Of a stretch of 64,000 nt of DNA, positions 1 through 64,000 are shown in pieces. Below the pieces are notes generated by a model. It saw only the letters and a program-made list of their open reading frames with translations, did not search any database and had not been told where the DNA came from. The first letter of the stretch is position 1, and the number at the start of each line of letters is the position of its first letter. The position numbers were made by a program, and so were the translations under genes. This stretch comes from Hyphomicrobiales bacterium (lineage in GTDB: Bacteria > Pseudomonadota > Alphaproteobacteria > Rhizobiales > Rhizobiaceae): NCBI GenBank assembly GCA_002401155.1, contig NVSG01000006.1, positions 1 to 64,000 of the forward strand, in the 5' to 3' direction.

Positions 1-471
1 GGTGGGTCCATCGCCAATAACGATCCGGCAGCTGATTACCCTGCCGCTGTTTTGGCACTGGGCGCAACCATCAAAACCAATTCAAGAGAAATTGCCGCCG
101 GGGATTTCTTCGCAGGAATGTTCGAAACCTCATTGAACGAAGATGAAATCATCGTTTCTGTAAGTTTCCCAATCCCGGAAAAAGCAGGCTACGCCAAGTT
201 CCCAAATCCTGCTTCACGCTATGCCATGGCAGGCGTCTTCGCTGCTAAAACAGCAGACGGCCCCAGAGTAGGCGTAACAGGCGCAGGACAAGACGGCGTC
301 TACCGCGAAGCAGCAATGGAAGCAGCTTTGGGCAGCGACTGGTCACCGGCCTCAGCCTCAGGTGTTGATGTTAGCGCCGACGATCTAATGTCCGACATCC
401 ACGGCTCCTCCGATTACCGCGCCAATCTTGTAAAAGTAATGGCAGGCCGCGCAGTAGAAGCGGCTGGCTAG
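1..471 (+). CDS. coxM: CO/xanthine dehydrogenase-family FAD-binding medium subunit (CoxM/CutM), 3' part
   Basis: The frame is open from base 1 and ends at TAG 469-471, so only the last 156 residues are present. The first residues (GGSIANNDPAADYPAA) are the second FAD-pyrophosphate motif typical of the medium subunit of molybdenum hydroxylases of the CO dehydrogenase/xanthine dehydrogenase family. The remainder fits the C-terminal CO_deh_flav_C domain. In the family this subunit passes electrons from the [2Fe-2S] small subunit to FAD, working with a large molybdopterin subunit in the cytoplasm. The partner genes would lie to the left of the window. The substrate cannot be told from this fragment; many relatives labelled coxM do not oxidise CO. 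A strong hairpin follows directly, so this is the last gene of its operon. Confidence 0.85.
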   Translation, partial: GGSIANNDPAADYPAAVLALGATIKTNSREIAAGDFFAGMFETSLNEDEIIVSVSFPIPEKAGYAKFPNPASRYAMAGVFAAKTADGPRVGVTGAGQDGVYREAAMEAALGSDWSPASASGVDVSADDLMSDIHGSSDYRANLVKVMAGRAVEAAG

Positions 472-494
472 CTCAAACGGATAATTCAAAATAC

Positions 495-525
495 AAAACC
501 GGCTTCGTGAGAGGCCGGTTTTTTT
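495..525 (+). terminator. Rho-independent terminator after coxM
   Basis: Stem AAACCGGC / GCCGGTTT with a short loop, followed by a run of T. It lies 24 bases past the coxM stop. Nearly the same hairpin recurs at 5567-5597 and, in a degenerate G-U-paired form, at 2741-2772. Confidence 0.85.
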
Positions 526-543
526 ACTCTTGGTACAAATTAA

Positions 544-1563
544 TCATCGGTGTTTCTTCAAATACGCCGCAATCAAGCCCTTTAGCTCATTGTGAATATC
601 GGAACGTTTGCGATCACTAATTTCGGAACAAATTGGTTCATCTCCTTCAACCTTGATAATTGCTTCACCCATAGCCGTGCATTCACCTAGAAAGCTGAAA
701 TGGGTTGCCCCCTCCACTCGTGCAAATTCTGAATGGGCCAGTGCCAAAACAATATCGGCACCATCAATACCTGCAGGCACTTCATCTAAAGACCCAAGAT
801 TTACAATCAGAACCGGCCTTTGAATTTCCCCAAGGCTTTTGGATGTAAATGCTTGCGCAAGCCCGGGATCAACCGCAACTACTGTTTTTATCCGCTTGTC
901 CAAATTGCTCTGGCCAAATTTTTCCGCATTCATATTTGCCAGATTTACACCCGCAGCTGCGTACCATGCGCAATCAAGAAAGTGCGGATAACTCAAACAA
1001 TAATCGACATATTTTTGTTTGCTTACGCGCGCACCTGCAAGGCCCAGTACCGTGTAGCCACCGAGAGAAAACCCGACAGCGCTCACCCTGTCCAAATCCG
1101 GTTTAAGACCATGAGGCGGTTTCGTTTCCAGAAAGTCCAGAATGGCCGAAAAATCGGCTGTACGTTGCCAGATTTTTACTGTCTCCCGCGGCAAAGAATC
1201 CCGAGACGTAGTTCCCGGATGATTTGTCGAGACAACAATCATGCCCTGATCGGCCAAATGAGCGGCAATCCAGCCAATATTGACCGCATTGCCACCAGAA
1301 CCATGTGACAGTAGGACAACCGGAAATTCCCCTTGTTGCGGCTTGGCACCCATTCGCACTTCAATTCCGGTGAAAACTATATTCTTGCCAAGCATTGTAG
1401 CGGCAACATTTTCCATCGCCGGATACCAGATGTGAAGCGGCAGGGACCGCTCACGATGAGCAACTTTTAGCTCCATTGTTTCATATCCCGGAGCAGCTTG
1501 CGTTGGGGAAATTGCAAGCAATAGCAGCGCAATAGCGCTCATTGTTTTACTGATCTGTTTCAT
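544..1563 (-). CDS. Secreted alpha/beta hydrolase (dienelactone hydrolase / PAF-acetylhydrolase-like)
   Basis: 339 residues when started at the ATG at 1563. I prefer this to the upstream start at 1635 because it begins exactly with a signal peptide (MKQISKTMSAIALLLLAISP, cut near TQA-AP). The fold shows an oxyanion segment SHGSGG near residue 87, the nucleophile elbow GFSLGG with Ser near 166, and a late His in EGATHFSF, the expected catalytic triad order. The family (predicted dienelactone hydrolases, COG4188-like) cleaves ester or lactone bonds; the substrate is unknown. The protein should be periplasmic. It is divergent from a membrane-bound AraC-type regulator with 140 bases between the starts, which suggests local regulation. 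The fold is clear; the reaction is an inference. Confidence 0.8.
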   Translation of the reverse strand: MKQISKTMSAIALLLLAISPTQAAPGYETMELKVAHRERSLPLHIWYPAMENVAATMLGKNIVFTGIEVRMGAKPQQGEFPVVLLSHGSGGNAVNIGWIAAHLADQGMIVVSTNHPGTTSRDSLPRETVKIWQRTADFSAILDFLETKPPHGLKPDLDRVSAVGFSLGGYTVLGLAGARVSKQKYVDYCLSYPHFLDCAWYAAAGVNLANMNAEKFGQSNLDKRIKTVVAVDPGLAQAFTSKSLGEIQRPVLIVNLGSLDEVPAGIDGADIVLALAHSEFARVEGATHFSFLGECTAMGEAIIKVEGDEPICSEISDRKRSDIHNELKGLIAAYLKKHR

Positions 1564-1703
1564 AATCGATATCTTTCGTTTGACGTTGATAGGTACAACA
1601 TCACCACTCCCCGTTCCTAATGCGTCCTCAATCACGATTCAGGTCGACCTTGATCGCAAACGCGGACATATTGGAGGCAGATTTCTAGCTGAGGACAGCA
1701 TCA

Positions 1704-2684
1704 ATGATCATGATCCCTCTGCCGTTTTTCATCACAGCGGCAGCCCTGTTTACCTTCTATCGGGAATGGGCAAATATCGAGCCGCACCGACGAAACTCCT
1801 GGTTCCTGTGCTTCTTGGCAACGCTCGCATTTCAGGAAACACTGATCGGCGTGAGATTTGGTTACGGACAGGAATGGTTACGGGAAATTCAACCGGTAAC
1901 AGCGGCAATGTTACCAGCATTAGCTTATCTAAGCTTCAAAAGACTTTCGTTTCGCAACGGTGCGATGCTGCTTGCTTTACCCACTACAACCGCAATTTTA
2001 CTAGCGCTTTTTGCCCTCAATCTTCTCGATACATTTCTGGCAGCAAATAATTTGTTCTACGCCGCCGCATTAGCACTGCTCGGCCTTGGCGGCAGCGACG
2101 CTTTAGGTTGGGTCGAGATCGGCCGCGAACGGTTGGTGCGCGGCCTGCTTTGGCTTGTTTGCAGCCTTCTCATTATCTCGGGCCTGACTGATGCAATCAT
2201 CTCTTATGATTTTTGGGCAAACAGCGGCACTAATACAAGTAGCATCGCCGGATGGGCATCAATGGCCGGCATTTTAATCGCGGCGACTATAATCACGATG
2301 GTAACGTCGTGGAATCGTCTCCGAGAGAAATCAACAAGCACGCCAAATATCATTGCTGAAAAAGCAGTGTTCACTCGATTGGAAAAATTGCTGTACAAAG
2401 AACGCCTATTCCTTGATTCCGAGATAAATCTAAACCGAATTGCCCGACGAATGGTGTTACCTGCACGCGAAGTATCGCGGGCAATCAACGGTCAGACTGG
2501 CGGCAACGCCTCCCAATACATCAACAAGTTAAGAGTTGAAGAAGCTTGCCACTTGCTCAAAAATTCTGACATGCAAATAACACAAATTGTCTTCGCCTCC
2601 GGTTTCAATACCAAATCCAATTTCAACCGGGAGTTTGCAAGGGTCATTAACAAGACACCATCCCAATGGCGTTCCGTTCAATAG
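1704..2684 (+). CDS. Membrane-anchored AraC-family transcriptional regulator
   Basis: 326 residues. Residues about 5-200 form roughly seven hydrophobic segments; the C-terminal ~100 residues are an AraC/XylS double helix-turn-helix. The second helix-turn-helix shows the hallmark FNTKSNFNREFARVINKTPS. This build (7TM-like sensor plus AraC output) is known from regulators that sense a ligand in or across the membrane. The start has a GAGGA ribosome site eight bases upstream. It faces the secreted hydrolase gene across 140 bases, so the likely target is that gene and itself. The signal is unknown. Confidence 0.85.
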   Translation: MIMIPLPFFITAAALFTFYREWANIEPHRRNSWFLCFLATLAFQETLIGVRFGYGQEWLREIQPVTAAMLPALAYLSFKRLSFRNGAMLLALPTTTAILLALFALNLLDTFLAANNLFYAAALALLGLGGSDALGWVEIGRERLVRGLLWLVCSLLIISGLTDAIISYDFWANSGTNTSSIAGWASMAGILIAATIITMVTSWNRLREKSTSTPNIIAEKAVFTRLEKLLYKERLFLDSEINLNRIARRMVLPAREVSRAINGQTGGNASQYINKLRVEEACHLLKNSDMQITQIVFASGFNTKSNFNREFARVINKTPSQWRSVQ

Positions 2685-2740
2685 TACGTTGGTATCTGGA
2701 CCAGTTACTTCGCACCAGTTCAAACAAATATTTAATAACT

Positions 2741-2772
2741 AAAATCGATTTCCTGTGAGGTTGGTTTTTTCG
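2741..2772 (+). terminator. Weak intrinsic terminator after the AraC-type gene
   Basis: AAAATCGATT pairs with GGTTGGTTTT in RNA if G-U pairs are allowed, giving ten pairs round an eight-base loop and a short T run. It looks like a decayed relative of the hairpins at 495 and 5567. Confidence 0.5.
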
Positions 2773-2786
2773 TTCTCTAAAAATGG

Positions 2787-3500
2787 CTAACTCACAGCAT
2801 CATGAAATATGACACCTGCTGTATGCCTCTCCCCACTGTGCACCGCGCTAACGCCGTGCCGCATATTGGCTCGATAATAGCCTCTAGCTCCCTTTATTGG
2901 GCGAAAATTGGTTGTAAAAATTATCATGTCACCCTTGCGAGGTTTTAATACAATGGCTCTGGATTGTGCCCTCGGCACTTGCTGGGTGAGGACAAATTCT
3001 CCACCCTCAAAATCAACATCAGGTTCATTCAACATGAACACTGTCTGCAATGGAAAGTAAATTTCTCCATATAAATCCTGGTGCAACGTGTTGAACCCGC
3101 CTTCACCATATTTCAATATCAGCGCCGTTGGCTTCAACTGGCCATTGGAATAACATTCTGCCTGCAAATCCTGAAACTCATCAGGAAACCGCCTGCTGAT
3201 CTTCAACATTTTCATCCACAAATTGGCAATGGGTGCCAGCTTTGGATAAAGGTTTTCCCGAACCGTCTGGATGATACCCGGTAAGGGGTAATCGAAATAT
3301 TTATATTCACCCAAGCCAAATCGATATCGTTCCATCACAACAGTTTTTCGATAACCATTCGGGTCATCATATTTCCCGATCAACTGTTGGCACTGTTCTG
3401 GTGCGAGAAAATCAGGAACGACCACATAACCATTCTCATGCATTTCAACAGCAAGTTGTTGCCAGTCCATCGCTTCGATTTTTTCAGTGAGACCATTCAT
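2787..3500 (-). CDS. 2-oxoglutarate/Fe(II) oxygenase of the DNA-repair-linked COG3826 type
   Basis: 237 residues. The iron site is visible as His140-x-Asp142 (LHQDLYG) with the distal His near 215 (RHGVSAVHSG) and an Arg near 225 (ERHTAGVIFHDA) that would hold 2-oxoglutarate. From memory this matches the family Pfam describes as an oxygenase acting on damaged DNA (PF09859). The start overlaps the stop of ada by four bases (ATGA), so the two are translationally coupled in one operon. That context makes oxidative removal of alkyl lesions, in parallel with Ada, the best guess. Direct proof of substrate is lacking and small-molecule or protein hydroxylation remains possible. Confidence 0.8.
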   Translation of the reverse strand: MNGLTEKIEAMDWQQLAVEMHENGYVVVPDFLAPEQCQQLIGKYDDPNGYRKTVVMERYRFGLGEYKYFDYPLPGIIQTVRENLYPKLAPIANLWMKMLKISRRFPDEFQDLQAECYSNGQLKPTALILKYGEGGFNTLHQDLYGEIYFPLQTVFMLNEPDVDFEGGEFVLTQQVPRAQSRAIVLKPRKGDMIIFTTNFRPIKGARGYYRANMRHGVSAVHSGERHTAGVIFHDAVS

Positions 3501-4561
3501 AATGATGCCTCCTGCTCAAGCAATTGGCGCTTTCGTTCAACACCCCATCGATACCCGGAAATGGCGCCATCATTACGCACGACCCGGTGGCAGGGAATGG
3601 CAATTGCAATTGCATTTGCAGCACAAGCTTTTGCAATAGCCCTCGCAGCTTTGGGTGAACCGATGGCCCTTGCAACTTCTGCATAACTTACAGTTGAACC
3701 AATGGGTATCGCGCGCAACGCCTGCCACACCCGTTGTTGAAAGGCCGTCCCGCGAATATCCAGTGGCAAATCCAAGCCCAGTTGCGGCGCTTCGACAAAC
3801 CCCACAACTTTGGCAACCCATTCTTCGAAGGAATTATCGCCCCCTTCCAACATGGCATTCGGAAATCTGTCCTGAAGGTCTTGAGCCAGCATATCCGGAC
3901 TATCACCAAGCAAAATCGCGCATATGCCGGTCTTGCTTGCGGCCACCAAAACAGAGCCAAGGCCGCACTCACCAACGGCAAAATTTATGATCTCGCCAGA
4001 ACCTCCGGAACGGTATTTGGAAGGTGTCATCCCCAGCGTTTTGGATGAAGTAGCATAAAACGGCCCATTGGAATTAAAACCTGCACCGTATATCGCATCG
4101 GTCACACTACTGCTTTGGGAAAGTTCGCGGCGAATTTTGTCTGCACGATGCGCATTGGCATAAGCCTTGGGCGTTACACCCGTCACCCGTTTGAAAATTC
4201 GGTGAAAATGGTAGGCACTCATTGAAACCGCACCCGCAAGGGTTTCAAGCGTCGGCGCTTCTTCAGACTGTTCAATCAAACGGCAGGCTTTCGCAATGAC
4301 TGTTGCTTGTCTTTCGACAAGGGGTGGTTGATCAGGTTTGCAACGTCTGCACGGGCGAAACCCCGCACCCTCCGCATCATCACATGTAAGATGAAAAGCT
4401 ACATTTTCTCTCAACGCCAAACGCGCTGCACAAGAAGGACGACAGTAAACACCCGTTGTCTTCACCGAATAATAGAAATGACCATCGGCCTCTGCGCTGT
4501 GATTGACCATCGCATCCCATCGGTCTTTCTCATTGATAAATTTTCCAGCTGTCGTGGTCAT
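3497..4561 (-). CDS. ada: Bifunctional Ada: methyl-accepting regulator and O6-methylguanine-DNA methyltransferase
   Basis: 354 residues from the ATG at 4561, chosen over the ATG at 4585 because an AGGAG ribosome site sits nine bases upstream. Domain order is canonical. The N-terminal zinc domain has Cys40, Cys44, Cys71 and Cys74, with Cys40 the phosphotriester methyl acceptor (E. coli Cys38). An AraC-type helix-turn-helix follows at about 85-180. The C-terminal alkyltransferase has IPCHRVV with acceptor Cys324. The protein repairs O6-methylguanine and methylphosphotriesters suicidally. In E. coli, methylation of the N-domain turns it into an activator. It leads an operon with the 2OG oxygenase and faces an SDR gene. 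AAT-N6-GCAA sites lie on both sides of the promoter gap, so autoregulation is likely. Confidence 0.95.
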   Translation of the reverse strand: MTTTAGKFINEKDRWDAMVNHSAEADGHFYYSVKTTGVYCRPSCAARLALRENVAFHLTCDDAEGAGFRPCRRCKPDQPPLVERQATVIAKACRLIEQSEEAPTLETLAGAVSMSAYHFHRIFKRVTGVTPKAYANAHRADKIRRELSQSSSVTDAIYGAGFNSNGPFYATSSKTLGMTPSKYRSGGSGEIINFAVGECGLGSVLVAASKTGICAILLGDSPDMLAQDLQDRFPNAMLEGGDNSFEEWVAKVVGFVEAPQLGLDLPLDIRGTAFQQRVWQALRAIPIGSTVSYAEVARAIGSPKAARAIAKACAANAIAIAIPCHRVVRNDGAISGYRWGVERKRQLLEQEASL

Positions 4562-4640
4562 AATTTTTGCTCCTGACACAAGCATTGTATCTCAATTTTC
4601 CATTCGTTCGACAGTAATCAGCCACACACAACGTGTCGCT

Positions 4641-4660
4641 CCGTTTCTTGCTTTTGAATT
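4641..4660 (-). promoter_or_regulatory. Ada-box-like site facing ada
   Basis: On the minus strand this reads AATTCAAAAGCAAGAAACGG, that is AAT-N6-GCAA, the A-box/B-box layout described for E. coli ada and aidB. It lies about 80 bases upstream of the ada start and matches the site at 4701-4720 at 17 of 20 positions in inverted orientation. Confidence 0.55.
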
Positions 4661-4700
4661 CCAGCAATTTTACCCGCCCAAACCATCGAATTTAAAATTC

Positions 4701-4720
4701 AATTTGAAAGCAAGAAATGG
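4701..4720 (+). promoter_or_regulatory. Ada-box-like site facing the SDR gene
   Basis: Plus strand AATTTGAAAGCAAGAAATGG, again AAT-N6-GCAA, about 75 bases upstream of the SDR start. It mirrors 4641-4660. The equal distance of the two sites from the two start codons argues for a shared divergent control region. Confidence 0.55.
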
Positions 4721-4794
4721 AGTGTTTAATTTTGTATCGCATGTTTTCTCCTGTTCACCGGGAAACCGGATCTAGTAAAAAACAGGAAAATCAA

Positions 4795-5559
4795 ATGACC
4801 GATATAAAAGATAAAGTTGCAATTGTTACGGGCGCCAGTTCCGGAATTGGATATGAAACGGCTCTTCTATTTGCAAGCAAGGGAGCAAAGCTGATTGTTT
4901 CAGCCCGACGCCAGGAACAACTCGACGAACTGGTTGGCAAAATCGAAAATGCTGGCGGCACGGCAACCGCAATTGCTGGAGATATAAAGGACGAAGCAAC
5001 CGCCAAGGAGCTAGTAGAGACTGCTCTGTCCAACTTCGGCGGGCTGCATATTGCATTTAATAATGCAGGTACCATGGGCGAAATGGGTTCTCCTCCTGAT
5101 ATCTCGACCGCCGGATGGGATGATACCATCGCCACCAATCTCTCAAGTGCATTTTACGCAGTCAAACATCAAATCCCGGCCTTGCTAGAAAGTGGCGGCG
5201 GCTCAATAATTTTCACCTCCACATTCGTCGGTTACACAGCCGGAATGCCCGGAACCATCGCTTATTCCGCGGCAAAATCAGGGTTGGTTGGCCTGACCCA
5301 ATCACTGGCCGTGGAATACGGTCCGCAGGGTATTCGCGTCAACGCGTTAATGTTGGGCGGAGTAGATACGCCAATGGGAAGATCCTTTGCCAACACCCCC
5401 GAAACGATGGAATTCGTTAAGGGCCTACACGCATTAAAGCGTATAGCGCAACCAGCAGAGATTGCTCATTCAGCCCTGTATCTAGCATCAGATGCGTCAA
5501 GCTTTACAACAGGCTCCGCGATGCTTGTCGATGGCGGCGTTTCCATCAATCGCACTTAA
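4795..5559 (+). CDS. Short-chain dehydrogenase/reductase (classical SDR)
   Basis: 254 residues from the ATG at 4795 (AGGA site upstream). An upstream in-frame start at 4717 would add 26 residues with no family match. The classical SDR layout is clear: cofactor loop TGASSGIG near residue 14, NNAG near 90, catalytic Ser in the FTSTF strand, Tyr and Lys in YSAAK. Arg at the end of beta-2 (SARRQEQ) favours NADP(H). The oxidised alcohol or reduced ketone is unknown. It is divergent from the ada operon with an Ada-box-like site in its promoter, which suggests induction by alkylation damage. It ends in a strong terminator and stands alone. Confidence 0.88.
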   Translation: MTDIKDKVAIVTGASSGIGYETALLFASKGAKLIVSARRQEQLDELVGKIENAGGTATAIAGDIKDEATAKELVETALSNFGGLHIAFNNAGTMGEMGSPPDISTAGWDDTIATNLSSAFYAVKHQIPALLESGGGSIIFTSTFVGYTAGMPGTIAYSAAKSGLVGLTQSLAVEYGPQGIRVNALMLGGVDTPMGRSFANTPETMEFVKGLHALKRIAQPAEIAHSALYLASDASSFTTGSAMLVDGGVSINRT

Positions 5560-5566
5560 TCAGTAC

Positions 5567-5597
5567 CAAAACCGGCATCGAGAGAGGCCGGTTTTTT
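5567..5597 (+). terminator. Rho-independent terminator after the SDR gene
   Basis: AAACCGGC / GCCGGTTT stem with a T run, eight bases past the stop; near-identical to the hairpin at 495-525. Confidence 0.85.
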
Positions 5598-5650
5598 CAT
5601 CCGATAATATCTCCCTTGTGGAACTGGTGAGCCACGGGGTAGAATTACCC

Positions 5651-6212
5651 ATGCAATCAAATTCCACATCAAGTCTGCCAGCATTCGGACCACGCCTTCG
5701 ACAAATGCGTCGTGCCGCCGGAGTGAAACAATCAATCCTGTCGAATGAGCTCAATATCGATCAATCCACCCTCTCAAGATGGGAGGCCGGAATCCAGGGC
5801 CCCGAGGAACATATTCAACAAAAAGCGTTTAGCCTGTTAGCCAGCAATATGACGGACGACTTTGCTCTGCGACGCCTTATTGAAACCTCTAATTTCTTCG
5901 CTGCACCTGATTGAAGACACAACACATATATGTCTGGCTTTTTCACATCGGCGTGCAACGGAATGGGGAAATCAGGATGCCAACCTACTGATAGGCAAAT
6001 CTCTTTGGCGCTTTGCAACCGAAGAAATACAAGCAGCCGAGAACGACCTTTCAACCGGCGACTGGTGGTCTGCCCGATCCCCAACACCCCGGATATTTAA
6101 AACATCCCAAAAGGCCCATGATGAGCTTGTCATCAGCGCAGGCCAGATAGTTTGGGAACGGATGTATTTGAGTGATGGCACTCCGGTTCGTTTGTGCTCC
6201 TCTCTCAACTAG
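5651..6212 (+). pseudogene. XRE-type DNA-binding regulator, broken by a one-base frameshift
   Basis: The first frame, from ATG 5651 to TGA 5914, encodes an N-terminal XRE-like helix-turn-helix (QSILSNELNIDQSTLSRWE) and then runs into unrelated residues. A second frame, open to TAG 6212, carries the rest of what looks like one protein (LHLIEDTTHICLAFSHRRAT, then a GKSLWRFATEEI segment). Removing one T from the TTT at 5893-5895 joins them without a gap: RRLIETSN-SSLHLIEDTTH. The repaired product would be 186 residues. Either the gene is inactive or the extra T is a sequencing error; the second half shows no decay. No slippery heptamer is visible, so programmed frameshifting is unlikely. The C-terminal domain resembles a small ligand-sensing domain but I cannot name it. 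Confidence 0.65.
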
Positions 6213-6225
6213 GTAAACAGCAAAC

Positions 6226-6248
6226 GCCGCGCATATTTTATGCGTGGC
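6226..6248 (+). terminator. Hairpin between the XRE-type gene and the MFS gene
   Basis: GCCGCGCAT and ATGCGTGGC form a nine-pair stem (one G-U) round a five-base loop. No T run follows, so termination would be weak; an mRNA structure is the alternative. Confidence 0.4.
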
Positions 6249-6279
6249 ATCAAAATTTAAATTCCTCTAACAATCAAAA

Positions 6280-7464
6280 ATGAAATCACACTCCCCCGCA
6301 AAATCATCCACGGTGCTGGTGCTTGTATTATGGATAGCCGGCCTTGGCGCCGCCATGCAGTTTGCCAAAATCAGCGTGATGTTCCCTTACATAAAAGAAC
6401 AATATTCATCAGCAGGCTCTGAAATCGGACTGCTGGTATCGGTAATCGGATTCCTTGGTATTGCCTTGGGATTATTTACTGGCCTGATCGTTGCCCGTAT
6501 CGGTTTTCGCCGGCTCTTATTATCAGCACTGATACTGGGCGCCCTGATGTCGTTTTATCAGGCGACACTACCCCCTTTCACAATGATGCTGTTCAGTCGC
6601 ATCATCGAGGGAGCCTCCCATTTGATCATCGTCGTGGCAGCCCCCACCCTGATCGCACAGATAAGCTCCAATCGTTATCGCGGGTTGGCGATGACATTAT
6701 GGAGCACTTTTTTTGGTGTCGCATTCGCGCTGGTTGCCTGGTTTGGTATTGCACTGGTCGAGGCATTCGGGCTCGAAAGCATCTTCATTGTACATGCGGT
6801 GATGTTATTCGTTACCGCTTCAATTCTTGCGGTTCTGCTTCCAGCGCAAAGAACGATTGAAGACAACAATATAAACCTCGGGCTGATTGATATTGCCCGC
6901 GAGCATATCCGGATTTACAGGTCTCCCCATATCGCCGCTCCTGCAATTGGTTGGTTGTTTTACACTTTGACATTTGTAGCAATGCTGACAGTGCTGCCGG
7001 ACCTTGTACCGGCTGAAGATCGTTCTTTCGTTGCCGGCACAATGCCAATTGCAAGCATCATAGTATCTCTGGCCTGCGGTGCATTCCTTCTGCCAAGATT
7101 ATCAGCAATCAACACCATCATACTGGGTTTTGCCCTCGCCGTGGGCATCCTCCAACTTTTATGGTTGGAAGTTGATAAAGCATGGGTATGTATCGCGTTG
7201 TTCGGCGTGTTGGGTTTGGTACAATCCGCAAGCTTTGCCGCAATACCGCAATTAAATCAGGACACCGAGGCGCAAGCCAGAGCAAATGGCGCCATTGCCC
7301 AAATGGGCAATCTGGGCAACACAATAGGCACCCCTCTCCTCCTGTCGCTGCTTGCCACATTCGGCCTCAACGGAATGATTTGGGGCGCAACTTTCTGCTA
7401 CCTCACAGCCATCGCCGCGCACTTCGCAATGAAACAACGCCGAAGGGTTACAACTGCAAATTAA
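6280..7464 (+). CDS. MFS transporter (CynX/NarK-like)
   Basis: 394 residues with about twelve hydrophobic segments and the MFS loop 2-3 signature region (GLIVARIGFRRLLL) near residues 68-82. It is an inner-membrane secondary carrier. The compact size and the opening resemble the CynX-like group of proton-coupled carriers and exporters, but the substrate cannot be read. No good Shine-Dalgarno precedes the ATG; it follows an A-rich stretch. It is convergent with the universal stress gene, with 14 bases between the stops. The preceding broken regulator may once have controlled it. Confidence 0.8.
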   Translation: MKSHSPAKSSTVLVLVLWIAGLGAAMQFAKISVMFPYIKEQYSSAGSEIGLLVSVIGFLGIALGLFTGLIVARIGFRRLLLSALILGALMSFYQATLPPFTMMLFSRIIEGASHLIIVVAAPTLIAQISSNRYRGLAMTLWSTFFGVAFALVAWFGIALVEAFGLESIFIVHAVMLFVTASILAVLLPAQRTIEDNNINLGLIDIAREHIRIYRSPHIAAPAIGWLFYTLTFVAMLTVLPDLVPAEDRSFVAGTMPIASIIVSLACGAFLLPRLSAINTIILGFALAVGILQLLWLEVDKAWVCIALFGVLGLVQSASFAAIPQLNQDTEAQARANGAIAQMGNLGNTIGTPLLLSLLATFGLNGMIWGATFCYLTAIAAHFAMKQRRRVTTAN

Positions 7465-7478
7465 CTCAGCTTATAAAT

Positions 7479-8315
7479 CTAGTGCGACATCAAAACCGGC
7501 AAACTGGGATGATCAATCATTGATGCCGTAGTGCCGCCAAATACCAGTTGTTTCAGGCGGGAATGGCCATAGGCACCCATCACAATCAAATCTGCATTCA
7601 TATCAACCGCATGTTGTTGCAGTACTTTTGCCACCGGGCGCCCGCCACTGGGGAGATTTTCGACCGTAATATTGATACCGTGACGCACGAGATATCTTGC
7701 CAGATCTGCTCCCGGTTCTTGCCCCGACGCGTGCGCAGCACTTATCGGATCAACCAGAATGACGTGGACATCTTTCGCACTTTTCAACAAACTGAGGGAC
7801 CGACCCACAGCCCGTATTGCTGGCAAACCATCGTCCCATGCCACCATAATTCTATCTGCCGAGAGCTTGGTGATGCCCTCTTTCGGCATTAGCAAAATCG
7901 GCTTGGCAGATTGGTAAAGAGCACCGTAAACAGTCTTCTCACGGAGGTCGTTTTCGTTATCTCCAGCACGTCGAATCAGTGTTAAATCGCAAAACCGCGC
8001 CCGTGCACCAACCACATCATCCATCTGGCCATATTCGCAATAACTAACATCCACCTCCGCGGAAACTTCTGCCCGTTGCAGCAGTTTTTCAATTTCATTA
8101 CCCCGTTCAACTGCCCGCTCACGGCCTTTGGCCAAATCTTCGGCCCAGCCCGTATCAACCACAGCACCGTAGGAATAGGTCGGTGCATGCGGTATCACGC
8201 CAACCACAAGAACAACCAGATGAAGATCATTTTCCTGACAAAGGGAAATGGCATTTTTCAATTGATCATCGGAATCTGAAACCCCGACCACACATAAAAT
8301 TGTTTTGAAAATCAT
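7479..8315 (-). CDS. Tandem universal stress protein (UspA family)
   Basis: 278 residues made of two Usp domains (about 1-140 and 150-278). The second has the ATP-binding pattern G-2x-G-9x-G-T (GAYGHSRLKQLVFGGTT). The first lacks a clean copy, so nucleotide binding probably sits in domain two. Usp proteins are cytoplasmic and raise survival under starvation, redox or respiratory stress. A perfect FNR/FixK-type palindrome lies 84-97 bases upstream of the start, close to the activating position if transcription begins near 8364. This is the classic setting of Usp genes induced at low oxygen. Confidence 0.88.
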   Translation of the reverse strand: MIFKTILCVVGVSDSDDQLKNAISLCQENDLHLVVLVVGVIPHAPTYSYGAVVDTGWAEDLAKGRERAVERGNEIEKLLQRAEVSAEVDVSYCEYGQMDDVVGARARFCDLTLIRRAGDNENDLREKTVYGALYQSAKPILLMPKEGITKLSADRIMVAWDDGLPAIRAVGRSLSLLKSAKDVHVILVDPISAAHASGQEPGADLARYLVRHGINITVENLPSGGRPVAKVLQQHAVDMNADLIVMGAYGHSRLKQLVFGGTTASMIDHPSLPVLMSH

Positions 8316-8398
8316 GACAAGTTCCTTCGCTTTGTGAACGCATAAATGCTCTTGAATATTGGATTACGTCAGTGTGGCAGGCACGGCAATTTCGTGCA

Positions 8399-8412
8399 TT
8401 GATGCACATCAA
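8399..8412. promoter_or_regulatory. FNR/FixK-type operator
   Basis: TTGATGCACATCAA is an exact TTGAT-N4-ATCAA palindrome, the FNR/FixK/Anr consensus. Its centre (8405.5) lies 90 bases from the Usp start and 112 from the small secreted protein on the other strand, so it could serve either or both. Confidence 0.7.
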
Positions 8413-8517
8413 CGCATATGTCTCGCGCTGCTTTACTGTAGCTATCAACGGGAAGGCCCGAACAGGGTATCCCCGCTCTCATCGAATTTTATACTACCAC
8501 ATCAGGAGAGAAAAGTC

Positions 8518-8838
8518 ATGCGCGTCCCGTTTTCACTGAAAGTCTTGCTGCCAATTCTTGTTTGTACAAACCTTGCAGCCACCAATCTTGCAACCTATGC
8601 CCAAACAACCACCGGCAACGACAAAAACCAGCCGTGGCTCGACCTGATCACTGGGCAAATGGCCAGGGAAAAGCAGTGCGAAGTCGGCTTTTTTGTATAT
8701 TTCCGCGAAGGAAATCTGGGCGGCATGTCCACCTATGAAGCCCGCGTCCAATGCGTTGATGGACGCCAGTTCGATGCCACAAAAATCGAACCGGCCATCA
8801 TGTTTGAAATCAAGGAATGCGCTGTCACCGTATGCTAG
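8518..8838 (+). CDS. Small secreted protein of unknown function
   Basis: 106 residues from the ATG at 8518, which has a strong AGGAGAG site seven bases upstream; the longer frame to 8359 has no start signal. Residues 1-28 are a signal peptide ending near TYAQ. The mature part is about 78 residues with three cysteines (two near the end, ECAVTVC) and no motif I recognise. It is divergent from the Usp gene and shares the FNR/FixK-type box, so a role in the periplasm under low oxygen is possible but unproven. Confidence 0.7.
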   Translation: MRVPFSLKVLLPILVCTNLAATNLATYAQTTTGNDKNQPWLDLITGQMAREKQCEVGFFVYFREGNLGGMSTYEARVQCVDGRQFDATKIEPAIMFEIKECAVTVC

Positions 8839-8881
8839 GCCATTGCATTTGTGGAGGCCTTCGCATCTACTTATAGCCACC

Positions 8882-9733
8882 ATGAAAAATCTAAACGATC
8901 CAAAAAACTGGCTGGCAGATTATCCCGTGCCCGATCAATACGGGCACAAATACCATCGCGGCCACGTGGGCGTATTTTCCGGCGGGCTCACCTCATCCGG
9001 CGCAGGTAGATTGGCAGCAGGCGCTGCCTTGCGCACCGGCGCGGGATTGGTAACCGTTCTCAGTCCGGGAACCGCGCTGGTGGCAAATGCCTCGCATCTG
9101 ACGTCGGTAATGCTGGCAAGACTGGATGATGCCGACGAGATCGAAGCGATAGTCAAAAGGCGCAAAATCAATACACTGGTGTGCGGTCCGGGACTTGGCG
9201 TCAACGCACGGACGATGAAAATCGTCACCAAAATCCTGTCACTCGATTGCACCAATGTGCTCGATGCCGACGCACTTACCAGTTTCACTGACACCAGCGA
9301 AGATCTTTTCACCCAGCTGAAACAGGCAAAGCATCAGCCGGTCCTGACCCCTCATATGGGTGAGTTCTGCCGCCTGTTCGGCGGCACCAATACCGATGAT
9401 CTAAATGACCACACCGAACGCGCTGTGGCTGCCGCTAAACAAACCAACGCCATCATCGTCCTGAAGGGCCACCAAACCATCATCGCCACACCGCAGGAAG
9501 CCCCGGTCATTTCCCAAAACGCCCCACCATGGCTGGCCACCGCCGGATCGGGCGACGTACTGGCGGGCATCATAGCTGGCCTGCTGGCCCAGAATATGCC
9601 CCCGAAACAAGCCGCCATGGCCGGCGTCTGGCTACACAGTGAAGCAGGCAATCAAGCAGGCCCCGGTTTGATTTCAGAAGACTTGGACCAAGCTCTGAGA
9701 CAGGTGATTAGCAAGCTGAGGAATGGTGAATGA
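8882..9733 (+). CDS. nnrD: ADP-dependent NAD(P)H-hydrate dehydratase (NnrD type)
   Basis: 283 residues from the ATG at 8882; the ribosome site is poor because GGAGG lies about 25 bases upstream, so an alternative start slightly upstream is possible. This is the C-terminal YjeF (carbohydrate-kinase-like) domain: GGLTSSGAGRLAAGAALRTG near residue 34, PHMGEFCRLFG in the middle, and the catalytic ATAGSGDVLAGIIAGLLAQ near 222-240. The enzyme turns S-NADHX and S-NADPHX back into NADH and NADPH with ADP. Many bacteria fuse it to an N-terminal epimerase (NnrE); here that domain is absent. It is coupled by a four-base overlap to the GNAT gene. Confidence 0.88.
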   Translation: MKNLNDPKNWLADYPVPDQYGHKYHRGHVGVFSGGLTSSGAGRLAAGAALRTGAGLVTVLSPGTALVANASHLTSVMLARLDDADEIEAIVKRRKINTLVCGPGLGVNARTMKIVTKILSLDCTNVLDADALTSFTDTSEDLFTQLKQAKHQPVLTPHMGEFCRLFGGTNTDDLNDHTERAVAAAKQTNAIIVLKGHQTIIATPQEAPVISQNAPPWLATAGSGDVLAGIIAGLLAQNMPPKQAAMAGVWLHSEAGNQAGPGLISEDLDQALRQVISKLRNGE

Positions 9734-10134
9734 ACAAGTTCCAGCTAATAGAACCAGACGGCAAAATCTACGCCGAACTATCGGATAGGTTTGAAGAATA
9801 TAATTCCGCTCATTCAACTTGGAATTGGCAAAGCTATTGCCTTGTGCACCAAGTGGATGGCCACATCGTGGCAGGTGGTCGCGGCATAATAAATATGGGC
9901 GCATTAGAGGTTCGGGGCCTGTGGGTAAACGACGATTTACGCGGCAGTGGCATTGGCACTCATTTACTAGTCGCGATAGAAGATGAAGCCCGCAATCGAG
10001 GTGCCACCCGGGCAATGCTTTATACGTTCAGTTGGCAGGCACAAAAATTTTATGAACGTGCAGGCTATTCAGAGTTTTCAAGATTCAATTACCCCGATGG
10101 TTTTCAGCGAATAGACCTTCAAAAAGACCTTTGA
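9730..10134 (+). CDS. GNAT-family N-acetyltransferase
   Basis: 134 residues. The acetyl-CoA binding motif A is visible as VNDDLRGSGIGTHLLVAIEDEA (R-G-x-G-I-G) near residues 69-90, with the late FYERAGY element near 108-114. The ATGA overlap with nnrD means coupled translation. The acceptor is unknown. It is convergent with the haem/FG-GAP gene, whose stop follows at once. Confidence 0.85.
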   Translation: MNKFQLIEPDGKIYAELSDRFEEYNSAHSTWNWQSYCLVHQVDGHIVAGGRGIINMGALEVRGLWVNDDLRGSGIGTHLLVAIEDEARNRGATRAMLYTFSWQAQKFYERAGYSEFSRFNYPDGFQRIDLQKDL

Positions 10135-11643
10135 CTAGCGTAATTGATTCCGCAACAAGACCATACCAGTCCCGTCATACCATTGGCCCTGCAATTCGGG
10201 CGAAATCTCCATCGGGCCGGGAGGACCGAAGGCCAGATTGGCAAGAGCTATATCAGCATCACCATCGCCATCAATATCTCCTGCGGAGATAGCAACAAAC
10301 CGGCCTAGTTTCCCGATGCCTTCAATATATTTTGGGGCAAAGTCACCATCATTATTTTGGAGATAAACAAATCCCGTTTCATCAAGACCTTGACCAATAT
10401 TAGGAAAATAGGAAATCACGGCGATATCCATATCGCCGTCCTGATCGAAATCTTCCGCCACTGCGCCATAAGCACCATCCAGATGAAAAAACAGCTCTTG
10501 TCGAAATGTGTTGTCCTTCTGCCCCGTGAACAAATAGATACCGTGGTAAGGTTTATAAACCGGTGAGATATCAGCGTTATCGCCCGCCGTATAAAGCAGG
10601 TCCATTATCCCATCGCTGTTGAAATCCAAAACGCTCATACTGCTCGACCCTTGTGAAGGCGGAAACCGGATGATCGTCTCTGCGGTAATCGATTGATCGC
10701 TGGCAAAATTCTCCAGCCGAATAATTCGCTCATCACCCTGCGTCATCAAAACAAGAAGGTCATCACCAACGACTTTAACTGAAATAGCGCCAGCGTCATC
10801 CAGCAGAACCGTCTCACCCAACCTCCCGTCGCCTTGGCTGAGATGAAGGGTCAGTTTCCCAAAATGCGTCCCGAACCCGGCGATTACGTAATCGGTTTTC
10901 TCATCTTTGTTGAAATCGCCAAAAGCCATATCCACCGGACGGCGCAACCCCCGAACCAAACGATTAATGGCCGGCACCTTGTCAGTTGCAATCTCCACCA
11001 GCAGACCATGCCTATCCTCGGTCGGACTAATCGTTCCGCCAATTGCGGTCGCCAGATATCCTCCCGATGGCAAAGGCAAGATACGCGAAATGATCCCGCC
11101 CGAGCGAATTTCATTCAAAAGATCGAGGTTTTTCCCGTAGATTTTCAGATCAGTTTCATGGGCATCGCCCACCAAAAGACGGTTTGATGCCCCGTCAATC
11201 AGGATAGCCGTTGCGGCAGGAAAATCATGTTCCTCCCTTTCTGGCACTTCAATTCCAAATTGTTCAAGGCGGGTTCGAAACTGCCAACGAGGCAGCGCAA
11301 GTTCATCAGGAGCATTACTTTCATACCATGATTTGATCTGCTCCCACACGGCCATTTCCATCAGCGGTTCGGTTGCATAAACCCCATCCGGCACTTTTGA
11401 ATTTGGACGATAGGTGCCATCGCGAAATGTCTTAAGTCCAAGCCGCGCGCCCATATCCGGCAAAACTTTATCGGCCCATGTTGTTTTATCAAGAAGCTGT
11501 GGTTCCGGGAAAAGATGACAACTTGAGCACCACGTTTTCGCAAGCGCCTCGCCGTCCTGCGCATAAACGGCAGAACCCCACAAAAGGAAAAGCAGGCTGC
11601 AAACAGAAAGAAAAAACCGTTCAATCACGCGCGCATTTCCCAT
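10135..11643 (-). CDS. Secreted haem-binding FG-GAP/VCBS-repeat protein
   Basis: 502 residues from the ATG at 11643, where a signal peptide begins (cut after AVYA). Just after it comes one c-type haem motif, CSSCH, within an ALAKTWCSSCHLFPEP context. The rest has repeated acidic loops of the FG-GAP/VCBS kind: DFNKDEKTD, DFNSDGIMD, DFDQDGDMD, DIDGDGDAD, which normally bind calcium in a beta-propeller. The protein should be periplasmic or exported, with one covalent haem at its N-terminus. The build hints at electron transfer or substrate binding on a propeller, but I know no assigned function. Its start overlaps the upstream 126-residue gene by 23 bases, so the two form a unit. Confidence 0.72.
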   Translation of the reverse strand: MGNARVIERFFLSVCSLLFLLWGSAVYAQDGEALAKTWCSSCHLFPEPQLLDKTTWADKVLPDMGARLGLKTFRDGTYRPNSKVPDGVYATEPLMEMAVWEQIKSWYESNAPDELALPRWQFRTRLEQFGIEVPEREEHDFPAATAILIDGASNRLLVGDAHETDLKIYGKNLDLLNEIRSGGIISRILPLPSGGYLATAIGGTISPTEDRHGLLVEIATDKVPAINRLVRGLRRPVDMAFGDFNKDEKTDYVIAGFGTHFGKLTLHLSQGDGRLGETVLLDDAGAISVKVVGDDLLVLMTQGDERIIRLENFASDQSITAETIIRFPPSQGSSSMSVLDFNSDGIMDLLYTAGDNADISPVYKPYHGIYLFTGQKDNTFRQELFFHLDGAYGAVAEDFDQDGDMDIAVISYFPNIGQGLDETGFVYLQNNDGDFAPKYIEGIGKLGRFVAISAGDIDGDGDADIALANLAFGPPGPMEISPELQGQWYDGTGMVLLRNQLR

Positions 11644-12001
11644 ACGCAATAAGCGCAATATTTTTTCGATAGATGCGATGGCTAAAACTGTCTTTATGAT
11701 CAATCCTGATCCAGTCGCGAGAATCCGATTTCCTGATAACCCGCTCCCCTTCCCGCTCGGGGGCGTGTGCGGTCCATTTCTCGCCACCATCGAAAATCAC
11801 ATCTACTCCATTGGCAGCGACGATTACCGAAAACCCTTCAGTATGGAGCGACGTTCGCCCCGCGCATCCAATGTGAACGTTTTGGCAGAATACCGAATAT
11901 GCAGGTTCACAGCGTATCGTCTCTCCAACGGCCGACAATACCGATGCTCCAAGGAGGAAACCCGTAACAATGAAATAGCAAAGACCGGATGTTATTCGCA
12001 T
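11621..12001 (-). CDS. Small secreted cysteine-containing protein, unknown
   Basis: 126 residues from the ATG at 12001; the longer frame to 12064 only adds residues before the signal peptide (GLCYFIVTGFLLGASVLSAV). The mature protein carries four cysteines (RCEP, FCQN, GCAG, KCAR), suiting disulfides in the periplasm. No family recognised. It precedes and overlaps the haem/FG-GAP gene by 23 bases, suggesting coupled expression and perhaps a joint job. Confidence 0.6.
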   Translation of the reverse strand: MRITSGLCYFIVTGFLLGASVLSAVGETIRCEPAYSVFCQNVHIGCAGRTSLHTEGFSVIVAANGVDVIFDGGEKWTAHAPEREGERVIRKSDSRDWIRIDHKDSFSHRIYRKNIALIAYGKCARD

Positions 12002-12075
12002 GACTATTTTCTCCACAAGGAAGCAGGAATAATAATGCACAACGCTGCAAAACAGCAATAACAATTATGCCCCGA

Positions 12076-12462
12076 TCATGCGGCAGCAATGATTTCTGTT
12101 TCCACCATCCAGTCGCTAACCAAGGTTGTTACGACAATAGTTGTCGTTGGAATGATGCGCCCGGCAAGTGCCTTTACTCGCGCCGATTGATTCACCTCAG
12201 CATAGGAGGCGTCTCGCAAATAGCTTGTCACCCTGACGATATTTTGCACTGTCATATTGGCGCTTGAGAGAATTACCTGAATATTTGACCAGATCAGCTC
12301 CAGCTGTATCTCCAGACTGGTTCCAGCGATCCCCTCCTGATCCAATCCCATGGTTCCGCTTACAAAAAGAAATCTGTTTGGGTCCAGCACTTCAAGAGCA
12401 TGAACATAGTCACTTGTTGCCGGATATATTCCGGTTTTTGGGTTGCAGGTTTTTAGTTCCAT
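12076..12462 (-). CDS. RidA/YjgF/UK114-family protein
   Basis: 128 residues with the family landmarks SGTMGLD near residue 36, the central NIQVILSSANMTVQNIVRVT, and the C-terminal ETEIIAAA. RidA proper uses an Arg in a P-x-R-(S/T) turn to hydrolyse 2-aminoacrylate; here the matching turn reads IPTTTIVV, so that Arg is missing. It may therefore belong to one of the Rid subgroups without classic imine deaminase activity. It has a good AAGGA ribosome site and is divergent from an Lrp-type regulator. Confidence 0.8.
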   Translation of the reverse strand: MELKTCNPKTGIYPATSDYVHALEVLDPNRFLFVSGTMGLDQEGIAGTSLEIQLELIWSNIQVILSSANMTVQNIVRVTSYLRDASYAEVNQSARVKALAGRIIPTTTIVVTTLVSDWMVETEIIAAA

Positions 12463-12529
12463 AATGCATTCCTTTCTTTCTAAAGAACCATATGCCTAAT
12501 ATTATTCTGCAAAAAGGAGGAAATGACAG

Positions 12530-13060
12530 ATGAAACAAAAGACAGAAAATATTCAGCAAAACGGCAAACCCACACGTGCGCTTGATGAGTTTGACCGAAA
12601 AATATTAGGCGCATTGGTTAAAGATGCGGGACAGACATATGCAGAACTGGGCAAGATTGCAGGATTATCAACACTGGCAACCCATGAACGGGTGAAGCGG
12701 CTGCGGGCCTCCGGCACCCTTATCGATACGGTTGCCCGTGTTGATGGCGCTTCTGTTGGGAAACCTTTTCTGGCTTTCGTTCACGTTGACGCGCACGGGT
12801 GGGGAAAAAGCCAAAGAATGATGAAGCTGACTGAATTTCCAGAAGTGGAAGAAATGCACTCCGTCGCCGGGGATACATGTGTGATCTTGAAAGTCAGAAC
12901 AGCAAATGCATTTGCGTTCGAAACTTTATTGTCCCAGCTTTATGTCTTGCCGGGGGTGCGATCAACCAAGAGCTTCGTTGTTCTATCAACCTATCTGGAA
13001 CGACCGATACAAGCCGAACTCACTACAGACTGGCCAGAAATACCAATGCCACCAGACTGA
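12530..13060 (+). CDS. Lrp/AsnC-family transcriptional regulator
   Basis: 176 residues. An N-terminal helix-turn-helix (about 22-70, DRKILGALVKDAGQTYAELG then THERVKRLRASG) is followed by the Lrp/AsnC RAM ligand domain (VHVDAHGWGKSQ... VLPGVRSTKSFVVLSTYLE). AGGAGG sits eight bases before the ATG. Lrp-type regulators sense amino acids and bind as octamers. It lies between a RidA-like gene (divergent) and a LysE-type exporter (convergent), a setting that fits amino-acid stress and export control. The ligand is unknown. Confidence 0.9.
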   Translation: MKQKTENIQQNGKPTRALDEFDRKILGALVKDAGQTYAELGKIAGLSTLATHERVKRLRASGTLIDTVARVDGASVGKPFLAFVHVDAHGWGKSQRMMKLTEFPEVEEMHSVAGDTCVILKVRTANAFAFETLLSQLYVLPGVRSTKSFVVLSTYLERPIQAELTTDWPEIPMPPD

Positions 13061-13663
13061 TCAACGATCAACCAACAGCCGAATACCAAGCGCTCCCAAC
13101 ACAACAGACGCAGTCCTATCGATGTAAACCTTGGCTTTAAGATATCGGTTGCTAACGGCCTGAGTGTTCATCCCAAAAGCCAGCAATGTATAAAACAGAA
13201 CCTCAACAACCAAATGATTGAGCACAATCATCGACTTATCAAGCAACGCCATATTCTCTGGAAAAATTACAATTAGAACCGCCGCCGCGAACAACACAGA
13301 CTTCGGATTCAAAACATTGATCAGCAATCCTTGCCTAAACGCATGGCGAGCGGGTTGCGTTTTAGTTTCTATTCTGTCGCGAGCATCACGCCACATGCCC
13401 CTCGCAATATAGAGCAAATAAATAGCACCGATAAATTTGGCTGCAGCATACGCCCAGGGAACGATCTGAAAAACTGCCTGCAAACCCAACAAGGCCATCA
13501 TGGTCCAGATCGCAGCCATAAGCCCAAGTCCGCACCCAATGGCAATTCCGCTTGTTCTACCTGAACGAAGGGTTGTTTGAATGGCCACCAACAAAGCAGG
13601 CCCTGGACTGGCGATAGCGGCGATGAGTGCAATGTTGAATGCTACAACATGCTCGATACTCAT
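13061..13663 (-). CDS. LysE/RhtB-family amino-acid exporter
   Basis: 200 residues, about six hydrophobic segments. The family start IAAIASPGPALLVAIQTTLR and the FRQGLLINVLNPKSVLFAA segment near residues 110-127 are typical of LysE/RhtB exporters of the inner membrane. Likely substrates are amino acids or homoserine-like compounds. Its stop abuts that of the Lrp-type gene, a plausible regulator. Confidence 0.88.
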   Translation of the reverse strand: MSIEHVVAFNIALIAAIASPGPALLVAIQTTLRSGRTSGIAIGCGLGLMAAIWTMMALLGLQAVFQIVPWAYAAAKFIGAIYLLYIARGMWRDARDRIETKTQPARHAFRQGLLINVLNPKSVLFAAAVLIVIFPENMALLDKSMIVLNHLVVEVLFYTLLAFGMNTQAVSNRYLKAKVYIDRTASVVLGALGIRLLVDR

Positions 13664-13737
13664 AGCTTTGTTCTCCGCAACTAGAAATAATACCTAATCC
13701 AGAACATATATAATTGCTTTTGAGCAGTCTATGGAGA

Positions 13738-14349
13738 TTAAAAATCTGCCCTGCTTTTTATCGCAGCAGTCAGCGTGCCCTCATCAAGATAATCAAGCTC
13801 GCCACCCACCGGCACGCCATGGGCCAAACGGGTGATTTTCAGATCCAGATTTTCCAGACGATCGGTGATGTAGTGAGCCGTAGTCTGACCCTCAACGGTG
13901 GCATTCACCGCGATGATGATTTCCTTGATTTCAGAATCTTCCGCACTGGCACGATTAATCAAACCGGAGATATTGAGGTCTTCCGGGCCAATGCCATCAA
14001 GTGGCGACAATGTTCCGCCAAGCACGTGATAAAGACAATTGATGGCACCAGCGCGTTCCAGCGCCCAAAGGTCCGCCACATCCTCTACCACCACGATGAT
14101 CTTGGCATCCCGGCGCGGATCGGCGCAAAGGGTGCAGGGATCGCAACTGTCCACATTTCCACAGGAAGAACAAACGGTTACCTTCTCCACTGCCTCCTGC
14201 GCAGCGGCAGCAAGGGGAACCAGAAGCTGTTCTTTTTTCTTGATGAGATGCAGCGCCGCACGGCGCGCAGAACGCGGACCAAGCCCCGGCAGTTTTGCCA
14301 AAAGCTGGATCAGTCTTTCAATTTCAGGACCGGCAACGCTGTTGGACAT
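13738..14349 (-). CDS. recR: Recombination mediator RecR
   Basis: 203 residues, the usual RecR length. Order: N-terminal helix-hairpin-helix ([20 protein letters not shown]), four-cysteine zinc finger (Cys60, 63, 72, 75), Toprim domain starting at [16 protein letters not shown], and the C-terminal Walker-B-like [17 protein letters not shown]. It helps load RecA with RecF/RecO at gaps. It follows ybaB by five bases in the conserved dnaX-ybaB-recR order. Confidence 0.95.
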
Positions 14350-14354
14350 TTAGG

Positions 14355-14681
14355 TTATCCAAACGGCAATTTCATACCGGGAGGAATGGGCAATCCAGCT
14401 GTCAGTTCCTGGGTTTTTTCCGCAGCAAATTTCTCGACCTTAGCCCGCGCATCATTGGTTGCTGCCATGATCAGATCTTCAAGGATTTCACCCTCATCCG
14501 CTTTAAGCAGCGATGGATCAATACTGATTGCGCGCATTTCGCTTTTGCCGGAAAGGGTAACCTTCACCAGACCTGCACCAGATGAACCTTCGACTTCAGC
14601 ATTCGCAAGTTCAGCCTGCATCGCTTCCATTTTGCCTTGCATTTCCTTAGCCTGTTTCATCAGGCCCATAATATCTTTCAT
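14355..14681 (-). CDS. ybaB: YbaB/EbfC nucleoid-associated protein
   Basis: 108 residues. The N-terminal helix [20 protein letters not shown] and the [20 protein letters not shown] strand are signatures of this small dimeric DNA-binding family. It sits between dnaX and recR as in most bacteria. Confidence 0.93.
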
Positions 14682-14728
14682 GATCTTCTTTCCGAATTTT
14701 GCATTAAATTATTGGTACTCAGATGGGG

Positions 14729-16537
14729 TTATTCGAAGAAATCGTCAAGTCCGTCTTCGTCTTCATTATCCTCACCATCGGCTTCACCATCTTCAAGCGC
14801 TTCCTCAAGCCGGATGCGCACATCAATGATGCGGGAACCGGGAAAACGCTCAAGAATAGCCTCCACCGTTGGGTCGGTGCGCGCCTGTTCCACAATAGCG
14901 GCAGTTTCGGCCTGTTCGATCTCATCAAGGGTCGGCGCGCCTTCTTGGCTGCTGGTAGAAATCATCCAGCGCTTGCCGGTCCATGCCTGCAGCTTCTTCG
15001 ATAGGTCGGTCAAAAACGTCTTTGGCGGGTTTTCAACCAGATTAACTTCCATGCGACCATCGGAAAAACTCACCACCCGCACATTGCGGCGCAGATAGGT
15101 TTTCATGGCCAGATCGCGCTTGTCTTCCACCAAAAAGATCAACTCGTCAAAAGTGTTGAGCATGCGCTCAGGCACGCCAGTTTCAGGCGCAGCTTCACTC
15201 ACTTGAAGTGCCGCAGTGGCAGCACCGGAAGATACCACTAATGTCGGTCCCGAATTTGGCGCAGCATCTGCAAGCACGCGCGCACCGGAAGATGAACTTT
15301 GGCCACTGCCCTGCCCCGCTGGGGACGAACCACCGCCGCCATTAGGAGAAGGCGAAGAACCCGTCACCGATTGCCCGTCCTGAATTTTACGTATCAACTC
15401 ATCAGGTGTCGGCAAATCCGCCGCATGGGTCATGCGGATAAGCACCATATCGGCAGAGGCTAATGCACGCTCGGAGGTCTGAACTTCGCTCATGCCTTTC
15501 AGCAAAATCTGCCACGCCCGACCAAGCACACGCACGGACAGTTTTTCGGCGAATTCACCACCGCGCGAACGCTCTGCTTCGGAGAGGCTTTTATCCTCCG
15601 CGGCGCTGGGAATATATTTAAGCTTGGTGACAAAGTGGATGAAATCCGCCAAATCGCTCAACACTACCAGGGGGTCTGCACCGATATCATATTGCGCCTT
15701 GAGCTCACCCATGGCTGAGGCGATATCGCCCTTCATGATATGTTCGAACAAATCGATAATGCGGGTACGATCAGCAAGCCCGAGCATGGAGCGGATGGAT
15801 TCAGCTTTCACAATACCGGCGCTGCCATGGGCCATCGCCTGATCTAGCATGGAAAGCGCGTCACGAACCGACCCTTCCGAAGCCCGCGCAATAATCGCCA
15901 AGGCTTCTTCTTCGACTTCCACTTTTTCCATCTTGCATATTTTCTGCAAATGCTCTGTCAACGTCGCCGCATCAATCCGGCGCAAATCAAAGCGCTGACA
16001 GCGCGAAAGAATGGTAACGGGAACTTTGCGAATCTCGGTGGTAGCAAAGATAAATTTCACATGCTCCGGCGGTTCTTCCAGAGTTTTCAAAAGACCATTG
16101 AAGGCGCTTTTGGAAAGCATGTGCACTTCATCGATGATGTAGACTTTATAGCGAGCAGAGACGGGCTTGTATTGCGCCGATTCAATCAAATCGCGAATAT
16201 CGTCAATGCCCGTATGCGAAGCCGCATCCATCTCGATGATATCCACATGACGACCATCCATAATGGCCTGACAATGTTCGCCAAGTTCAGCAATATCGAT
16301 GGTCGGCTTATCGATTTTATCGGTCTTGTAATTAAGCGCCCGCGCCAGAATACGCGCCGTAGATGTCTTACCAACACCACGCACACCGGTCAGCATATAT
16401 GCCTGCGCAATACGCCCCGTTTCAAACGCATTCGCCAACGTCTGAACCATCGGACCTTGCCCGACTAATTCATCAAAATTCTGCGACCGGTATTTACGCG
16501 CTAATACCCGATACTCTGTTTTGGTTTGTTCGCTCAT
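14729..16537 (-). CDS. dnaX: DNA polymerase III subunits gamma/tau (DnaX)
   Basis: 602 residues. AAA+ clamp-loader ATPase with Walker A GVRGVGKT at 51-58, DEVHMLSKSAFNGLLKTLEEPP and the sensor-1 FIFATTEIRKVP following. The zinc-module cysteines of E. coli DnaX are largely gone (only one Cys, in GEHCQAIM), as in other Hyphomicrobiales. A Gly/Ser/Pro-rich linker (about 375-430) leads to the tau-type C-terminal domain and an acidic tail of Glu/Asp. I see no A-rich slippery site, so only the full-length form is expected. It heads the dnaX-ybaB-recR operon, with the SRP RNA gene directly upstream. Confidence 0.95.
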   Translation of the reverse strand: MSEQTKTEYRVLARKYRSQNFDELVGQGPMVQTLANAFETGRIAQAYMLTGVRGVGKTSTARILARALNYKTDKIDKPTIDIAELGEHCQAIMDGRHVDIIEMDAASHTGIDDIRDLIESAQYKPVSARYKVYIIDEVHMLSKSAFNGLLKTLEEPPEHVKFIFATTEIRKVPVTILSRCQRFDLRRIDAATLTEHLQKICKMEKVEVEEEALAIIARASEGSVRDALSMLDQAMAHGSAGIVKAESIRSMLGLADRTRIIDLFEHIMKGDIASAMGELKAQYDIGADPLVVLSDLADFIHFVTKLKYIPSAAEDKSLSEAERSRGGEFAEKLSVRVLGRAWQILLKGMSEVQTSERALASADMVLIRMTHAADLPTPDELIRKIQDGQSVTGSSPSPNGGGGSSPAGQGSGQSSSSGARVLADAAPNSGPTLVVSSGAATAALQVSEAAPETGVPERMLNTFDELIFLVEDKRDLAMKTYLRRNVRVVSFSDGRMEVNLVENPPKTFLTDLSKKLQAWTGKRWMISTSSQEGAPTLDEIEQAETAAIVEQARTDPTVEAILERFPGSRIIDVRIRLEEALEDGEADGEDNEDEDGLDDFFE

Positions 16538-16630
16538 AAGTCAACTATAACGGTTTTTGAAATTGCATAAACATGATTCAGCAGCCTCATGCCATAATCC
16601 AACAAATTCTCGTGGAACGTCCACGCCGAA

Positions 16631-16700
16631 GGCGGGAGCGAAGAGCGACCGGCGCTATCGCAGGCCCAAGCAAAGCTTGGATACGCCGTGAGATAGAGGA
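16631..16700. repeat. Intergenic repeat element, copy A
   Basis: About 70 bases between dnaX and ffs sharing ordered blocks with 33740-33818: GCGAAGAGC, GGCGCT, CGCAGGCCC, ACGCCGTGAG. The blocks are separated by short insertions and deletions and are rich in small inverted repeats, as in REP/BIME-like elements. Confidence 0.55.
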
Positions 16701-16705
16701 AAGTA

Positions 16706-16801
16706 GAAGGCTGGTATAGATGACCCGAGAAAATCTCACCGGGGCTGCTTCCTTCCGGACCTGACCCAATTGACAAGGGCACTCGCCCATCACCAACCTT
16801 C
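16706..16801 (-). ncRNA. ffs: Signal recognition particle RNA (4.5S, small bacterial type)
   Basis: On the minus strand the invariant domain IV core appears: GGTCAGGTCCGGAAGGAAGC, with the GGAA tetraloop and asymmetric loop that bind Ffh. The 5' GAAGGTTGGT pairs with the 3' ACCAGCCTTC, fixing the ends at 16801 and 16706, 96 nt. With Ffh it targets membrane proteins to FtsY. A consensus-like promoter lies at the right distance upstream. Confidence 0.93.
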
Positions 16802-16809
16802 CAAGGGGA

Positions 16810-16838
16810 GATATCGTATGGGACGGCAAAAAAATCAA
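16810..16838 (-). promoter_or_regulatory. Housekeeping promoter of ffs
   Basis: Minus strand TTGATT (16838-16833), spacer of 17, GATATC (16815-16810), then eight bases to the paired 5' end of the SRP RNA at 16801. Confidence 0.6.
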
Positions 16839-16872
16839 GCTTTATCGGCTATTTTCATGCTAGAAGCCCCCG

Positions 16873-17301
16873 ATGAGTAATTTCCAACTTGATTCCCGCC
16901 TTACAGCCGATACGTTTTTGGTCGGTAGCTTTGAATTATGTGAAGTGCGGCTGATGGATGATATCCGCTGGCCTTGGCTGGTTTTGGTGCCGAAAGTGGC
17001 CAATTTGGCAGAAATCCACGATGCATCCTCAAGTCAGCAGGAAAAAATAGCTTTTGAGACCGCTCTGGTGGCAGAAGCGCTCAAAAAACATACAAATTGC
17101 GAAAAAATCAATTCCGCCGCCATTGGCAATATCGTCCGCCAATTGCATATTCATGTGATTGCCCGCAATGAGGGCGATGCCAATTGGCCGGGACCCGTCT
17201 GGGGTTTTGGCGAGCGCCAGCCATATGATGGTGGCACGAAAGAAAAACTGATAATTGAATTACAACGGGCGCTGGCTTCCAGCGCTGATTTTACTTTTTA
17301 G
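16873..17301 (+). CDS. HIT-family nucleotide hydrolase/transferase
   Basis: 142 residues. The histidine triad is LHIHVIAR near residues 97-104, with the family WPWLVLVPK segment early on. Unlike most HIT proteins the triad is short (H-x-H-x-x, no third His directly after). Likely acts on AMP-linked or dinucleoside substrates in the cytoplasm. It is followed ten bases later by nudC, so the pair may form a nucleotide-clearing operon. Confidence 0.85.
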   Translation: MSNFQLDSRLTADTFLVGSFELCEVRLMDDIRWPWLVLVPKVANLAEIHDASSSQQEKIAFETALVAEALKKHTNCEKINSAAIGNIVRQLHIHVIARNEGDANWPGPVWGFGERQPYDGGTKEKLIIELQRALASSADFTF

Positions 17302-17310
17302 AGGCATTTT

Positions 17311-18240
17311 ATGGATTTCGATCAGACCCTCCCACCTGAACCAAGCAGCCTTGTGGGTTTTTCCCAGAACCGTCTTATACGCGATGCGGAAAACCGTGAC
17401 GAACAGTCCCTGCCTAATGCTCTGAAAGATCCAAACACACGGCTTTATCTCTATGCCGGCGGCAAGGTTATCACGCGAACCGGCAGCAATTCGGCCTGCC
17501 ATTTCTCGCAAGAAGAAGCGGAAATTTTCAAACCGAAATACGAAAACGCAATCCTGTTGGGTTTCACAGATGACGGCCCGCGCATTGCGGTCGGCGTTGG
17601 CATTGATGCAGATACTTTAGAAGAACCATTTCAGGTCATCGATTTTCGTACCATGCTATATTCCGATGTGGTCAGCGATGAAGATGCATCAGCCATAGGC
17701 CATGGCGGCAGCATTTCCTACTGGAACCGCATGAACCGTTTTTGCGGAAAATGCGGCCACGCCAGCGAAACAAAAATCGGTGGCTATCGTCGCGATTGCC
17801 CCAATTGCGAAAGCAAGATTTTCCCGCGCACTGACCCGGTGGTCATCATGCTGACGGTGAAAGACGATAAATGTCTGCTCGGTCGCTCCCACCACTTCCA
17901 GCCCGGCTGGTTCTCCACACTCGCAGGATTTGTCGAACCCGGAGAAACCATCGAAGCTGCTGTGCGCCGCGAAACATTCGAAGAATCCGGCATCAAAGTC
18001 GGACAGGTGCACTACTTCGCCAGCCAGCCATGGCCCTTCCCCCATTCGTTGATGATCGGGGTACACGCCGAAGCACTCTCCGACGAAATCCACATGGATG
18101 AGAGCGAGTTGGAAGACTGTCGCTGGTTCTCCCGCGAAGAAGTTCACCTGATGCGAACAGACAAACATCCTGACGGCCTGAAATGTCCGCCAAGCAAAGC
18201 CATAGCGTCAAGCATCATCGGAAAATGGGCTGACGGTTAG
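17311..18240 (+). CDS. nudC: NADH pyrophosphatase / RNA deNADding enzyme NudC
   Basis: 309 residues. Zinc site Cys145, Cys148, Cys163, Cys166, then the Nudix box GFVEPGETIEAAVRRETFEE starting at 206. The SQPWPFPHSLMIG motif that sets NudC apart from other Nudix enzymes follows at about 238. NudC splits NADH to NMNH and AMP and removes NAD caps from RNA. An AGAGG site precedes the ATG. It shares an operon with the HIT gene and converges on pheA. Confidence 0.95.
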   Translation: MDFDQTLPPEPSSLVGFSQNRLIRDAENRDEQSLPNALKDPNTRLYLYAGGKVITRTGSNSACHFSQEEAEIFKPKYENAILLGFTDDGPRIAVGVGIDADTLEEPFQVIDFRTMLYSDVVSDEDASAIGHGGSISYWNRMNRFCGKCGHASETKIGGYRRDCPNCESKIFPRTDPVVIMLTVKDDKCLLGRSHHFQPGWFSTLAGFVEPGETIEAAVRRETFEESGIKVGQVHYFASQPWPFPHSLMIGVHAEALSDEIHMDESELEDCRWFSREEVHLMRTDKHPDGLKCPPSKAIASSIIGKWADG

Positions 18241-18243
18241 CGC

Positions 18244-19095
18244 CTAGCGCACTTCCCCTGTCTCGGACATAATATACACGCCCAAAATTTTCAGCTCATC
18301 GCAGAAAAATGCCAACTCTTCCAGAGCGAGCTTAACGTTCGCATCATCGGGATGGCCCACGATATCGGCATAAAACTGCGTTGCAGAAAAACTGCCACCA
18401 ATCTGGTAACTTTCCAGCTTGGTCATGTTCACCCCATTGGTAGCAAACCCGCCCATCGCCTTATAAAGAGCCGCTGGAATATTGCGCACCTGAAACAAAA
18501 ATGTCGTCATGATCGGCCCGCTACCTTGTTCCGCACGAACATCTTCACGCGATAAAATCACAAAACGGGTAGTGTTGTGATCCGCATCTTCCACATTCCG
18601 CTCCAGCGTATCAAGACCATAAATTTCTGCCGCCAGCGAAGGCGCAAGAGCTGCGATATTTTTGTCCCCACTCTCACTCACCAGCTTGGCAGAACCAGCC
18701 GTATCGCCACTAACAACCGCCTTCCAGCCATTTTTCCGAATGATGTTACGGCACTGCCCAAGTGCATGCACATGGCTGTAAACCGTTTGAACATCTTCAA
18801 GCTTCACACCGGGAAGCACCATCAAATCAAAATGGATCGGCAGAAAATATTCGCCAATAATGAATGTACCCGAATTGGGCAAAAGATGATGAATATCGGC
18901 CACGCGCCCGGCAAGCGTGTTCTCGATCGGGATCATCGCCAGATCAACATCACCTTTTGCCAGTGCGTTAAAAACATCTTCAAACGTATCGCAAGGGACG
19001 GCTTCCATATTGGGAAACACATCCGCGCTCGCAATGTCTGAATTGGCACCCTTGGCACCCTGAAATCCAATTTTCCCGGTTCGGTTTTTATCCAT
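18244..19095 (-). CDS. pheA: Prephenate dehydratase
   Basis: Monofunctional enzyme of 283 residues from ATG 19095; a GTG at 19104, directly after the kdsB stop, would add three residues and is an equal candidate. Catalytic domain with IPIENTLAGRV near 58 and the NTTRFVIL (Thr-Arg-Phe) motif near 175. The C-terminal ACT domain has KLESYQIGGSFSATQFYADI, which binds phenylalanine for feedback control. It makes phenylpyruvate from prephenate. It lies directly behind kdsB in a two-gene unit, an order common in this group. Confidence 0.93.
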   Translation of the reverse strand: MDKNRTGKIGFQGAKGANSDIASADVFPNMEAVPCDTFEDVFNALAKGDVDLAMIPIENTLAGRVADIHHLLPNSGTFIIGEYFLPIHFDLMVLPGVKLEDVQTVYSHVHALGQCRNIIRKNGWKAVVSGDTAGSAKLVSESGDKNIAALAPSLAAEIYGLDTLERNVEDADHNTTRFVILSREDVRAEQGSGPIMTTFLFQVRNIPAALYKAMGGFATNGVNMTKLESYQIGGSFSATQFYADIVGHPDDANVKLALEELAFFCDELKILGVYIMSETGEVR

Positions 19096-19104
19096 ATTCT
19101 TCAC

Positions 19105-19836
19105 TCAATCTACAAAAGCCAAACGGGCTTTTTCCAAATCTTCAGGGGTATCTACCCCAAGGGGCACCGCATCCACAAGGGCAACATCAATTCGCATACC
19201 CGCTTCAAGCGCGCGCAATTGTTCCAACTTTTCCCGTATTTCCAGCGACGAAGGCGGCAGGGATACAAATTTCTCCAACGCCGCGCGACGATAGGCATAA
19301 AGCCCGATGTGATGATAAAGAGGACCATCCCCATACGGCGCGCTAGCACGGGTAAAATAAAGCGCCCGCAAACGGTTTTCCCCAATCGGCGTACCAATTA
19401 CTTTCACCACATTGGGGTTGGTGCGCTCCGCCTCACCCGTAATTTCCGTGGCCAATGTCGCGATATCTGCATCTGATTCGCGCAAGGGCGCGAGGCTCTC
19501 GACGATGGTTTTGCCCTCAATGGTCGGCAAATCGCCCTGCACATTGATGATAAATTCAGCATTTCCCTGTGGATCGATTTTTGTCACCGCTTCCCAGATT
19601 CTATCCGAGCCAGACTGATGATCTTCCCGCGTCATCACCGCTTCACCACCATGAGCTTCCACCGCTTGAAGCACTTCAGCACTATCGGTAGCCACCACCG
19701 GACGACCGATACCAGCTGCAAGCGCGCACTCCCAAACCCGTACAATCATCGGCTTTCCGGCAATATCTGCCAGCGGCTTTCCGGGCAAACGGGTTGACGC
19801 CATACGAGCAGGAATTAAAATTAACGGTTCGGACAT
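19105..19836 (-). CDS. kdsB: 3-deoxy-manno-octulosonate cytidylyltransferase (KdsB)
   Basis: 243 residues from the ATG at 19836 ([20 protein letters not shown]); the longer frame to 19926 adds 30 residues that precede the conserved start. The CTP-binding R-x-x-S-x-R-L-P-G-K motif, the INVQGDLP loop and the ATLATEI segment are all present. It activates Kdo to CMP-Kdo for lipid A-core synthesis, so the organism makes Kdo-containing lipopolysaccharide. It is the first gene of the kdsB-pheA pair and diverges from cycM across 195 bases in which I see nothing further. Confidence 0.95.
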
Positions 19837-20031
19837 GAATTTGGTCAGTTTTGGGCTAGATTTGGCGATTAATTTAGGTTTTTCTGCAAATTGTTCGGGC
19901 GGTGTCAAAAAGTCCCACTTGTACAAGGCTTACAGGCGTAGTATCGCACTGGCAATGAGAATAGTCACTACGGCAACACATGCTTTGGCCGATATCAGCC
20001 AAAAGACAAATGCCAATTAAGGAGCGCCATT

Positions 20032-20586
20032 ATGGATGCCTTTGAATTCAACAAATTTGCCATGGCTGGATTGGCTGCCGTTTTCGTATTGATGGGCCTT
20101 TCCATCGTCACCGAAAGCCTGTTTCACATGGAAATACCTGAAAAACCGGGCTACATGATTGCAGTAGCAGAAGGCACCGGTGGCCACGAAACTGCAGCCG
20201 TAGATACTGGCCCGGCTTACGAGCCTATCCTGACCCTGCTTGCCAGCGCCGATGTGGATGCCGGCAAAAAGGTCGCCAAAAAATGCGCCGCCTGCCATGA
20301 TTTCGCTGTTGCAGGCAAAACCAGAGTTGGTCCGCCTCTTTACGGTATTGTTAATCGCGCTATGGGCTCTGCCGATGGGTTTGGTTATTCATCAGCTATG
20401 AAAGCTGCATCCGATGGAAAAAGCTGGGACTATGAGACCCTCAACGGCTTCTTGTGGAAACCAAAGAAATTCATGAAAGGCACCGCCATGGGCTTTGCCG
20501 GTCTGAAAAAAGTAGCAGACCGCGCCAATGTCATTGCCTATCTGCGCAGCCTGGCCGAAACACCGGCAGCATTCCCCGCCGAATAA
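20032..20586 (+). CDS. cycM: Membrane-anchored cytochrome c (CycM / c552 type)
   Basis: 184 residues. One uncleaved N-terminal membrane segment (about 9-28), a short linker, then a class I cytochrome c with CAACH near residue 86 and the axial Met in KGTAMGFAG near 157. It carries electrons between the bc1 complex and an aa3-type oxidase in rhizobia. A GGAG site precedes the ATG. Monocistronic, with a terminator behind it. Confidence 0.92.
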   Translation: MDAFEFNKFAMAGLAAVFVLMGLSIVTESLFHMEIPEKPGYMIAVAEGTGGHETAAVDTGPAYEPILTLLASADVDAGKKVAKKCAACHDFAVAGKTRVGPPLYGIVNRAMGSADGFGYSSAMKAASDGKSWDYETLNGFLWKPKKFMKGTAMGFAGLKKVADRANVIAYLRSLAETPAAFPAE

Positions 20587-20612
20587 GGCAACAATCATTA
20601 AGCTTATTTAAT

Positions 20613-20642
20613 CAGGCCGGACATTGTTCCGGCCTTTTTTAT
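20613..20642 (+). terminator. Rho-independent terminator after cycM
   Basis: AGGCCGGA / TCCGGCCT stem with a short loop and a six-T run. Confidence 0.88.
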
Positions 20643-20682
20643 TGCGTAGAGTTGCGACTGATTACAGCTTGAGGAATATAAT

Positions 20683-22530
20683 TTGTCATTCTTAAAATCC
20701 GCACCGCTCCTGTTCGCTCTCCTATTCGTCGCACCAGCCTTGGCCGACGAAACCAAATGGCGTCACGGAGATACACTTTTTGGAGAACTAAAGCACGGCG
20801 CAGATTTCACCCATTACCCTCATGCTAATCCCGACGCTCCAAGAGGCGGGCACCTGAAACGAGCATCCTTCGGCGGATTTGATTCATTCAACCCCTTCGT
20901 CGTTCGCGGCAGAACCCCAAGCGGCCTGAGCTATTTTGGCGGATTGCTCTATGATGGTTTGTTCGAACAATCCCTCGACCAACCAAGCGCTGCCTACGGT
21001 CTGGTAGCGGACAAATTCCGCAAAGCCGACGATTCATCATGGGCCGTTTATCACATCAACGAAAAAGCACGCTGGCACGATGGCAAACCCATCACGCCGG
21101 AAGATGTTATCTGGTCGATGGAAGCAATGCGCACCAATTACCCGCTCTGGAAAGACTATTTCAAAAACGTGAAATCCGTCGAAAGCACCGGCAATAATGA
21201 AGTCACTTTCACCTTTACTCAGAAAGGAAACCGCGAACTGCCCCACATCATCGGTGACCTCCCAATTCTACCAAAACACTGGTGGGAAGGCGTTGACGCC
21301 GATGGCAACAAACGCGATATTTCCAAACCAACCACCGAGCCGCCACTAGGTTCCGGCCCCTATAGAATCGGCAAATATGATTTGGGTAAATACATCACTT
21401 GGGACCGAGTTAAAGATTACTGGGCCAAAGACATACCTGTGCGCAAAGGGCGCTACAATTACGACAGCATCCGCTACACCTATTTCCTCGACGAAAGCGC
21501 CATGTGGGAAGCCTTCAAAAAAGGTGGCCTCTCCGATTATAAAGTCGAAGGCCGCGAAAACCGCTGGAAAAAAGAATACGACTTCCCAGCCGTAAAACGT
21601 GGCGATGTCATCACCCAAACTTTCAGAACCACAAGAAGCCAGCTTTATACGGGCTTTTATTTCAACACCAGAAAAGACAAATTCAAAAACCCGAAAGTGC
21701 GGGAAGCCATCACGTTGATGTTTGATTTTGAAACCCTGAACAAGAATTTGTTCTTCAACCTCTATAAACGCACAGATAGTTTTTTCGAGGGTGGCGAACT
21801 GGAATCAAGCACTGTACCCAATGGCCGTGAGTTAGAAATTCTGGAAGCCTATCACGATCAATTGCCGGCAGATCTTTTCACCAAGCCCTTCACTTTGCCG
21901 GATTACACCAAGCGTTCCTCAACCCGAAAATACCAACGCCGAGCCATCAAACTTCTGAAAGAAGCAAGCCTTAAATTCAACGACAAGCGCCAGCTCACAA
22001 CTGCCAATGGCAAACCTTTCACCATCGAGTTCATCACCGCCGATCCCAATGCCGAACGCAAAACCAACGCCTTCATCGAAAGCCTGAAGCGCATCGGCAT
22101 CACTGCATCCCTGCGTATCCTCGATACGTCCCAATATAAAAACCGGCTCGACAATTTCGATTTCGACATCACCTCTACCCTCACCGCCCAATCCCTTTCA
22201 CCTGGAAATGAGCAGCGCGAATATTGGTCCAGCGCAGCGGCCGATCGCCCGGGCACCCGAAATTTCTCCGGTATCAAAGAGCCGATGATTGACGAATTGG
22301 TAGAAAAAATTATCCTTGCCCCGGACCGGCAAGAATTGCTCCATCTAACCCACGCCCTCGATCGCATCCTCAAATGGCGTTATTACGCCATCCCTCAATG
22401 GCACAATCCGGAAATTTGGTTCGCCAAATGGAAACATATTCAAGTCCCAGAGCCCCAACCCGGCTATTCCGGCATCGATAGCCTGTCCTTCTGGATAGAT
22501 ACAAAAATCGAGGCAGAACTGCGCAAGTAA
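20683..22530 (+). CDS. yejA: Peptide ABC transporter substrate-binding protein (YejA-like)
   Basis: 615 residues starting at TTG 20683, supported by GAGGA eight bases upstream. Signal peptide of about 20 residues ends at ALAD. Family SBP_bac_5 with the YejA-type opening HGDTLFGELKHGADFTHYPH and a GSGPYRIGKYDLGKYITWDR core; it binds peptides or microcin-C-like compounds in the periplasm. The permeases yejB and yejE and the ATPase yejF follow on the same strand, but after two unrelated membrane genes. The ligand range is inferred from family only. Confidence 0.9.
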   Translation: MSFLKSAPLLFALLFVAPALADETKWRHGDTLFGELKHGADFTHYPHANPDAPRGGHLKRASFGGFDSFNPFVVRGRTPSGLSYFGGLLYDGLFEQSLDQPSAAYGLVADKFRKADDSSWAVYHINEKARWHDGKPITPEDVIWSMEAMRTNYPLWKDYFKNVKSVESTGNNEVTFTFTQKGNRELPHIIGDLPILPKHWWEGVDADGNKRDISKPTTEPPLGSGPYRIGKYDLGKYITWDRVKDYWAKDIPVRKGRYNYDSIRYTYFLDESAMWEAFKKGGLSDYKVEGRENRWKKEYDFPAVKRGDVITQTFRTTRSQLYTGFYFNTRKDKFKNPKVREAITLMFDFETLNKNLFFNLYKRTDSFFEGGELESSTVPNGRELEILEAYHDQLPADLFTKPFTLPDYTKRSSTRKYQRRAIKLLKEASLKFNDKRQLTTANGKPFTIEFITADPNAERKTNAFIESLKRIGITASLRILDTSQYKNRLDNFDFDITSTLTAQSLSPGNEQREYWSSAAADRPGTRNFSGIKEPMIDELVEKIILAPDRQELLHLTHALDRILKWRYYAIPQWHNPEIWFAKWKHIQVPEPQPGYSGIDSLSFWIDTKIEAELRK

Positions 22531-22534
22531 TCCA

Positions 22535-23845
22535 ATGAATAGTCCGGTCATAAAGGTTCTGGTTTTGGGCGGGTACGGCCTCATCGGTCGTGCCGTCATC
22601 ACAGAATTATCGAGACAGAATTTTATTGTAACAGGTATGGGCCGCACGGCAGAAAAAGGACGCAAGGTACTGCCGCAAATCAAATGGGTTGGTCGCGATT
22701 TACATAAGCTCCGCACACCCGGTGCATGGTCTGAATTTCTCCAGGATATCGACGCGGTGGTCAATGCTTCCGGCGCATTACAAACCGGCCTGAAAGATAA
22801 CCTGCAAGCCATCCAGAGCGAAGCCATTCGCGCTTTGATCAGAGCCTGCGAACAAGCCAGCATAAAGCACTACACCCAAATTTCAGCGTCCGGCGCATCA
22901 CCCGAACACCCGAGTGAATTCCTGCGAACAAAAGGCGAAGCAGATAGTTCCTTGCGCAAAAGCACGCTCAGTTGGACCATTCTAAAACCCGGCCTTGTTA
23001 TCTCCAGTGACGCCTATGGTGGCACCATGTTATTGCGAGCACTAGCAGCCTTCCCAATCATTCAACCGGTCATCCTACCAGATGCAAAAATTCAAACCGT
23101 GGCCGTTGAAGATGTGGCGATAGCGGTTGCTCTATCCCTGAAAGATCCACACCTTTCAGCCAAAGATTTCGAACTCGTCGAACAATCCAGCCAGACACTC
23201 CAATCAGTTCTATTGCAATTTCGCCAATGGTTGGGGTTTCCAGCTCCCACCTTTGTACTGCCAATCCCCCGTTTCATCGGCATCATCACCGCAAAAATCG
23301 CTGATGTCACTGGCTGGTTCGGTTGGCGTTCTCCTTTGCGCACAACCGCCGTAAAAATGCTGGCGCAAGATGTAACTGGTAATCCCACAGCCTGGGAAAA
23401 AGCCGCGGGCAAAAAACTAAATTCCCTAAAACAAACCCTCGCCAATCTTCCTTCCACCAGTCAGGAGCGACTATTCTCGCGACTGCAATTGCTCTTCCCA
23501 TTCATTGTCGTCACCCTTGCTTTGTTCTGGATGACATCCGGCATCATCGGCTTCGTACAATATGAAGCCGCTGCATGGCTTGTTATGCCGACACTGGGGA
23601 AATCCGGCGCAGTACTTTCCGTGCTCGCAGGCTCGACAATCGATTGCCTGATCGGGTTATTGATGATTTTCCGGCGCACCTTCCACGCCGGATGCCTCAT
23701 CGCGATTGCCGTTTCCATCGGATATCTGGCCCTAGGAACAATATTCACACCTGAATTCTGGCTCGACCCACTCGGCCCCTTGGTCAAAATATTTCCTGGA
23801 ATTCTCCTAGCAATGGTAGGCGCAACCATGGCGAACGAACGATAA
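22535..23845 (+). CDS. NAD(P)-binding epimerase-like protein with C-terminal DoxX-like membrane domain
   Basis: 436 residues. The N-terminal half is an atypical SDR (Rossmann loop GGYGLIGRAV near 10-20). The C-terminal ~120 residues have four hydrophobic segments resembling DoxX-like (DoxX_3) domains. Such fusions are annotated as SDR oxidoreductases with a DoxX-like domain; the reaction is unknown. It starts four bases after yejA and overlaps the next gene by one base, so it is embedded in the transporter operon. Confidence 0.75.
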   Translation: MNSPVIKVLVLGGYGLIGRAVITELSRQNFIVTGMGRTAEKGRKVLPQIKWVGRDLHKLRTPGAWSEFLQDIDAVVNASGALQTGLKDNLQAIQSEAIRALIRACEQASIKHYTQISASGASPEHPSEFLRTKGEADSSLRKSTLSWTILKPGLVISSDAYGGTMLLRALAAFPIIQPVILPDAKIQTVAVEDVAIAVALSLKDPHLSAKDFELVEQSSQTLQSVLLQFRQWLGFPAPTFVLPIPRFIGIITAKIADVTGWFGWRSPLRTTAVKMLAQDVTGNPTAWEKAAGKKLNSLKQTLANLPSTSQERLFSRLQLLFPFIVVTLALFWMTSGIIGFVQYEAAAWLVMPTLGKSGAVLSVLAGSTIDCLIGLLMIFRRTFHAGCLIAIAVSIGYLALGTIFTPEFWLDPLGPLVKIFPGILLAMVGATMANER

Positions 23846-24315
23846 TGGAACTGGTGCTGATATTAAGATGGGTTCACATCATCGGCGCCACCGTCCTGCT
23901 TGGAACCGGTGCCAGCATCGCCTTTTTCATGCTGGTCGCGCACCGAACCAAAGACGCAAAAATCATTGCTCACGTGGCAGGCACAGTGGTAATTGCCGAT
24001 ATGGTTTTCACCGCAACCGCCGTCATTCTCCAGCCAATTTCCGGCGCATGGTTGGCAGTAGAAACCGGGTGGAAACTAAGCGAAGGCTGGATACTGGCAT
24101 CATTGGCGCTGTACGTTTTCATCGGAGTTTTCTGGCTACCTGTAGTCTGGATACAATTAAAAATGCGCAATCTCGCCCGCGAAGCCGACCAAAACAACCA
24201 AGAATTACCCCGACAATATTTCCGCCTCTTTCGCATCTGGTTCACCTGCGGTTTTCCGGCATTCTTCGCCGTCATGGCAATCCTGTGGTTGATGATCGCA
24301 AGGCCATTGTTCTGA
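23845..24315 (+). CDS. Predicted integral membrane protein (DUF2269 type)
   Basis: 156 residues, four hydrophobic helices, opening LRWVHIIGATVLLGTGASIA, the His-containing start typical of DUF2269. Its ATG shares one base with the previous stop, so it is translated together with the SDR/DoxX gene. This partner pair is seen together elsewhere and may form one membrane redox unit; function unknown. Confidence 0.75.
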   Translation: MELVLILRWVHIIGATVLLGTGASIAFFMLVAHRTKDAKIIAHVAGTVVIADMVFTATAVILQPISGAWLAVETGWKLSEGWILASLALYVFIGVFWLPVVWIQLKMRNLAREADQNNQELPRQYFRLFRIWFTCGFPAFFAVMAILWLMIARPLF

Positions 24316-24467
24316 TTTTCTATCTAACAAAATCGTAACCACCAAGCCCTTGTCTTGCCACATCGCACGGGCTAATCCTGTGACTTGGTAAGTGATAAAA
24401 ACGAATCACTTGAAACCCCTTCATGGCAACAATCGTGCCATGGGATTTACGGAGAAGTTTCCAGTAC

Positions 24468-25571
24468 ATGGGCGCCTATATCCTGCGACGATTATTGTTG
24501 ATGATTCCCACAATTTTGGGAATTCTTGCCATTTCTTTCGCAGTGATCCAGTTCGCGCCCGGTGGCCCGGTAGAACGCGTCCTCGCAGAACTAAGCGGAC
24601 AAGCAGGCTCAGCCACCGACCGCATCACCGGTGGCGGCGATAGCCTCGGCCAAGATCAGGGCCTTGATGGCGGCGGTGGTGAAGCTTCGAAATATCGCGG
24701 CGCGCAGGGGCTAGACCCCGAATTCATCGCAAAACTTGAAAAACAATTCGGCTTCGATAAGCCACCCCTAGAACGCTTCGGTCTGATGGTATGGAATTTC
24801 GTCCGTTTCGACTTCGGAGAAAGCTATTTTCGCGATGTGGCGGTCATAGATCTGATCATAGAAAAACTCCCCGTATCCATATCGCTAGGCCTGTGGATCA
24901 CACTCATTTCCTACGGCATATCCATTCCCCTCGGCATCAAAAAAGCGGTAAGCGACGGCTCCACTTTCGACATTTGGACCAGCGGCGTCATAATAATAGC
25001 CTATGCAATTCCGGGGTTTTTGTTCGCCATTTTGCTGATGGTATTATTCGCTGGCGGCTCGTTTTACGATATATTCCCATTGCGTGGACTCACCTCTGAA
25101 AATTTTGACGACCTTTCCATATTCGGAAAAATCACCGACTATTTCTGGCACTTGGCGCTGCCCTTAACAGCAATGGCGCTAGCGGCATTTGCCACCACAA
25201 CCCTCCTTACCAAAAACTCATTCCTCGATGAAATCCGAAAACAATACGTTCAGACAGCAAGAGCCAAAGGCCTCACCGAACGCCAAGTGCTTTACGGCCA
25301 TGTATTCAGAAACGCGATGCTAATCATCATCGCGGGCTTTCCTGCCGCATTTATTTCATCGTTCTTCACAGGCTCGCTATTGATCGAAACTATCTTCGCC
25401 CTCGACGGATTGGGTTTGCTTGGTTTTGAAAGCATTATCGGGCGCGACTATCCGGTAGTGTTTGGCAATTTGTTCATCATGTCCCTGCTCGGTTTGGTCG
25501 TGACACTGATTTCTGATTTGACCTACACGCTGATCGATCCCCGCATCGATTTTGAATCGCGAGAGGTCTGA
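24468..25571 (+). CDS. yejB: Peptide ABC transporter permease (YejB)
   Basis: 367 residues from ATG 24468, backed by GGAGAAG eleven bases upstream; the frame opens earlier at 24423 without a ribosome site. Six membrane segments with a long periplasmic insertion after the first, as in YejB. The cytoplasmic EAA loop is VQTARAKGLTERQVLYGHVF, which docks on the ATPase. About 150 bases separate it from the DUF2269 gene, with a possible TTGTCT promoter element near 24350. It overlaps yejE by one base. Confidence 0.93.
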   Translation: MGAYILRRLLLMIPTILGILAISFAVIQFAPGGPVERVLAELSGQAGSATDRITGGGDSLGQDQGLDGGGGEASKYRGAQGLDPEFIAKLEKQFGFDKPPLERFGLMVWNFVRFDFGESYFRDVAVIDLIIEKLPVSISLGLWITLISYGISIPLGIKKAVSDGSTFDIWTSGVIIIAYAIPGFLFAILLMVLFAGGSFYDIFPLRGLTSENFDDLSIFGKITDYFWHLALPLTAMALAAFATTTLLTKNSFLDEIRKQYVQTARAKGLTERQVLYGHVFRNAMLIIIAGFPAAFISSFFTGSLLIETIFALDGLGLLGFESIIGRDYPVVFGNLFIMSLLGLVVTLISDLTYTLIDPRIDFESREV

Positions 25572-26701
25572 TGCAAAGCACTTTCGAAAACCGCGGTTGG
25601 CTTTCACCGCTAAACCAGCGTCGCTGGTCAAACTTCAAAAAGAACCGTCGCGGCTACTGGTCTCTGTGGATTTTCCTCGTCCTCTTCACTTTGACATTGT
25701 GCGCAGAATTTCTGGCCAATGACCGCCCGATCATCCTCTCCTTCAAGGGAGAAATTTACGCACCGGTATTTTTCGAATACTCAGAACTTGAGTTCTTAAG
25801 TGAAGAAGATGGCATTGATATCAATGCAGATTTTAAACTACCAATTTTTATGGATGCTATCAGCGAGCATGGATGGGCTATTTGGCCGCCCATACGCTAC
25901 TCCTATCGCACGGTAAACAATGAAATTCCGGAACCTGCTCCCACAAAACCAAGCTGGCTCTATGATAAAGAAACTCTCTGCACCAGCTATGATGAGGGCA
26001 GCGAAGACGCTGGCTGCACTATTGGCAATTGGAACTGGCTCGGCACGGACGATCAGGGCCGTGACGTGCTGGCACGGGTCATATACGGCTTCCGCATCTC
26101 TGTCCTGTTCGGCCTGATCCTCACAGCAGCATCCGCTGTAGTGGGCGTAACTTCCGGCGCGATACAAGGCTATTTCGGCGGCTGGGTAGATTTGATTTTC
26201 CAACGCTTCATCGAAATTTGGTCTTCGGTTCCGGTGCTTTATCTGTTGCTAATCATTGCCGCTGTGCTGCCTCCCGGCTTCTGGATTCTGCTCGGCATCA
26301 TGCTGTTATTTTCATGGGTGAGCTTCGTTGGTGTGGTACGGGCCGAGTTCCTGCGCGCCCGAAATTTCGAATACGTCAACGCCGCACGGGCGCTAGGTGT
26401 CGGCAATGCGACGATCATCTATCGCCATCTTTTGCCTAATGCCATGGTCGCAACCCTGACTTTCTTGCCCTTCATTCTGAACGGCTCGATCACCACATTA
26501 ACCTCGCTTGATTTCCTCGGCTTCGGCCTTCCACCGGGTTCGGCATCGCTGGGCGAAATGTTGCAACAGGGCAAGAAAAACCTGCAAGCACCATGGCTTG
26601 GCTTCTCGGCATTCTTTGTAATTTCCACCATGCTTTCCTTGCTGATTTTCGTCGGCGAAGCCACAAGGGATGCGTTTGATCCACGCAAGACATTTAGCTG
26701 A
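25571..26701 (+). CDS. yejE: Peptide ABC transporter permease (YejE)
   Basis: 376 residues, coupled to yejB and yejF by one-base overlaps at both ends. First membrane helix near 30, a large periplasmic segment (about 50-165), then five helices. EAA loop VNAARALGVGNATIIYRHLL near 265-284. It forms the heteromeric channel with YejB. Confidence 0.93.
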   Translation: MQSTFENRGWLSPLNQRRWSNFKKNRRGYWSLWIFLVLFTLTLCAEFLANDRPIILSFKGEIYAPVFFEYSELEFLSEEDGIDINADFKLPIFMDAISEHGWAIWPPIRYSYRTVNNEIPEPAPTKPSWLYDKETLCTSYDEGSEDAGCTIGNWNWLGTDDQGRDVLARVIYGFRISVLFGLILTAASAVVGVTSGAIQGYFGGWVDLIFQRFIEIWSSVPVLYLLLIIAAVLPPGFWILLGIMLLFSWVSFVGVVRAEFLRARNFEYVNAARALGVGNATIIYRHLLPNAMVATLTFLPFILNGSITTLTSLDFLGFGLPPGSASLGEMLQQGKKNLQAPWLGFSAFFVISTMLSLLIFVGEATRDAFDPRKTFS

Positions 26702-28335
26702 TGAGTGATAAATCACCTCTTTTGGATATCAAGGATTTGTCCATCGCCTTCACCCAAGGCGATGAGACAAAGCTCGCGGTCGACAAGATTTCGTTCCATA
26801 TCAACAAGGGCGAAACCGTAGCCCTTGTTGGTGAATCCGGTTCAGGAAAATCAATCTCCGCCCTCTCCATTCTCAAGCTCCTGCCCTATCCGGCAGCAAG
26901 CCACCCAAGCGGCGAAATCTTTTTCAATGGTAAAAACCTGCTCGAAGCCAGCGAACCTGAATTGCATAAAGTGCGCGGCAATCACATCACCATGATCTTT
27001 CAAGAGCCGATGACATCGCTCAATCCTCTGCACACCATCGAGCAGCAAATTGGAGAAACCCTAACCCTGCACAAGGGCATGAGCGGCACCAAAGCGCGTG
27101 AGCGCATCTTGGAGTTACTCCATCAGGTTGGCATTCGAGAACCCGAAAAACGCCTCGACGCGTACCCCCACCAATTATCCGGTGGCCAGCGCCAGCGCGT
27201 GATGATAGCCATGTCCCTTGCCAACGAGCCGGACCTGCTGATTGCCGATGAACCAACCACTGCACTCGATGTAACAGTGCAGGCCCAAATCCTCGAATTG
27301 CTCAGCAATTTGCAAAAGGAAAAGGGCCTCTCCATGCTGTTCATCACCCATGATCTGGGTATTGTGCAGAAAATTTCCGATCGCACCTGCGTCATGCAAA
27401 ACGGAAAAATCGTTGAACAAGGCCCGACGGCCGAAGTCTTTTCCAACCCGCAGCACGAATATACCAAGCACCTGATTTCATCCGAACCATCGGGCACCCC
27501 GCCCAAGAGCGATGATAAAGCGCCAGTGGTTTTGCAAGGCAAAGATATCCGCGTCTGGTTCCCTATCAAGGCAGGTTTCATGCGGCGAACCGTGGGCCAT
27601 ATAAAGGCTGTCGATGGTATCGACATCCTTTTGCGGCAAGGCCAAACCCTCGGCATCGTCGGTGAATCCGGTTCGGGAAAAACCACGTTAGGTCTGGCGC
27701 TCACCCGGCTGATTTCCTCCAAAGGCCGCATCACATTTATCGGTAAAGATATCGACGCCTACTCCTTCAAACAGATGAAGCCACTTCGCGACCGCATGCA
27801 GGTGGTGTTTCAGGACCCCTACGGCTCTCTTTCACCGCGCATGTCGGTGGCAGAAATTGTCGCCGAAGGCCTGCGCATCCACATGCCTAATCTATCGGCC
27901 AAAGAACGTGACGAGAAAGTATGCTCTGCCCTGCTTGAAACCGGACTTGAACCCGAAACGCGCCATCGCTACCCGCACGAATTTTCCGGCGGTCAGCGTC
28001 AGCGCATGGCGATTGCTAGGGCCCTCGTGCTTGAGCCGCAATTCATCATGCTCGATGAACCCACCTCCGCGCTTGATATGAGCGTGCAGGCGCAAGTGGT
28101 AGACCTGCTGCGCGAACTACAGATTAAGCACAACCTCGCCTATATGTTCATCAGCCACGATCTGAAAGTCGTACGAGCACTGGCCAATGAAGTCATCGTC
28201 ATGCAATTGGGCAAAGTGGTTGAACAGGGGCAGGCAGATCAGATTTTCGACAATCCGCAAACTAATTATACCAAAGCACTGATGGCTGCAGCCTTCGATC
28301 TCGAAGCCTCATCCATCGGCATTATCGAGGACTAA
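26701..28335 (+). CDS. yejF: Peptide ABC transporter ATP-binding protein, duplicated (YejF)
   Basis: 544 residues with two full ABC ATPase domains in one chain. Domain 1: Walker A GESGSGKS near 41, signature LSGGQRQR, Walker [13 protein letters not shown]. Domain 2: Walker [10 protein letters not shown] near 320, signature FSGGQRQR, Walker [13 protein letters not shown]. Each is followed by the oligopeptide-type C-terminal extension. It drives peptide uptake through YejB/YejE. Confidence 0.94.
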
Positions 28336-28338
28336 GCG

Positions 28339-29289
28339 ATGGATAAATCTCCACTCCTAATGGCCATTGAATTCGATGGTTCAGTCAAAGCTGGAAATCT
28401 GGAAGCAGCGCTTGGCGGACGCAAAGTCATTGACCTCAATGAAAACCCGTCCGCCTCACTGGAAGAAATAAAATACGCACTGGTCTGGAAACCGGATGCA
28501 GAACTGTTCCGCAAACTTCCAGCGCTCGAAATTCTATTTTCTGCCGGTGCGGGCGTTGACCATATTTTTCAGGCGAGCAACATTCCCGATGTGCCCATCG
28601 TCCGCTTTGTTGATCATTCGCTAACCACTCAAATGAGTGAGTGGGTATGCCTGCAATGTCTCATGCAACTGAGGCGGCAGAGAGATTACGATAAGCTCCA
28701 GAAAGAACATCACTGGAAAGAAATCGCCCAGCCCATGGCGGCCGATATCACCGTCGGCATTATGGGACTTGGAGAACTCGGCAAAGACGCAGCATCAAAA
28801 TTAGACGCCCTCGGTTTCAAAGTCGCAGGTTGGAGCAGGAGCAAAAAGACGATTGATAACGTCGATTGCTACGACAATGATGAGCTGGACATATTCCTTG
28901 CCCGCACCGATATTCTAGTGGGGCTTCTCCCCTTCACCCCGCAAACAAAAGGCATCTACAACCGTGCCATGTTTGAAAAACTGAACCGCGATAATCTGCT
29001 TGGCGGTCCGGTATTCATCAATGCTGGACGTGGTGGTTCCCATGTGGAAACCGACATCATCGCCTGCCTTCGCGACAAAACCCTCAGCGCAGTTTCCCTC
29101 GATGTTTTTGAAGTTGAACCATTACCGCAAGACAGCCCTTTATGGGATTTTGAAAACGCAATCCTCACGCCACATTCAGCAGCCGTGACGGATATCAACG
29201 CTATGGGCAAGCATCTCGCTCGCCAGTTGGAACGTTACGAAACGGGCCTTCCGCTCGAACATATAGTGGACCGCACCAGCGGATATTAA
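28339..29289 (+). CDS. D-isomer 2-hydroxyacid dehydrogenase (glyoxylate/hydroxypyruvate reductase A-like)
   Basis: 316 residues. NAD(P) loop GLGELGKDA near residue 140, catalytic Arg in NAGRGGSHVE, Glu in DVFEVEPLP, and His in LTPHSAAVTD. Closest in build to GhrA, which reduces glyoxylate and hydroxypyruvate. It starts three bases after yejF and is likely the last gene of that operon, though no link to peptide uptake is evident. It overlaps the convergent NlpC/P60 gene by four bases. Confidence 0.88.
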   Translation: MDKSPLLMAIEFDGSVKAGNLEAALGGRKVIDLNENPSASLEEIKYALVWKPDAELFRKLPALEILFSAGAGVDHIFQASNIPDVPIVRFVDHSLTTQMSEWVCLQCLMQLRRQRDYDKLQKEHHWKEIAQPMAADITVGIMGLGELGKDAASKLDALGFKVAGWSRSKKTIDNVDCYDNDELDIFLARTDILVGLLPFTPQTKGIYNRAMFEKLNRDNLLGGPVFINAGRGGSHVETDIIACLRDKTLSAVSLDVFEVEPLPQDSPLWDFENAILTPHSAAVTDINAMGKHLARQLERYETGLPLEHIVDRTSGY

Positions 29290-30161
29290 GGCCGTCTATA
29301 CCCAATCGGACGCTCATAAATATAAGCAATACGCTCAATCGCCTCCTTCAGCGGTTCGCTAACAACGCTCATTGTATGACCGCTCGCGTGCAACATCATT
29401 CCATCGCCCTGAGCAATTGCCGCATGGCCCCGCCAGAAGATCAAATCACCCCGTTGCAGGTTTTCAAAATTGCAGCCCGGTTCGATAACGTCTCCCAATG
29501 TGGCCGCAAGCATATCTGAATCACGCAGGGTTTTACGATCACACATCTGCATGGAAAGCTGGATAAGAGCCGAACAATCAATACCGAAACCCGATGCACC
29601 GCCCCATAGATAAGGCGTGCCGATAAACCTCTCGGCAACAGAAACGAAATCCATTTCAAACGCATCAATTGGACATAGATGGCTGGTAATCATCGCTTCG
29701 CCCGATGAGAGCACCAGATATTTTGTCCCACGCGTTTCTGCGTCCCCGGTAACGCTCACCAGCGACCCCATCGACAGCGTTTTTGTCACTGGAAAACGCA
29801 GATCAGCATCAGGATAAACAAAGCTCCGCTGCACCTGCACCCGATGGGTGAACTCCACGACTTGATTGCTCAGGCAGGTTTCCTCAACCCATCCCACATA
29901 GCCATCGAATTCACTTTGAACCCAAGCCCATCCGTTCTGACGGTCAAAAACTTGCATGTTCTGGCCCAGAAAAAACTGCGTATCAATCCCGGTTTCCAAG
30001 TCCGGGACTCGACGCACATCAACGCAAGGTATCGAAATTTGCGCACGCGTCCCATCAACATATTTTGCCGACGCAACCTTTCCCTCAAGCCGACGATCCG
30101 ACAGCGCTTCGGAAAACGCGTTCAACCTTCTATCCATCGGGTCCAAAACAGGCAGGGTCAT
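29286..30161 (-). CDS. NlpC/P60-family cell-wall peptidase with SH3-like domains
   Basis: 291 residues. Two bacterial SH3-like stretches occupy about 50-165, followed by an NlpC/P60 domain with catalytic Cys in GIDCSALIQ near 196 and His in RGHAAIAQG near 245, then HASGH. Such enzymes cut gamma-D-Glu-diamino acid bonds in peptidoglycan peptides. No signal peptide is visible, so it may act on recycled muropeptides in the cytoplasm, in keeping with the aminopeptidase upstream. Its start overlaps the MarR stop by four bases. Confidence 0.88.
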   Translation of the reverse strand: MTLPVLDPMDRRLNAFSEALSDRRLEGKVASAKYVDGTRAQISIPCVDVRRVPDLETGIDTQFFLGQNMQVFDRQNGWAWVQSEFDGYVGWVEETCLSNQVVEFTHRVQVQRSFVYPDADLRFPVTKTLSMGSLVSVTGDAETRGTKYLVLSSGEAMITSHLCPIDAFEMDFVSVAERFIGTPYLWGGASGFGIDCSALIQLSMQMCDRKTLRDSDMLAATLGDVIEPGCNFENLQRGDLIFWRGHAAIAQGDGMMLHASGHTMSVVSEPLKEAIERIAYIYERPIGYRRP

Positions 30162-30520
30162 TCTGCCCCCTCTTTGGTCAAAATTTCACTTGAATGATCC
30201 GCAATTAAATCTGCCAGTTTTTCAAGATATAGCGATCCACCCACCGTCCGCTGCACAATAACATTGCGACGATCTTCCGGATCGCGGCGGCGTGCCACAA
30301 GCTTCATCCGGCCCATGGTATCGAGCGCCCTTGTAATCACTGGTTTGGTAACCTGCAATTTCTCGGCCAGCCCCCGCACGGTGTGGGGAGGCGAATCCAG
30401 ATAAATGGTCAATAATACGCTCATCTGGCGCGTGGTCAGATCAGGACTTTCGTCATGGACCAGCGCCATGGACACATCGCGCCATAAATTCAAAAATTGG
30501 CCAGAATTATGCTCTACCAC
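30158..30520 (-). CDS. MarR-family transcriptional regulator
   Basis: 120 residues, shorter than the usual ~150. Winged helix with LAEKLQVTKPVITRALDTMG and the wing ARRRDPEDRRNVIV (the D-x-R motif). It is translationally coupled to the NlpC/P60 gene and probably regulates it. Ligand unknown. Confidence 0.85.
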   Translation of the reverse strand: MVEHNSGQFLNLWRDVSMALVHDESPDLTTRQMSVLLTIYLDSPPHTVRGLAEKLQVTKPVITRALDTMGRMKLVARRRDPEDRRNVIVQRTVGGSLYLEKLADLIADHSSEILTKEGAE

Positions 30521-30590
30521 GAACTCCCACCCGAATAATTCGTTTCGTATCCGTTATAGATTAGCCTGATTATCCCAGAACAATCAAGCA

Positions 30591-31973
30591 TTATGGTCTG
30601 GTCTGGCCATATCGCTTTTCAATGACGGCAAATAATGCACGAATGCCTTGCGCTTCCCCGCCCACATTTGCCCATGGCTTAGCGGTGGGAACCCAACCGA
30701 AAACATCCAGATGGACCCATGATTTCGCATTCTCCACAAACCGCGAAAGGAACAATGCCGCCGTAATCGAACCGGCAAACCCTCCGGCTGAAATATGATT
30801 CACATCAGCAATTTTTGACGACAGCATAGATTGATATTGCGGCCAAAGCGGCATCCGCCATAAAGGATCGAACTGCTCAACCGAAGCCTGAGCCAATTCA
30901 TCAGCAAGAGCATCATCATCGCTATAGAACGGCGGCAAATCCGGGCCAAGTGCCACGCGCGCAGCGCCGGTGAGCGTTGCCATATCCACCATCAAATCCG
31001 GCTTCTCCTCATCCCCAAGCGCCAGCGCATCGCCCAGCACCAAACGCCCCTCGGCATCCGTATTACCGATCTCCACAGTGATCCCTTTACGGCTAGGCAG
31101 GATATCACCGGGACGAAAGGCATTGCCAGAAATTGAATTTTCCACCGCCGGAATAAGCACACGCAATCGAACTTTCAGTTTCGCTGCCATGATCATTTGC
31201 GCCAGCGCCAGCACATTGGCAGCACCGCCCATATCTTTCTTCATCAATGCCATAGAGCCGCCCGGCTTGATGTTCAGTCCACCCGTGTCAAAAATAACAC
31301 CTTTGCCAACCAGTGTGACTTTCGGCGCTTTGGCATTTCCCCATTTCATATCAATCAGCCGCGGCGCATCCACGCTCGCCCGCCCCACCGCATGGATCAT
31401 CGGGAAATTCTTCTTCAACAAATCATCGCCCTTGATCACGGAAATCTTGGCCGAATGATCCCGTGCCAGCTTGCGCGCAGCCCGCTCCAGCGCATCAGGC
31501 CCCATATCATTGGCCGGCGTATTAATCAGATCACGTGCGAGATAGCTGGCTTCACCTTGACGAATCAGTGCCTCGCGATCCACACTATTTTTCAGAATAA
31601 GTTCGGCTTTTTTGGTCCCATCCTCCTTATAACGATCAAAACGATAGGCACCGAGAACCCAGCCAAGAGCCGCCAATGCTTCATTCTCCTGCTCGTCTTC
31701 AAACCGATATTGACCGGGCGGCAATTGCTTCGCCAGCTTACCCGTATCAAAGGGAGTGCCCCTTTCACCAAGACCAAAGAGAACGCCGGATAATTTACCT
31801 GAAACATCCGGAAGCAAACAAATCTCCCCTTTTTTGGCATCAAATCCGCATGCCTTCGCCCAAGCCTTCGCTTCTGGAGAAACAACGGTGGCCAGACGTT
31901 TCAACTCCTCCGGACGCAATCGCCAAACCGGAATCCCACCACTTTTCTTAGTGCTGATTGCCAACCCATTCAT
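30591..31973 (-). CDS. M17 leucyl aminopeptidase
   Basis: 460 residues from ATG 31973, preceded by GGAG eight bases upstream; a TTG at 31997 is less likely. The two-metal site is visible: FDTGGLNIKPGGSMALMKKD with the catalytic Lys and first ligands, and the family signature NTDAEGRLVLGDAL. It releases N-terminal residues from peptides in the cytoplasm. Placed beside the NlpC/P60 peptidase and downstream of a peptide importer, it fits peptide turnover. Confidence 0.93.
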   Translation of the reverse strand: MNGLAISTKKSGGIPVWRLRPEELKRLATVVSPEAKAWAKACGFDAKKGEICLLPDVSGKLSGVLFGLGERGTPFDTGKLAKQLPPGQYRFEDEQENEALAALGWVLGAYRFDRYKEDGTKKAELILKNSVDREALIRQGEASYLARDLINTPANDMGPDALERAARKLARDHSAKISVIKGDDLLKKNFPMIHAVGRASVDAPRLIDMKWGNAKAPKVTLVGKGVIFDTGGLNIKPGGSMALMKKDMGGAANVLALAQMIMAAKLKVRLRVLIPAVENSISGNAFRPGDILPSRKGITVEIGNTDAEGRLVLGDALALGDEEKPDLMVDMATLTGAARVALGPDLPPFYSDDDALADELAQASVEQFDPLWRMPLWPQYQSMLSSKIADVNHISAGGFAGSITAALFLSRFVENAKSWVHLDVFGWVPTAKPWANVGGEAQGIRALFAVIEKRYGQTRP

Positions 31974-32003
31974 TCTCGCTTCTCCATTCCGACTCAAGCT
32001 TTG

Positions 32004-32018
32004 TTAACCATCCGTTAG
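32004..32018. promoter_or_regulatory. CtrA-like site upstream of tadD
   Basis: TTAACCATCCGTTAG: TTAA-N7-TTAG, one base from the CtrA palindrome, with the TTAACCAT half-site exact. It lies about 75-90 bases before the tadD start. Confidence 0.45.
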
Positions 32019-32092
32019 GGTTAACAGATTATTGATTTGAGTAAGAGTCCTCACCTGATTTGCAGGCAAATTCGAACATGGGTATCGGAATA

Positions 32093-32884
32093 ATGAACAC
32101 CAAATTTCAGGGTTCCAAATTATTTACAGCATTGACGCTAACAGCAAGTCTGTTGCTTTCTGCCTGTGCAACCGACCCCAACCATACCGGGTCTGTCAGA
32201 CGTGGCGGCAAATCTCTTAATCAAATGAGCGTTTCTGAGCTTGGCGGCGCTATCCGTCAATTAGGCAATCGATACACCAAACACCCAAAAGACAAACAGG
32301 CAGGCCTGAGCTATGCCAGCGCCCTGCGCATGGTTGGCCGCGACGAACAAGCGTTGGCCGTTATGCAGCAAGTGGTAATTTTCCACTCGAAAGATAATCA
32401 AGTCCTTTCAGCTTACGGCAAGGCATTGGCCTCCAGCGGCGACCTGCCCAAAGCACTCAGCGTTATTGAACGCGCCCAGCGTCCCGATCACCCGGATTGG
32501 AAGTTGTTCTCCGCCCACGGTGCCATTTTAGATCAGCTTGGTCGTCCAAAACAGGCCCGTCAGATGTACAGAAAAGCCCTCGACATTATGCCGGGTGAGC
32601 CTTCCGTTCTTTCAAATCTGGGCATGTCATATCTTCTGGCAGGAGATTCCAGATCCGCAGAAACCTATCTTAGAAAAGCAATCAGCAAACCCGGCGCCGA
32701 TAGTCGTGTGCGTCAGAACCTTGCTTTGGTCGTGGGACTTCAAGGCCGCTTCAAAGAAGCTGAAATCATCGCACGCGGTGAATTATCACAAGAAGATGCC
32801 CAGCAAAACATCGCCTATTTGCGCAAAATGCTTTCCCAACAAAATGCATGGTCGAAGCTTAAGAAGTCTGACAAAAAGACCTAG
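32093..32884 (+). CDS. tadD: TadD-like TPR lipoprotein of the Flp pilus system
   Basis: 263 residues from ATG 32093 (GGA site); starts at 32078 and 32060 are possible. Lipoprotein signal with lipobox LLSAC near residue 24. The rest is tetratricopeptide repeats, for example WKLFSAHGAILDQLGRPKQA and PSVLSNLGMSYLLAGDSRSA. TadD is a pilotin-like factor needed to assemble the Tad secretin. It sits at the border of the tad locus with a CtrA-like site upstream. Confidence 0.85.
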   Translation: MNTKFQGSKLFTALTLTASLLLSACATDPNHTGSVRRGGKSLNQMSVSELGGAIRQLGNRYTKHPKDKQAGLSYASALRMVGRDEQALAVMQQVVIFHSKDNQVLSAYGKALASSGDLPKALSVIERAQRPDHPDWKLFSAHGAILDQLGRPKQARQMYRKALDIMPGEPSVLSNLGMSYLLAGDSRSAETYLRKAISKPGADSRVRQNLALVVGLQGRFKEAEIIARGELSQEDAQQNIAYLRKMLSQQNAWSKLKKSDKKT

Positions 32885-32986
32885 AATACTTTTCAAAACC
32901 GCATGACATCATCAGCTTTTGCCAACACCCGATAAATCTGCAAATATCAAATTTCGACATCGAAATTTTTAAATAGCAGGTTAGTT

Positions 32987-33715
32987 ATGCGTAAAACTCT
33001 CGTTTTCTTTCAAGCACTCCTATGGGTTTTTGTAGCTTTTTCTTTTGCTCAGGCTGCAAGCGACCTGGATACCAAAGTTGAAGCTGAATTTTGCTCGATG
33101 TTAGAGAAAAAGCCCAAATTTGCCGCTGTAAACCAGTTCGCCACCCAAAATGGCAGCTCAGTTGAACAACTGTTTTTGGATGCAACTTGCCCAAATAATT
33201 CAAAAATCGTGGAAATAAAAGACCTAAAAACTGTCTTCCCATTGATATGGATTGCGGGAGATCCCGAAAACAACATGATATTTTTCGAGCAATTGGTGGT
33301 CTATTTTGAGCTGGCGAAAAAGCTCGATGCCTATCGCAACATTATGAACCGGAAAGATTCAGCAGGCAGGACAACACTGGATATCGTTGAAGAGCAAATC
33401 GTTGCTGTTATCAAGGAAGGTACCAACCGGGCATTGTTGAACATGCACGGCTTCATTCGTGCCGATATGTGCTATCGGGGTGGCGTGTATTCAGTGAAGA
33501 CACGCACTAAAATTTGCGATAATTATCCGACAAAAATTTATGCTTGGTGCGCCAAAACCTTTGATGCCGGCAGCTTAGGCCTTTGCCTTGGCTATCGTGG
33601 AAAAATCCCTGAAAAACTAATGATGATGCTCACAGGAAAATGCATCAAATTGAGGGATGACGAGGAAAAGCAAAAAGCTTGTCTCAAACCATTCCAATAT
33701 TCAGACAAGGGTTAA
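32987..33715 (+). CDS. Secreted eight-cysteine protein of unknown function
   Basis: 242 residues. Signal peptide of about 23 residues ending at FAQA. The mature protein has eight cysteines (FCSM, TCPN, MCYR, ICDN, WCAK, LCLG, KCIK, ACLK), an even number suited to disulfides. One segment, MNRKDSAGRTTLDIVEEQIV, resembles a lone ankyrin-repeat turn. No family recognised. It lies between tadD and tadC, 102 bases after tadD, and could be a locus-specific accessory factor or an unrelated gene. Confidence 0.6.
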   Translation: MRKTLVFFQALLWVFVAFSFAQAASDLDTKVEAEFCSMLEKKPKFAAVNQFATQNGSSVEQLFLDATCPNNSKIVEIKDLKTVFPLIWIAGDPENNMIFFEQLVVYFELAKKLDAYRNIMNRKDSAGRTTLDIVEEQIVAVIKEGTNRALLNMHGFIRADMCYRGGVYSVKTRTKICDNYPTKIYAWCAKTFDAGSLGLCLGYRGKIPEKLMMMLTGKCIKLRDDEEKQKACLKPFQYSDKG

Positions 33716-33739
33716 AGCACTTTTCCACACAGACATAAG

Positions 33740-33818
33740 GCGGCGAAGAGCTGCCAGGCGCTAGCTGCACCGCGTATACGCAGGCCCGAGTGAAACGAGA
33801 ATAACGCCGTGAGCCGAG
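33740..33818. repeat. Intergenic repeat element, copy B
   Basis: Shares the ordered blocks GCGAAGAGC, GGCGCT, CGCAGGCCC and ACGCCGTGAG with 16631-16700, with about ten extra bases in the middle. It lies in the gap between two convergent genes. Confidence 0.55.
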
Positions 33819-33823
33819 AAACC

Positions 33824-33847
33824 AAGGGCGGGTAAAACCGCCCTTTC
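33824..33847. terminator. Bidirectional hairpin between the unknown gene and tadC
   Basis: AAGGGCGG and CCGCCCTT form an eight-pair stem round GTAAAA, with short T (plus) or A-flanked ends. It can stop both convergent transcripts. Confidence 0.6.
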
Positions 33848-33852
33848 CGCAC

Positions 33853-34827
33853 TTACAGCTCTGAAATGCGGATAAAGGATGGCCCCAAAATGATCGCAAA
33901 CAGCACTGGCAAAAAGAACACGATCATCGGCACTGTCAATTTTGGAGGCAATGAAGCTGCCTTCTTTTCCGCTTCCTGCATACGCATATCGCGGTTTTCC
34001 TGAGCCAGCACACGCAGCGCTGTACCAAGGGGCGTACCATATCGTTCGGCCTGTATGAGTGCCATTGTAACCGATTTCACCCCATCAAGCGCCGTCCGCT
34101 TTGCAAGGTTTTCATAGGCCTGTCGACGCTCTTGCAGATAAGAAAGTTCAGCAGTAGTGAGTACCATTTCCTCGGCAAGTGGAGGTGATTGACCACCGAT
34201 CTCAATGGCAACTTTACGCATACCTTGCTCTATAGACATCCCTGCTTCAACGCATATCAACATCAGATCCAGCGCATCGGGCCATGCCCGGCGAATGGAA
34301 AGTTGACGCTTGCCGATCTGGTTTTTAATAAACATATTGGGCGCATAAAACCCTGCATAGCCAACACACATCACAATAAATAATTGCATCATGAACGGAC
34401 GCTGCGTTTCTGAAATACCGAATACGTAGATGCTTGCAATGATCAACATAATGATCGGCAAAATAATTCGGAAAAACAGGAACACATAAATATGCGATTG
34501 CTTGCGATAACCGGCCGTAATCAAATTGGCAAATGTATTTTCATCCGCCAATGCTTTACGCAAATTAAGCCTCTCAACAATATCCTTCATGAAGCCGGAA
34601 TTTTCGTGCTTCAGCCTTCCCTTGTTTTTCTCGGTAACAAGGCGCGCGCGTTCTCTGGCACGAATCTGATCCCGCTCAATGGCCGCAGATTTCATGCGCG
34701 AAGAAAGTTCGTCGCGTTGCAACAAAGGCATGGCAAGGGTAATTGTGGTTGCAAATACAGCAACCGCCGCCAGCATAGCCATTAAATTTGCTGGATCGGT
34801 TATTATTGTTGCAAAGTCTTTAACCAC
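33853..34827 (-). CDS. tadC: Tad inner-membrane platform protein TadC
   Basis: 324 residues with a T2SS-F domain (SIRRAWPDALDLMLICVEAG, then GVKSVTMALIQAERYGTPLG) and about four membrane helices. It forms the inner-membrane base of the Flp pilus machine with TadB. Last gene of the minus-strand cpaBCDEF-tadBC run, 26 bases after tadB. Confidence 0.93.
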   Translation of the reverse strand: MVKDFATIITDPANLMAMLAAVAVFATTITLAMPLLQRDELSSRMKSAAIERDQIRARERARLVTEKNKGRLKHENSGFMKDIVERLNLRKALADENTFANLITAGYRKQSHIYVFLFFRIILPIIMLIIASIYVFGISETQRPFMMQLFIVMCVGYAGFYAPNMFIKNQIGKRQLSIRRAWPDALDLMLICVEAGMSIEQGMRKVAIEIGGQSPPLAEEMVLTTAELSYLQERRQAYENLAKRTALDGVKSVTMALIQAERYGTPLGTALRVLAQENRDMRMQEAEKKAASLPPKLTVPMIVFFLPVLFAIILGPSFIRISEL

Positions 34828-34853
34828 CGTTCAATCCTTCTTTGTATCGTCTT

Positions 34854-35855
34854 TTAAAAATCAAAGTTGATCATGGCTTTCATGACCATGACGCCCATAC
34901 CCATCCACACGGCCGAACCCAAAAGTATTAGATTGCCCGTAGGGTGTTCAATCAGAGGCAGCAGATATTCAGGCGTGGTCAGCGACACCAGCACAGCCAC
35001 AATAATCGGCAGGGCAGCAATAATGCCACCGGAAGCTTTAGCCTCTGCCGACATAGCCTGAATTTTTGCTTTCATGGCTTTACGCTGACGCAATACGTTG
35101 GAAAGGTTTCCCAATGCCTCAGATAAATTACCACCGGCAGATTGCTGAATTGCAATCACAATGCCAAAGAAGTTAGCTTCCGTAAGCGGTACATTTTGAT
35201 AAAGCTTCATGATCGCTTCTGTCATCGGCACACCCATTTTCTGAGTATCCAGAATTTTGCGAAACTCACCAGCGACAGGTTCCTTGGATTCATTGGCAAC
35301 GATTGCCAGACAATCATTCAAAGGAAGACCGGATTTGATACCACGCACTATAACATCAACGGAATTGGGAAATTCCTCCAGAAACTTGTTCATCCGCCGC
35401 CTGATAGAAAACCCGACAAACCAACGCGGCAAACCAAGAGTACCAAGCACCCATGCTGCACCAACAACATAGATCGGCGCTCCAAGTATGAAAGCTACCG
35501 CCCCCAAAACGATGCCAAAAAATATGCTGAAAATATAAAACTGCTTCATACCTATTTTCCAACCAGCCTGTTTGAACTGTTGGTTAAGGGTAAGCTTCTT
35601 GCTGTTCTTTTTGTTTTTCTCTTCGAGTTCCTGCAAAGATTTTTGCATAACCTGGCGACGCTTAGCCGAATCCTCCGCTTTGGAAAGGTCAGCATTATGG
35701 CTTCGGTTTTCTTCAATGCCCCGAATATTCTTGATACGTTTTGCCTGAGTGTTCTCGTTGGAAACACGGTCGAACAAAAACGTATAAGCAACAGCAACAG
35801 CTGCAATAACAATGAGACTGACAAAAGCGATTATGTTTATACCAATACCAAACAT
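34854..35855 (-). CDS. tadB: Tad inner-membrane platform protein TadB
   Basis: 333 residues. N-terminal helix, then a T2SS-F domain (FLEEFPNSVDVIVRGIKSGL; IAIQQSAGGNLSEALGNLSN) and C-terminal membrane helices. Starts six bases after the tadA stop. Partner of TadC. Confidence 0.93.
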   Translation of the reverse strand: MFGIGINIIAFVSLIVIAAVAVAYTFLFDRVSNENTQAKRIKNIRGIEENRSHNADLSKAEDSAKRRQVMQKSLQELEEKNKKNSKKLTLNQQFKQAGWKIGMKQFYIFSIFFGIVLGAVAFILGAPIYVVGAAWVLGTLGLPRWFVGFSIRRRMNKFLEEFPNSVDVIVRGIKSGLPLNDCLAIVANESKEPVAGEFRKILDTQKMGVPMTEAIMKLYQNVPLTEANFFGIVIAIQQSAGGNLSEALGNLSNVLRQRKAMKAKIQAMSAEAKASGGIIAALPIIVAVLVSLTTPEYLLPLIEHPTGNLILLGSAVWMGMGVMVMKAMINFDF

Positions 35856-35861
35856 GTCCGT

Positions 35862-37388
35862 TTATTCCGCTCCGGCTTTGTCTGGGTCAGCAGCATCCAG
35901 TGCCGCCGCTAGCCGCACTTCTTCATTGAAATAGCGCGCGCGCTCCCAAAATTTTGGTCGGCCAATGCCGGTTGAAATATGGCTCCCGATAATATTGCCA
36001 TTCTCATCTTCGCCGGTAATATTATAGACAAACAGATCCTGCGTGGTGATCACATCCCCCTCAAGACCAAGAACCTCGGTAATGTGGGTAATACGCCTGG
36101 AGCCATCACGCAAACGCGCGGCTTGAATGATGATATCAATCGAACCAACAATAATTTCACGCACAGTTTTGGCAGGCAGGCTAAACCCGCCCATAGCAAT
36201 CATCGATTCAATACGGTTCAAACATTCGCGCGGTGAGTTGGAGTGGATCGTTCCCATGGAACCATCATGGCCAGTGTTCATAGCTTGCAACAGATCGAAC
36301 ACTTCTGGACCACGAACCTCACCCACAATGATCCGCTCAGGACGCATACGCAGGCAATTCTTGACCAGATCGGTCATGGTGATTTGCCCTTCACCCTCAA
36401 GATTGGGTGGGCGTGTTTCAAGACGGATCACATGGGGCTGCTGCAATTGCAGCTCGGCGGAATCTTCGCAGGTAATGATACGCTCATCCGGGTCAGCAAA
36501 AGCACTCAGGCAATTAAGCAAAGTGGTTTTGCCCGAACCCGTACCGCCGGAAATCACCACATTGCAACGTACCCTGCCGATGATTTTCAAAATCTCCGCG
36601 CCTTCAGGCGTAATAGACCCAAAACCAACCAGCTGATCAAGGGTGAGTTTGTCTTTTTTAAATTTACGAATGGTCAGTGCAGGACCATCAATTGCCAATG
36701 GCGGTACAATAACATTCACACGAGAACCATCCGGCAAACGCGCATCGCATATAGGGCTAGATTCATCTACCCGGCGACCAACCTGACTAACAATCCTTTG
36801 GCAGATATTCATCAATTGCGTATTATCGCGGAAACGAACAGGTGCTGGCAGCACCTTGCCATTCACTTCTATAAACGAACTTTTCGCGCCATTGATCATA
36901 ATGTCTGAGATATCATCGCGTGCCAATAATGGCTCAAGCGGACCATAGCCCAATACGTCGTTACAAATATCTTCGAGCAAATCTTCCTGCTCCGCAATCG
37001 ACATGGCAAGATTTTTAATCGAGATGATATCATTGACGATATCGCGAATTTCTTCGCGCGCAACATCACTCTCCATCTGGGCAAGCTGGCCAAGATCGAT
37101 CGTATCAATCAGCGCCGAAAACACACTGGTTTTTGTGTCATAATATTCTTCGCTCTTTTCGCCGGTATCTTCCGCAACAGGCACCGAAGTCGAGGCTGAA
37201 GCAGGTGCAGACGGTGAAGTCATAGCTGGCGTAGCAGCAGCCGTCTTTTCAACCACAGGATTTACCGGTGCATCATCAATCTCGGCCATTTGTGGAATCT
37301 TTGGGTTCTGCTGAACCATAACATCGCCAACAGAATCCGATACAACCGGACTTCCAACACCGTTTCCGCCACTGCGTTTACCAAACAT
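35862..37388 (-). CDS. cpaF: Tad secretion ATPase TadA/CpaF
   Basis: 508 residues. A Pro/Ala-rich N-terminal arm (about 30-75) precedes the secretion ATPase core: Walker A GGTGSGKTTLLN near 290, the Asp box, RMRPERIIVGEVRGPEVFDL (Walker B region) and the His box GHDGSMGTIHSNS. The hexamer powers both extension and retraction of Flp pili. Preceded by GAGGT. Confidence 0.95.
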   Translation of the reverse strand: MFGKRSGGNGVGSPVVSDSVGDVMVQQNPKIPQMAEIDDAPVNPVVEKTAAATPAMTSPSAPASASTSVPVAEDTGEKSEEYYDTKTSVFSALIDTIDLGQLAQMESDVAREEIRDIVNDIISIKNLAMSIAEQEDLLEDICNDVLGYGPLEPLLARDDISDIMINGAKSSFIEVNGKVLPAPVRFRDNTQLMNICQRIVSQVGRRVDESSPICDARLPDGSRVNVIVPPLAIDGPALTIRKFKKDKLTLDQLVGFGSITPEGAEILKIIGRVRCNVVISGGTGSGKTTLLNCLSAFADPDERIITCEDSAELQLQQPHVIRLETRPPNLEGEGQITMTDLVKNCLRMRPERIIVGEVRGPEVFDLLQAMNTGHDGSMGTIHSNSPRECLNRIESMIAMGGFSLPAKTVREIIVGSIDIIIQAARLRDGSRRITHITEVLGLEGDVITTQDLFVYNITGEDENGNIIGSHISTGIGRPKFWERARYFNEEVRLAAALDAADPDKAGAE

Positions 37389-37428
37389 TTGTTACCTCAA
37401 TACTCATTATCGCTGTTGCAAGTAGATT

Positions 37429-38727
37429 TTAGCCACGTTTCCGTTTCAACTTGGAAAGGAACCCGAGAGCGCTTTTTTTCTCTGTTTTCAATTCTGCTTT
37501 TCCGGTCAAAATCTGACCTAAAACATTGAAAATTTCAGAAGTAGGATGCTTCGCGTCAGCTTCTGATATCATCTGTCCATTATTGGAAGCGGTTCCAAAC
37601 AGAGCCGGATCAAATGGAATAATTGCAGAGGGTTCAATTCCCAATGGCCCAACAAAATCCGGAATTGCAATTTCCGGTCGCTTTGGAACACCAACCTGGT
37701 TCATCACCAAACGCGGAGCCTGATCGTTGGGACGCAAATCCATAATTGTATCGAGCAAATTCTTGGTATTGCGCAAATTTGCCAATTCCGGGCAAGCAAC
37801 AATGACCACTTCATCTGCTGTAGAAAGAATTTGCTTGGTCCAACCATTCCACTGGTGAGGCAAATCAACCGTTACAACCGGCGTGCTTCGCTGGGCAACA
37901 TCCAACACATTGGTGAATGCGTTTGGATCAAAATCATAGGTCCGCTCCAACGTAGAAGGCGCAGCCAAAAGGCTCAAATGTTCTGCACATTTTGCCAGCA
38001 ACCGATCCAGCAAGATATCATCCACCCGCTCCGGCGAAAACACTGCATCGGCGATACCCATTGTAGGATCCTGATCCAGATTGATATTGGCAGTACCAAA
38101 TGCCAAATCGAGATCGGCCAACATCACATCACTTTTGAAATTGTTGGAAATCGACCAAGCCACATTATGGCAAATGGTTGAAGAACCAACACCGCCCTTG
38201 GCGCCAATAAAAGCAACGATTTTACCAAGCGCACCCTTGTCAGGATTAACAAATATATCCGAGACTGTGTTCATCACATCAGCCATAGTAAGCGGCGCAA
38301 CCAGATATTCAGAAACACCGCTGGAAATCAGTTCGCGATACAATGAAATATCGTTTTTGTGACCAATAACCACGACCTTTGTTTCACCATCGCAATTGTT
38401 TGCAAGTCTGGCGAGATCAGCCATAAGCTCCTCACCGCTCAGCATGGATTCAACCACGATCAAATTGGGCGTTGGGGCAATTTCATAAAATTCGGCGGCG
38501 GCAGAAATACCGCCCATATTAACCTTCACATGTGCCTTTACCATGCGACGGTCATTGGCCGCAGCATTCAATACATCCGCGACCTGATCCGTTTCACAAA
38601 AAGCCTGAAGTGTTATGCGTGGCACCGGACGAATATCACCGACATCTCCCAGAGAAACGCTTTGTTTTCCGGCTTCAGTGCCAGAACTATCAATTGCCAT
38701 CTCTTCTTCGTGAACCAAATTAGACAT
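37429..38727 (-). CDS. cpaE: Pilus localisation ATPase CpaE/TadZ
   Basis: 432 residues. The N-terminal ~150 residues are a degenerate receiver-like domain. A MinD/ParA-type ATPase follows with the deviant Walker A GAKGGVGSST near 168 and DLDLAFGTANINLD. CpaE/TadZ places the Tad machine at the pole in Caulobacter and relatives. The gene runs in the cpa operon, 40 bases before cpaF. Confidence 0.93.
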   Translation of the reverse strand: MSNLVHEEEMAIDSSGTEAGKQSVSLGDVGDIRPVPRITLQAFCETDQVADVLNAAANDRRMVKAHVKVNMGGISAAAEFYEIAPTPNLIVVESMLSGEELMADLARLANNCDGETKVVVIGHKNDISLYRELISSGVSEYLVAPLTMADVMNTVSDIFVNPDKGALGKIVAFIGAKGGVGSSTICHNVAWSISNNFKSDVMLADLDLAFGTANINLDQDPTMGIADAVFSPERVDDILLDRLLAKCAEHLSLLAAPSTLERTYDFDPNAFTNVLDVAQRSTPVVTVDLPHQWNGWTKQILSTADEVVIVACPELANLRNTKNLLDTIMDLRPNDQAPRLVMNQVGVPKRPEIAIPDFVGPLGIEPSAIIPFDPALFGTASNNGQMISEADAKHPTSEIFNVLGQILTGKAELKTEKKSALGFLSKLKRKRG

Positions 38728-38764
38728 TACTTTTCCCTACGGCGTTTTTGAATATTCGTTTCAT

Positions 38765-39520
38765 TTATTTATCAAGGCCCGGCAAATTTATCTTGCTCGT
38801 TCCATCTTCGCGCCAATCAGAAATAACTTTATCGCGTCTTGTCGCATCGATTTCAGACTCACCTCTTGGTCCAAGCAGGTCGGCAGGATTTGCGATCATC
38901 GAAGCTAAATTATTCTGGGTGGCACACCCAAAATTATGATAATTCCTATTTTCCGGACTACGTGCAAGATCGTCGTTCCAAACACCGCATTCACTAGCAA
39001 CGGCAGCTGTCATCGCGCTATAAACAAGGCGTACAGAAGCCGCATCACCATGAGCCGAAGCTTGATAACCGGTGGTTGCAATTTGACTTTGACGTATGCC
39101 AGCCAAACGCAATTCCGCAGAAATTTGTGGTTGAACCCGTCGTGCAGCCCTCTCATTACGAGAACCAATCGGTATCACAATACGAACAGATCTTGCCCCG
39201 GACCGCTTGAAGCGAAAAGCGAAGTCCCGCACCACATTACGATCACGCAAAGACAGTTTGCGAGTGTTGGCAGAAAGCGCAAGGTCCTCATACACCTCAT
39301 TATCAGACACCACGATTGGGTGCTTGGTGCGATAGTCCGATGGTACAGAACCAACAGTCACGTGATCCTTGTTGTAAGAGGAACATCCTCCCACCAACAT
39401 CGCTGCCATCAGCAATGAAACCTTAAATGCATTTCCAGCCGTTTTCTTGGCCGATTTATCTGCCCCGGTCATCCCATCCAACGGTCGGGGATTGAGGGCT
39501 CTGTTTTTAACAATAGACAT
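38765..39520 (-). CDS. cpaD: Pilus assembly lipoprotein CpaD
   Basis: 251 residues from ATG 39520 with a GGAGAAG site; the frame opens earlier at 39547 without one. Lipobox LVGGC near residue 46, preceded by an unusually long charged N-terminus. The C-terminal FGCATQNNLASMIANPADLLGPR is the CpaD family signature. Outer-membrane partner of the CpaC secretin. Confidence 0.9.
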   Translation of the reverse strand: MSIVKNRALNPRPLDGMTGADKSAKKTAGNAFKVSLLMAAMLVGGCSSYNKDHVTVGSVPSDYRTKHPIVVSDNEVYEDLALSANTRKLSLRDRNVVRDFAFRFKRSGARSVRIVIPIGSRNERAARRVQPQISAELRLAGIRQSQIATTGYQASAHGDAASVRLVYSAMTAAVASECGVWNDDLARSPENRNYHNFGCATQNNLASMIANPADLLGPRGESEIDATRRDKVISDWREDGTSKINLPGLDK

Positions 39521-39543
39521 TTTACTTCTCCATTTGCCCTTGA

Positions 39544-41082
39544 TCACTTAAAGATGAATCCAACATTGCCGTGGTAGCGACCTTCGGGAATATTTCCCTC
39601 AATCGTTCCATAGACCCTGTTCAAACGACCCAGAAAATTAGCGGCACCATCACTTGCGGCATTGAAATTATCATCGGGACGAGCAAGCTTTGCCCGAGCC
39701 GTCGGACGCACCAGATATGGGGTCACGATGATGACGAGTTCTGTTTCATAACGCTGGAATTCCCGGCTTCTGAACAGACTTCCTAAAATCGGAATATTGC
39801 GCAATCCCGGAAAACCGGCAGCAGTTTGACGCACATCGTCTTTAAGCAATCCGGCAATCACCATTGAACCACCTGAGGGCAATTCAACCGTAGTCTCCGC
39901 CTTGCGGCGACGAATACCTGGAATAGTTGTAGCACCAGCTCCTCCACGCGGGACAACAACCGATCCTTCGGATGTCGGTTCTGAAATTTCAGTTTTGATT
40001 TTCAGACTAATCCGGCCAGGACCCAGCACGACCGGGCTAAAGGCGAGCGAAATACCGTAACTTACTTCCTTGAAGCTGTAATCAACACTACCGCCACCGT
40101 CATCTTTACCGGCAACAATATTGTACTCTCCACCAACTGAAAACGAAGCAGTTTCGCCGGATATAGCCGTTAATGTCGGTTCTGCAAGGGTACGCATAAC
40201 ACCCGCACGATCCATTGCTCTAAGAATACCCCGTACCGATTTCCCAGTACCATTATTCCAAGTCAGATTTGCACCCGATCCCGATCCGATTTTACCCAAA
40301 CCAAATGGGTTATCACCCACCACAACAGAAGCCAGATTTCCAGCACTAAGGCTTGAAGACATATCAATCCCAAGTTGTTTGACGATCGTGCGCTGAATTT
40401 CGGCAATTGTCACTTTCAACATCACCTGATCTTCGCCGTCGATCGATAGCAAATTGACAATCTGACTTTTCTGACGGGCTTCATCTTGGCCAAAATTAAT
40501 GACCGTACCACCGCCAGAGTTATTGACATTACTACCGTTGCCATATTTATCGGTTGTTGCTTCACCCCCGGTAACAAACACATTTGCAAGTTGAATCGCT
40601 TTTGCCGAAGCTTGAGGTGTTGGCACCGTTCCAGTAAGAATGACGTTATCATTCATGATCTCAACTTTAATGTCTGAACCACGAATGTATTTTTTCAAGA
40701 ACGCCTGAAGGCCTGCTGTATCTCTCTCGATTGAAAGTTCAATGCTCAAAAGCTGTTTGCCTTGTGCGTCGAAAATGAAGATATTGGTCTCACCGACCTG
40801 CTTGGCAAAAATATAGATACGCCGGGAAGTTCTTGTGATCGCATCAGCAATTGCCGGATCAGCAACAAGAATATCATGGGCGTCCCCTGGCAAATCAATC
40901 ACGATCGATTTATTCAGTCCAACCCGTATATTCTGGCTTTTCCCGATCATCGCCTTGGAAATCTTCAAATATGTTTTCGCTGCCTGCGCGCTGCCAACAC
41001 CCAATTGGGCAGGAACCGACATGGCCACCAATGCCAATGCGAATACAGATGTTCGCAATATTGAGATCATTTTGATACGCAT
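39544..41082 (-). CDS. cpaC: Flp pilus secretin CpaC/RcpA
   Basis: 512 residues from ATG 41082 (AAGGA seven bases upstream); a start at 41127 is less likely. Signal peptide to about SAQA. The pilus N-domain (KTYLKISKAMIGKSQNIRVG; DPAIADAI) and a BON-like stretch lead into the secretin core, ending with VPRGGAGATTIPGIRRRKAE and VIAGLLKDD. It is the outer-membrane channel for the pilus. Confidence 0.95.
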   Translation of the reverse strand: MRIKMISILRTSVFALALVAMSVPAQLGVGSAQAAKTYLKISKAMIGKSQNIRVGLNKSIVIDLPGDAHDILVADPAIADAITRTSRRIYIFAKQVGETNIFIFDAQGKQLLSIELSIERDTAGLQAFLKKYIRGSDIKVEIMNDNVILTGTVPTPQASAKAIQLANVFVTGGEATTDKYGNGSNVNNSGGGTVINFGQDEARQKSQIVNLLSIDGEDQVMLKVTIAEIQRTIVKQLGIDMSSSLSAGNLASVVVGDNPFGLGKIGSGSGANLTWNNGTGKSVRGILRAMDRAGVMRTLAEPTLTAISGETASFSVGGEYNIVAGKDDGGGSVDYSFKEVSYGISLAFSPVVLGPGRISLKIKTEISEPTSEGSVVVPRGGAGATTIPGIRRRKAETTVELPSGGSMVIAGLLKDDVRQTAAGFPGLRNIPILGSLFRSREFQRYETELVIIVTPYLVRPTARAKLARPDDNFNAASDGAANFLGRLNRVYGTIEGNIPEGRYHGNVGFIFK

Positions 41083-41116
41083 GTTACGTCCTTCGAATGC
41101 TTGGATATTGATTGTC

Positions 41117-41938
41117 TCACTTGTCATCGGTTTGCCCCGCTATCACTTCTCTCATCTGTCCAAATTTGACGATGCGCACACGGCCCTTGCCACGCGTACC
41201 CGTCAACAAGTGCTCGGCACCTTTGGTTTGTCCGTCATTGCTATCTGCCAGTGAGCGCAAGGATAGTGTCAGCCGCGAAGACATTTGCTGGGCTACTGTG
41301 AGAATTTTTACCTGAGTGGGTGTAAGCTGCAGTGTGGCTGTTTTACCGACAACCACTTTTTTATTGTCTTTTTCTTCAATGAGCTGATCAATCGCCAATA
41401 CGCGAATATTTTCCAAAATGACTTCTGAGCTAAATTCACCGCCCTGATCTTCATTACCGCGCCGGGTCATGATCACATCGACACGGTCATTCGGCAGAAC
41501 AAATCCACCTGCTCCCGTTTCTGTCGATATGGTTGTCGCAATCGCACGCATGCCGGCAGGCAGGATAGCAGACATATAACCGCTATTTGAGCGAACCAGT
41601 TTATTTTCACGTATAGGTTCGCCGGCAAAAAAGGTAGAACGGGCAATAGCTGCGACTTCGCCTTCAATGCCTTTTGGAGTTTCTGAACGAACAATATAGC
41701 CCTTGCCCAAAGCATCCTTTGGCCATTGCTGCCATTTGACCATTTTAGGTTTGAGAGACGATCCCAAAGCAATATCGTCAATCGCAACCAAAACTTCAGC
41801 AAGTTCGATTCTTGGTCCTGCATTTTGCACAACTTCACGAACTTCAGGTTCCTTGTTGGTCAAATTACCAGCAAGAAAAAATGCACCTCCGGCTGCAGCA
41901 ACCGCGACACCCAAAACTGCTAAACGCGCTATTTTCAT
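41117..41938 (-). CDS. cpaB: Pilus assembly protein CpaB/RcpC
   Basis: 273 residues. N-terminal membrane helix, a SAF domain beginning VLVAIDDIALGSSLKPKMVK, and the conserved MRAIATTISTETGAGGFVLPNDRVDVI segment. It helps gate or assemble the CpaC secretin. AGAGGAAA precedes the ATG. First gene of the minus-strand operon, with a CtrA-like palindrome about 100 bases upstream. Confidence 0.93.
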   Translation of the reverse strand: MKIARLAVLGVAVAAAGGAFFLAGNLTNKEPEVREVVQNAGPRIELAEVLVAIDDIALGSSLKPKMVKWQQWPKDALGKGYIVRSETPKGIEGEVAAIARSTFFAGEPIRENKLVRSNSGYMSAILPAGMRAIATTISTETGAGGFVLPNDRVDVIMTRRGNEDQGGEFSSEVILENIRVLAIDQLIEEKDNKKVVVGKTATLQLTPTQVKILTVAQQMSSRLTLSLRSLADSNDGQTKGAEHLLTGTRGKGRVRIVKFGQMREVIAGQTDDK

Positions 41939-42258
41939 AAACTTTCCTCTGCACGGAATGACCCATTTCTATTAGGAGTCATATTTCACCGCAAAAGGTG
42001 TACTTATGGTTAATGCTTTCCTTAAAATCGTGGTTAATGTTAAATTAATTGCGAAACATCAAAACAAATTGCCACCAAAGCCTACGAATGCACCCTTTGC
42101 GATCAATAATGTTATTAATTAATCAATAAAAATATTACGAACTGGAAAAATACCAGAGAAGATTTTAGATAAAATTTAGTGGATTTATCTGCGCTGCATC
42201 AGAATCACCAGCAGTCCGACGGGAGTAAACCGTCTAAGATACGCTTCCAGAAATCTGA
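41939..42258. other. AT-rich control region upstream of cpaB
   Basis: 320 bases without a gene. Contains the CtrA-like palindrome at 42034-42048, a related TTAA-N8-TTAA at 42010-42025 and an AT-rich stretch (about 42105-42140) suited to promoters reading into cpaB. I see no RNA gene in it. Confidence 0.55.
42034..42048. promoter_or_regulatory. CtrA-like palindrome upstream of cpaB
   Basis: TTAATGTTAAATTAA: exact TTAA-N7-TTAA, the CtrA consensus, about 95-110 bases before the cpaB start. Confidence 0.5.
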
Positions 42259-42777
42259 TTAAAGAGTACCTGCCGCCACAAATACATGCTGCATCCATGG
42301 AGTTTGCGGATAGACAACAATCGCAGCAGCCCCCAGAGCAACCCCGTAAGGCACACCACTCCCAGCATTATATAACCGGGCAATCCAGTCCACATTGGTA
42401 ATGCGGTCAGGCAGCGGAATGGAACGAAAACGCAATATTACCAACGTCATCAGACCTCCCATAAGGGCAAAAATCACGATATAATCCATAGTATGCTCCC
42501 AGCCGAACCACAATGAAGCAGCAGCAACCAGTTTTGCATCGCCTCCACCAATCACATTGAGAGCAAACAATGCAAAGCTCACCAAAAGAACAATGCCAAA
42601 CATTGCCCAGTGCCAACCAATCGTTTCAAGATCCATCTGTATCCACACCGCAAACACCATAAAGCCGGTTATCAATGCCAGAGAGATTTTATTGGAAATT
42701 GTCATGGACACCAGATCTGAAGCTGCTGCAAATACCATAAGAAATGGAAAAAACAGAATAAGTAATGTATCAAGCAT
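42259..42777 (-). CDS. cpaA: Prepilin peptidase CpaA/TadV
   Basis: 172 residues from ATG 42777, matching the usual family length and start (MLDTLLILFFPFLMVFAAAS); the frame opens at 42840. Aspartate-peptidase sites: first Asp in ASDLVSMTI near 21, second in GGGDAKL. It cuts Flp pilin and the pseudopilins after their Gly. It lies between flp and cpaB. Confidence 0.92.
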   Translation of the reverse strand: MLDTLLILFFPFLMVFAAASDLVSMTISNKISLALITGFMVFAVWIQMDLETIGWHWAMFGIVLLVSFALFALNVIGGGDAKLVAAASLWFGWEHTMDYIVIFALMGGLMTLVILRFRSIPLPDRITNVDWIARLYNAGSGVPYGVALGAAAIVVYPQTPWMQHVFVAAGTL

Positions 42778-42917
42778 GAAATCAGATCCAACCCAATTGA
42801 TAAAACATTTTGTTGCCATTTCCATATTGTCTGGCAACACCTAAACTTCGGTTAACGGCGCGGTTATCCAGCCCAAAAAATCCGTTCAGACAAACATTAC
42901 AGGCAGAAAATTGGCAT

Positions 42918-42949
42918 TAAAAAAACCGCACGCCAAAAGCGTGCGGTTC
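42918..42949 (-). terminator. Rho-independent terminator after flp
   Basis: Minus strand AACCGCACGC / GCGTGCGGTT, four-base loop, then seven T. A strong stop suited to a highly expressed pilin gene. Confidence 0.88.
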
Positions 42950-43002
42950 AAATCTACATATTCACTGACAAACAGCAAATCTAACAAGCCCAAAGGGCTT
43001 TA

Positions 43003-43170
43003 TTAGTTAACGTTAAGTTCAGTAGAGATGCCAACAAACACATCGTTCACACCACCACCAACTGCTGATGCGCCACCGATAATAGCAACAGAAATCAGAG
43101 CGGCAATAAGACCGTACTCGATTGCAGTTGCACCAGATTCATTTTTCAAAAAGCGTGCTACAAGTTTCAT
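43003..43170 (-). CDS. flp: Flp-type type IVb pilin
   Basis: A 55-residue gene, ATG 43170 to TAA 43003, with AGGAG upstream. The prepilin leader is MKLVARFLKNESG, cut before ATAIEYGLIAALIS, with Glu at +5 and a hydrophobic helix to about residue 40. It is the major subunit of the Tad pilus, processed by CpaA next door. Its own terminator and long AT-rich leader region fit separate strong expression. Confidence 0.95.
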   Translation of the reverse strand: MKLVARFLKNESGATAIEYGLIAALISVAIIGGASAVGGGVNDVFVGISTELNVN

Positions 43171-43597
43171 AATATTCTCCTTAACTCCACATTATTATTT
43201 CGCATTATGCGAGCCGCTCAGGTGTTTCCCTGTGCTGACAATGGCAAATATATCGAGGAGGAATTGAGATCAGATTAAGATACATAGTGAACAAAGTACT
43301 AAAGATATGATCCATTGAGCATAGTTATTTTTGAGTAAAAAATATATATAAAGCTTATCCAATTCAGGGTCAAAAAAATTTCCCTATATCTCCCTATATA
43401 TAGAGAGTAGTATTTACTTACCTCACACGAGGCCTTAGATCAGTTTAGATCATACGCTCATTTATGAATGTGTGATCTTTTCAAAATCAAGTGAAAACAA
43501 GGAAGACTCCAGATATTTTTCATCGAATATCCTGCAATTAAGACTTCATTCACCAAGATCATCCATGGTGCGTTTGGAAAATATCAGGAGCAACCCC
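43171..43597. other. AT-rich divergent control region between flp and the secretin-N gene
   Basis: 427 bases without a gene. Features: CGCAT-T-ATGCG inverted repeat (43201-43211) in the flp leader, a direct repeat TAGATCA-GTT-TAGATCA near 43436-43452, repeated CCCTATAT steps near 43382-43400, and several possible -10 elements. Both the pilin and the plus-strand tad genes must be driven from here. Confidence 0.55.
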
Positions 43598-44080
43598 ATG
43601 AAAAATACACTTGCCAAAATTACATTCGCACTTCCTATCATCGCCGGATTGGTATTTGCCGCCATGGTCGCGCCTGCAACTGCCAATGAAGCAATTGAAG
43701 ATGCGGTCATCGTCACAGTTGATCGGGCAAAAATATTTCGAGTATCACGTCCAGCAAGCACCATCATCATCGGAAACCCTGCCATTGTTGATGCGGTCAT
43801 CGAAGACGCAAAAACTCTGATCCTTACCGGCCGCTCATTTGGCGTCACCAATCTCATCATTCTTGATGTAAACGGAGACCCCATCGTCGACAAAACCATT
43901 TTGGTACGTGGCCATGAAATCGGCACCATACGTATCTATCGACGCTCAAGCCGCGTAACCTTGGCTTGCGCCCCGGTTTGCGAACCAACCTTAACCATCG
44001 GCGATAATGCCAAGAGTTTCGCTTTTGCTTCTCAACAGATCAAAGCCAAGAACGCTCTCGCTTTGGCCAACGCAAAATAA
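43598..44080 (+). CDS. Stand-alone pilus/secretin N-terminal domain protein (CpaC-N-like)
   Basis: 160 residues from ATG 43598 with AGGAG eight bases upstream. Signal peptide to about TANE. Then one T2SS/T3SS secretin N-domain, VDRAKIFRVSRPASTIIIGN, NPAIVDAVIED and GVTNLIILDVNGDPI, matching the first domain of CpaC, but with no secretin core. A C-terminal pair of cysteines (ACAPVCEP) is extra. It is divergent from flp and precedes two pseudopilin genes, so an accessory role at the secretin is likely. Confidence 0.82.
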   Translation: MKNTLAKITFALPIIAGLVFAAMVAPATANEAIEDAVIVTVDRAKIFRVSRPASTIIIGNPAIVDAVIEDAKTLILTGRSFGVTNLIILDVNGDPIVDKTILVRGHEIGTIRIYRRSSRVTLACAPVCEPTLTIGDNAKSFAFASQQIKAKNALALANAK

Positions 44081-44114
44081 CTGCCAAAACGGCATTATCG
44101 GATTCCACTCTAAG

Positions 44115-44139
44115 TTAACGGTCCCTTAAGGGGGCCGTT
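44115..44139 (+). promoter_or_regulatory. CtrA-like palindrome within a terminator-like hairpin
   Basis: 44115-44129 reads TTAACGGTCCCTTAA, exact TTAA-N7-TTAA. The same bases form a hairpin with GGGGGCCGTT to 44139, followed by TGCTATTTTAATT. It may end the upstream gene and also bind CtrA before the tadE gene at 44248. Confidence 0.45.
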
Positions 44140-44247
44140 GCTATTTTAATTGTCCTGATAACTAATTCTCAATGCATTCCTCCTAGGCTTGATCAATCAT
44201 AGGTAGTTACCTTTTAAAAATTGGCCTGTAGCAAACAGGAATGTCAT

Positions 44248-44835
44248 ATGATGGTGCGCAAAATGAACACAAGCAAAACAGCCCGCTCTTCACGATCAAG
44301 GCTCCTCTCAGTCTTAAAAAAGTTCAACCGCAATGAAGACGGCGCAACCGCTATTGAATTTGCCTTCGTGGGTGGACCATTTTTCCTCCTGATGTTTGCG
44401 ATTATTGAAGTGTCGATTTTCTTTTTCGCCGGCCAGGTATTTGAATCATCCGTCGATTCTGTCGGCCGCATGGTTCGCACCGGACAAATTGACCCAAACA
44501 TATCAGAAGAAGACTTCAAGAAAATCATCTGCGATAAAACAGCCACACTTTTCAAGTGTGCTGACATACACGTTGATCTCACAGTTGTTGCAGAGTTTGA
44601 CGAGCTAACGCTACCACCGAAACCAAAAGACATGGATACTGATTTGGCAGCGTTTCAATTCACCAATCCCGGCCCATCTCAAATTGTAAAACTAACCGTA
44701 ATGTATGAATGGCCAGTAGTTACAAATTACGTGGCATCCCACATATCAAAATTGGATAGTAATAACGCACTGTTGACCACAGTCGCGGTCTTCAAGACAG
44801 AACCTTGGCCAACAAGTGTAGCCGTAAATCCATAA
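44248..44835 (+). CDS. tadE: TadE-type pseudopilin 1
   Basis: 195 residues from ATG 44248 (AGGA eight bases upstream). The prepilin-like cut site NEDG-ATAIEFAFVGGPFFLLM near residue 40 is followed by a membrane helix and a periplasmic domain with a Cys pair (IICDKTATLFKCAD). TadE-family pseudopilins are needed for Flp pilus assembly and are processed by CpaA/TadV. Confidence 0.88.
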   Translation: MMVRKMNTSKTARSSRSRLLSVLKKFNRNEDGATAIEFAFVGGPFFLLMFAIIEVSIFFFAGQVFESSVDSVGRMVRTGQIDPNISEEDFKKIICDKTATLFKCADIHVDLTVVAEFDELTLPPKPKDMDTDLAAFQFTNPGPSQIVKLTVMYEWPVVTNYVASHISKLDSNNALLTTVAVFKTEPWPTSVAVNP

Positions 44836-44873
44836 GCCAACCCCCTTTTGTCCTAGATAGAAAGCATATAAAA

Positions 44874-45488
44874 ATGCATAACATACTCAAATCTATCAAG
44901 CCAAAAACCATGGCCTTGGTAACACGGTTCAAACAGGAAGTTGCCGGTGTCGCAGCAATTGAATTTGCAATCATTGCACCGATTATGATTCTGCTATTTT
45001 TCGCAACCATTGAAGTTTCCACGGCCCTAGCAGTAAACCGGAAACTGTCGCGTGTATCCAGTACTCTTGGCGATCTTATCACCCAAAGCCAGATACTCTC
45101 CGAAGACGACATAGATGACATCATGAAAGCGGCAAGTTTAGTCATGATACCCTATAAGCATGACCTTAGTATCGTCATCACACAGATTAGTATCAAAAAC
45201 GGCAAGGCTACCGTGGACTGGAGCCGGGCACATGGCAAAAGCTCAGATGGCAAAGACATAGTACCAAATGCGGTTGGTAGTCCATATACGGTACCAACAA
45301 AGATCAAGATTGATGACACCTATCTCGTGTCTGCAAAGGTTAACGCCACCCATACCCCGCTCTATGCCAAGACAACGCTTGGCGCCAACCGGTCTCTGCA
45401 CATGGATAAATCAACTGCAGCCGACATACATATGGAAGAAGAAATCTTCCTGCGGCCAAGGATTGGTTTGAAAACTAACATTCATTAG
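44874..45488 (+). CDS. TadE/TadF-type pseudopilin 2
   Basis: 204 residues from ATG 44874; no strong ribosome site, so coupling to the gene 38 bases upstream is likely. Cut site EVAG-VAAIEFAIIAPIMILLF near residue 25, membrane helix, then a periplasmic domain. Second pseudopilin of the locus; I see no TadG with a von Willebrand domain in the window. Confidence 0.85.
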   Translation: MHNILKSIKPKTMALVTRFKQEVAGVAAIEFAIIAPIMILLFFATIEVSTALAVNRKLSRVSSTLGDLITQSQILSEDDIDDIMKAASLVMIPYKHDLSIVITQISIKNGKATVDWSRAHGKSSDGKDIVPNAVGSPYTVPTKIKIDDTYLVSAKVNATHTPLYAKTTLGANRSLHMDKSTAADIHMEEEIFLRPRIGLKTNIH

Positions 45489-45533
45489 ATCAGGCTTTCA
45501 ATTTAGCCCCAAACAATGCTCTGGCGAAACAAA

Positions 45534-46550
45534 TCACTCTTTCTGCGTTTCGCCAGTACCTGTGACCTCTCCAGTAACCTCGCTGGACGCACCTTTTATC
45601 CCCATTTTAGCCCGTACAAAATCAAGCACGGATAAAAACTGCCCGTGCCGGGCAATTTCAAACCCACCGCCATAGTCCAATTCAATTGAATCATAAGCGC
45701 TCGGATCTGCCGAGAACATATGTTGCAGGGTTTCCCGCAATAACCGTTTGGCCTCGGAGGAAAGGTTTTTGCGAATAGCATGCGGAGAATGCGGAATATC
45801 CAAAGATTGCCAAATAATCTTATAACCTGTGGCCTCCCCCTCATTCCTCTCGGCCAGTGCTTTCAGGCTGCCCCGAGAATACCCGGATAAACGATCGCCA
45901 ATCATCGAACTCCAGCCCAGCATTGCAACAGACGTCCCATCCAGCATCGCATTCACAGCCTGTTCCGATGACCCCACCTTGTCTACCGTCGTTCCTTCCG
46001 GAAACACCCCTTGTTTCTCAAGCTCATACATTGCAATTTCAAACGCACCCACTGCACGCGCACGCGGTATTGCCAAATTTTCCAGCTTCAAATCGCTCAA
46101 ATTTCCAGGTCCCGATGGCCCGGAAATAATGACTGCACGGAATGTTGCTGTCTGATCAACCGCCAAAGGCAGTACCAGCGGTTCAACGCATTCGCACAAA
46201 ATCCATGTGGCAGCATATGCGCTGGCAGAATAAATCGCATATTCAATTCGCGAACCCCGATGGGCTTCAATCAGCGATGACATATTTCTGGCTGGAAAAA
46301 TTTCCACATTCATACCCAGCGCTTCTGCCAGTGCCAGACGAAACGGTTCCACTCTGGCAAGGTTGCCTGCAACATCCTCACCAACAACAATCCCTACACG
46401 AAAAACCCCAAGGTCCGTACGCCAATCCGCCTTGGAAACCCCAAAGGAACCGGCAAGAACCAGAGGCGACAAAACAGCCAGAAAAACCCAATATTGAATG
46501 AAGGCTTTCAGCCGAAACCCAAGTGCTTTTCTACCCTGATTGCTCTGCAT
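45534..46550 (-). CDS. PhnD-like phosphonate/phosphite-type substrate-binding protein, orphan
   Basis: 338 residues. N-terminal signal or anchor near 16-42, then a PhnD-type type II binding fold: FRVGIVVGEDVAGNLARVEP, SLIEAHRGSRIEYAIYSASA, SSEQAVNAMLDGTSVAMLGW. No permease or ATPase lies nearby, so it is either an orphan receptor or uses a distant transporter. The C-terminal tail is Gly/Thr/Glu rich. It sits beside the tad genes, facing deoB across 90 bases. Confidence 0.8.
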   Translation of the reverse strand: MQSNQGRKALGFRLKAFIQYWVFLAVLSPLVLAGSFGVSKADWRTDLGVFRVGIVVGEDVAGNLARVEPFRLALAEALGMNVEIFPARNMSSLIEAHRGSRIEYAIYSASAYAATWILCECVEPLVLPLAVDQTATFRAVIISGPSGPGNLSDLKLENLAIPRARAVGAFEIAMYELEKQGVFPEGTTVDKVGSSEQAVNAMLDGTSVAMLGWSSMIGDRLSGYSRGSLKALAERNEGEATGYKIIWQSLDIPHSPHAIRKNLSSEAKRLLRETLQHMFSADPSAYDSIELDYGGGFEIARHGQFLSVLDFVRAKMGIKGASSEVTGEVTGTGETQKE

Positions 46551-46640
46551 CCCAATTCCTACTATCGTGACAATTCGGTAAAATGAATCACCGAAGAATA
46601 TCTATCACAAATCATCTTTTTAAACCTATGAATTGATTTT

Positions 46641-47861
46641 ATGGCAAAAGCATATCTGTTTGTTCTCGACAGTTTCGGCATAGGCGGCGCACCTGATGCA
46701 AAAGAATTTGGTGACGAAGGCTCAAATACTCTGGGCCATATTGCCGAACAATGCGCCTTGGGAAAAGCCGATAAGAATGGCGTTCGCTCAGGCCCCCTTA
46801 AAGTGCCCAACATGGAACGTCTGGGATTGGGGTTTGCCGCCCGCGAGGCTTGCGGCCAATTACCAGCAGGCTTCGATCCCGATATCAAAACCAATGGCCG
46901 CTGGGCCAATGCGGTAGAAGTTTCCATGGGCAAGGACACCCCGTCCGGCCATTGGGAAATCGCTGGCGTCCCTGTTCCCTTCGAATGGGGCTATTTCCCG
47001 CGGGAATTTCCCAGCTTCCCGGAAGAATTGATCGCGGAATTCGTAAAACAGGCAAATCTCCCTGGAATTCTCGGCAATAAGGCCGCATCCGGCATACCCA
47101 TCCTCAAAGAGTTGGGCGAAGAACACATCCGCTCCGGCAAACCAATTTGTTACACCTCCGCAGATTCAGTTTTCCAGATCGCTGCCCATGAAACCCATTT
47201 TGGTCTGGAACGATTGCTGGAAATCTGCGAGATCGCCCGCAAACTGGTAGACCCGTATAATATCGGACGCGTCATCGCCCGCCCCTTTGTCGGAGAAACC
47301 CCTGAAGAATTCGAACGCACCGGAAACCGCCGCGACTATTCCGTACCACCGCCAGAACCAACACTCCTTGATCGTGCAAAAGATGCCGGACGAGCAGTCA
47401 TAGCTGTCGGCAAAATTTCAGATATCTACGCCCATTGCGGCACCACAGATGTGCGCAAGGCCCATGGCAATGCCGCTTTGTTTGACACCACGCTTGAAGC
47501 AATTTCAGATGCTAAGGATGGAGATTTCGTCTTCACCAATTTCGTCGATTTCGACATGCTCTACGGTCATCCCCGCGATGTGGTTGGCTACGCCGCAGCC
47601 CTTGAATATTTCGACAACCGTCTGCCGGAAATCATCAGCAAAATGCAGGATGGCGACTTAATGACCCTCACCGCCGATCACGGCAACGATCCCACATGGC
47701 CAGGCACCGATCACACCCGCGAACAAGTGCCGGTGATGTTATGGAGCCCGGGCATAAAAACCGGTTATTGCGGTGAACTTCCTACCTTTGCCGATATCGG
47801 CGAAACCATCGCAAAACATCTTGGCCTCCCCGCAGGCATCCATGGCAAGAGTTTCTTATAA
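46641..47861 (+). CDS. deoB: Phosphopentomutase
   Basis: 406 residues, alkaline-phosphatase fold. [11 protein letters not shown] at the start, phospho-Thr loop [13 protein letters not shown] near 98, and metal ligands in [20 protein letters not shown] near 346. It converts (deoxy)ribose-1-phosphate to the 5-phosphate. Its stop shares a base with add: first gene of a salvage operon. Confidence 0.95.
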
Positions 47862-48829
47862 TGGTCATCAAAGCAGAATTGCACTGCCACCTTGAGGGTG
47901 CAGCCCACCCCGAACTGATTTTAAAACAGGCACGAAAATATAATGTCGATGTCAGCGAAATCATCTCCCCCGAGAACGAATATATCTGGCACGATTTCAC
48001 CTCCTTCATTGGCGCTTACGATCTCTCTGCAAGCCTCTTTCGCTCACCGGAAGATTATCATGATTTGGCCAATGATGTATTTTGCAGAATGGCCGAGCAG
48101 GATTGCATCTATGGCGAAATATTCGCCTCCCCTGATCATGCCGCCCGCATCGGTTGCTCCTATAGCGAACTGATTTCCGCCATCGCTTCCGGCATTGAAA
48201 CCGCTAATACAAACAGCGGTATTGAAGGGCGCATCATCGTCGTTGGCGTGCGCCACGAGGGGATTGAATCCGTCGAGCAGGCAGCCCTTGATGTGGCCAA
48301 ATATCCCCACAGGCTGGTAACCGGGTTTGGCATTGCAGGCGATGAACGCGTCGGCGATCACAAGGATTTTGCCAAAGCCTTTACCATCGCAAAGGAGGCC
48401 GGTCTCGGCCTCACAGGGCACGCAGGCGAACTTTGCGGGGCGCAAAGCGTTCGCGATGCCATCGATCATTGGGGCATCACCCGCATCGGCCACGGTGTAC
48501 GCGCCATCGAAGACTCAGGCCTGGTAGAACGCATCGCCGAAGAAGGCATCGTGCTTGAAGCCTGCCCCGGCTCTAATATCGCACTTGAGGTCTTTCCCGA
48601 TTTCAAGTCGCACCCCTTTAGGGCACTCGAAGAAGCCGGCTGCAAAATGACCCTCAATTCCGATGATCCGCCCTATTTCCACACCAGCTTGCAGCGGGAA
48701 TACGAAATCGCCCAAGAGCATTTCGGCTATAATGATGAAGAATTGCTCGGATTTACCATAACAGCCATCGAAGCCGCCTTCGTAGATGGGGAAACTCGCA
48801 AGCGTTTGCTTGAGAAATGTACCCAATAG
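47861..48829 (+). CDS. add: Adenosine deaminase
   Basis: 322 residues. Zinc site HCHLEG near residue 6-11 and His/Asp ligands in GHAGELCGAQSVRDAID, RIGHGVRA and LNSDDPPYF. It deaminates (deoxy)adenosine to inosine. Coupled to deoB by a one-base overlap and followed 50 bases later by upp. Related subgroups act on adenine; the GELCGAQS element favours adenosine. Confidence 0.92.
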   Translation: MVIKAELHCHLEGAAHPELILKQARKYNVDVSEIISPENEYIWHDFTSFIGAYDLSASLFRSPEDYHDLANDVFCRMAEQDCIYGEIFASPDHAARIGCSYSELISAIASGIETANTNSGIEGRIIVVGVRHEGIESVEQAALDVAKYPHRLVTGFGIAGDERVGDHKDFAKAFTIAKEAGLGLTGHAGELCGAQSVRDAIDHWGITRIGHGVRAIEDSGLVERIAEEGIVLEACPGSNIALEVFPDFKSHPFRALEEAGCKMTLNSDDPPYFHTSLQREYEIAQEHFGYNDEELLGFTITAIEAAFVDGETRKRLLEKCTQ

Positions 48830-48879
48830 GCGCTAGAATGGATTTAACATTCCATTTTGTAAGCAGTAGGTTCTAACCC

Positions 48880-49509
48880 ATGAAAAATCTCACCGTCGTC
48901 GATCATCCCCTCGTCCAGCACAAGCTCACCCTGATGCGCGACAAAGGCACTTCCACCGCCGGTTTCCGGCGCCTGCTGAAAGAAATTTCGCTGCTGCTTT
49001 GCTATGAAGTGACCCGCGATCTCAAACTCACCACCAAACACATCGAAACTCCGATGCAGGAAATGGAAGCACCGGTCATCGCCGGTAAAAAACTGGTATT
49101 CGCCTCAATTCTTCGCGCCGGAAACGGCCTGCTTGAAGGCATGCTCGAACTGGTTCCTTCTGCCCGCGTCGCCCATGTAGGCCTCTACCGCGACCACGAA
49201 ACGCTGGAAGCCGTTGAATATTATTTCAAAGCCCCCGACGACATTGCCGACCGCATGGTAATCGTAGTTGACCCGATGCTTGCCACAGCAAATTCAGCCA
49301 CCATGGCCATCGAAAAGCTCAAAGAGCGCGGCGCCAACAACATTCGTTTCCTCTGCCTGTTAGCAGCTCCCGAAGGCATCAAAGCCTTTCAAACAGCCTT
49401 GCCTGACGTGCCGATTTTCACCGCCGCAATCGACGAAAAGCTGAACGAAAAAGGCTATATCGTACCGGGCCTCGGCGATGCCGGCGACCGGATGTACGGC
49501 ACCAAGTAG
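48880..49509 (+). CDS. upp: Uracil phosphoribosyltransferase
   Basis: 209 residues. Opening [20 protein letters not shown] and the C-terminal uracil-binding [16 protein letters not shown] are diagnostic. The PRPP loop reads [16 protein letters not shown], where many enzymes have GGS in place of ANS, a mild variant. It makes UMP from uracil and PRPP, closing the deoB-add-upp salvage set. Confidence 0.95.
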
Positions 49510-49527
49510 AAGCTTTGATTATTAGCG

Positions 49528-49542
49528 TTAAGCGCTGATTAA
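49528..49542. promoter_or_regulatory. CtrA-like palindrome upstream of the protease gene
   Basis: TTAAGCGCTGATTAA followed by CCA: exact TTAA-N7-TTAA(CC), about 95-108 bases before the start at 49636. Confidence 0.4.
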
Positions 49543-49635
49543 CCAGAGCCTTCAAATTGCAGGTCGCATTTACCGTAAAATTAGCAAACTCTTGTTAGCT
49601 TCATCCTGACTTTGTGCAAAATCAGGATGATATTT

Positions 49636-50193
49636 ATGTGGCGTTACCTGTTTGGAGCTTTGGTAATTGGCGGCCTCGCGACCGAGGTTCCAAAAATGCT
49701 GGAACGCTATGAGGAAAATGTTGCACAAACCAAAAGCGTGCCCGCCCAAGACACGATTGCCCGCAATATTTCAATTTCACGCCCGCTTCCAAAGGTGGTT
49801 ACCGGCCACAATCCATATCTAGGCAGGGAAGCTCACATAAAACTAGGGCCTCACGGCCAGTTTATTGCTAGCGCCAGACTGAACGGTTATCACTCCGATG
49901 TGCTGGTGGATACCGGCGCATCAGCCGTTGCCATCAATGAAACAACCGCACACAGAATGGGCATTTATCTGAATCAGTCCGATTTCAAATATACAGTGCA
50001 TACCGCTAACGGCCCCACCAAAGCAGCCATGGTGATGATCAAAGAGATCGAAATTGGCCGGGTTGTTGTACGAGATGTCCGCGCTCTGGTCTCCAGGGAC
50101 AAGTCGCTGAACGTCATTCTGCTCGGCATGACTTTCCTTAACCGCTTGAAGAAATATGAGGTCAATCAGGGAACCCTTATCCTGACCCAATAA
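49636..50193 (+). CDS. Membrane-anchored retropepsin-like aspartic protease (clan AA)
   Basis: 185 residues from ATG 49636 (AGGA nine bases upstream; other starts at 49627 and 49612). N-terminal hydrophobic anchor, a linker, then one retropepsin-like domain with the catalytic VDTGASAVAI near residue 94 and the flap-side ILLGMTFLNRLKKYEV near the end. Matches the TIGR02281-type family; a dimer would make the active site. Targets unknown. Confidence 0.88.
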   Translation: MWRYLFGALVIGGLATEVPKMLERYEENVAQTKSVPAQDTIARNISISRPLPKVVTGHNPYLGREAHIKLGPHGQFIASARLNGYHSDVLVDTGASAVAINETTAHRMGIYLNQSDFKYTVHTANGPTKAAMVMIKEIEIGRVVVRDVRALVSRDKSLNVILLGMTFLNRLKKYEVNQGTLILTQ

Positions 50194-50277
50194 TTCTGCG
50201 TCACTCAAATGTCACAGATAAATTATACAAGCCAGAAATAACCTGTATGATTTATCAATGATCTTTAGGGTAACGGC

Positions 50278-51138
50278 ATGACAGCATTACTGGAAAAATC
50301 CACCTACACTCAGGCGGCGGAAACTGTTTCTGGAAATCTCGGAAAATTATCCGTTCGGCTGGCAAATTCCGATATGGAAATTCGAAAGCTTCAGGCCCTG
50401 CGTTATGATGTTTTCTATAATGAAATGTCTGCGGTTCCAAGTTTAGCCCAGCGCTTTTCAAAACTCGACAAAGACGAATTCGACGCCATTTGCGATCACC
50501 TGTTAGTATTGGAAGACAAGCGGAATATTGCTGGCACCTATCGATTATTGCGTCAGGAAATTGCCGAACAAAACCAAGGCTTTTACACCGCGCAAGAGTT
50601 CGACATCGCGCCACTTTTGGAGCGTCACAAATCTAAAAAATTCCTTGAACTCGGTCGTTCTTGCGTCCGCCCGGAATTTCGAACCAAGCGCACCATTGAA
50701 TTATTATGGCACGGCACATGGTCGTATTTCTTGCAACACAATTGCGATGTCATGTTTGGCTGTGCATCGTTCAGTGGAACCGACCCCGATGCCATCGCCC
50801 AAGGGTTGAGCTATCTCCATCATAATTTCCGCGCCAGCGACGAATGGCAAATCGGAGCATATCCTGGTCTGGCACCCGAAAAAATCATCGAGATGAATCG
50901 CCTTCCAGCAGACCAACTGGATACTCGTGCCGCCCTTCGCAACCTTCCCCCACTCATCAAGGGATATTTGCGCGTGGGTGCAATGGTCGGCAGTCAGGCC
51001 GTTTTGGACGAACATTTCGGCACCATCGATGTGCTGATTATTCTGCCCGTGGAAAACATCGCCCCGCGCTATCTCAACTATTACGGAGTTGACGCCAGCC
51101 GCCATAAATCCGCTGGTGATATGTCCGCCATCGCTTGA
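50278..51138 (+). CDS. olsB: L-ornithine N-alpha-acyltransferase OlsB
   Basis: 286 residues of the OlsB/hemolysin-like GNAT family: RLANSDMEIRKLQALRYDVF opening, FLELGRSCVRPEFRTKRTIE near 122, LLWHGTWSYF and FGCASFSGTDPDA following. It transfers 3-hydroxyacyl chains from ACP to ornithine, the first step of phosphate-free ornithine lipids. The second enzyme, OlsA, is not adjacent. Stands alone before mutS. Confidence 0.85.
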   Translation: MTALLEKSTYTQAAETVSGNLGKLSVRLANSDMEIRKLQALRYDVFYNEMSAVPSLAQRFSKLDKDEFDAICDHLLVLEDKRNIAGTYRLLRQEIAEQNQGFYTAQEFDIAPLLERHKSKKFLELGRSCVRPEFRTKRTIELLWHGTWSYFLQHNCDVMFGCASFSGTDPDAIAQGLSYLHHNFRASDEWQIGAYPGLAPEKIIEMNRLPADQLDTRAALRNLPPLIKGYLRVGAMVGSQAVLDEHFGTIDVLIILPVENIAPRYLNYYGVDASRHKSAGDMSAIA

Positions 51139-51211
51139 GTTTAGCTTGCTTATTGAGCCACATTCGGGAATCTTGTTTCAATTGTAGATTTCGCGAAATG
51201 GGGACGCTTAA

Positions 51212-53902
51212 TTGAGCGACAGTAACAAAACTTCCGACCACAAGGTCACTCCGATGATGGAGCAATTCGTTGAGATTAAAGCGGCCAATCCAGACTCGCT
51301 TTTATTCTATCGGATGGGTGATTTTTATGAGCTGTTTTTCGCTGATGCAGTGAAGGCATCGAAAGCCCTCGGCATCACGCTCACCAAACGCGGCAAACAT
51401 CTGGGCGAAGATATTCCCATGTGCGGCGTGCCGGTTCATGCCGCCGAAGATTATCTCAACAGATTGATCGGGCTTGGTTATCGCGTCGCCGTTTGCGAAC
51501 AATTGGAAAACCCTGCGGAAGCAAAAAAGCGCGGTGCGAAATCCGTGGTTAAACGCGATGTAGTGCGTCTGGTAACTCCCGGCACAATCACCGAAGAAAA
51601 ACTGCTCGACCCATCCCAGTCCAGTTTCCTCGCCGCCATCGGCAGGGTGCGCAAGGGCGAGCAAGAAGACGAACTGGCGCTCGCATGGATTGAACTTTCC
51701 ACCGGCGATTTCCGCATTCAGCCAGTAGCGGTTTCAGAACTCGGCACCGCCTTGGCACGCATTGATCCGCGTGAATTAATTCTGCCTGACACTATGTTGC
51801 AAGATGACAAATACCGGCAGATAATCGAGTTACAAAACGGCGCCCTTTCACCTCTGCCATCCAATCTTTTCGACAGCCAAAGCGCCGTCGAACGTATGAC
51901 TGATTTCTACCAGGTCAAAACCCTGGACGGGTTCGGAAACTTCAGCCGCGCCGAACTTTCTGCCGCTGGTGCGTTGCTCGCCTATGTAGAAAAAACCCAG
52001 ATCGGCGAGCGCCCCGCCCTCGCCCGCCCGACACGTGAAGCATCCGGCGACACCATGTTCATCGATGCGGCAACAAGGGCAAATCTTGAACTCACCAAAA
52101 CCTTGTCTGGTGAGAAAAAAGGCAGCCTGATTTCTGCCATTGATAAAACCGTCACCGGCGTTGGCGGCAGGCTATTGGCAACCCGTTTAATGAGCCCATT
52201 GACCAATGCAGAATGGATCAATCACCGTTTAGATTCCGTCGAATTTTTCACCCGCGAAGGCACCTATTGCCGCAAATTACGCGACATGCTCAATCACTGC
52301 CCCGACATGCCACGTGCCCTATCACGGCTAGCACTAAACCGTGGCGGCCCACGCGATATGGGCGTCATCGCACGGGGCGTAAATGCCGCCCACGAGATTG
52401 CTGCAAGTCTTGAAGGACGCGAATTACCAGCCGAGCTGGATGAAGCACAAAACCGCCTAAAGCAATTGCCAAACTCCCTGATGGAGCATCTCAACCGCGC
52501 TCTTTCCGATGAACTTGGATTGTTAAAACGCGACGGCGGTTTCGTGCGCTCCGGCTACAATGAAGAACTCGACGAGCTACGTACATTGCGAGACGAAAGC
52601 CGCCGTGTCATCGCTGGCATGCAGGCCGAATATGCGCAGGAGACTGGCGTAAAAGGTCTTAAAATCAAGCACAATAATGTACTCGGCTACTTCATCGAAG
52701 TGACGGCACAAAACTCAAATGCGTTGACCACTGACGAAGCCAAAGCAAGGTTCATCCATCGCCAAACCCTCGCCAATGTCATGCGCTTCACCACCACCGA
52801 CCTTGCAGATATCGAAAGCAAAATTGCCAACGCCGCTGGCCGCGCCCTGCAAATCGAATTTGAAATTTTTGACCAATTGCTGACAGAAATCATCAGCCAT
52901 GCAGATGCCATAAAATTAGCATCCAACGCCTTGGCAACGCTCGATGTAAGTCAGGCATTTGGCACGCTCGCAGATGCCAGAGATTATTGCCGACCGCTCG
53001 TGGATGAAAGCCTTGCATTCAATCTTGAAAAAGCCCGCCACCCGGTCGTCGAACAAGTATTGGCCAATGGTGGGTCCAATCCATTTGTTGCCAATGATTG
53101 CGATATTGGCCCAGTCAACAATGAAAAATCTGGCTGTATCTGGTTGCTCACCGGCCCCAATATGGGCGGCAAATCTACCTTTCTGAGGCAGAACGCACTG
53201 ATTGCGATCCTTGCTCAAGCCGGATGTTTCGTACCTGCTGAAAGCGCCCATATAGGCATCGTTGACAGGCTGTTCTCACGCGTCGGCGCTGCCGATGATC
53301 TCGCGCGAGGGCGTTCAACTTTCATGGTGGAGATGGTTGAGACAGCCGCAATTCTCAATCAGGCAGGCGAACGTTCACTGGTTATTCTCGATGAAATCGG
53401 GCGCGGCACCGCGACTTTTGATGGTCTTTCCATCGCATGGGCGGCCATCGAACATCTGCACGAAGGCAATAAATGCCGCACACTTTTCGCCACCCATTAC
53501 CACGAATTGACGGCGCTTTCCGAACCGCTGGCGCGGCTTTCCAATGTCACATTAAAGGTCAAAGAATGGAACGGCGATGTTATCTTCCTGCACGAAGTCG
53601 TGCCGGGAGCAGCCGACCGTTCCTACGGTATTCAGGTAGCAAAACTTGCGGGCCTGCCCGATCCGGTGATTGCCCGGGCACGCGATGTTCTCGACCAGTT
53701 AGAAAACGCCGAACGCAATAATTCTGCCAGCAAACTGGTCGATGATTTGCCGCTATTTTCCATCGAGCAAAAACCAGCCTCAAGCAAATCAGCAACAACC
53801 AACGCCCTAAAAGAAGCCATCGACGCCATCAGCCCCGACGAATTAACCCCGCGCGAAGCCCATGATCTGCTCTACGAATTAAAAGCAAAAGCTCGGGACT
53901 AA
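51212..53902 (+). CDS. mutS: DNA mismatch repair protein MutS
   Basis: 896 residues from TTG 51212 (GGGGA upstream); the next in-frame ATG is at 51254. Mismatch-reading wedge in [10 protein letters not shown] (Phe-x-Glu) near 37, connector, lever and clamp domains. The ATPase has Walker [11 protein letters not shown] near 647 and [17 protein letters not shown]. Ends convergently with the kinase gene, overlapping by four bases. Confidence 0.96.
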
Positions 53903-54894
53903 AGCCCCGATTGCTCTACAAGTTCTTTAAGGCTTGATTGCGCTCTGGGTCCCAGATGCTGAATCACTTCAGCAGCAACAAGACCGCCAATTTTTGCGCA
54001 AGTTTTTAGATCGCGCGTGTTGGTCAGGCCCCACAAGAAACCGGCAGCATAAGCATCACCGGCACCATTTGAATCCACCAGATTTTCAATCGGGCTGGCA
54101 TCCACATGGGTGGTATTTTTCCGCGTTACTACCGTCGAACCTTGTTCGCTTCTTGTGACCACTGCAAGCTTGCAATCCTGACGGATGGCATCCAGTCCGC
54201 TTTCATAAGAAGACGTCTGGTAAAGCGATTTCAACTCGGACTCATTGGCAAACACGATATCCACCGTACCCGATGTCATCAGTTCCAAAAACTCATCGCG
54301 ATAGCGGTCAACACAAAAGGAATCCGACAAGGTCATAGCAACCTGACGACCATTCTTATGGGCAATCTCGGCAGCAAGCCTGATCGCATCCTTGGCTTTC
54401 GGAGGGTCCCAGAGATAGCCTTCAAAATAGGTAATCTGCGCCGCCGCAACTTTATCTTCTTCAATATCTTCCGGGCTAAGTTCCACGCATGCACCCAGAT
54501 AGGTATTCATGCTGCGCTCGCCATCGGGCGTCGTAAAAATAATTGAACGCGCAGTTGGCGGCGTGCCATCAAGCATTTTTGTATCGTAAGCAACGCCGAT
54601 GGCGCGCATATCATGGGTAAAGGCCGCGCCCAATTCATCATCAGAAACCTTGCCGAAATAGGCAGCCTTACCACCAAGGCTTGCGACCCCTGCCGCGGTA
54701 TTTCCAGCACTGCCACCAGAGGCAATAATCGCCGGACCCATCACCTTATAAAGATGCTCGGCACGCTCCGCATCAATCAGGTTCATCGCTCCCTTGGTGA
54801 TATCTTCTTTCACCAAAAAATCATCTTCAGCATGGGCAATAATATCAGCAATCGCATTGCCGATTGTCAGTACATCGTAGATAGGCTCAGACAT
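53899..54894 (-). CDS. PfkB-family sugar/nucleoside kinase (adenosine kinase-like)
   Basis: 331 residues. PfkB signatures [16 protein letters not shown] near 58 and [15 protein letters not shown] near 288, the latter with catalytic Asp. In alphaproteobacteria this gene next to mutS is usually labelled adenosine kinase. Ribokinase or fructokinase activity is not excluded. Six codons from the mutS end in the opposite direction. Confidence 0.85.
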
Positions 54895-54979
54895 AGAAAT
54901 TCCGTTCAGTTATGCGCTTTGTCGTGCATAGCCGCCACTATCCCAAAAGGAAAGCGGAAATACTCAGGGTTACCGGAAA

Positions 54980-55804
54980 TTAAACGTCCCAGACCGGGCA
55001 CCAGTCGCCATTGACCAGCCGCATACCTTTTTCCAGACCGCGCAACCGCACCATCTCGGCATCACTCAGCTCGACGTTGCGGGCTTCATAGTTCGAGATA
55101 ATCCGATCTTTCTTACCTGATGAAGGAATAACGATATGACCCTCGGCCATCAAAAATGCCAATGCAATTTGTTCGCCGGTAGCGTTATGCGTTTCGCCAA
55201 TCTCCGCCAATAGCGGATCACCAACCACCGCACCGCGTGCCAGCGGCGAATAGGCTGTCATGGGAATACCGATGCTCTGGCAATGATCGACAATAGGCCG
55301 GTTCTGCATATAGACGTGAATTTCGCACTGGTTGACCATAATTTTGCGATCCCCAAGCAGCTTGATTGCTTCATCAATCAGCGGAATGGTAAAATTGGAA
55401 ACCCCGATATTCTTCGTCATGCCCGCATCATAAACTTCGGCAAATTGCGAGATATAGGATTCCAGCGGATATTCGTTTTTTACTGCTGGCCAGTGCAGCA
55501 ACAATAAATCAACCGGACCAACATCGAGTTTTTCAAGGCTTTCCTTCGAGGTGCGCATCACTTCGCCGGGGCCAAAATTTTCCGGAGCAACTTTTGTAGT
55601 AATAAAAATCTCATCACGCGGAATACCGCAATTCGCGATGGCGCGACCAACATCGCCTTCATTTTCATAGCCTTGTGCCGTATCAATATGGCGACAACCA
55701 GCCTCAAGCGCCCACATGACACCGCTGTAAGCTTCATCACCCGGTCGATTCCAGGTGCCATAACCCATCTGCAAAATTCCGCCTACACGTTTTTCCATGC
55801 TCAT
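54980..55804 (-). CDS. Aldo/keto reductase
   Basis: 274 residues from ATG 55804 with a GGGG site; TTG 55819 and ATG 55798 are alternatives. TIM-barrel AKR with HIDTAQGYENEGDVGRAI (catalytic Asp and Tyr), ITTKV (Lys), LLLHWP (His) and IGVSNFT. The NADPH-binding IPSSGKKDRIISNYEA follows. Resembles 2,5-diketogluconate reductase-type enzymes; substrate unknown. A perfect palindrome lies 51-67 bases upstream. Confidence 0.9.
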   Translation of the reverse strand: MSMEKRVGGILQMGYGTWNRPGDEAYSGVMWALEAGCRHIDTAQGYENEGDVGRAIANCGIPRDEIFITTKVAPENFGPGEVMRTSKESLEKLDVGPVDLLLLHWPAVKNEYPLESYISQFAEVYDAGMTKNIGVSNFTIPLIDEAIKLLGDRKIMVNQCEIHVYMQNRPIVDHCQSIGIPMTAYSPLARGAVVGDPLLAEIGETHNATGEQIALAFLMAEGHIVIPSSGKKDRIISNYEARNVELSDAEMVRLRGLEKGMRLVNGDWCPVWDV

Positions 55805-55854
55805 ATTTCTGCCCCACAAAATACTCGAGTTTAAAATAAACCAAGCTGATCATT

Positions 55855-55871
55855 TATACTAAACTAGTATA
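55855..55871. promoter_or_regulatory. Operator-like palindrome upstream of the aldo/keto reductase
   Basis: TATACTA-AAC-TAGTATA, seven-base perfect arms, in the 180-base gap before two divergent genes. It differs from the TGAACA operators at 57.5 kb. Cognate regulator unknown. Confidence 0.5.
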
Positions 55872-55984
55872 GTAAATCAGAAAAATCTAGTTTCAAATGC
55901 TGCAATTGCAGCACGTCAAAAAACATGGTAGCTGGCAATTATCTTAGTTAAACAAGAACACCGCTCATAAAAAAAGGATTTTCC

Positions 55985-56908
55985 ATGTCCTCTTCCCAGC
56001 GCCCCAGCACTAGTAAACGTCGATTAAAAACTGGCCAAAATTGCGAAATCATCATCATTGACCGAGACGGTAAAAACCGGAAAGTCATTTACGAAACAGG
56101 CGAAATGATAGAAGCGCCCAATTGGACAACCGATGGAGACTGGCTGATCTATAACGGCGACGGACGCCTGTTCAAAATCTCGCCAGACGGCAAAACCGGC
56201 CCTATCCGCATCAACACGGCCCCAGTTGAAAATCTCAATAACGATCACTGCCTCGCACCCGACGGCAAGACAATCTATATCTCTTCCGGCGATGGCCATC
56301 TTTATTCTGTACCAATCAAAGGTGGCGTTCCAAAGAAAATATCCAACGATCAGGACCCGTCGCGCAAATTCATCTACTATCTTCACGGGGTTTCGCCAGA
56401 CGGTAAAACACTCACCTATGTGGGCTATGAAAAATCGCCAGAAGGAAAAACCATCACCAACATTTACACCATTCCATCGGCTGGCGGACCAGATACCCGA
56501 CTAACAGATGTTGATTTCCCAGTCGACGGGCCGGAATATTCTCCAGACGGGCAATGGATTTATATCAACTCAGAGCAAGCGGCGACCAAACCCGGCCATG
56601 CCCAAATATTTCGCATGAAAGCCGATGGTTCCCAAATGGAACAACTCACCCATGATGACCGGGTAAACTGGTTCCCGCATTTCCCACCAGATGGTTCAAT
56701 TGTCGCCTATATCAGTTTCCCGCCCGATACCATCGGCCACCCGGCCAATAAAGAGGTGATCATCCGCACCATGAATCCCGATGGTTCAAACCAAACCGCT
56801 CTCGATAATTTTCTGGGTGGGCAAGGCACCATCAATGTCAATTCATGGTCGCCCGACAGCAAGCGCTTCGCCTATGTGGCCTATCCCTTAGAAAATTCAT
56901 CAAGCTAA
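55985..56908 (+). CDS. TolB-like PD40 beta-propeller protein, no signal peptide
   Basis: 307 residues with repeated PD40 blades: LAPDGKTIYISSGDGHLYS, GVSPDGKTLTYVGY, EYSPDGQWIYINS, HFPPDGSIVAYIS, SWSPDSKRFAYVAY. TolB itself is periplasmic, but no export signal is visible here, so this is likely a cytoplasmic propeller of unknown role. AGGA precedes the ATG. It overlaps the tetR end by four bases. Confidence 0.8.
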   Translation: MSSSQRPSTSKRRLKTGQNCEIIIIDRDGKNRKVIYETGEMIEAPNWTTDGDWLIYNGDGRLFKISPDGKTGPIRINTAPVENLNNDHCLAPDGKTIYISSGDGHLYSVPIKGGVPKKISNDQDPSRKFIYYLHGVSPDGKTLTYVGYEKSPEGKTITNIYTIPSAGGPDTRLTDVDFPVDGPEYSPDGQWIYINSEQAATKPGHAQIFRMKADGSQMEQLTHDDRVNWFPHFPPDGSIVAYISFPPDTIGHPANKEVIIRTMNPDGSNQTALDNFLGGQGTINVNSWSPDSKRFAYVAYPLENSSS

Positions 56909-57516
56909 CTGGCGGACGAATGCTCCATCCCAGTGACCAGCGTCTGGACAAATTCCGTTAGCTGCTCATCCAGGGCTTCACGCGGCACAGCAATGAAACC
57001 TTCACGCAGGCTGATCGATACAATGCCGTGCACCGCTGCAAAAAGCGTGCGCGCCATAACGTGCAATTCTGTTTCATTCAGATCAGGTTTGAGAGATGCA
57101 ATCGGCCCCGCCACATGGCTGAACAACACCCCGTGTTCGGCCAGGTGCCAGTCCGGCACGATAACGCCTTCCGGCATTTTATGATCGAACAAAGCCTGCC
57201 ACAAATTTCGATTATCGATGGCAAATGCCAGATATTCGCGCGCTAACGCCACCAGTTTGTTGCGCGGTGTATCGGTATTCGCCGCCGCCTGCTCGAGAGC
57301 AGCGTTCAACCGACCAAGCGTCGCGGAATTAATATGCAGGATTAAATCATCCAGACTTTGATAGACATTATATAGCCCGCCCAGCGCGCATCCCGCATCC
57401 GCAGCGATATCGCGCGCGCGCAGGCCCGCAAGCCCGCTGCTTTCCATACGCCCGGTTGCAGCCTCAGTGAGCCGCTGTTTCAGCGCCTCACGTTTTGCTT
57501 CGCGTTTGCCTGTCAT
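56905..57516 (-). CDS. TetR-family transcriptional repressor
   Basis: 203 residues from ATG 57516 (the frame opens at a TTG 57543). N-terminal helix-turn-helix LRARDIAADAGCALGGLYNVYQSLDDLI, then an all-alpha ligand domain of the TetR C-terminal WHG type (LFAAVHGIVSISL). It faces the PspA-like gene; the gap holds three TGAACA-type palindromes, one beside each start, so it probably represses both itself and that operon. Ligand unknown. Confidence 0.9.
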   Translation of the reverse strand: MTGKREAKREALKQRLTEAATGRMESSGLAGLRARDIAADAGCALGGLYNVYQSLDDLILHINSATLGRLNAALEQAAANTDTPRNKLVALAREYLAFAIDNRNLWQALFDHKMPEGVIVPDWHLAEHGVLFSHVAGPIASLKPDLNETELHVMARTLFAAVHGIVSISLREGFIAVPREALDEQLTEFVQTLVTGMEHSSAS

Positions 57517-57536
57517 TAACTTTAGTACCTGTAATT

Positions 57537-57605
57537 TGAACAATGTTCATTTTATATCTTGAACATTGTTCATTTTTCTATATACCTATTCGTGAACATC
57601 GTTCA
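57537..57605. promoter_or_regulatory. Three TetR-type operators between tetR and pspA-like genes
   Basis: TGAACAATGTTCA (57537-57549), TGAACATTGTTCA (57560-57572) and TGAACATCGTTCA (57593-57605). The first two are perfect six-base palindromes with one central base; the third has one mismatch. Centres are 23 and 33 bases apart, near whole helical turns. Confidence 0.75.
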
Positions 57606-57622
57606 TAAATGGAGAAATCAAA

Positions 57623-58309
57623 ATGTTCAAGCAAATAATAACCCTATTTCGCGGCGTAGCCAATCAATCCGCAGAAGACTTCACTGACCGCCACGCTCTT
57701 GCGATCCTGAAACAACAAATGAATGATTGCAGCAATGCAATCATGTCAGCCCGTAAAGCTGTCGGCATCGCCATTGCTCAAAATGAGCAGGAAATCATTC
57801 AACATAAACGCATATTGGCGCGCATCGAAGACCTCGAACAGCGCACCATCGCCGCCCTGGAGCAAGACAAAAAGAAGCTTGCCCATGAAGCTGCAGAAAC
57901 CATCGCCCTTCTGGAAACAGAATGCGACGCAACCAAACAAGCACAAAAATTATTCACCACCGAAATCGACCGGTTGAAGAAAATTGTTCGCTCTGCCGAA
58001 ATACGCCTGCGCGAACTAAAACGTGGCCAGCGCATCGCAACTGCCACCGACCAGACCCAGCGTCTGCGCGAAGCAGCAACAGGCAGCGGATTATCCACCT
58101 TGATAGATGCCGAAGAAACCCTGTTGCGCCTGCGTGTCCGCCAACAACAAATCGATACCACCGCTTCAGCCATCGCTGAAATGGAGCAATCCGGTGACCC
58201 CGAGCGCGTCATCAAAAAACTTGCAGAAGCAGGATGCGGTTCCCCGCAAAAAACCTCTGCCGAGGACGTGCTTGCACGCCTCAAGAAGAAAACAAAAAAG
58301 AGCGCCTAA
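57623..58309 (+). CDS. PspA/IM30-like coiled-coil protein
   Basis: 228 residues, almost wholly helical with heptad-rich stretches (about 25-175). The MFKQIITLFRGVANQSAEDF opening and ERVIKKLAEAGCG end are PspA/IM30-like. PspA guards the inner membrane against leakage. GGAG precedes the ATG, directly after operator three. Followed 39 bases later by a YiaA/B-like membrane gene; the pair looks like a small envelope-stress operon under TetR control. Confidence 0.82.
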   Translation: MFKQIITLFRGVANQSAEDFTDRHALAILKQQMNDCSNAIMSARKAVGIAIAQNEQEIIQHKRILARIEDLEQRTIAALEQDKKKLAHEAAETIALLETECDATKQAQKLFTTEIDRLKKIVRSAEIRLRELKRGQRIATATDQTQRLREAATGSGLSTLIDAEETLLRLRVRQQQIDTTASAIAEMEQSGDPERVIKKLAEAGCGSPQKTSAEDVLARLKKKTKKSA

Positions 58310-58348
58310 CCGCACTCTCTTCATCAATCTTATAAAAGGAATAGCAAA

Positions 58349-58630
58349 ATGCATGACCAAAACACCAATCACTCCGCCGCATGGATGAACTTCACCTATG
58401 CAAGTTTTGCACTCTCCGCGGCCATGATGGCAGGGGGTATCTTCTTCATGGATGCAGGCTTTGCCGCCAAGGGCTTTTATTCAATGGCAGCCATCATGCT
58501 GGTACACACGTCGATCACCTTGACCAAAACCCTGCGCGACAATCAGGAAGCAGGCAGGCTGATCAATAAAATCGAAGATGCCAAAACAGAAAAGCTTCTG
58601 ATGGATATCTCCCGCAAAGACTCGGAATAA
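58349..58630 (+). CDS. YiaA/B two-helix domain membrane protein
   Basis: 93 residues with two hydrophobic helices (SFALSAAMMAGGIFFMDAG; GFYSMAAIMLVHTSITLTKT) and a basic-acidic tail. Matches the YiaA/YiaB two-helix family, inner-membrane proteins of unknown role. Second gene of the pspA-like unit. Confidence 0.8.
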   Translation: MHDQNTNHSAAWMNFTYASFALSAAMMAGGIFFMDAGFAAKGFYSMAAIMLVHTSITLTKTLRDNQEAGRLINKIEDAKTEKLLMDISRKDSE

Positions 58631-58723
58631 TTCAATAGTAATATTCTTAATATTGATCTGGCCATCTCAACTATTGATAAATATTATCATGGTTAGGTGG
58701 CCGGATTAAGCAGAGGAAAAATC

Positions 58724-61700
58724 ATGACAAACACACTCGTTACTTCCCGACGTTTTGCGTCATTGTTCTGGACGCAATTCCTGTCCGCTTTCAACGATAA
58801 TTTTCTGAAGAACACACTCGTTTTTCTAATCCTGTTCCAGTTTTCCTCGGGCGATTCCGCTTCGCTGGTTACCTTGGCCGGAGCTATTTTCATGGCACCA
58901 TTCCTGTTGCTCTCAGCCCTTGGCGGTGAATTAGCCGATAAATTCGACAAGGCCCGCATGGCCGAAAAGCTCAAGCTCGCCGAAATCGGCGCCGCGGCAA
59001 TCTCGGTTGTCGGCCTCGCCCTTTCCTCGGTTCCCATTCTAATGACGGCGCTCTTTTTGTTTGGTTGTGTCTCCGCCATGTTCGGCCCAATCAAATACGG
59101 TATCCTGCCAGATCTTCTCGAAAAGAAAGAATTACCGCGCGCCAATGCATGGATTGAAGGTGCCACTTTCATCGCCATCCTTGCCGGCACAATCGTTGGT
59201 GGCCTTGCCTCCATCGGCGGCGTCAATGTTGTTGTTTTCGGCCCCATGATGATGGCCCTTGCCGTCACCTGCTGGTTCATCAGTCGCTATATTCCAAAGA
59301 CCGGCAGCGCCGCACCTGATCTAAAAATTGACTATAATATCTTCCGTTCCTCATGGCGTCTCGTCAATGAACTGCGCGATGAAAAACGCATCTGGATTAC
59401 CGCAATCATGGTCTCATGGTTCTGGCTCATCGGCGCCATCGTGCTTTCTCTTTTGCCAACACTGGTCAAAGAGGTTCTCGGCGGCAGCGAAATCATCGTC
59501 ACATCCTATCTTGCCGTTTTTGCCGTCTCCATGGGTATTGGCTCAGCCTGGGCCGCATGGATGTCCGCTGGCCGCATCGTTTTATTGCCTGCACCAATTG
59601 GCACATTCCTGATGGCCATCTTCGGTCTTGATCTTGCATGGAGCATTTCTTCCGTAGAATTCACCACCATCGCCACCACCTTCAGCGAATATTTTGCCCG
59701 CGATAATTCCATTCGTATTGCCGTGGACTTGGCAGGCCTTGCGATTGCCGGGGCGTTCCTCGTGGTGCCAACCTTCACCGCCATTCAAACATGGGCAGCG
59801 GAAGATCGCCGAGCCCGTGTCGTGGCTGGCGTCAATGTTATGACCGCCGCATTCATGACCCTTGGCGGTGGCGGCGTTGCCGCATTGCAGGCAGCAGGCG
59901 TATCGATATTCCAGCTTCTTGTAGCGCTCGCCGTGATCAATTTGATCGCCGCATATTTCATGATGAAACATCTGCCAACCAACCCCATTCGCGATTTCGT
60001 TTCCATTCTCTTTCGCGCCTTTCACGGGCTGGAAGTTGAAGGCCTCGAAAATCTGGAAAAAGCAGGCAAAGCCCCTATCCTTGCCCTAAACCATGTGAGT
60101 TTTCTCGATGGTGCACTGGCAATTGCCTTGACCGATGAAGAGCCGGTCTTTGCGGTCGACTACACCATTGCACAGGCTTGGTGGGTGAGGCCGTTCCTAA
60201 AATTCTGCAATTTCCTACCGCTCGATCCGGCAAGGCCAATGGCTACCCGCACCCTGATCAAATCCGTTCAGGCAGGTAATCCCTTGGTAATCTTCCCCGA
60301 AGGCCGCATCACCGTTACTGGCGGCCTGATGAAAGTCTATGACGGAGCTGCCATGGTTGCCGATAAAACCGGCTCGATGGTTGTCCCCATCCGCATTGAA
60401 GGTCTGGAGAAAAGCTATTTCTCAAGGCTAACCTCAAGCCACGTAAGACGCAGGCTTTTCCCGAAGGTGAAGGTCACCATTCTGGAACCTGTAAAACTTT
60501 CCGTACCCGATGAACTGAAAGGCCGTGCCCGTCGCACAGCTGCCGGTGCAAGTCTTTATCAGATCATGTCCAAACTGGTGTTCGATACCACCAACACTAA
60601 CACAACCTTGCTGGAAAGAATTATTCTTACAGCAAAGGATTTGGGTATGAAAAAACTGGCGGTTGAAGACCCGATTACCGGCAAACTCTCCTATGGAAAA
60701 ATGCTCACTGGCATTGCTGTCATCGGCAAGAAAATCCAGAAAGCGTTTCCAAACGAAGGTACTTTGGGCGTCATGTTACCCAATGCCAATGGTTCGATTA
60801 TCACCATGCTGGGCGTCATCTCGGCTGGCAAAGTTCCGGCCATGATCAATTTCTCGGCCGGTGCGGCAAATATCAAATCTGCCTGCATCGCCACCAAAAC
60901 CAAAACAATCCTCACCTCCCGCGCCTTTGTCGAACAAGGCAAGCTTGAAGCGGTCATTGAGGAAATTAGCGAGGTGGTTGATATCGTCTGGATGGACGAC
61001 ATCCGCGAGACCATCAGCTCCACAGATAAACTGCTAGGCCTGTGGAACAAGACCAAACCATGCGTAGAGCGCAAGGCCGATGATCCGGCAGTGATCCTCT
61101 TCACCTCCGGTTCCGAAGGCACACCAAAAGGCGTGGTGCTAAGCCACCGCAACATTTTGGCAAACGCTGCACAGGCAGCTTCGCGCATTGATTTCCACTC
61201 TGGCGATAAAGTGTTCAACGTATTGCCGCTGTTCCATTCCTTCGGCCTGACCACAGGCACAATATTACCGCTAACCTCCGGTGTGCCCGTATATTTCTAC
61301 CCCTCGCCACTGCATTATCGCATCATTCCGGAACTGGTTTATGCGTCCAACGCGACTATCATTTTCGGCACGGACACATTCCTTGCCGGTTATGCCCGAA
61401 CCTCTCACCCATATGATTTCCGTTCCATCCGCTACTGCTTTGCGGGCGCGGAACCAGTCAAGGCTTCAACACGCGAAACCTATATGAACAAGTTCGGACT
61501 TCGTATTCTGGAAGGTTACGGCGTTACAGAAACAGCGCCGATCATCTCGATCAATACGCCGATGTATTCCAAACCCAATACGGTCGGGAAAATCATGCCC
61601 GGCATGGAAGCAAGGCTGGAACCCATCCCCGGCATTGAAGAAGGCGGACGCCTTTTCGTTCGCGGACCAAACGTCATGCTTGGATATCTCCGGGTGGAAA

Positions 61701-62125
61701 ACCCGGGCGTTCTGGAAACCCTGAAAGACGGCTGGCACGATACCGGTGACATCGTCACGATTGATGATGAAGGTTTCATCGCCATTCGCGGCCGCGCCAA
61801 ACGCTTTGCCAAAATTGGTGGCGAGATGATTTCTCTTGCAGCCGTTGAGGTAATCGCTGGCAAAGTCTGGCCAAACCAGCTTTGCGCCGTAGCAGCAATA
61901 CCTGACCCAAAAAAGGGTGAAAAACTAATCATGCTGACCGATGCCAAGGGCGCAACCCGCCGCGATTTCCTAGACTACGCCAAAGCCAATGGCGCACAGG
62001 ATTTGATGATCCCGGCAGAAGTTCGGGTAACCGAAGTGCCCATCCTTGGATCAGGCAAGATCGATTTTGTCAGCGTGACAAAACTGGTCGAAAAACAAAA
62101 CGACGCTAAGAAAAAAGCGGCGTAA
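58724..62125 (+). CDS. Fused LplT-like transporter / PlsC-like acyltransferase / acyl-ACP ligase (Aas type)
   Basis: 1133 residues from ATG 58724 (GAGG upstream). Three modules. An MFS transporter (about 1-410; SAFNDNFLKNTLVFLILFQ) is LplT-like. A PlsC acyltransferase (about 430-620) has NHVSFLDGAL near 455 (H-x4-D) and FPEGRITVTGG. An AMP-binding ligase (about 640-1130) has the P-loop FTSGSEGTPKGVVLSH near 795 and GYGVTETAP. In E. coli LplT and Aas are two proteins that import and re-acylate lysophospholipids; here one chain would do both. No relation to the upstream pair is evident. Confidence 0.92.
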   Translation: MTNTLVTSRRFASLFWTQFLSAFNDNFLKNTLVFLILFQFSSGDSASLVTLAGAIFMAPFLLLSALGGELADKFDKARMAEKLKLAEIGAAAISVVGLALSSVPILMTALFLFGCVSAMFGPIKYGILPDLLEKKELPRANAWIEGATFIAILAGTIVGGLASIGGVNVVVFGPMMMALAVTCWFISRYIPKTGSAAPDLKIDYNIFRSSWRLVNELRDEKRIWITAIMVSWFWLIGAIVLSLLPTLVKEVLGGSEIIVTSYLAVFAVSMGIGSAWAAWMSAGRIVLLPAPIGTFLMAIFGLDLAWSISSVEFTTIATTFSEYFARDNSIRIAVDLAGLAIAGAFLVVPTFTAIQTWAAEDRRARVVAGVNVMTAAFMTLGGGGVAALQAAGVSIFQLLVALAVINLIAAYFMMKHLPTNPIRDFVSILFRAFHGLEVEGLENLEKAGKAPILALNHVSFLDGALAIALTDEEPVFAVDYTIAQAWWVRPFLKFCNFLPLDPARPMATRTLIKSVQAGNPLVIFPEGRITVTGGLMKVYDGAAMVADKTGSMVVPIRIEGLEKSYFSRLTSSHVRRRLFPKVKVTILEPVKLSVPDELKGRARRTAAGASLYQIMSKLVFDTTNTNTTLLERIILTAKDLGMKKLAVEDPITGKLSYGKMLTGIAVIGKKIQKAFPNEGTLGVMLPNANGSIITMLGVISAGKVPAMINFSAGAANIKSACIATKTKTILTSRAFVEQGKLEAVIEEISEVVDIVWMDDIRETISSTDKLLGLWNKTKPCVERKADDPAVILFTSGSEGTPKGVVLSHRNILANAAQAASRIDFHSGDKVFNVLPLFHSFGLTTGTILPLTSGVPVYFYPSPLHYRIIPELVYASNATIIFGTDTFLAGYARTSHPYDFRSIRYCFAGAEPVKASTRETYMNKFGLRILEGYGVTETAPIISINTPMYSKPNTVGKIMPGMEARLEPIPGIEEGGRLFVRGPNVMLGYLRVENPGVLETLKDGWHDTGDIVTIDDEGFIAIRGRAKRFAKIGGEMISLAAVEVIAGKVWPNQLCAVAAIPDPKKGEKLIMLTDAKGATRRDFLDYAKANGAQDLMIPAEVRVTEVPILGSGKIDFVSVTKLVEKQNDAKKKAA

Positions 62126-62130
62126 CCAAT

Positions 62131-62166
62131 AGGCCTAGAGCGGAGCTCTAGGCCTTATTCTTTTTT
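62131..62166 (+). terminator. Rho-independent terminator after the acyltransferase fusion
   Basis: AGGCCTAGAGC / GCTCTAGGCCT, eleven perfect pairs round GGA, followed by TTATTCTTTTTT. Confidence 0.9.
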
Positions 62167-62175
62167 AAAATTAAA

Positions 62176-62251
62176 TGGTGCCGCATGGGTGACTTGAACA
62201 CCCGACCCCCGCATTACGAATGCGATGCTCTACCAGCTGAGCTAATGCGGC
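62176..62251 (-). tRNA. tRNA-Thr(CGU)
   Basis: 76 nt with encoded CCA (62178-62176). Acceptor GCCGCAT pairs with ATGCGGC; D arm GCTC/GAGC; anticodon loop TTCGTAA gives CGU, reading ACG; T arm GGGTG-TTCAAGT-CACCC. G1-C72 and C2-G71 suit threonine identity. No integrase or attachment duplicate is seen beside it. Confidence 0.95.
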
Positions 62252-62305
62252 TTTATTGGATGGGCTTTGGCATTGTTTTATTTGCCATCGCAAACCCAAA
62301 TTGGC

Positions 62306-63904
62306 TTAGAAGAACTTGAAGGCTTTTTCGTCATCGCCTTCTTTGCGCACGCCGGGATCATCCGGGCGGCGTTTTAACGGGAATGCGGTCTGAGACTCTA
62401 GAGGTTCGACATCTTCAACACCGTCATTTTCTGTATCGGACTCAGCCTTGGCTTCCTTGTCTGTACCATTGCTTGCTTCAACCAGTTCGGCGTCTTCAAC
62501 ATCAGGTTTTTCGGCCGCTTCCACCTTATCGGAAACATCATCAGGCTGTTTTATTTCCTCAGGCTCTATCACCAACGGCTTGGTCAATTCATCGATATCA
62601 ATAGCCTCTGCCGGAGCGCCCAATTGTTCCACTGGAAGCCTCCATTGGAACGCACCTATCTCGCCAGATACGGGTGAAATTGGTAGCCATTTTTCAGAAA
62701 CAAAACCATCGGCAGTCCATGCAGGATCGCGCGGCGCACGAACAGCACGCGCCAACCAATCGCGCATGCGGCCCTTATCGCCATGCTCGCCCTCTTCGAT
62801 ATCAGCCATGATGAGACAAGCCCGCTCGCTCAATGAATTGATCAATACCGGTTGCATCGCCTCACGAGAACGTACCCAATCCTGAGCATCAATCGCTGCC
62901 AATGCTACGGCCATATTACCCTCGGCATTGCCCGATTTCAGCCCGGACAGATGGTTTGCCCGTTTCAAACGATCCGAAACAGAATCCCCGCTACGCACAT
63001 GAATATAGGCATCGGCCAGTTCCGGGTGCGGGTTCTTTTTCCAGACAGCCTCAATCAATTTGTTAGCCTTGCGAATATCACCCAAGCGGGTATAGGCCCG
63101 TGAACCGATGATAGCAGCCGGCACCAGCGCCCCGTCCAGACCATGGGCCTGTTGCGCCAGTTTGGCGGCACGGGTCGGGTCCGTTGGTTCTTCCGCAAAA
63201 GCCTGCGCGGTTAGCAACACGGCCCGTTGTTTCTTTGCCACATCCTTATCGATCAAACCGGCAGAACGGTTGGCTTCCAGCGTGCGAAGCGCCTGCTCCC
63301 ATTCACCATCGACAGTTTGAAATCCAAGCACTGCATTGCCCGCCCAAGGCAGGGTGGATTCCATCTTCACCGCCTCATTCGCGTAGTGACGGGCAGCTTC
63401 ACCTGCACCCTCACGCTCGGCCTCTACATAGAGGCCACGCAGGGCCAGCAATTTGGTTGAATCATTTTCAAGCATTTTGGTATACTGCTTGCGAGCATTT
63501 TCACGATCACCTTCAAGCAGAGAAGTCTGGGCATCCAGTAGCGCAACCAGCGGTTCGTCAGAAAGCAGTTTTGCGCTCTCATCGGTCAAACGGCGCGCAT
63601 GCTCGCTATCTCCTGAGCTGGCCGCAATCAGCCCTTTGGAAAGCGCCTGATAGCCACGCTCGCGGCGGCGGTTTTTGAAAAACCGCGACATGATCGCAGG
63701 CGATGTCACAATACTGCGGATGATGCTCCACGCCAACAGAATTGCAGCAATAATGGCAACCAAAATAGTAAGCGCCACCATCAAACTGGTTTCATATTGC
63801 GTGCCCTGCCAGTCGAGCACCACATCACCGGGGCGGTCTGCCACCCACGAAAACATGAAGCCAAGGCCCAAAACCAGTGCCAAAAATATAAATATACGGA
63901 TCAT
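62306..63904 (-). CDS. hemY: HemY-like haem-biosynthesis-associated TPR membrane protein
   Basis: 532 residues. Two N-terminal membrane helices (about 2-18 and 40-65; VVLDWQGTQYETSLMVAL between them) form the HemY N-domain, then TPR repeats to about 420 and an acidic tail rich in Glu/Asp. The family clusters with late haem genes, though its exact role is unsettled. This is the alphaproteobacterial HemY, not the protoporphyrinogen oxidase of the same name. A partial gene ends seven bases upstream. Confidence 0.88.
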   Translation of the reverse strand: MIRIFIFLALVLGLGFMFSWVADRPGDVVLDWQGTQYETSLMVALTILVAIIAAILLAWSIIRSIVTSPAIMSRFFKNRRRERGYQALSKGLIAASSGDSEHARRLTDESAKLLSDEPLVALLDAQTSLLEGDRENARKQYTKMLENDSTKLLALRGLYVEAEREGAGEAARHYANEAVKMESTLPWAGNAVLGFQTVDGEWEQALRTLEANRSAGLIDKDVAKKQRAVLLTAQAFAEEPTDPTRAAKLAQQAHGLDGALVPAAIIGSRAYTRLGDIRKANKLIEAVWKKNPHPELADAYIHVRSGDSVSDRLKRANHLSGLKSGNAEGNMAVALAAIDAQDWVRSREAMQPVLINSLSERACLIMADIEEGEHGDKGRMRDWLARAVRAPRDPAWTADGFVSEKWLPISPVSGEIGAFQWRLPVEQLGAPAEAIDIDELTKPLVIEPEEIKQPDDVSDKVEAAEKPDVEDAELVEASNGTDKEAKAESDTENDGVEDVEPLESQTAFPLKRRPDDPGVRKEGDDEKAFKFF

Positions 63905-63911
63905 AACTCTA

Positions 63912-64000
63912 TCAGCCCCTCAAGCCTTCACTGGCTTTTTTCAGCACAACATTTAACAACCGACTGGTCTCCATCCGCATTTTGACCCCCTCAATCCAGT
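63912..64000 (-). CDS. 3' end of the gene upstream of hemY, possibly mitofilin-like
   Basis: A frame enters from the right edge and stops at TGA 63914-63912, encoding WIEGVKMRMETSRLLNVVL and eleven more residues. In many alphaproteobacteria the gene before hemY encodes a COG4223 mitofilin-like membrane protein; 29 residues are too few to confirm it. Confidence 0.4.
   Translation of the reverse strand, partial: WIEGVKMRMETSRLLNVVLKKASEGLRG

Follow-up and report, generated by a model that had tools for sequence, protein, structure and literature searches.

A candidate TetR operator array at pspA-yiaAB and lplT-aas genes in the Hyphomicrobiales

Genes and palindromes at the locus

The window, as the whole stretch of DNA analysed here is called, comprises 64,000 nucleotides from a Hyphomicrobiales bacterium (contig NVSG01000006.1). 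A gene encoding a TetR-family regulator of 203 aa (tetR; 56905-57516, minus strand, ATG at 57516) is divergent from pspA-yiaAB. The regulator matched PF13305 (TetR_C_33; E 8e-12, 46.2 bits, cut-off 26.8), a separate TetR_N match was not listed at E 0.001, and its first residues, MTGKREAK, are common to a relative from Rhizobium sp. 32-5/1 (L024). On the plus strand, a pspA-type gene (57623-58309) encodes a PspA/IM30 protein of 228 aa (PF04012; E 5e-19, 69.3 bits, cut-off 33.9). It is followed by a yiaAB-type gene (58349-58630, plus strand) for an inner-membrane protein of 93 aa, whose two-helix domain, PF05360 (E 2e-12, 47.6 bits, cut-off 26.6), places it in the YiaA/YiaB family. A TolB-like beta-propeller gene (55985-56908) is convergent with tetR and overlaps its end by 4 bp.

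These matches bear out the three neighbours named in a preliminary description of this DNA, which proposed that TetR controls a PspA-YiaAB unit. Comparison between genomes (below) points to TetR operators, as that proposal had it, but the unit is wider than described and LplT-Aas had been missed. The next co-directional gene after yiaAB, and the last of the window's cluster, is an lplT-aas fusion (58724-62125, plus strand) encoding 1133 aa. Its predicted product has the domains of an LplT-type transporter, an acyltransferase and an acyl-ACP ligase (MFS_1, Acyltransferase and AMP-binding in Pfam) and matched the NCBIfam model NF005291, acyl-[ACP]--phospholipid O-acyltransferase (1705 bits, cut-off 1349). 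In the window, the gap from yiaAB to lplT-aas gave no operator in a site search and, in a consensus scan, weak promoter-like matches nearby; co-transcription of lplT-aas is therefore an assumption.

The gap between tetR and pspA-yiaAB is filled by three 13-bp palindromes of the form TGAAC-RNY-GTTCA, none of which is assigned a strand. They begin at 57537, 57560 and 57593, where three near-identical 13-base sites had been reported. Operator 1 (TGAACAATGTTCA, 57537-57549) is proximal to tetR. The first half of operator 2 (TGAACATTGTTCA, 57560-57572), together with the T that precedes it, forms a -35-like hexamer, and operator 3 (TGAACATCGTTCA, 57593-57605) coincides with the expected start of transcription, 17 nt upstream of the start codon of pspA. 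Operators 1 and 2 are reverse complements of one another, operator 3 differs from operator 2 in one central base, and start-to-start spacing is 23 (operators 1-2) and 33 (operators 2-3). Since the chance of one such site per 112-nt stretch is about 4e-4 (simulation with the dinucleotide frequencies of the gap), the three window sites are not due to chance. The window's own genome (2,818,071 bases, 66% complete) has six matches to TGAACNNNGTTCA, of which the window operators make up three, and three matches to a reversed control pattern.

Conservation of the array and its two target arms

A gene-blind pattern search, allowing operator spacings of 21-24 and 32-37, was applied to 397 genomes of the order. 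It found 53 strict three-site arrays, in 49 genomes from 14 family codes; the reversed control pattern gave no array in the same 397 genomes. The strict array was not present in 348 of them, and in a sample of the class it was found in three of 385 genomes, the window's own included. The preliminary description had advised looking for the three-site layout in relatives, and by these counts it is far better conserved than was evident from the window alone.

Altogether 55 arrays were read: the 53, together with those of G477 and G576. The rows for L028 and L073 were taken from the survey of tetR loci and entered by hand. Gene recognition used profiles made from the genes of the window and related sequences, and covered about 1.5 kb on each side of the array. 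The first gene recognized on the operator-3 side was pspA in 33 arrays, lplT-aas in 19 (once at 1.1 kb from the array, L207), yiaAB in one (L235, with lplT-aas further on) and neither arm in two. One of these last (L215) has a methyltransferase gene and then one for a CDP-alcohol phosphatidyltransferase, while the first gene of the other (L245) matched no profile. The tetR gene was divergent from the array in 46 cases, on the same strand in one and absent within about 1.5 kb in eight. With pspA downstream and tetR upstream in 31 of the 55, tetR is kept beside pspA, one of the points on which the preliminary description had let its reading depend. The central triplet was RNY in 161 of 165 sites.

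The array was also approached through the regulator. Among 249 genomes of the order, a protein search (E up to 1e-20) found TetR relatives in 68, at 72 places altogether; 60 of these places, seen in larger stretches, were combined with the window, L028 and L024 into a set of 63 loci from which the ten weakest of the 72 were left out. Where pspA or lplT-aas lay within 5 kb of tetR, at least two exact sites were present within 800 bp in 36 of 44 loci, and in 41 of 44 if the TGAGC form (below) was counted too. Loci without either neighbour had at least two exact sites in only 5 of 19 cases. One of those five (L075) is at a contig end, and the first bases of the same contig carry lplT-aas, which would adjoin tetR if the contig is circular. 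The exceptions left were L062, with two sites about 1 kb from tetR, and L116, with one site. On this comparison the palindromes behave as predicted operators of the neighbouring TetR. A Flaviflexus locus (L025), entertained as a relative, matched at 31% over 67 residues, had neither site nor target gene and was dropped. At L094 (3548-4476), six palindromes with A/T-only centres, not of the RNY form, extend over 0.9 kb from a TetR relative to pspA-yiaAB.

Gene content beside tetR differed among the named examples. All of pspA, yiaAB and lplT-aas were found in Rhizobium tropici CIAT 899, Shinella, Ensifer and Rhizobium sp. 32-5/1 (L024), pspA-yiaAB in Thioclava and Aureimonas, and lplT-aas with a weak YiaAB match and two sites in R. 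leguminosarum TP16. Six of 41 matching plasmid records were opened. In family code f74 of the same class (L156, L157, L159, L194-L199), tetR, pspA and yiaAB are co-stranded in eight of nine loci, an array with 22-23/34-35 spacing lies between tetR and pspA in six of nine, and a separate single site is upstream of tetR in all nine. Because f74 keeps the array in co-stranded order, the array belongs to the target promoter and not just to a divergent gap.

At seven other loci (L177, L180, L200, L202-L204 and L206; two from the class, five from other classes of the phylum), the gene for a TetR relative is next to lplT-aas and in the same orientation, and one or more exact sites lie upstream of this tetR. 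This suggests that the link of tetR to lplT-aas is older and wider than that to pspA. More distant TetR relatives (L158, L161, L181, L103, L215) have operators beside other genes, such as those for an alpha/beta hydrolase (L158), a fatty acid hydroxylase (L181) and VIT-VWA proteins.

Some arrays may be controlled in trans. The eight arrays lacking tetR within about 1.5 kb comprise five before lplT-aas, two before pspA and one other. G058 (5.4 Mb) has only five sites, two beside tetR-lplT-aas and three in an array before pspA-yiaAB, which is on the same contig about 1.4 Mb away and has no TetR match in the 3 kb examined. In genus g3 of family f1, the window's own family, lplT-aas has an array without tetR nearby in G852, G136, G105, G069 and G229, and a second array, at pspA-yiaAB with tetR, is present in G136, G105 and G229.

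A single-protein search of 14 genomes whose tetR lies next to lplT-aas or to neither arm detected PspA in only three (G058, G196 and G117); this search is insensitive, having missed a PspA-like gene of G095 (L088) seen by profile. The pspA has one exact site and one TGCAC variant in G196, and one exact site and two TGCAC variants in G117, at the familiar spacings. For the other arm, 16 genomes were searched, most of which have a pspA-type array: seven had an LplT-Aas-like match and nine had none at E 1e-100. In G200, lplT-aas is on another contig with three exact sites about 400-490 bp upstream, and in G063 the match adjoins the end of the tetR contig. Within the stretch examined, the LplT-Aas- or Aas-like genes of G218, G150, G121, G008 and G001 lack a site even when one mismatch is allowed. 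At L107, where an exact site is lacking, TGAACGTCGTGCA and TGCACGTCGTGCA precede lplT-aas; elsewhere in this genome, the distant pspA (L136) is accompanied by one exact site and two of the TGCAC type. As sites were present at the missing arm in some genomes only, the two arms appear to be often, not always, under one operator code.

Promoter geometry and the recognition helix

A T precedes operator 2 in all 55 arrays, operator 1 in 23 and operator 3 in four. Because it is invariant at operator 2, the middle operator is taken to contain the -35 hexamer, TTGAAC, of the pspA promoter (57559-57564, plus strand, in the window). This hexamer was proposed from conservation; like the window pspA promoter as a whole, it was outside the list given by the consensus promoter scan. 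The proposed -10 element, TATACC (57581-57586, plus strand), is a weak match with a 16-bp spacer, and an alternative, TATATA at 57579, has a 14-bp spacer from the proposed -35. Over the 55 arrays, the best -10-like hexamer had a spacer of 17 in 36 and of 16 in 15. This is a spacer of 16-17 in 51, compared with 32 on average and 42 at most when the letters between operators 2 and 3 were permuted (500 draws). A -10-like hexamer with at least 4/6 matches was present in 34 of the 55 (shuffled mean 14, maximum 25).

Operator 1 starts 21-23 bp before operator 2 throughout the 55 arrays, and 22 or 23 bp before it in 53 (the pattern allowed 21-24). Operators 2 and 3 are 35 bp apart in 32 arrays, 34-36 in 50 and 32-37 in all (the pattern allowed 32-37). 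As operator 2 coincides with the -35 and a -10-like element follows 16-17 bp on, the spacing is explained by promoter occlusion without cooperativity. With operator 2 on the -35 and operator 3 on the expected start, repression by occlusion is therefore predicted; that TetR would be the repressor is expected from this geometry and from what is known of its family. Two other modes of control were considered and rejected: the best sigma-54-type -24/-12 element in the window has four mismatches, and no LexA-type box, GAACN4GTTC, is present in the intergenic region.

Nine loci have a two-site form, with sites 55-58 bp apart and no exact middle operator; TTGAC is at the place of the middle operator in six. 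In those of L065, L067, L069, L080, L082 and L086, a TTGAC...GTCAA inverted repeat lies between two operators where the middle one is expected, and is possibly the site of a second regulator or an unusual promoter.

Half-sites and regulator changed together in one genus, f35 g38 (eight genomes, eight loci). The layout is kept there, and two or three sites read TGAGC-N3-GCTCA, both halves being altered. The eight TetRs have Asn in the recognition helix in place of Leu45 of the window TetR, as does none of the other 34 compared, the 42 having been hand-picked from the loci at hand. A TGAGC site is also present in one of the other 34 loci (L086). The middle site is still TGAAC in five of the eight, as expected if operator 2 must serve as the -35. 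The co-change was seen in one clade only and so counts as one event; it is what a predicted protein-operator pair should show. L064, L066 and L068, at first taken for counter-examples without sites, in fact have symmetric TGAGC variants in the same layout. Three f35 g38 genomes have two TetR copies (L089, L091 and L092, paired with L071, L066 and L070), with TGAGC sites at the pspA-yiaAB copy and TGAAC sites 30 bp apart at the lplT-aas copy. This is a duplicated and diverged switch.

These observations bear on three other readings of the array. Spacings of about two and three helical turns had been put forward as a sign of cooperative control, in which TetR dimers on operators 1, 2 and 3 would touch or loop the DNA to give a sharp switch. 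The narrow spacing (22-23 bp in 53 of 55 arrays and 34-36 in 50, within the limits of the pattern) is in keeping with this, but the same spacing would result if the -35 and the start each hold a site. Furthermore, the commonest distances are 22-23 and 35 bp; with 10.5 bp to the turn, the latter makes 3.3 turns. Some loci have only two sites, 55-58 bp apart, with no exact middle operator. Cooperative binding is thus doubtful. Helical phasing is not needed as a cause of the spacing, since the -35 is provided by the middle site and 35 bp does not make a whole number of turns. Operator 1 is upstream of the -35, a position usable by an activator; activation of the pspA promoter by TetR is nevertheless very improbable, with operator 2 holding the -35 and operator 3 covering the expected start, an arrangement that fits exclusion of the polymerase. 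The palindromes might also be sites of another regulator, with the adjacent TetR incidental. Their TGAAC/GTTCA halves resemble other operators, some LexA proteins bind GAAC-N4-GTTC, one spacer base off the window palindrome, and eight arrays have no tetR nearby. Set against this are the lack of GAACN4GTTC from the intergenic region, the TetR relatives mostly without sites where target genes are absent, and the joint change of half-sites and recognition helix, which together make an incidental TetR extremely improbable.

The proposed circuit and its relation to known systems

Of solved structures, 3cjd from Jannaschia sp. CCS1, titled a 'putative' TetR regulator, is the closest by sequence to the window TetR (E 3e-41) and matches the family profile at 5.6e-65; no paper found by a literature search names it. 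A structure predicted from a two-row alignment, and hence read with modest confidence, has an all-helical TetR fold with an N-terminal HTH (pLDDT 69; HTH residues 31-50 under 50). The model aligned with 3cjd over 180 residues (Z 16.3, rmsd 3.8), and other TetR structures scored equally well; the sequence-based link to 3cjd does not depend on the model. Dye-bound QacR structures (Z 15-16, near the top) and the acyl sensors FasR and FadR are all in the list of folds. As drug and acyl sensors both rank there, the fold leaves the ligand class undecided.

The TetR is probably a lipid- or amphiphile-responsive repressor dedicated to a membrane-repair regulon with two arms, standing in for PspF and PspC. 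Sequence comparison supports the predicted operators, their pairing with TetR, the two target arms and the overlap with the -35. TetR dimers would occupy the three operators, at 2 over the -35, at 3 over the start site and at 1 upstream next to tetR, and so would shut out RNA polymerase. Release by a ligand, which the preliminary description had suggested, is the usual behaviour of the TetR family, and PspA/IM30 proteins stabilize membranes. As to effector, feedback and physiological role, we infer only that membrane damage could cause a hydrophobic effector to accumulate and TetR to be released. The likeliest candidates are lysophospholipids, free fatty acids, acyl derivatives and foreign amphiphiles. 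PspA-YiaAB, as the first arm, might then patch the membrane in an ESCRT-III-like way, and LplT-Aas, as the second, might flip lysophospholipids inward and re-acylate them, using up the lipid damage product, which could close a feedback loop.

More tentatively, many Alphaproteobacteria may have swapped PspF/PspABC control for a TetR that acts as a one-component sensor of a lysophospholipid or acyl product and frees both arms at once, a possibility to be held at somewhat less than even weight. If true, PspA-YiaAB would patch the membrane while LplT-Aas removes the very lipid sensed. The same circuit might instead respond, like QacR, to a foreign membrane-active compound (a drug, a detergent, or a plant or microbial amphiphile), with the two arms as a pre-emptive shield. 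This is near the idea of the preliminary description and agrees with dye-bound QacR being near the top of the fold comparison, yet FasR and FadR are there too. The action of LplT-Aas on lysophospholipids and the lipid genes beside distant relatives with sites (L215, L158, L181) argue against it, and a foreign effector is on balance unlikely. The proposed circuit bears on how PspA is induced in the many bacteria that lack PspF and PspC. The operator code of the proposed repressor would give a regulon readable from genomes and would tie PspA to lysophospholipid repair in one circuit. The circuit also suggests a role for relatives of 3cjd, a solved structure without a function, and offers a one-component reporter for finding the signal.

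PspC was found in none of 14 genomes, including the window's own (66% complete), and control genomes were positive in 7 of 14. PspF did not exceed the curated cut-off in any of the 14 (control over the cut-off in one of 14), and weaker matches to enhancer-binding proteins were present in all 14. The proposed circuit resembles the PspF/sigma-54 Psp system of enterobacteria in its PspA/IM30 effector protein, its apparently inducible control and its presumed protection of membranes. It differs in having TetR operators, YiaAB and LplT-Aas as partners, and no PspC. QacR-type repressors, too, have palindromic operators beside the regulator's own gene. The likeness of these multi-operator repressors to the window TetR is a match of TetR fold only; here there are three spaced operators, the middle one being the -35, and the targets are predicted membrane-repair genes instead of a pump.

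The LplT-Aas of Escherichia coli has the same domains as the window protein, judging by the available text of PMC11416262, which mentions fused single-ORF forms as existing and uncharacterized and in which a text search found no passage on transcriptional control of LplT-Aas. In contrast to the E. coli gene, lplT-aas here has TetR operators of its own or lies behind them, and it is grouped with pspA-yiaAB. According to the available parts of PMC11416262 and PMC8926400, LplT flips lysophospholipids and Aas re-acylates them. Arc3 and aas of Pseudomonas aeruginosa likewise defend against lysophospholipid accumulation; Arc3 is under Gac/Rsm, unlike the TetR control proposed for the window, and the term PspA is absent from the text available (PMC8926400).

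No paper was found on PspA with YiaAB and TetR, or on YiaAB or YiaA with PspA, in a search that left most subscription papers outside. The terms TetR, YiaA and acyltransferase do not occur in the main text of a large survey comparing PSP systems (PMC11237479). In the available text of PMC5874918, a phospholipid O-acyltransferase and a TetR are both mentioned, unrelated to one another. In Zymomonas mobilis, a pspA was among the genes upregulated on deletion of a TetR-family gene, and the authors, in the text available, link this upregulation to energy imbalance from efflux (PMC10998469).
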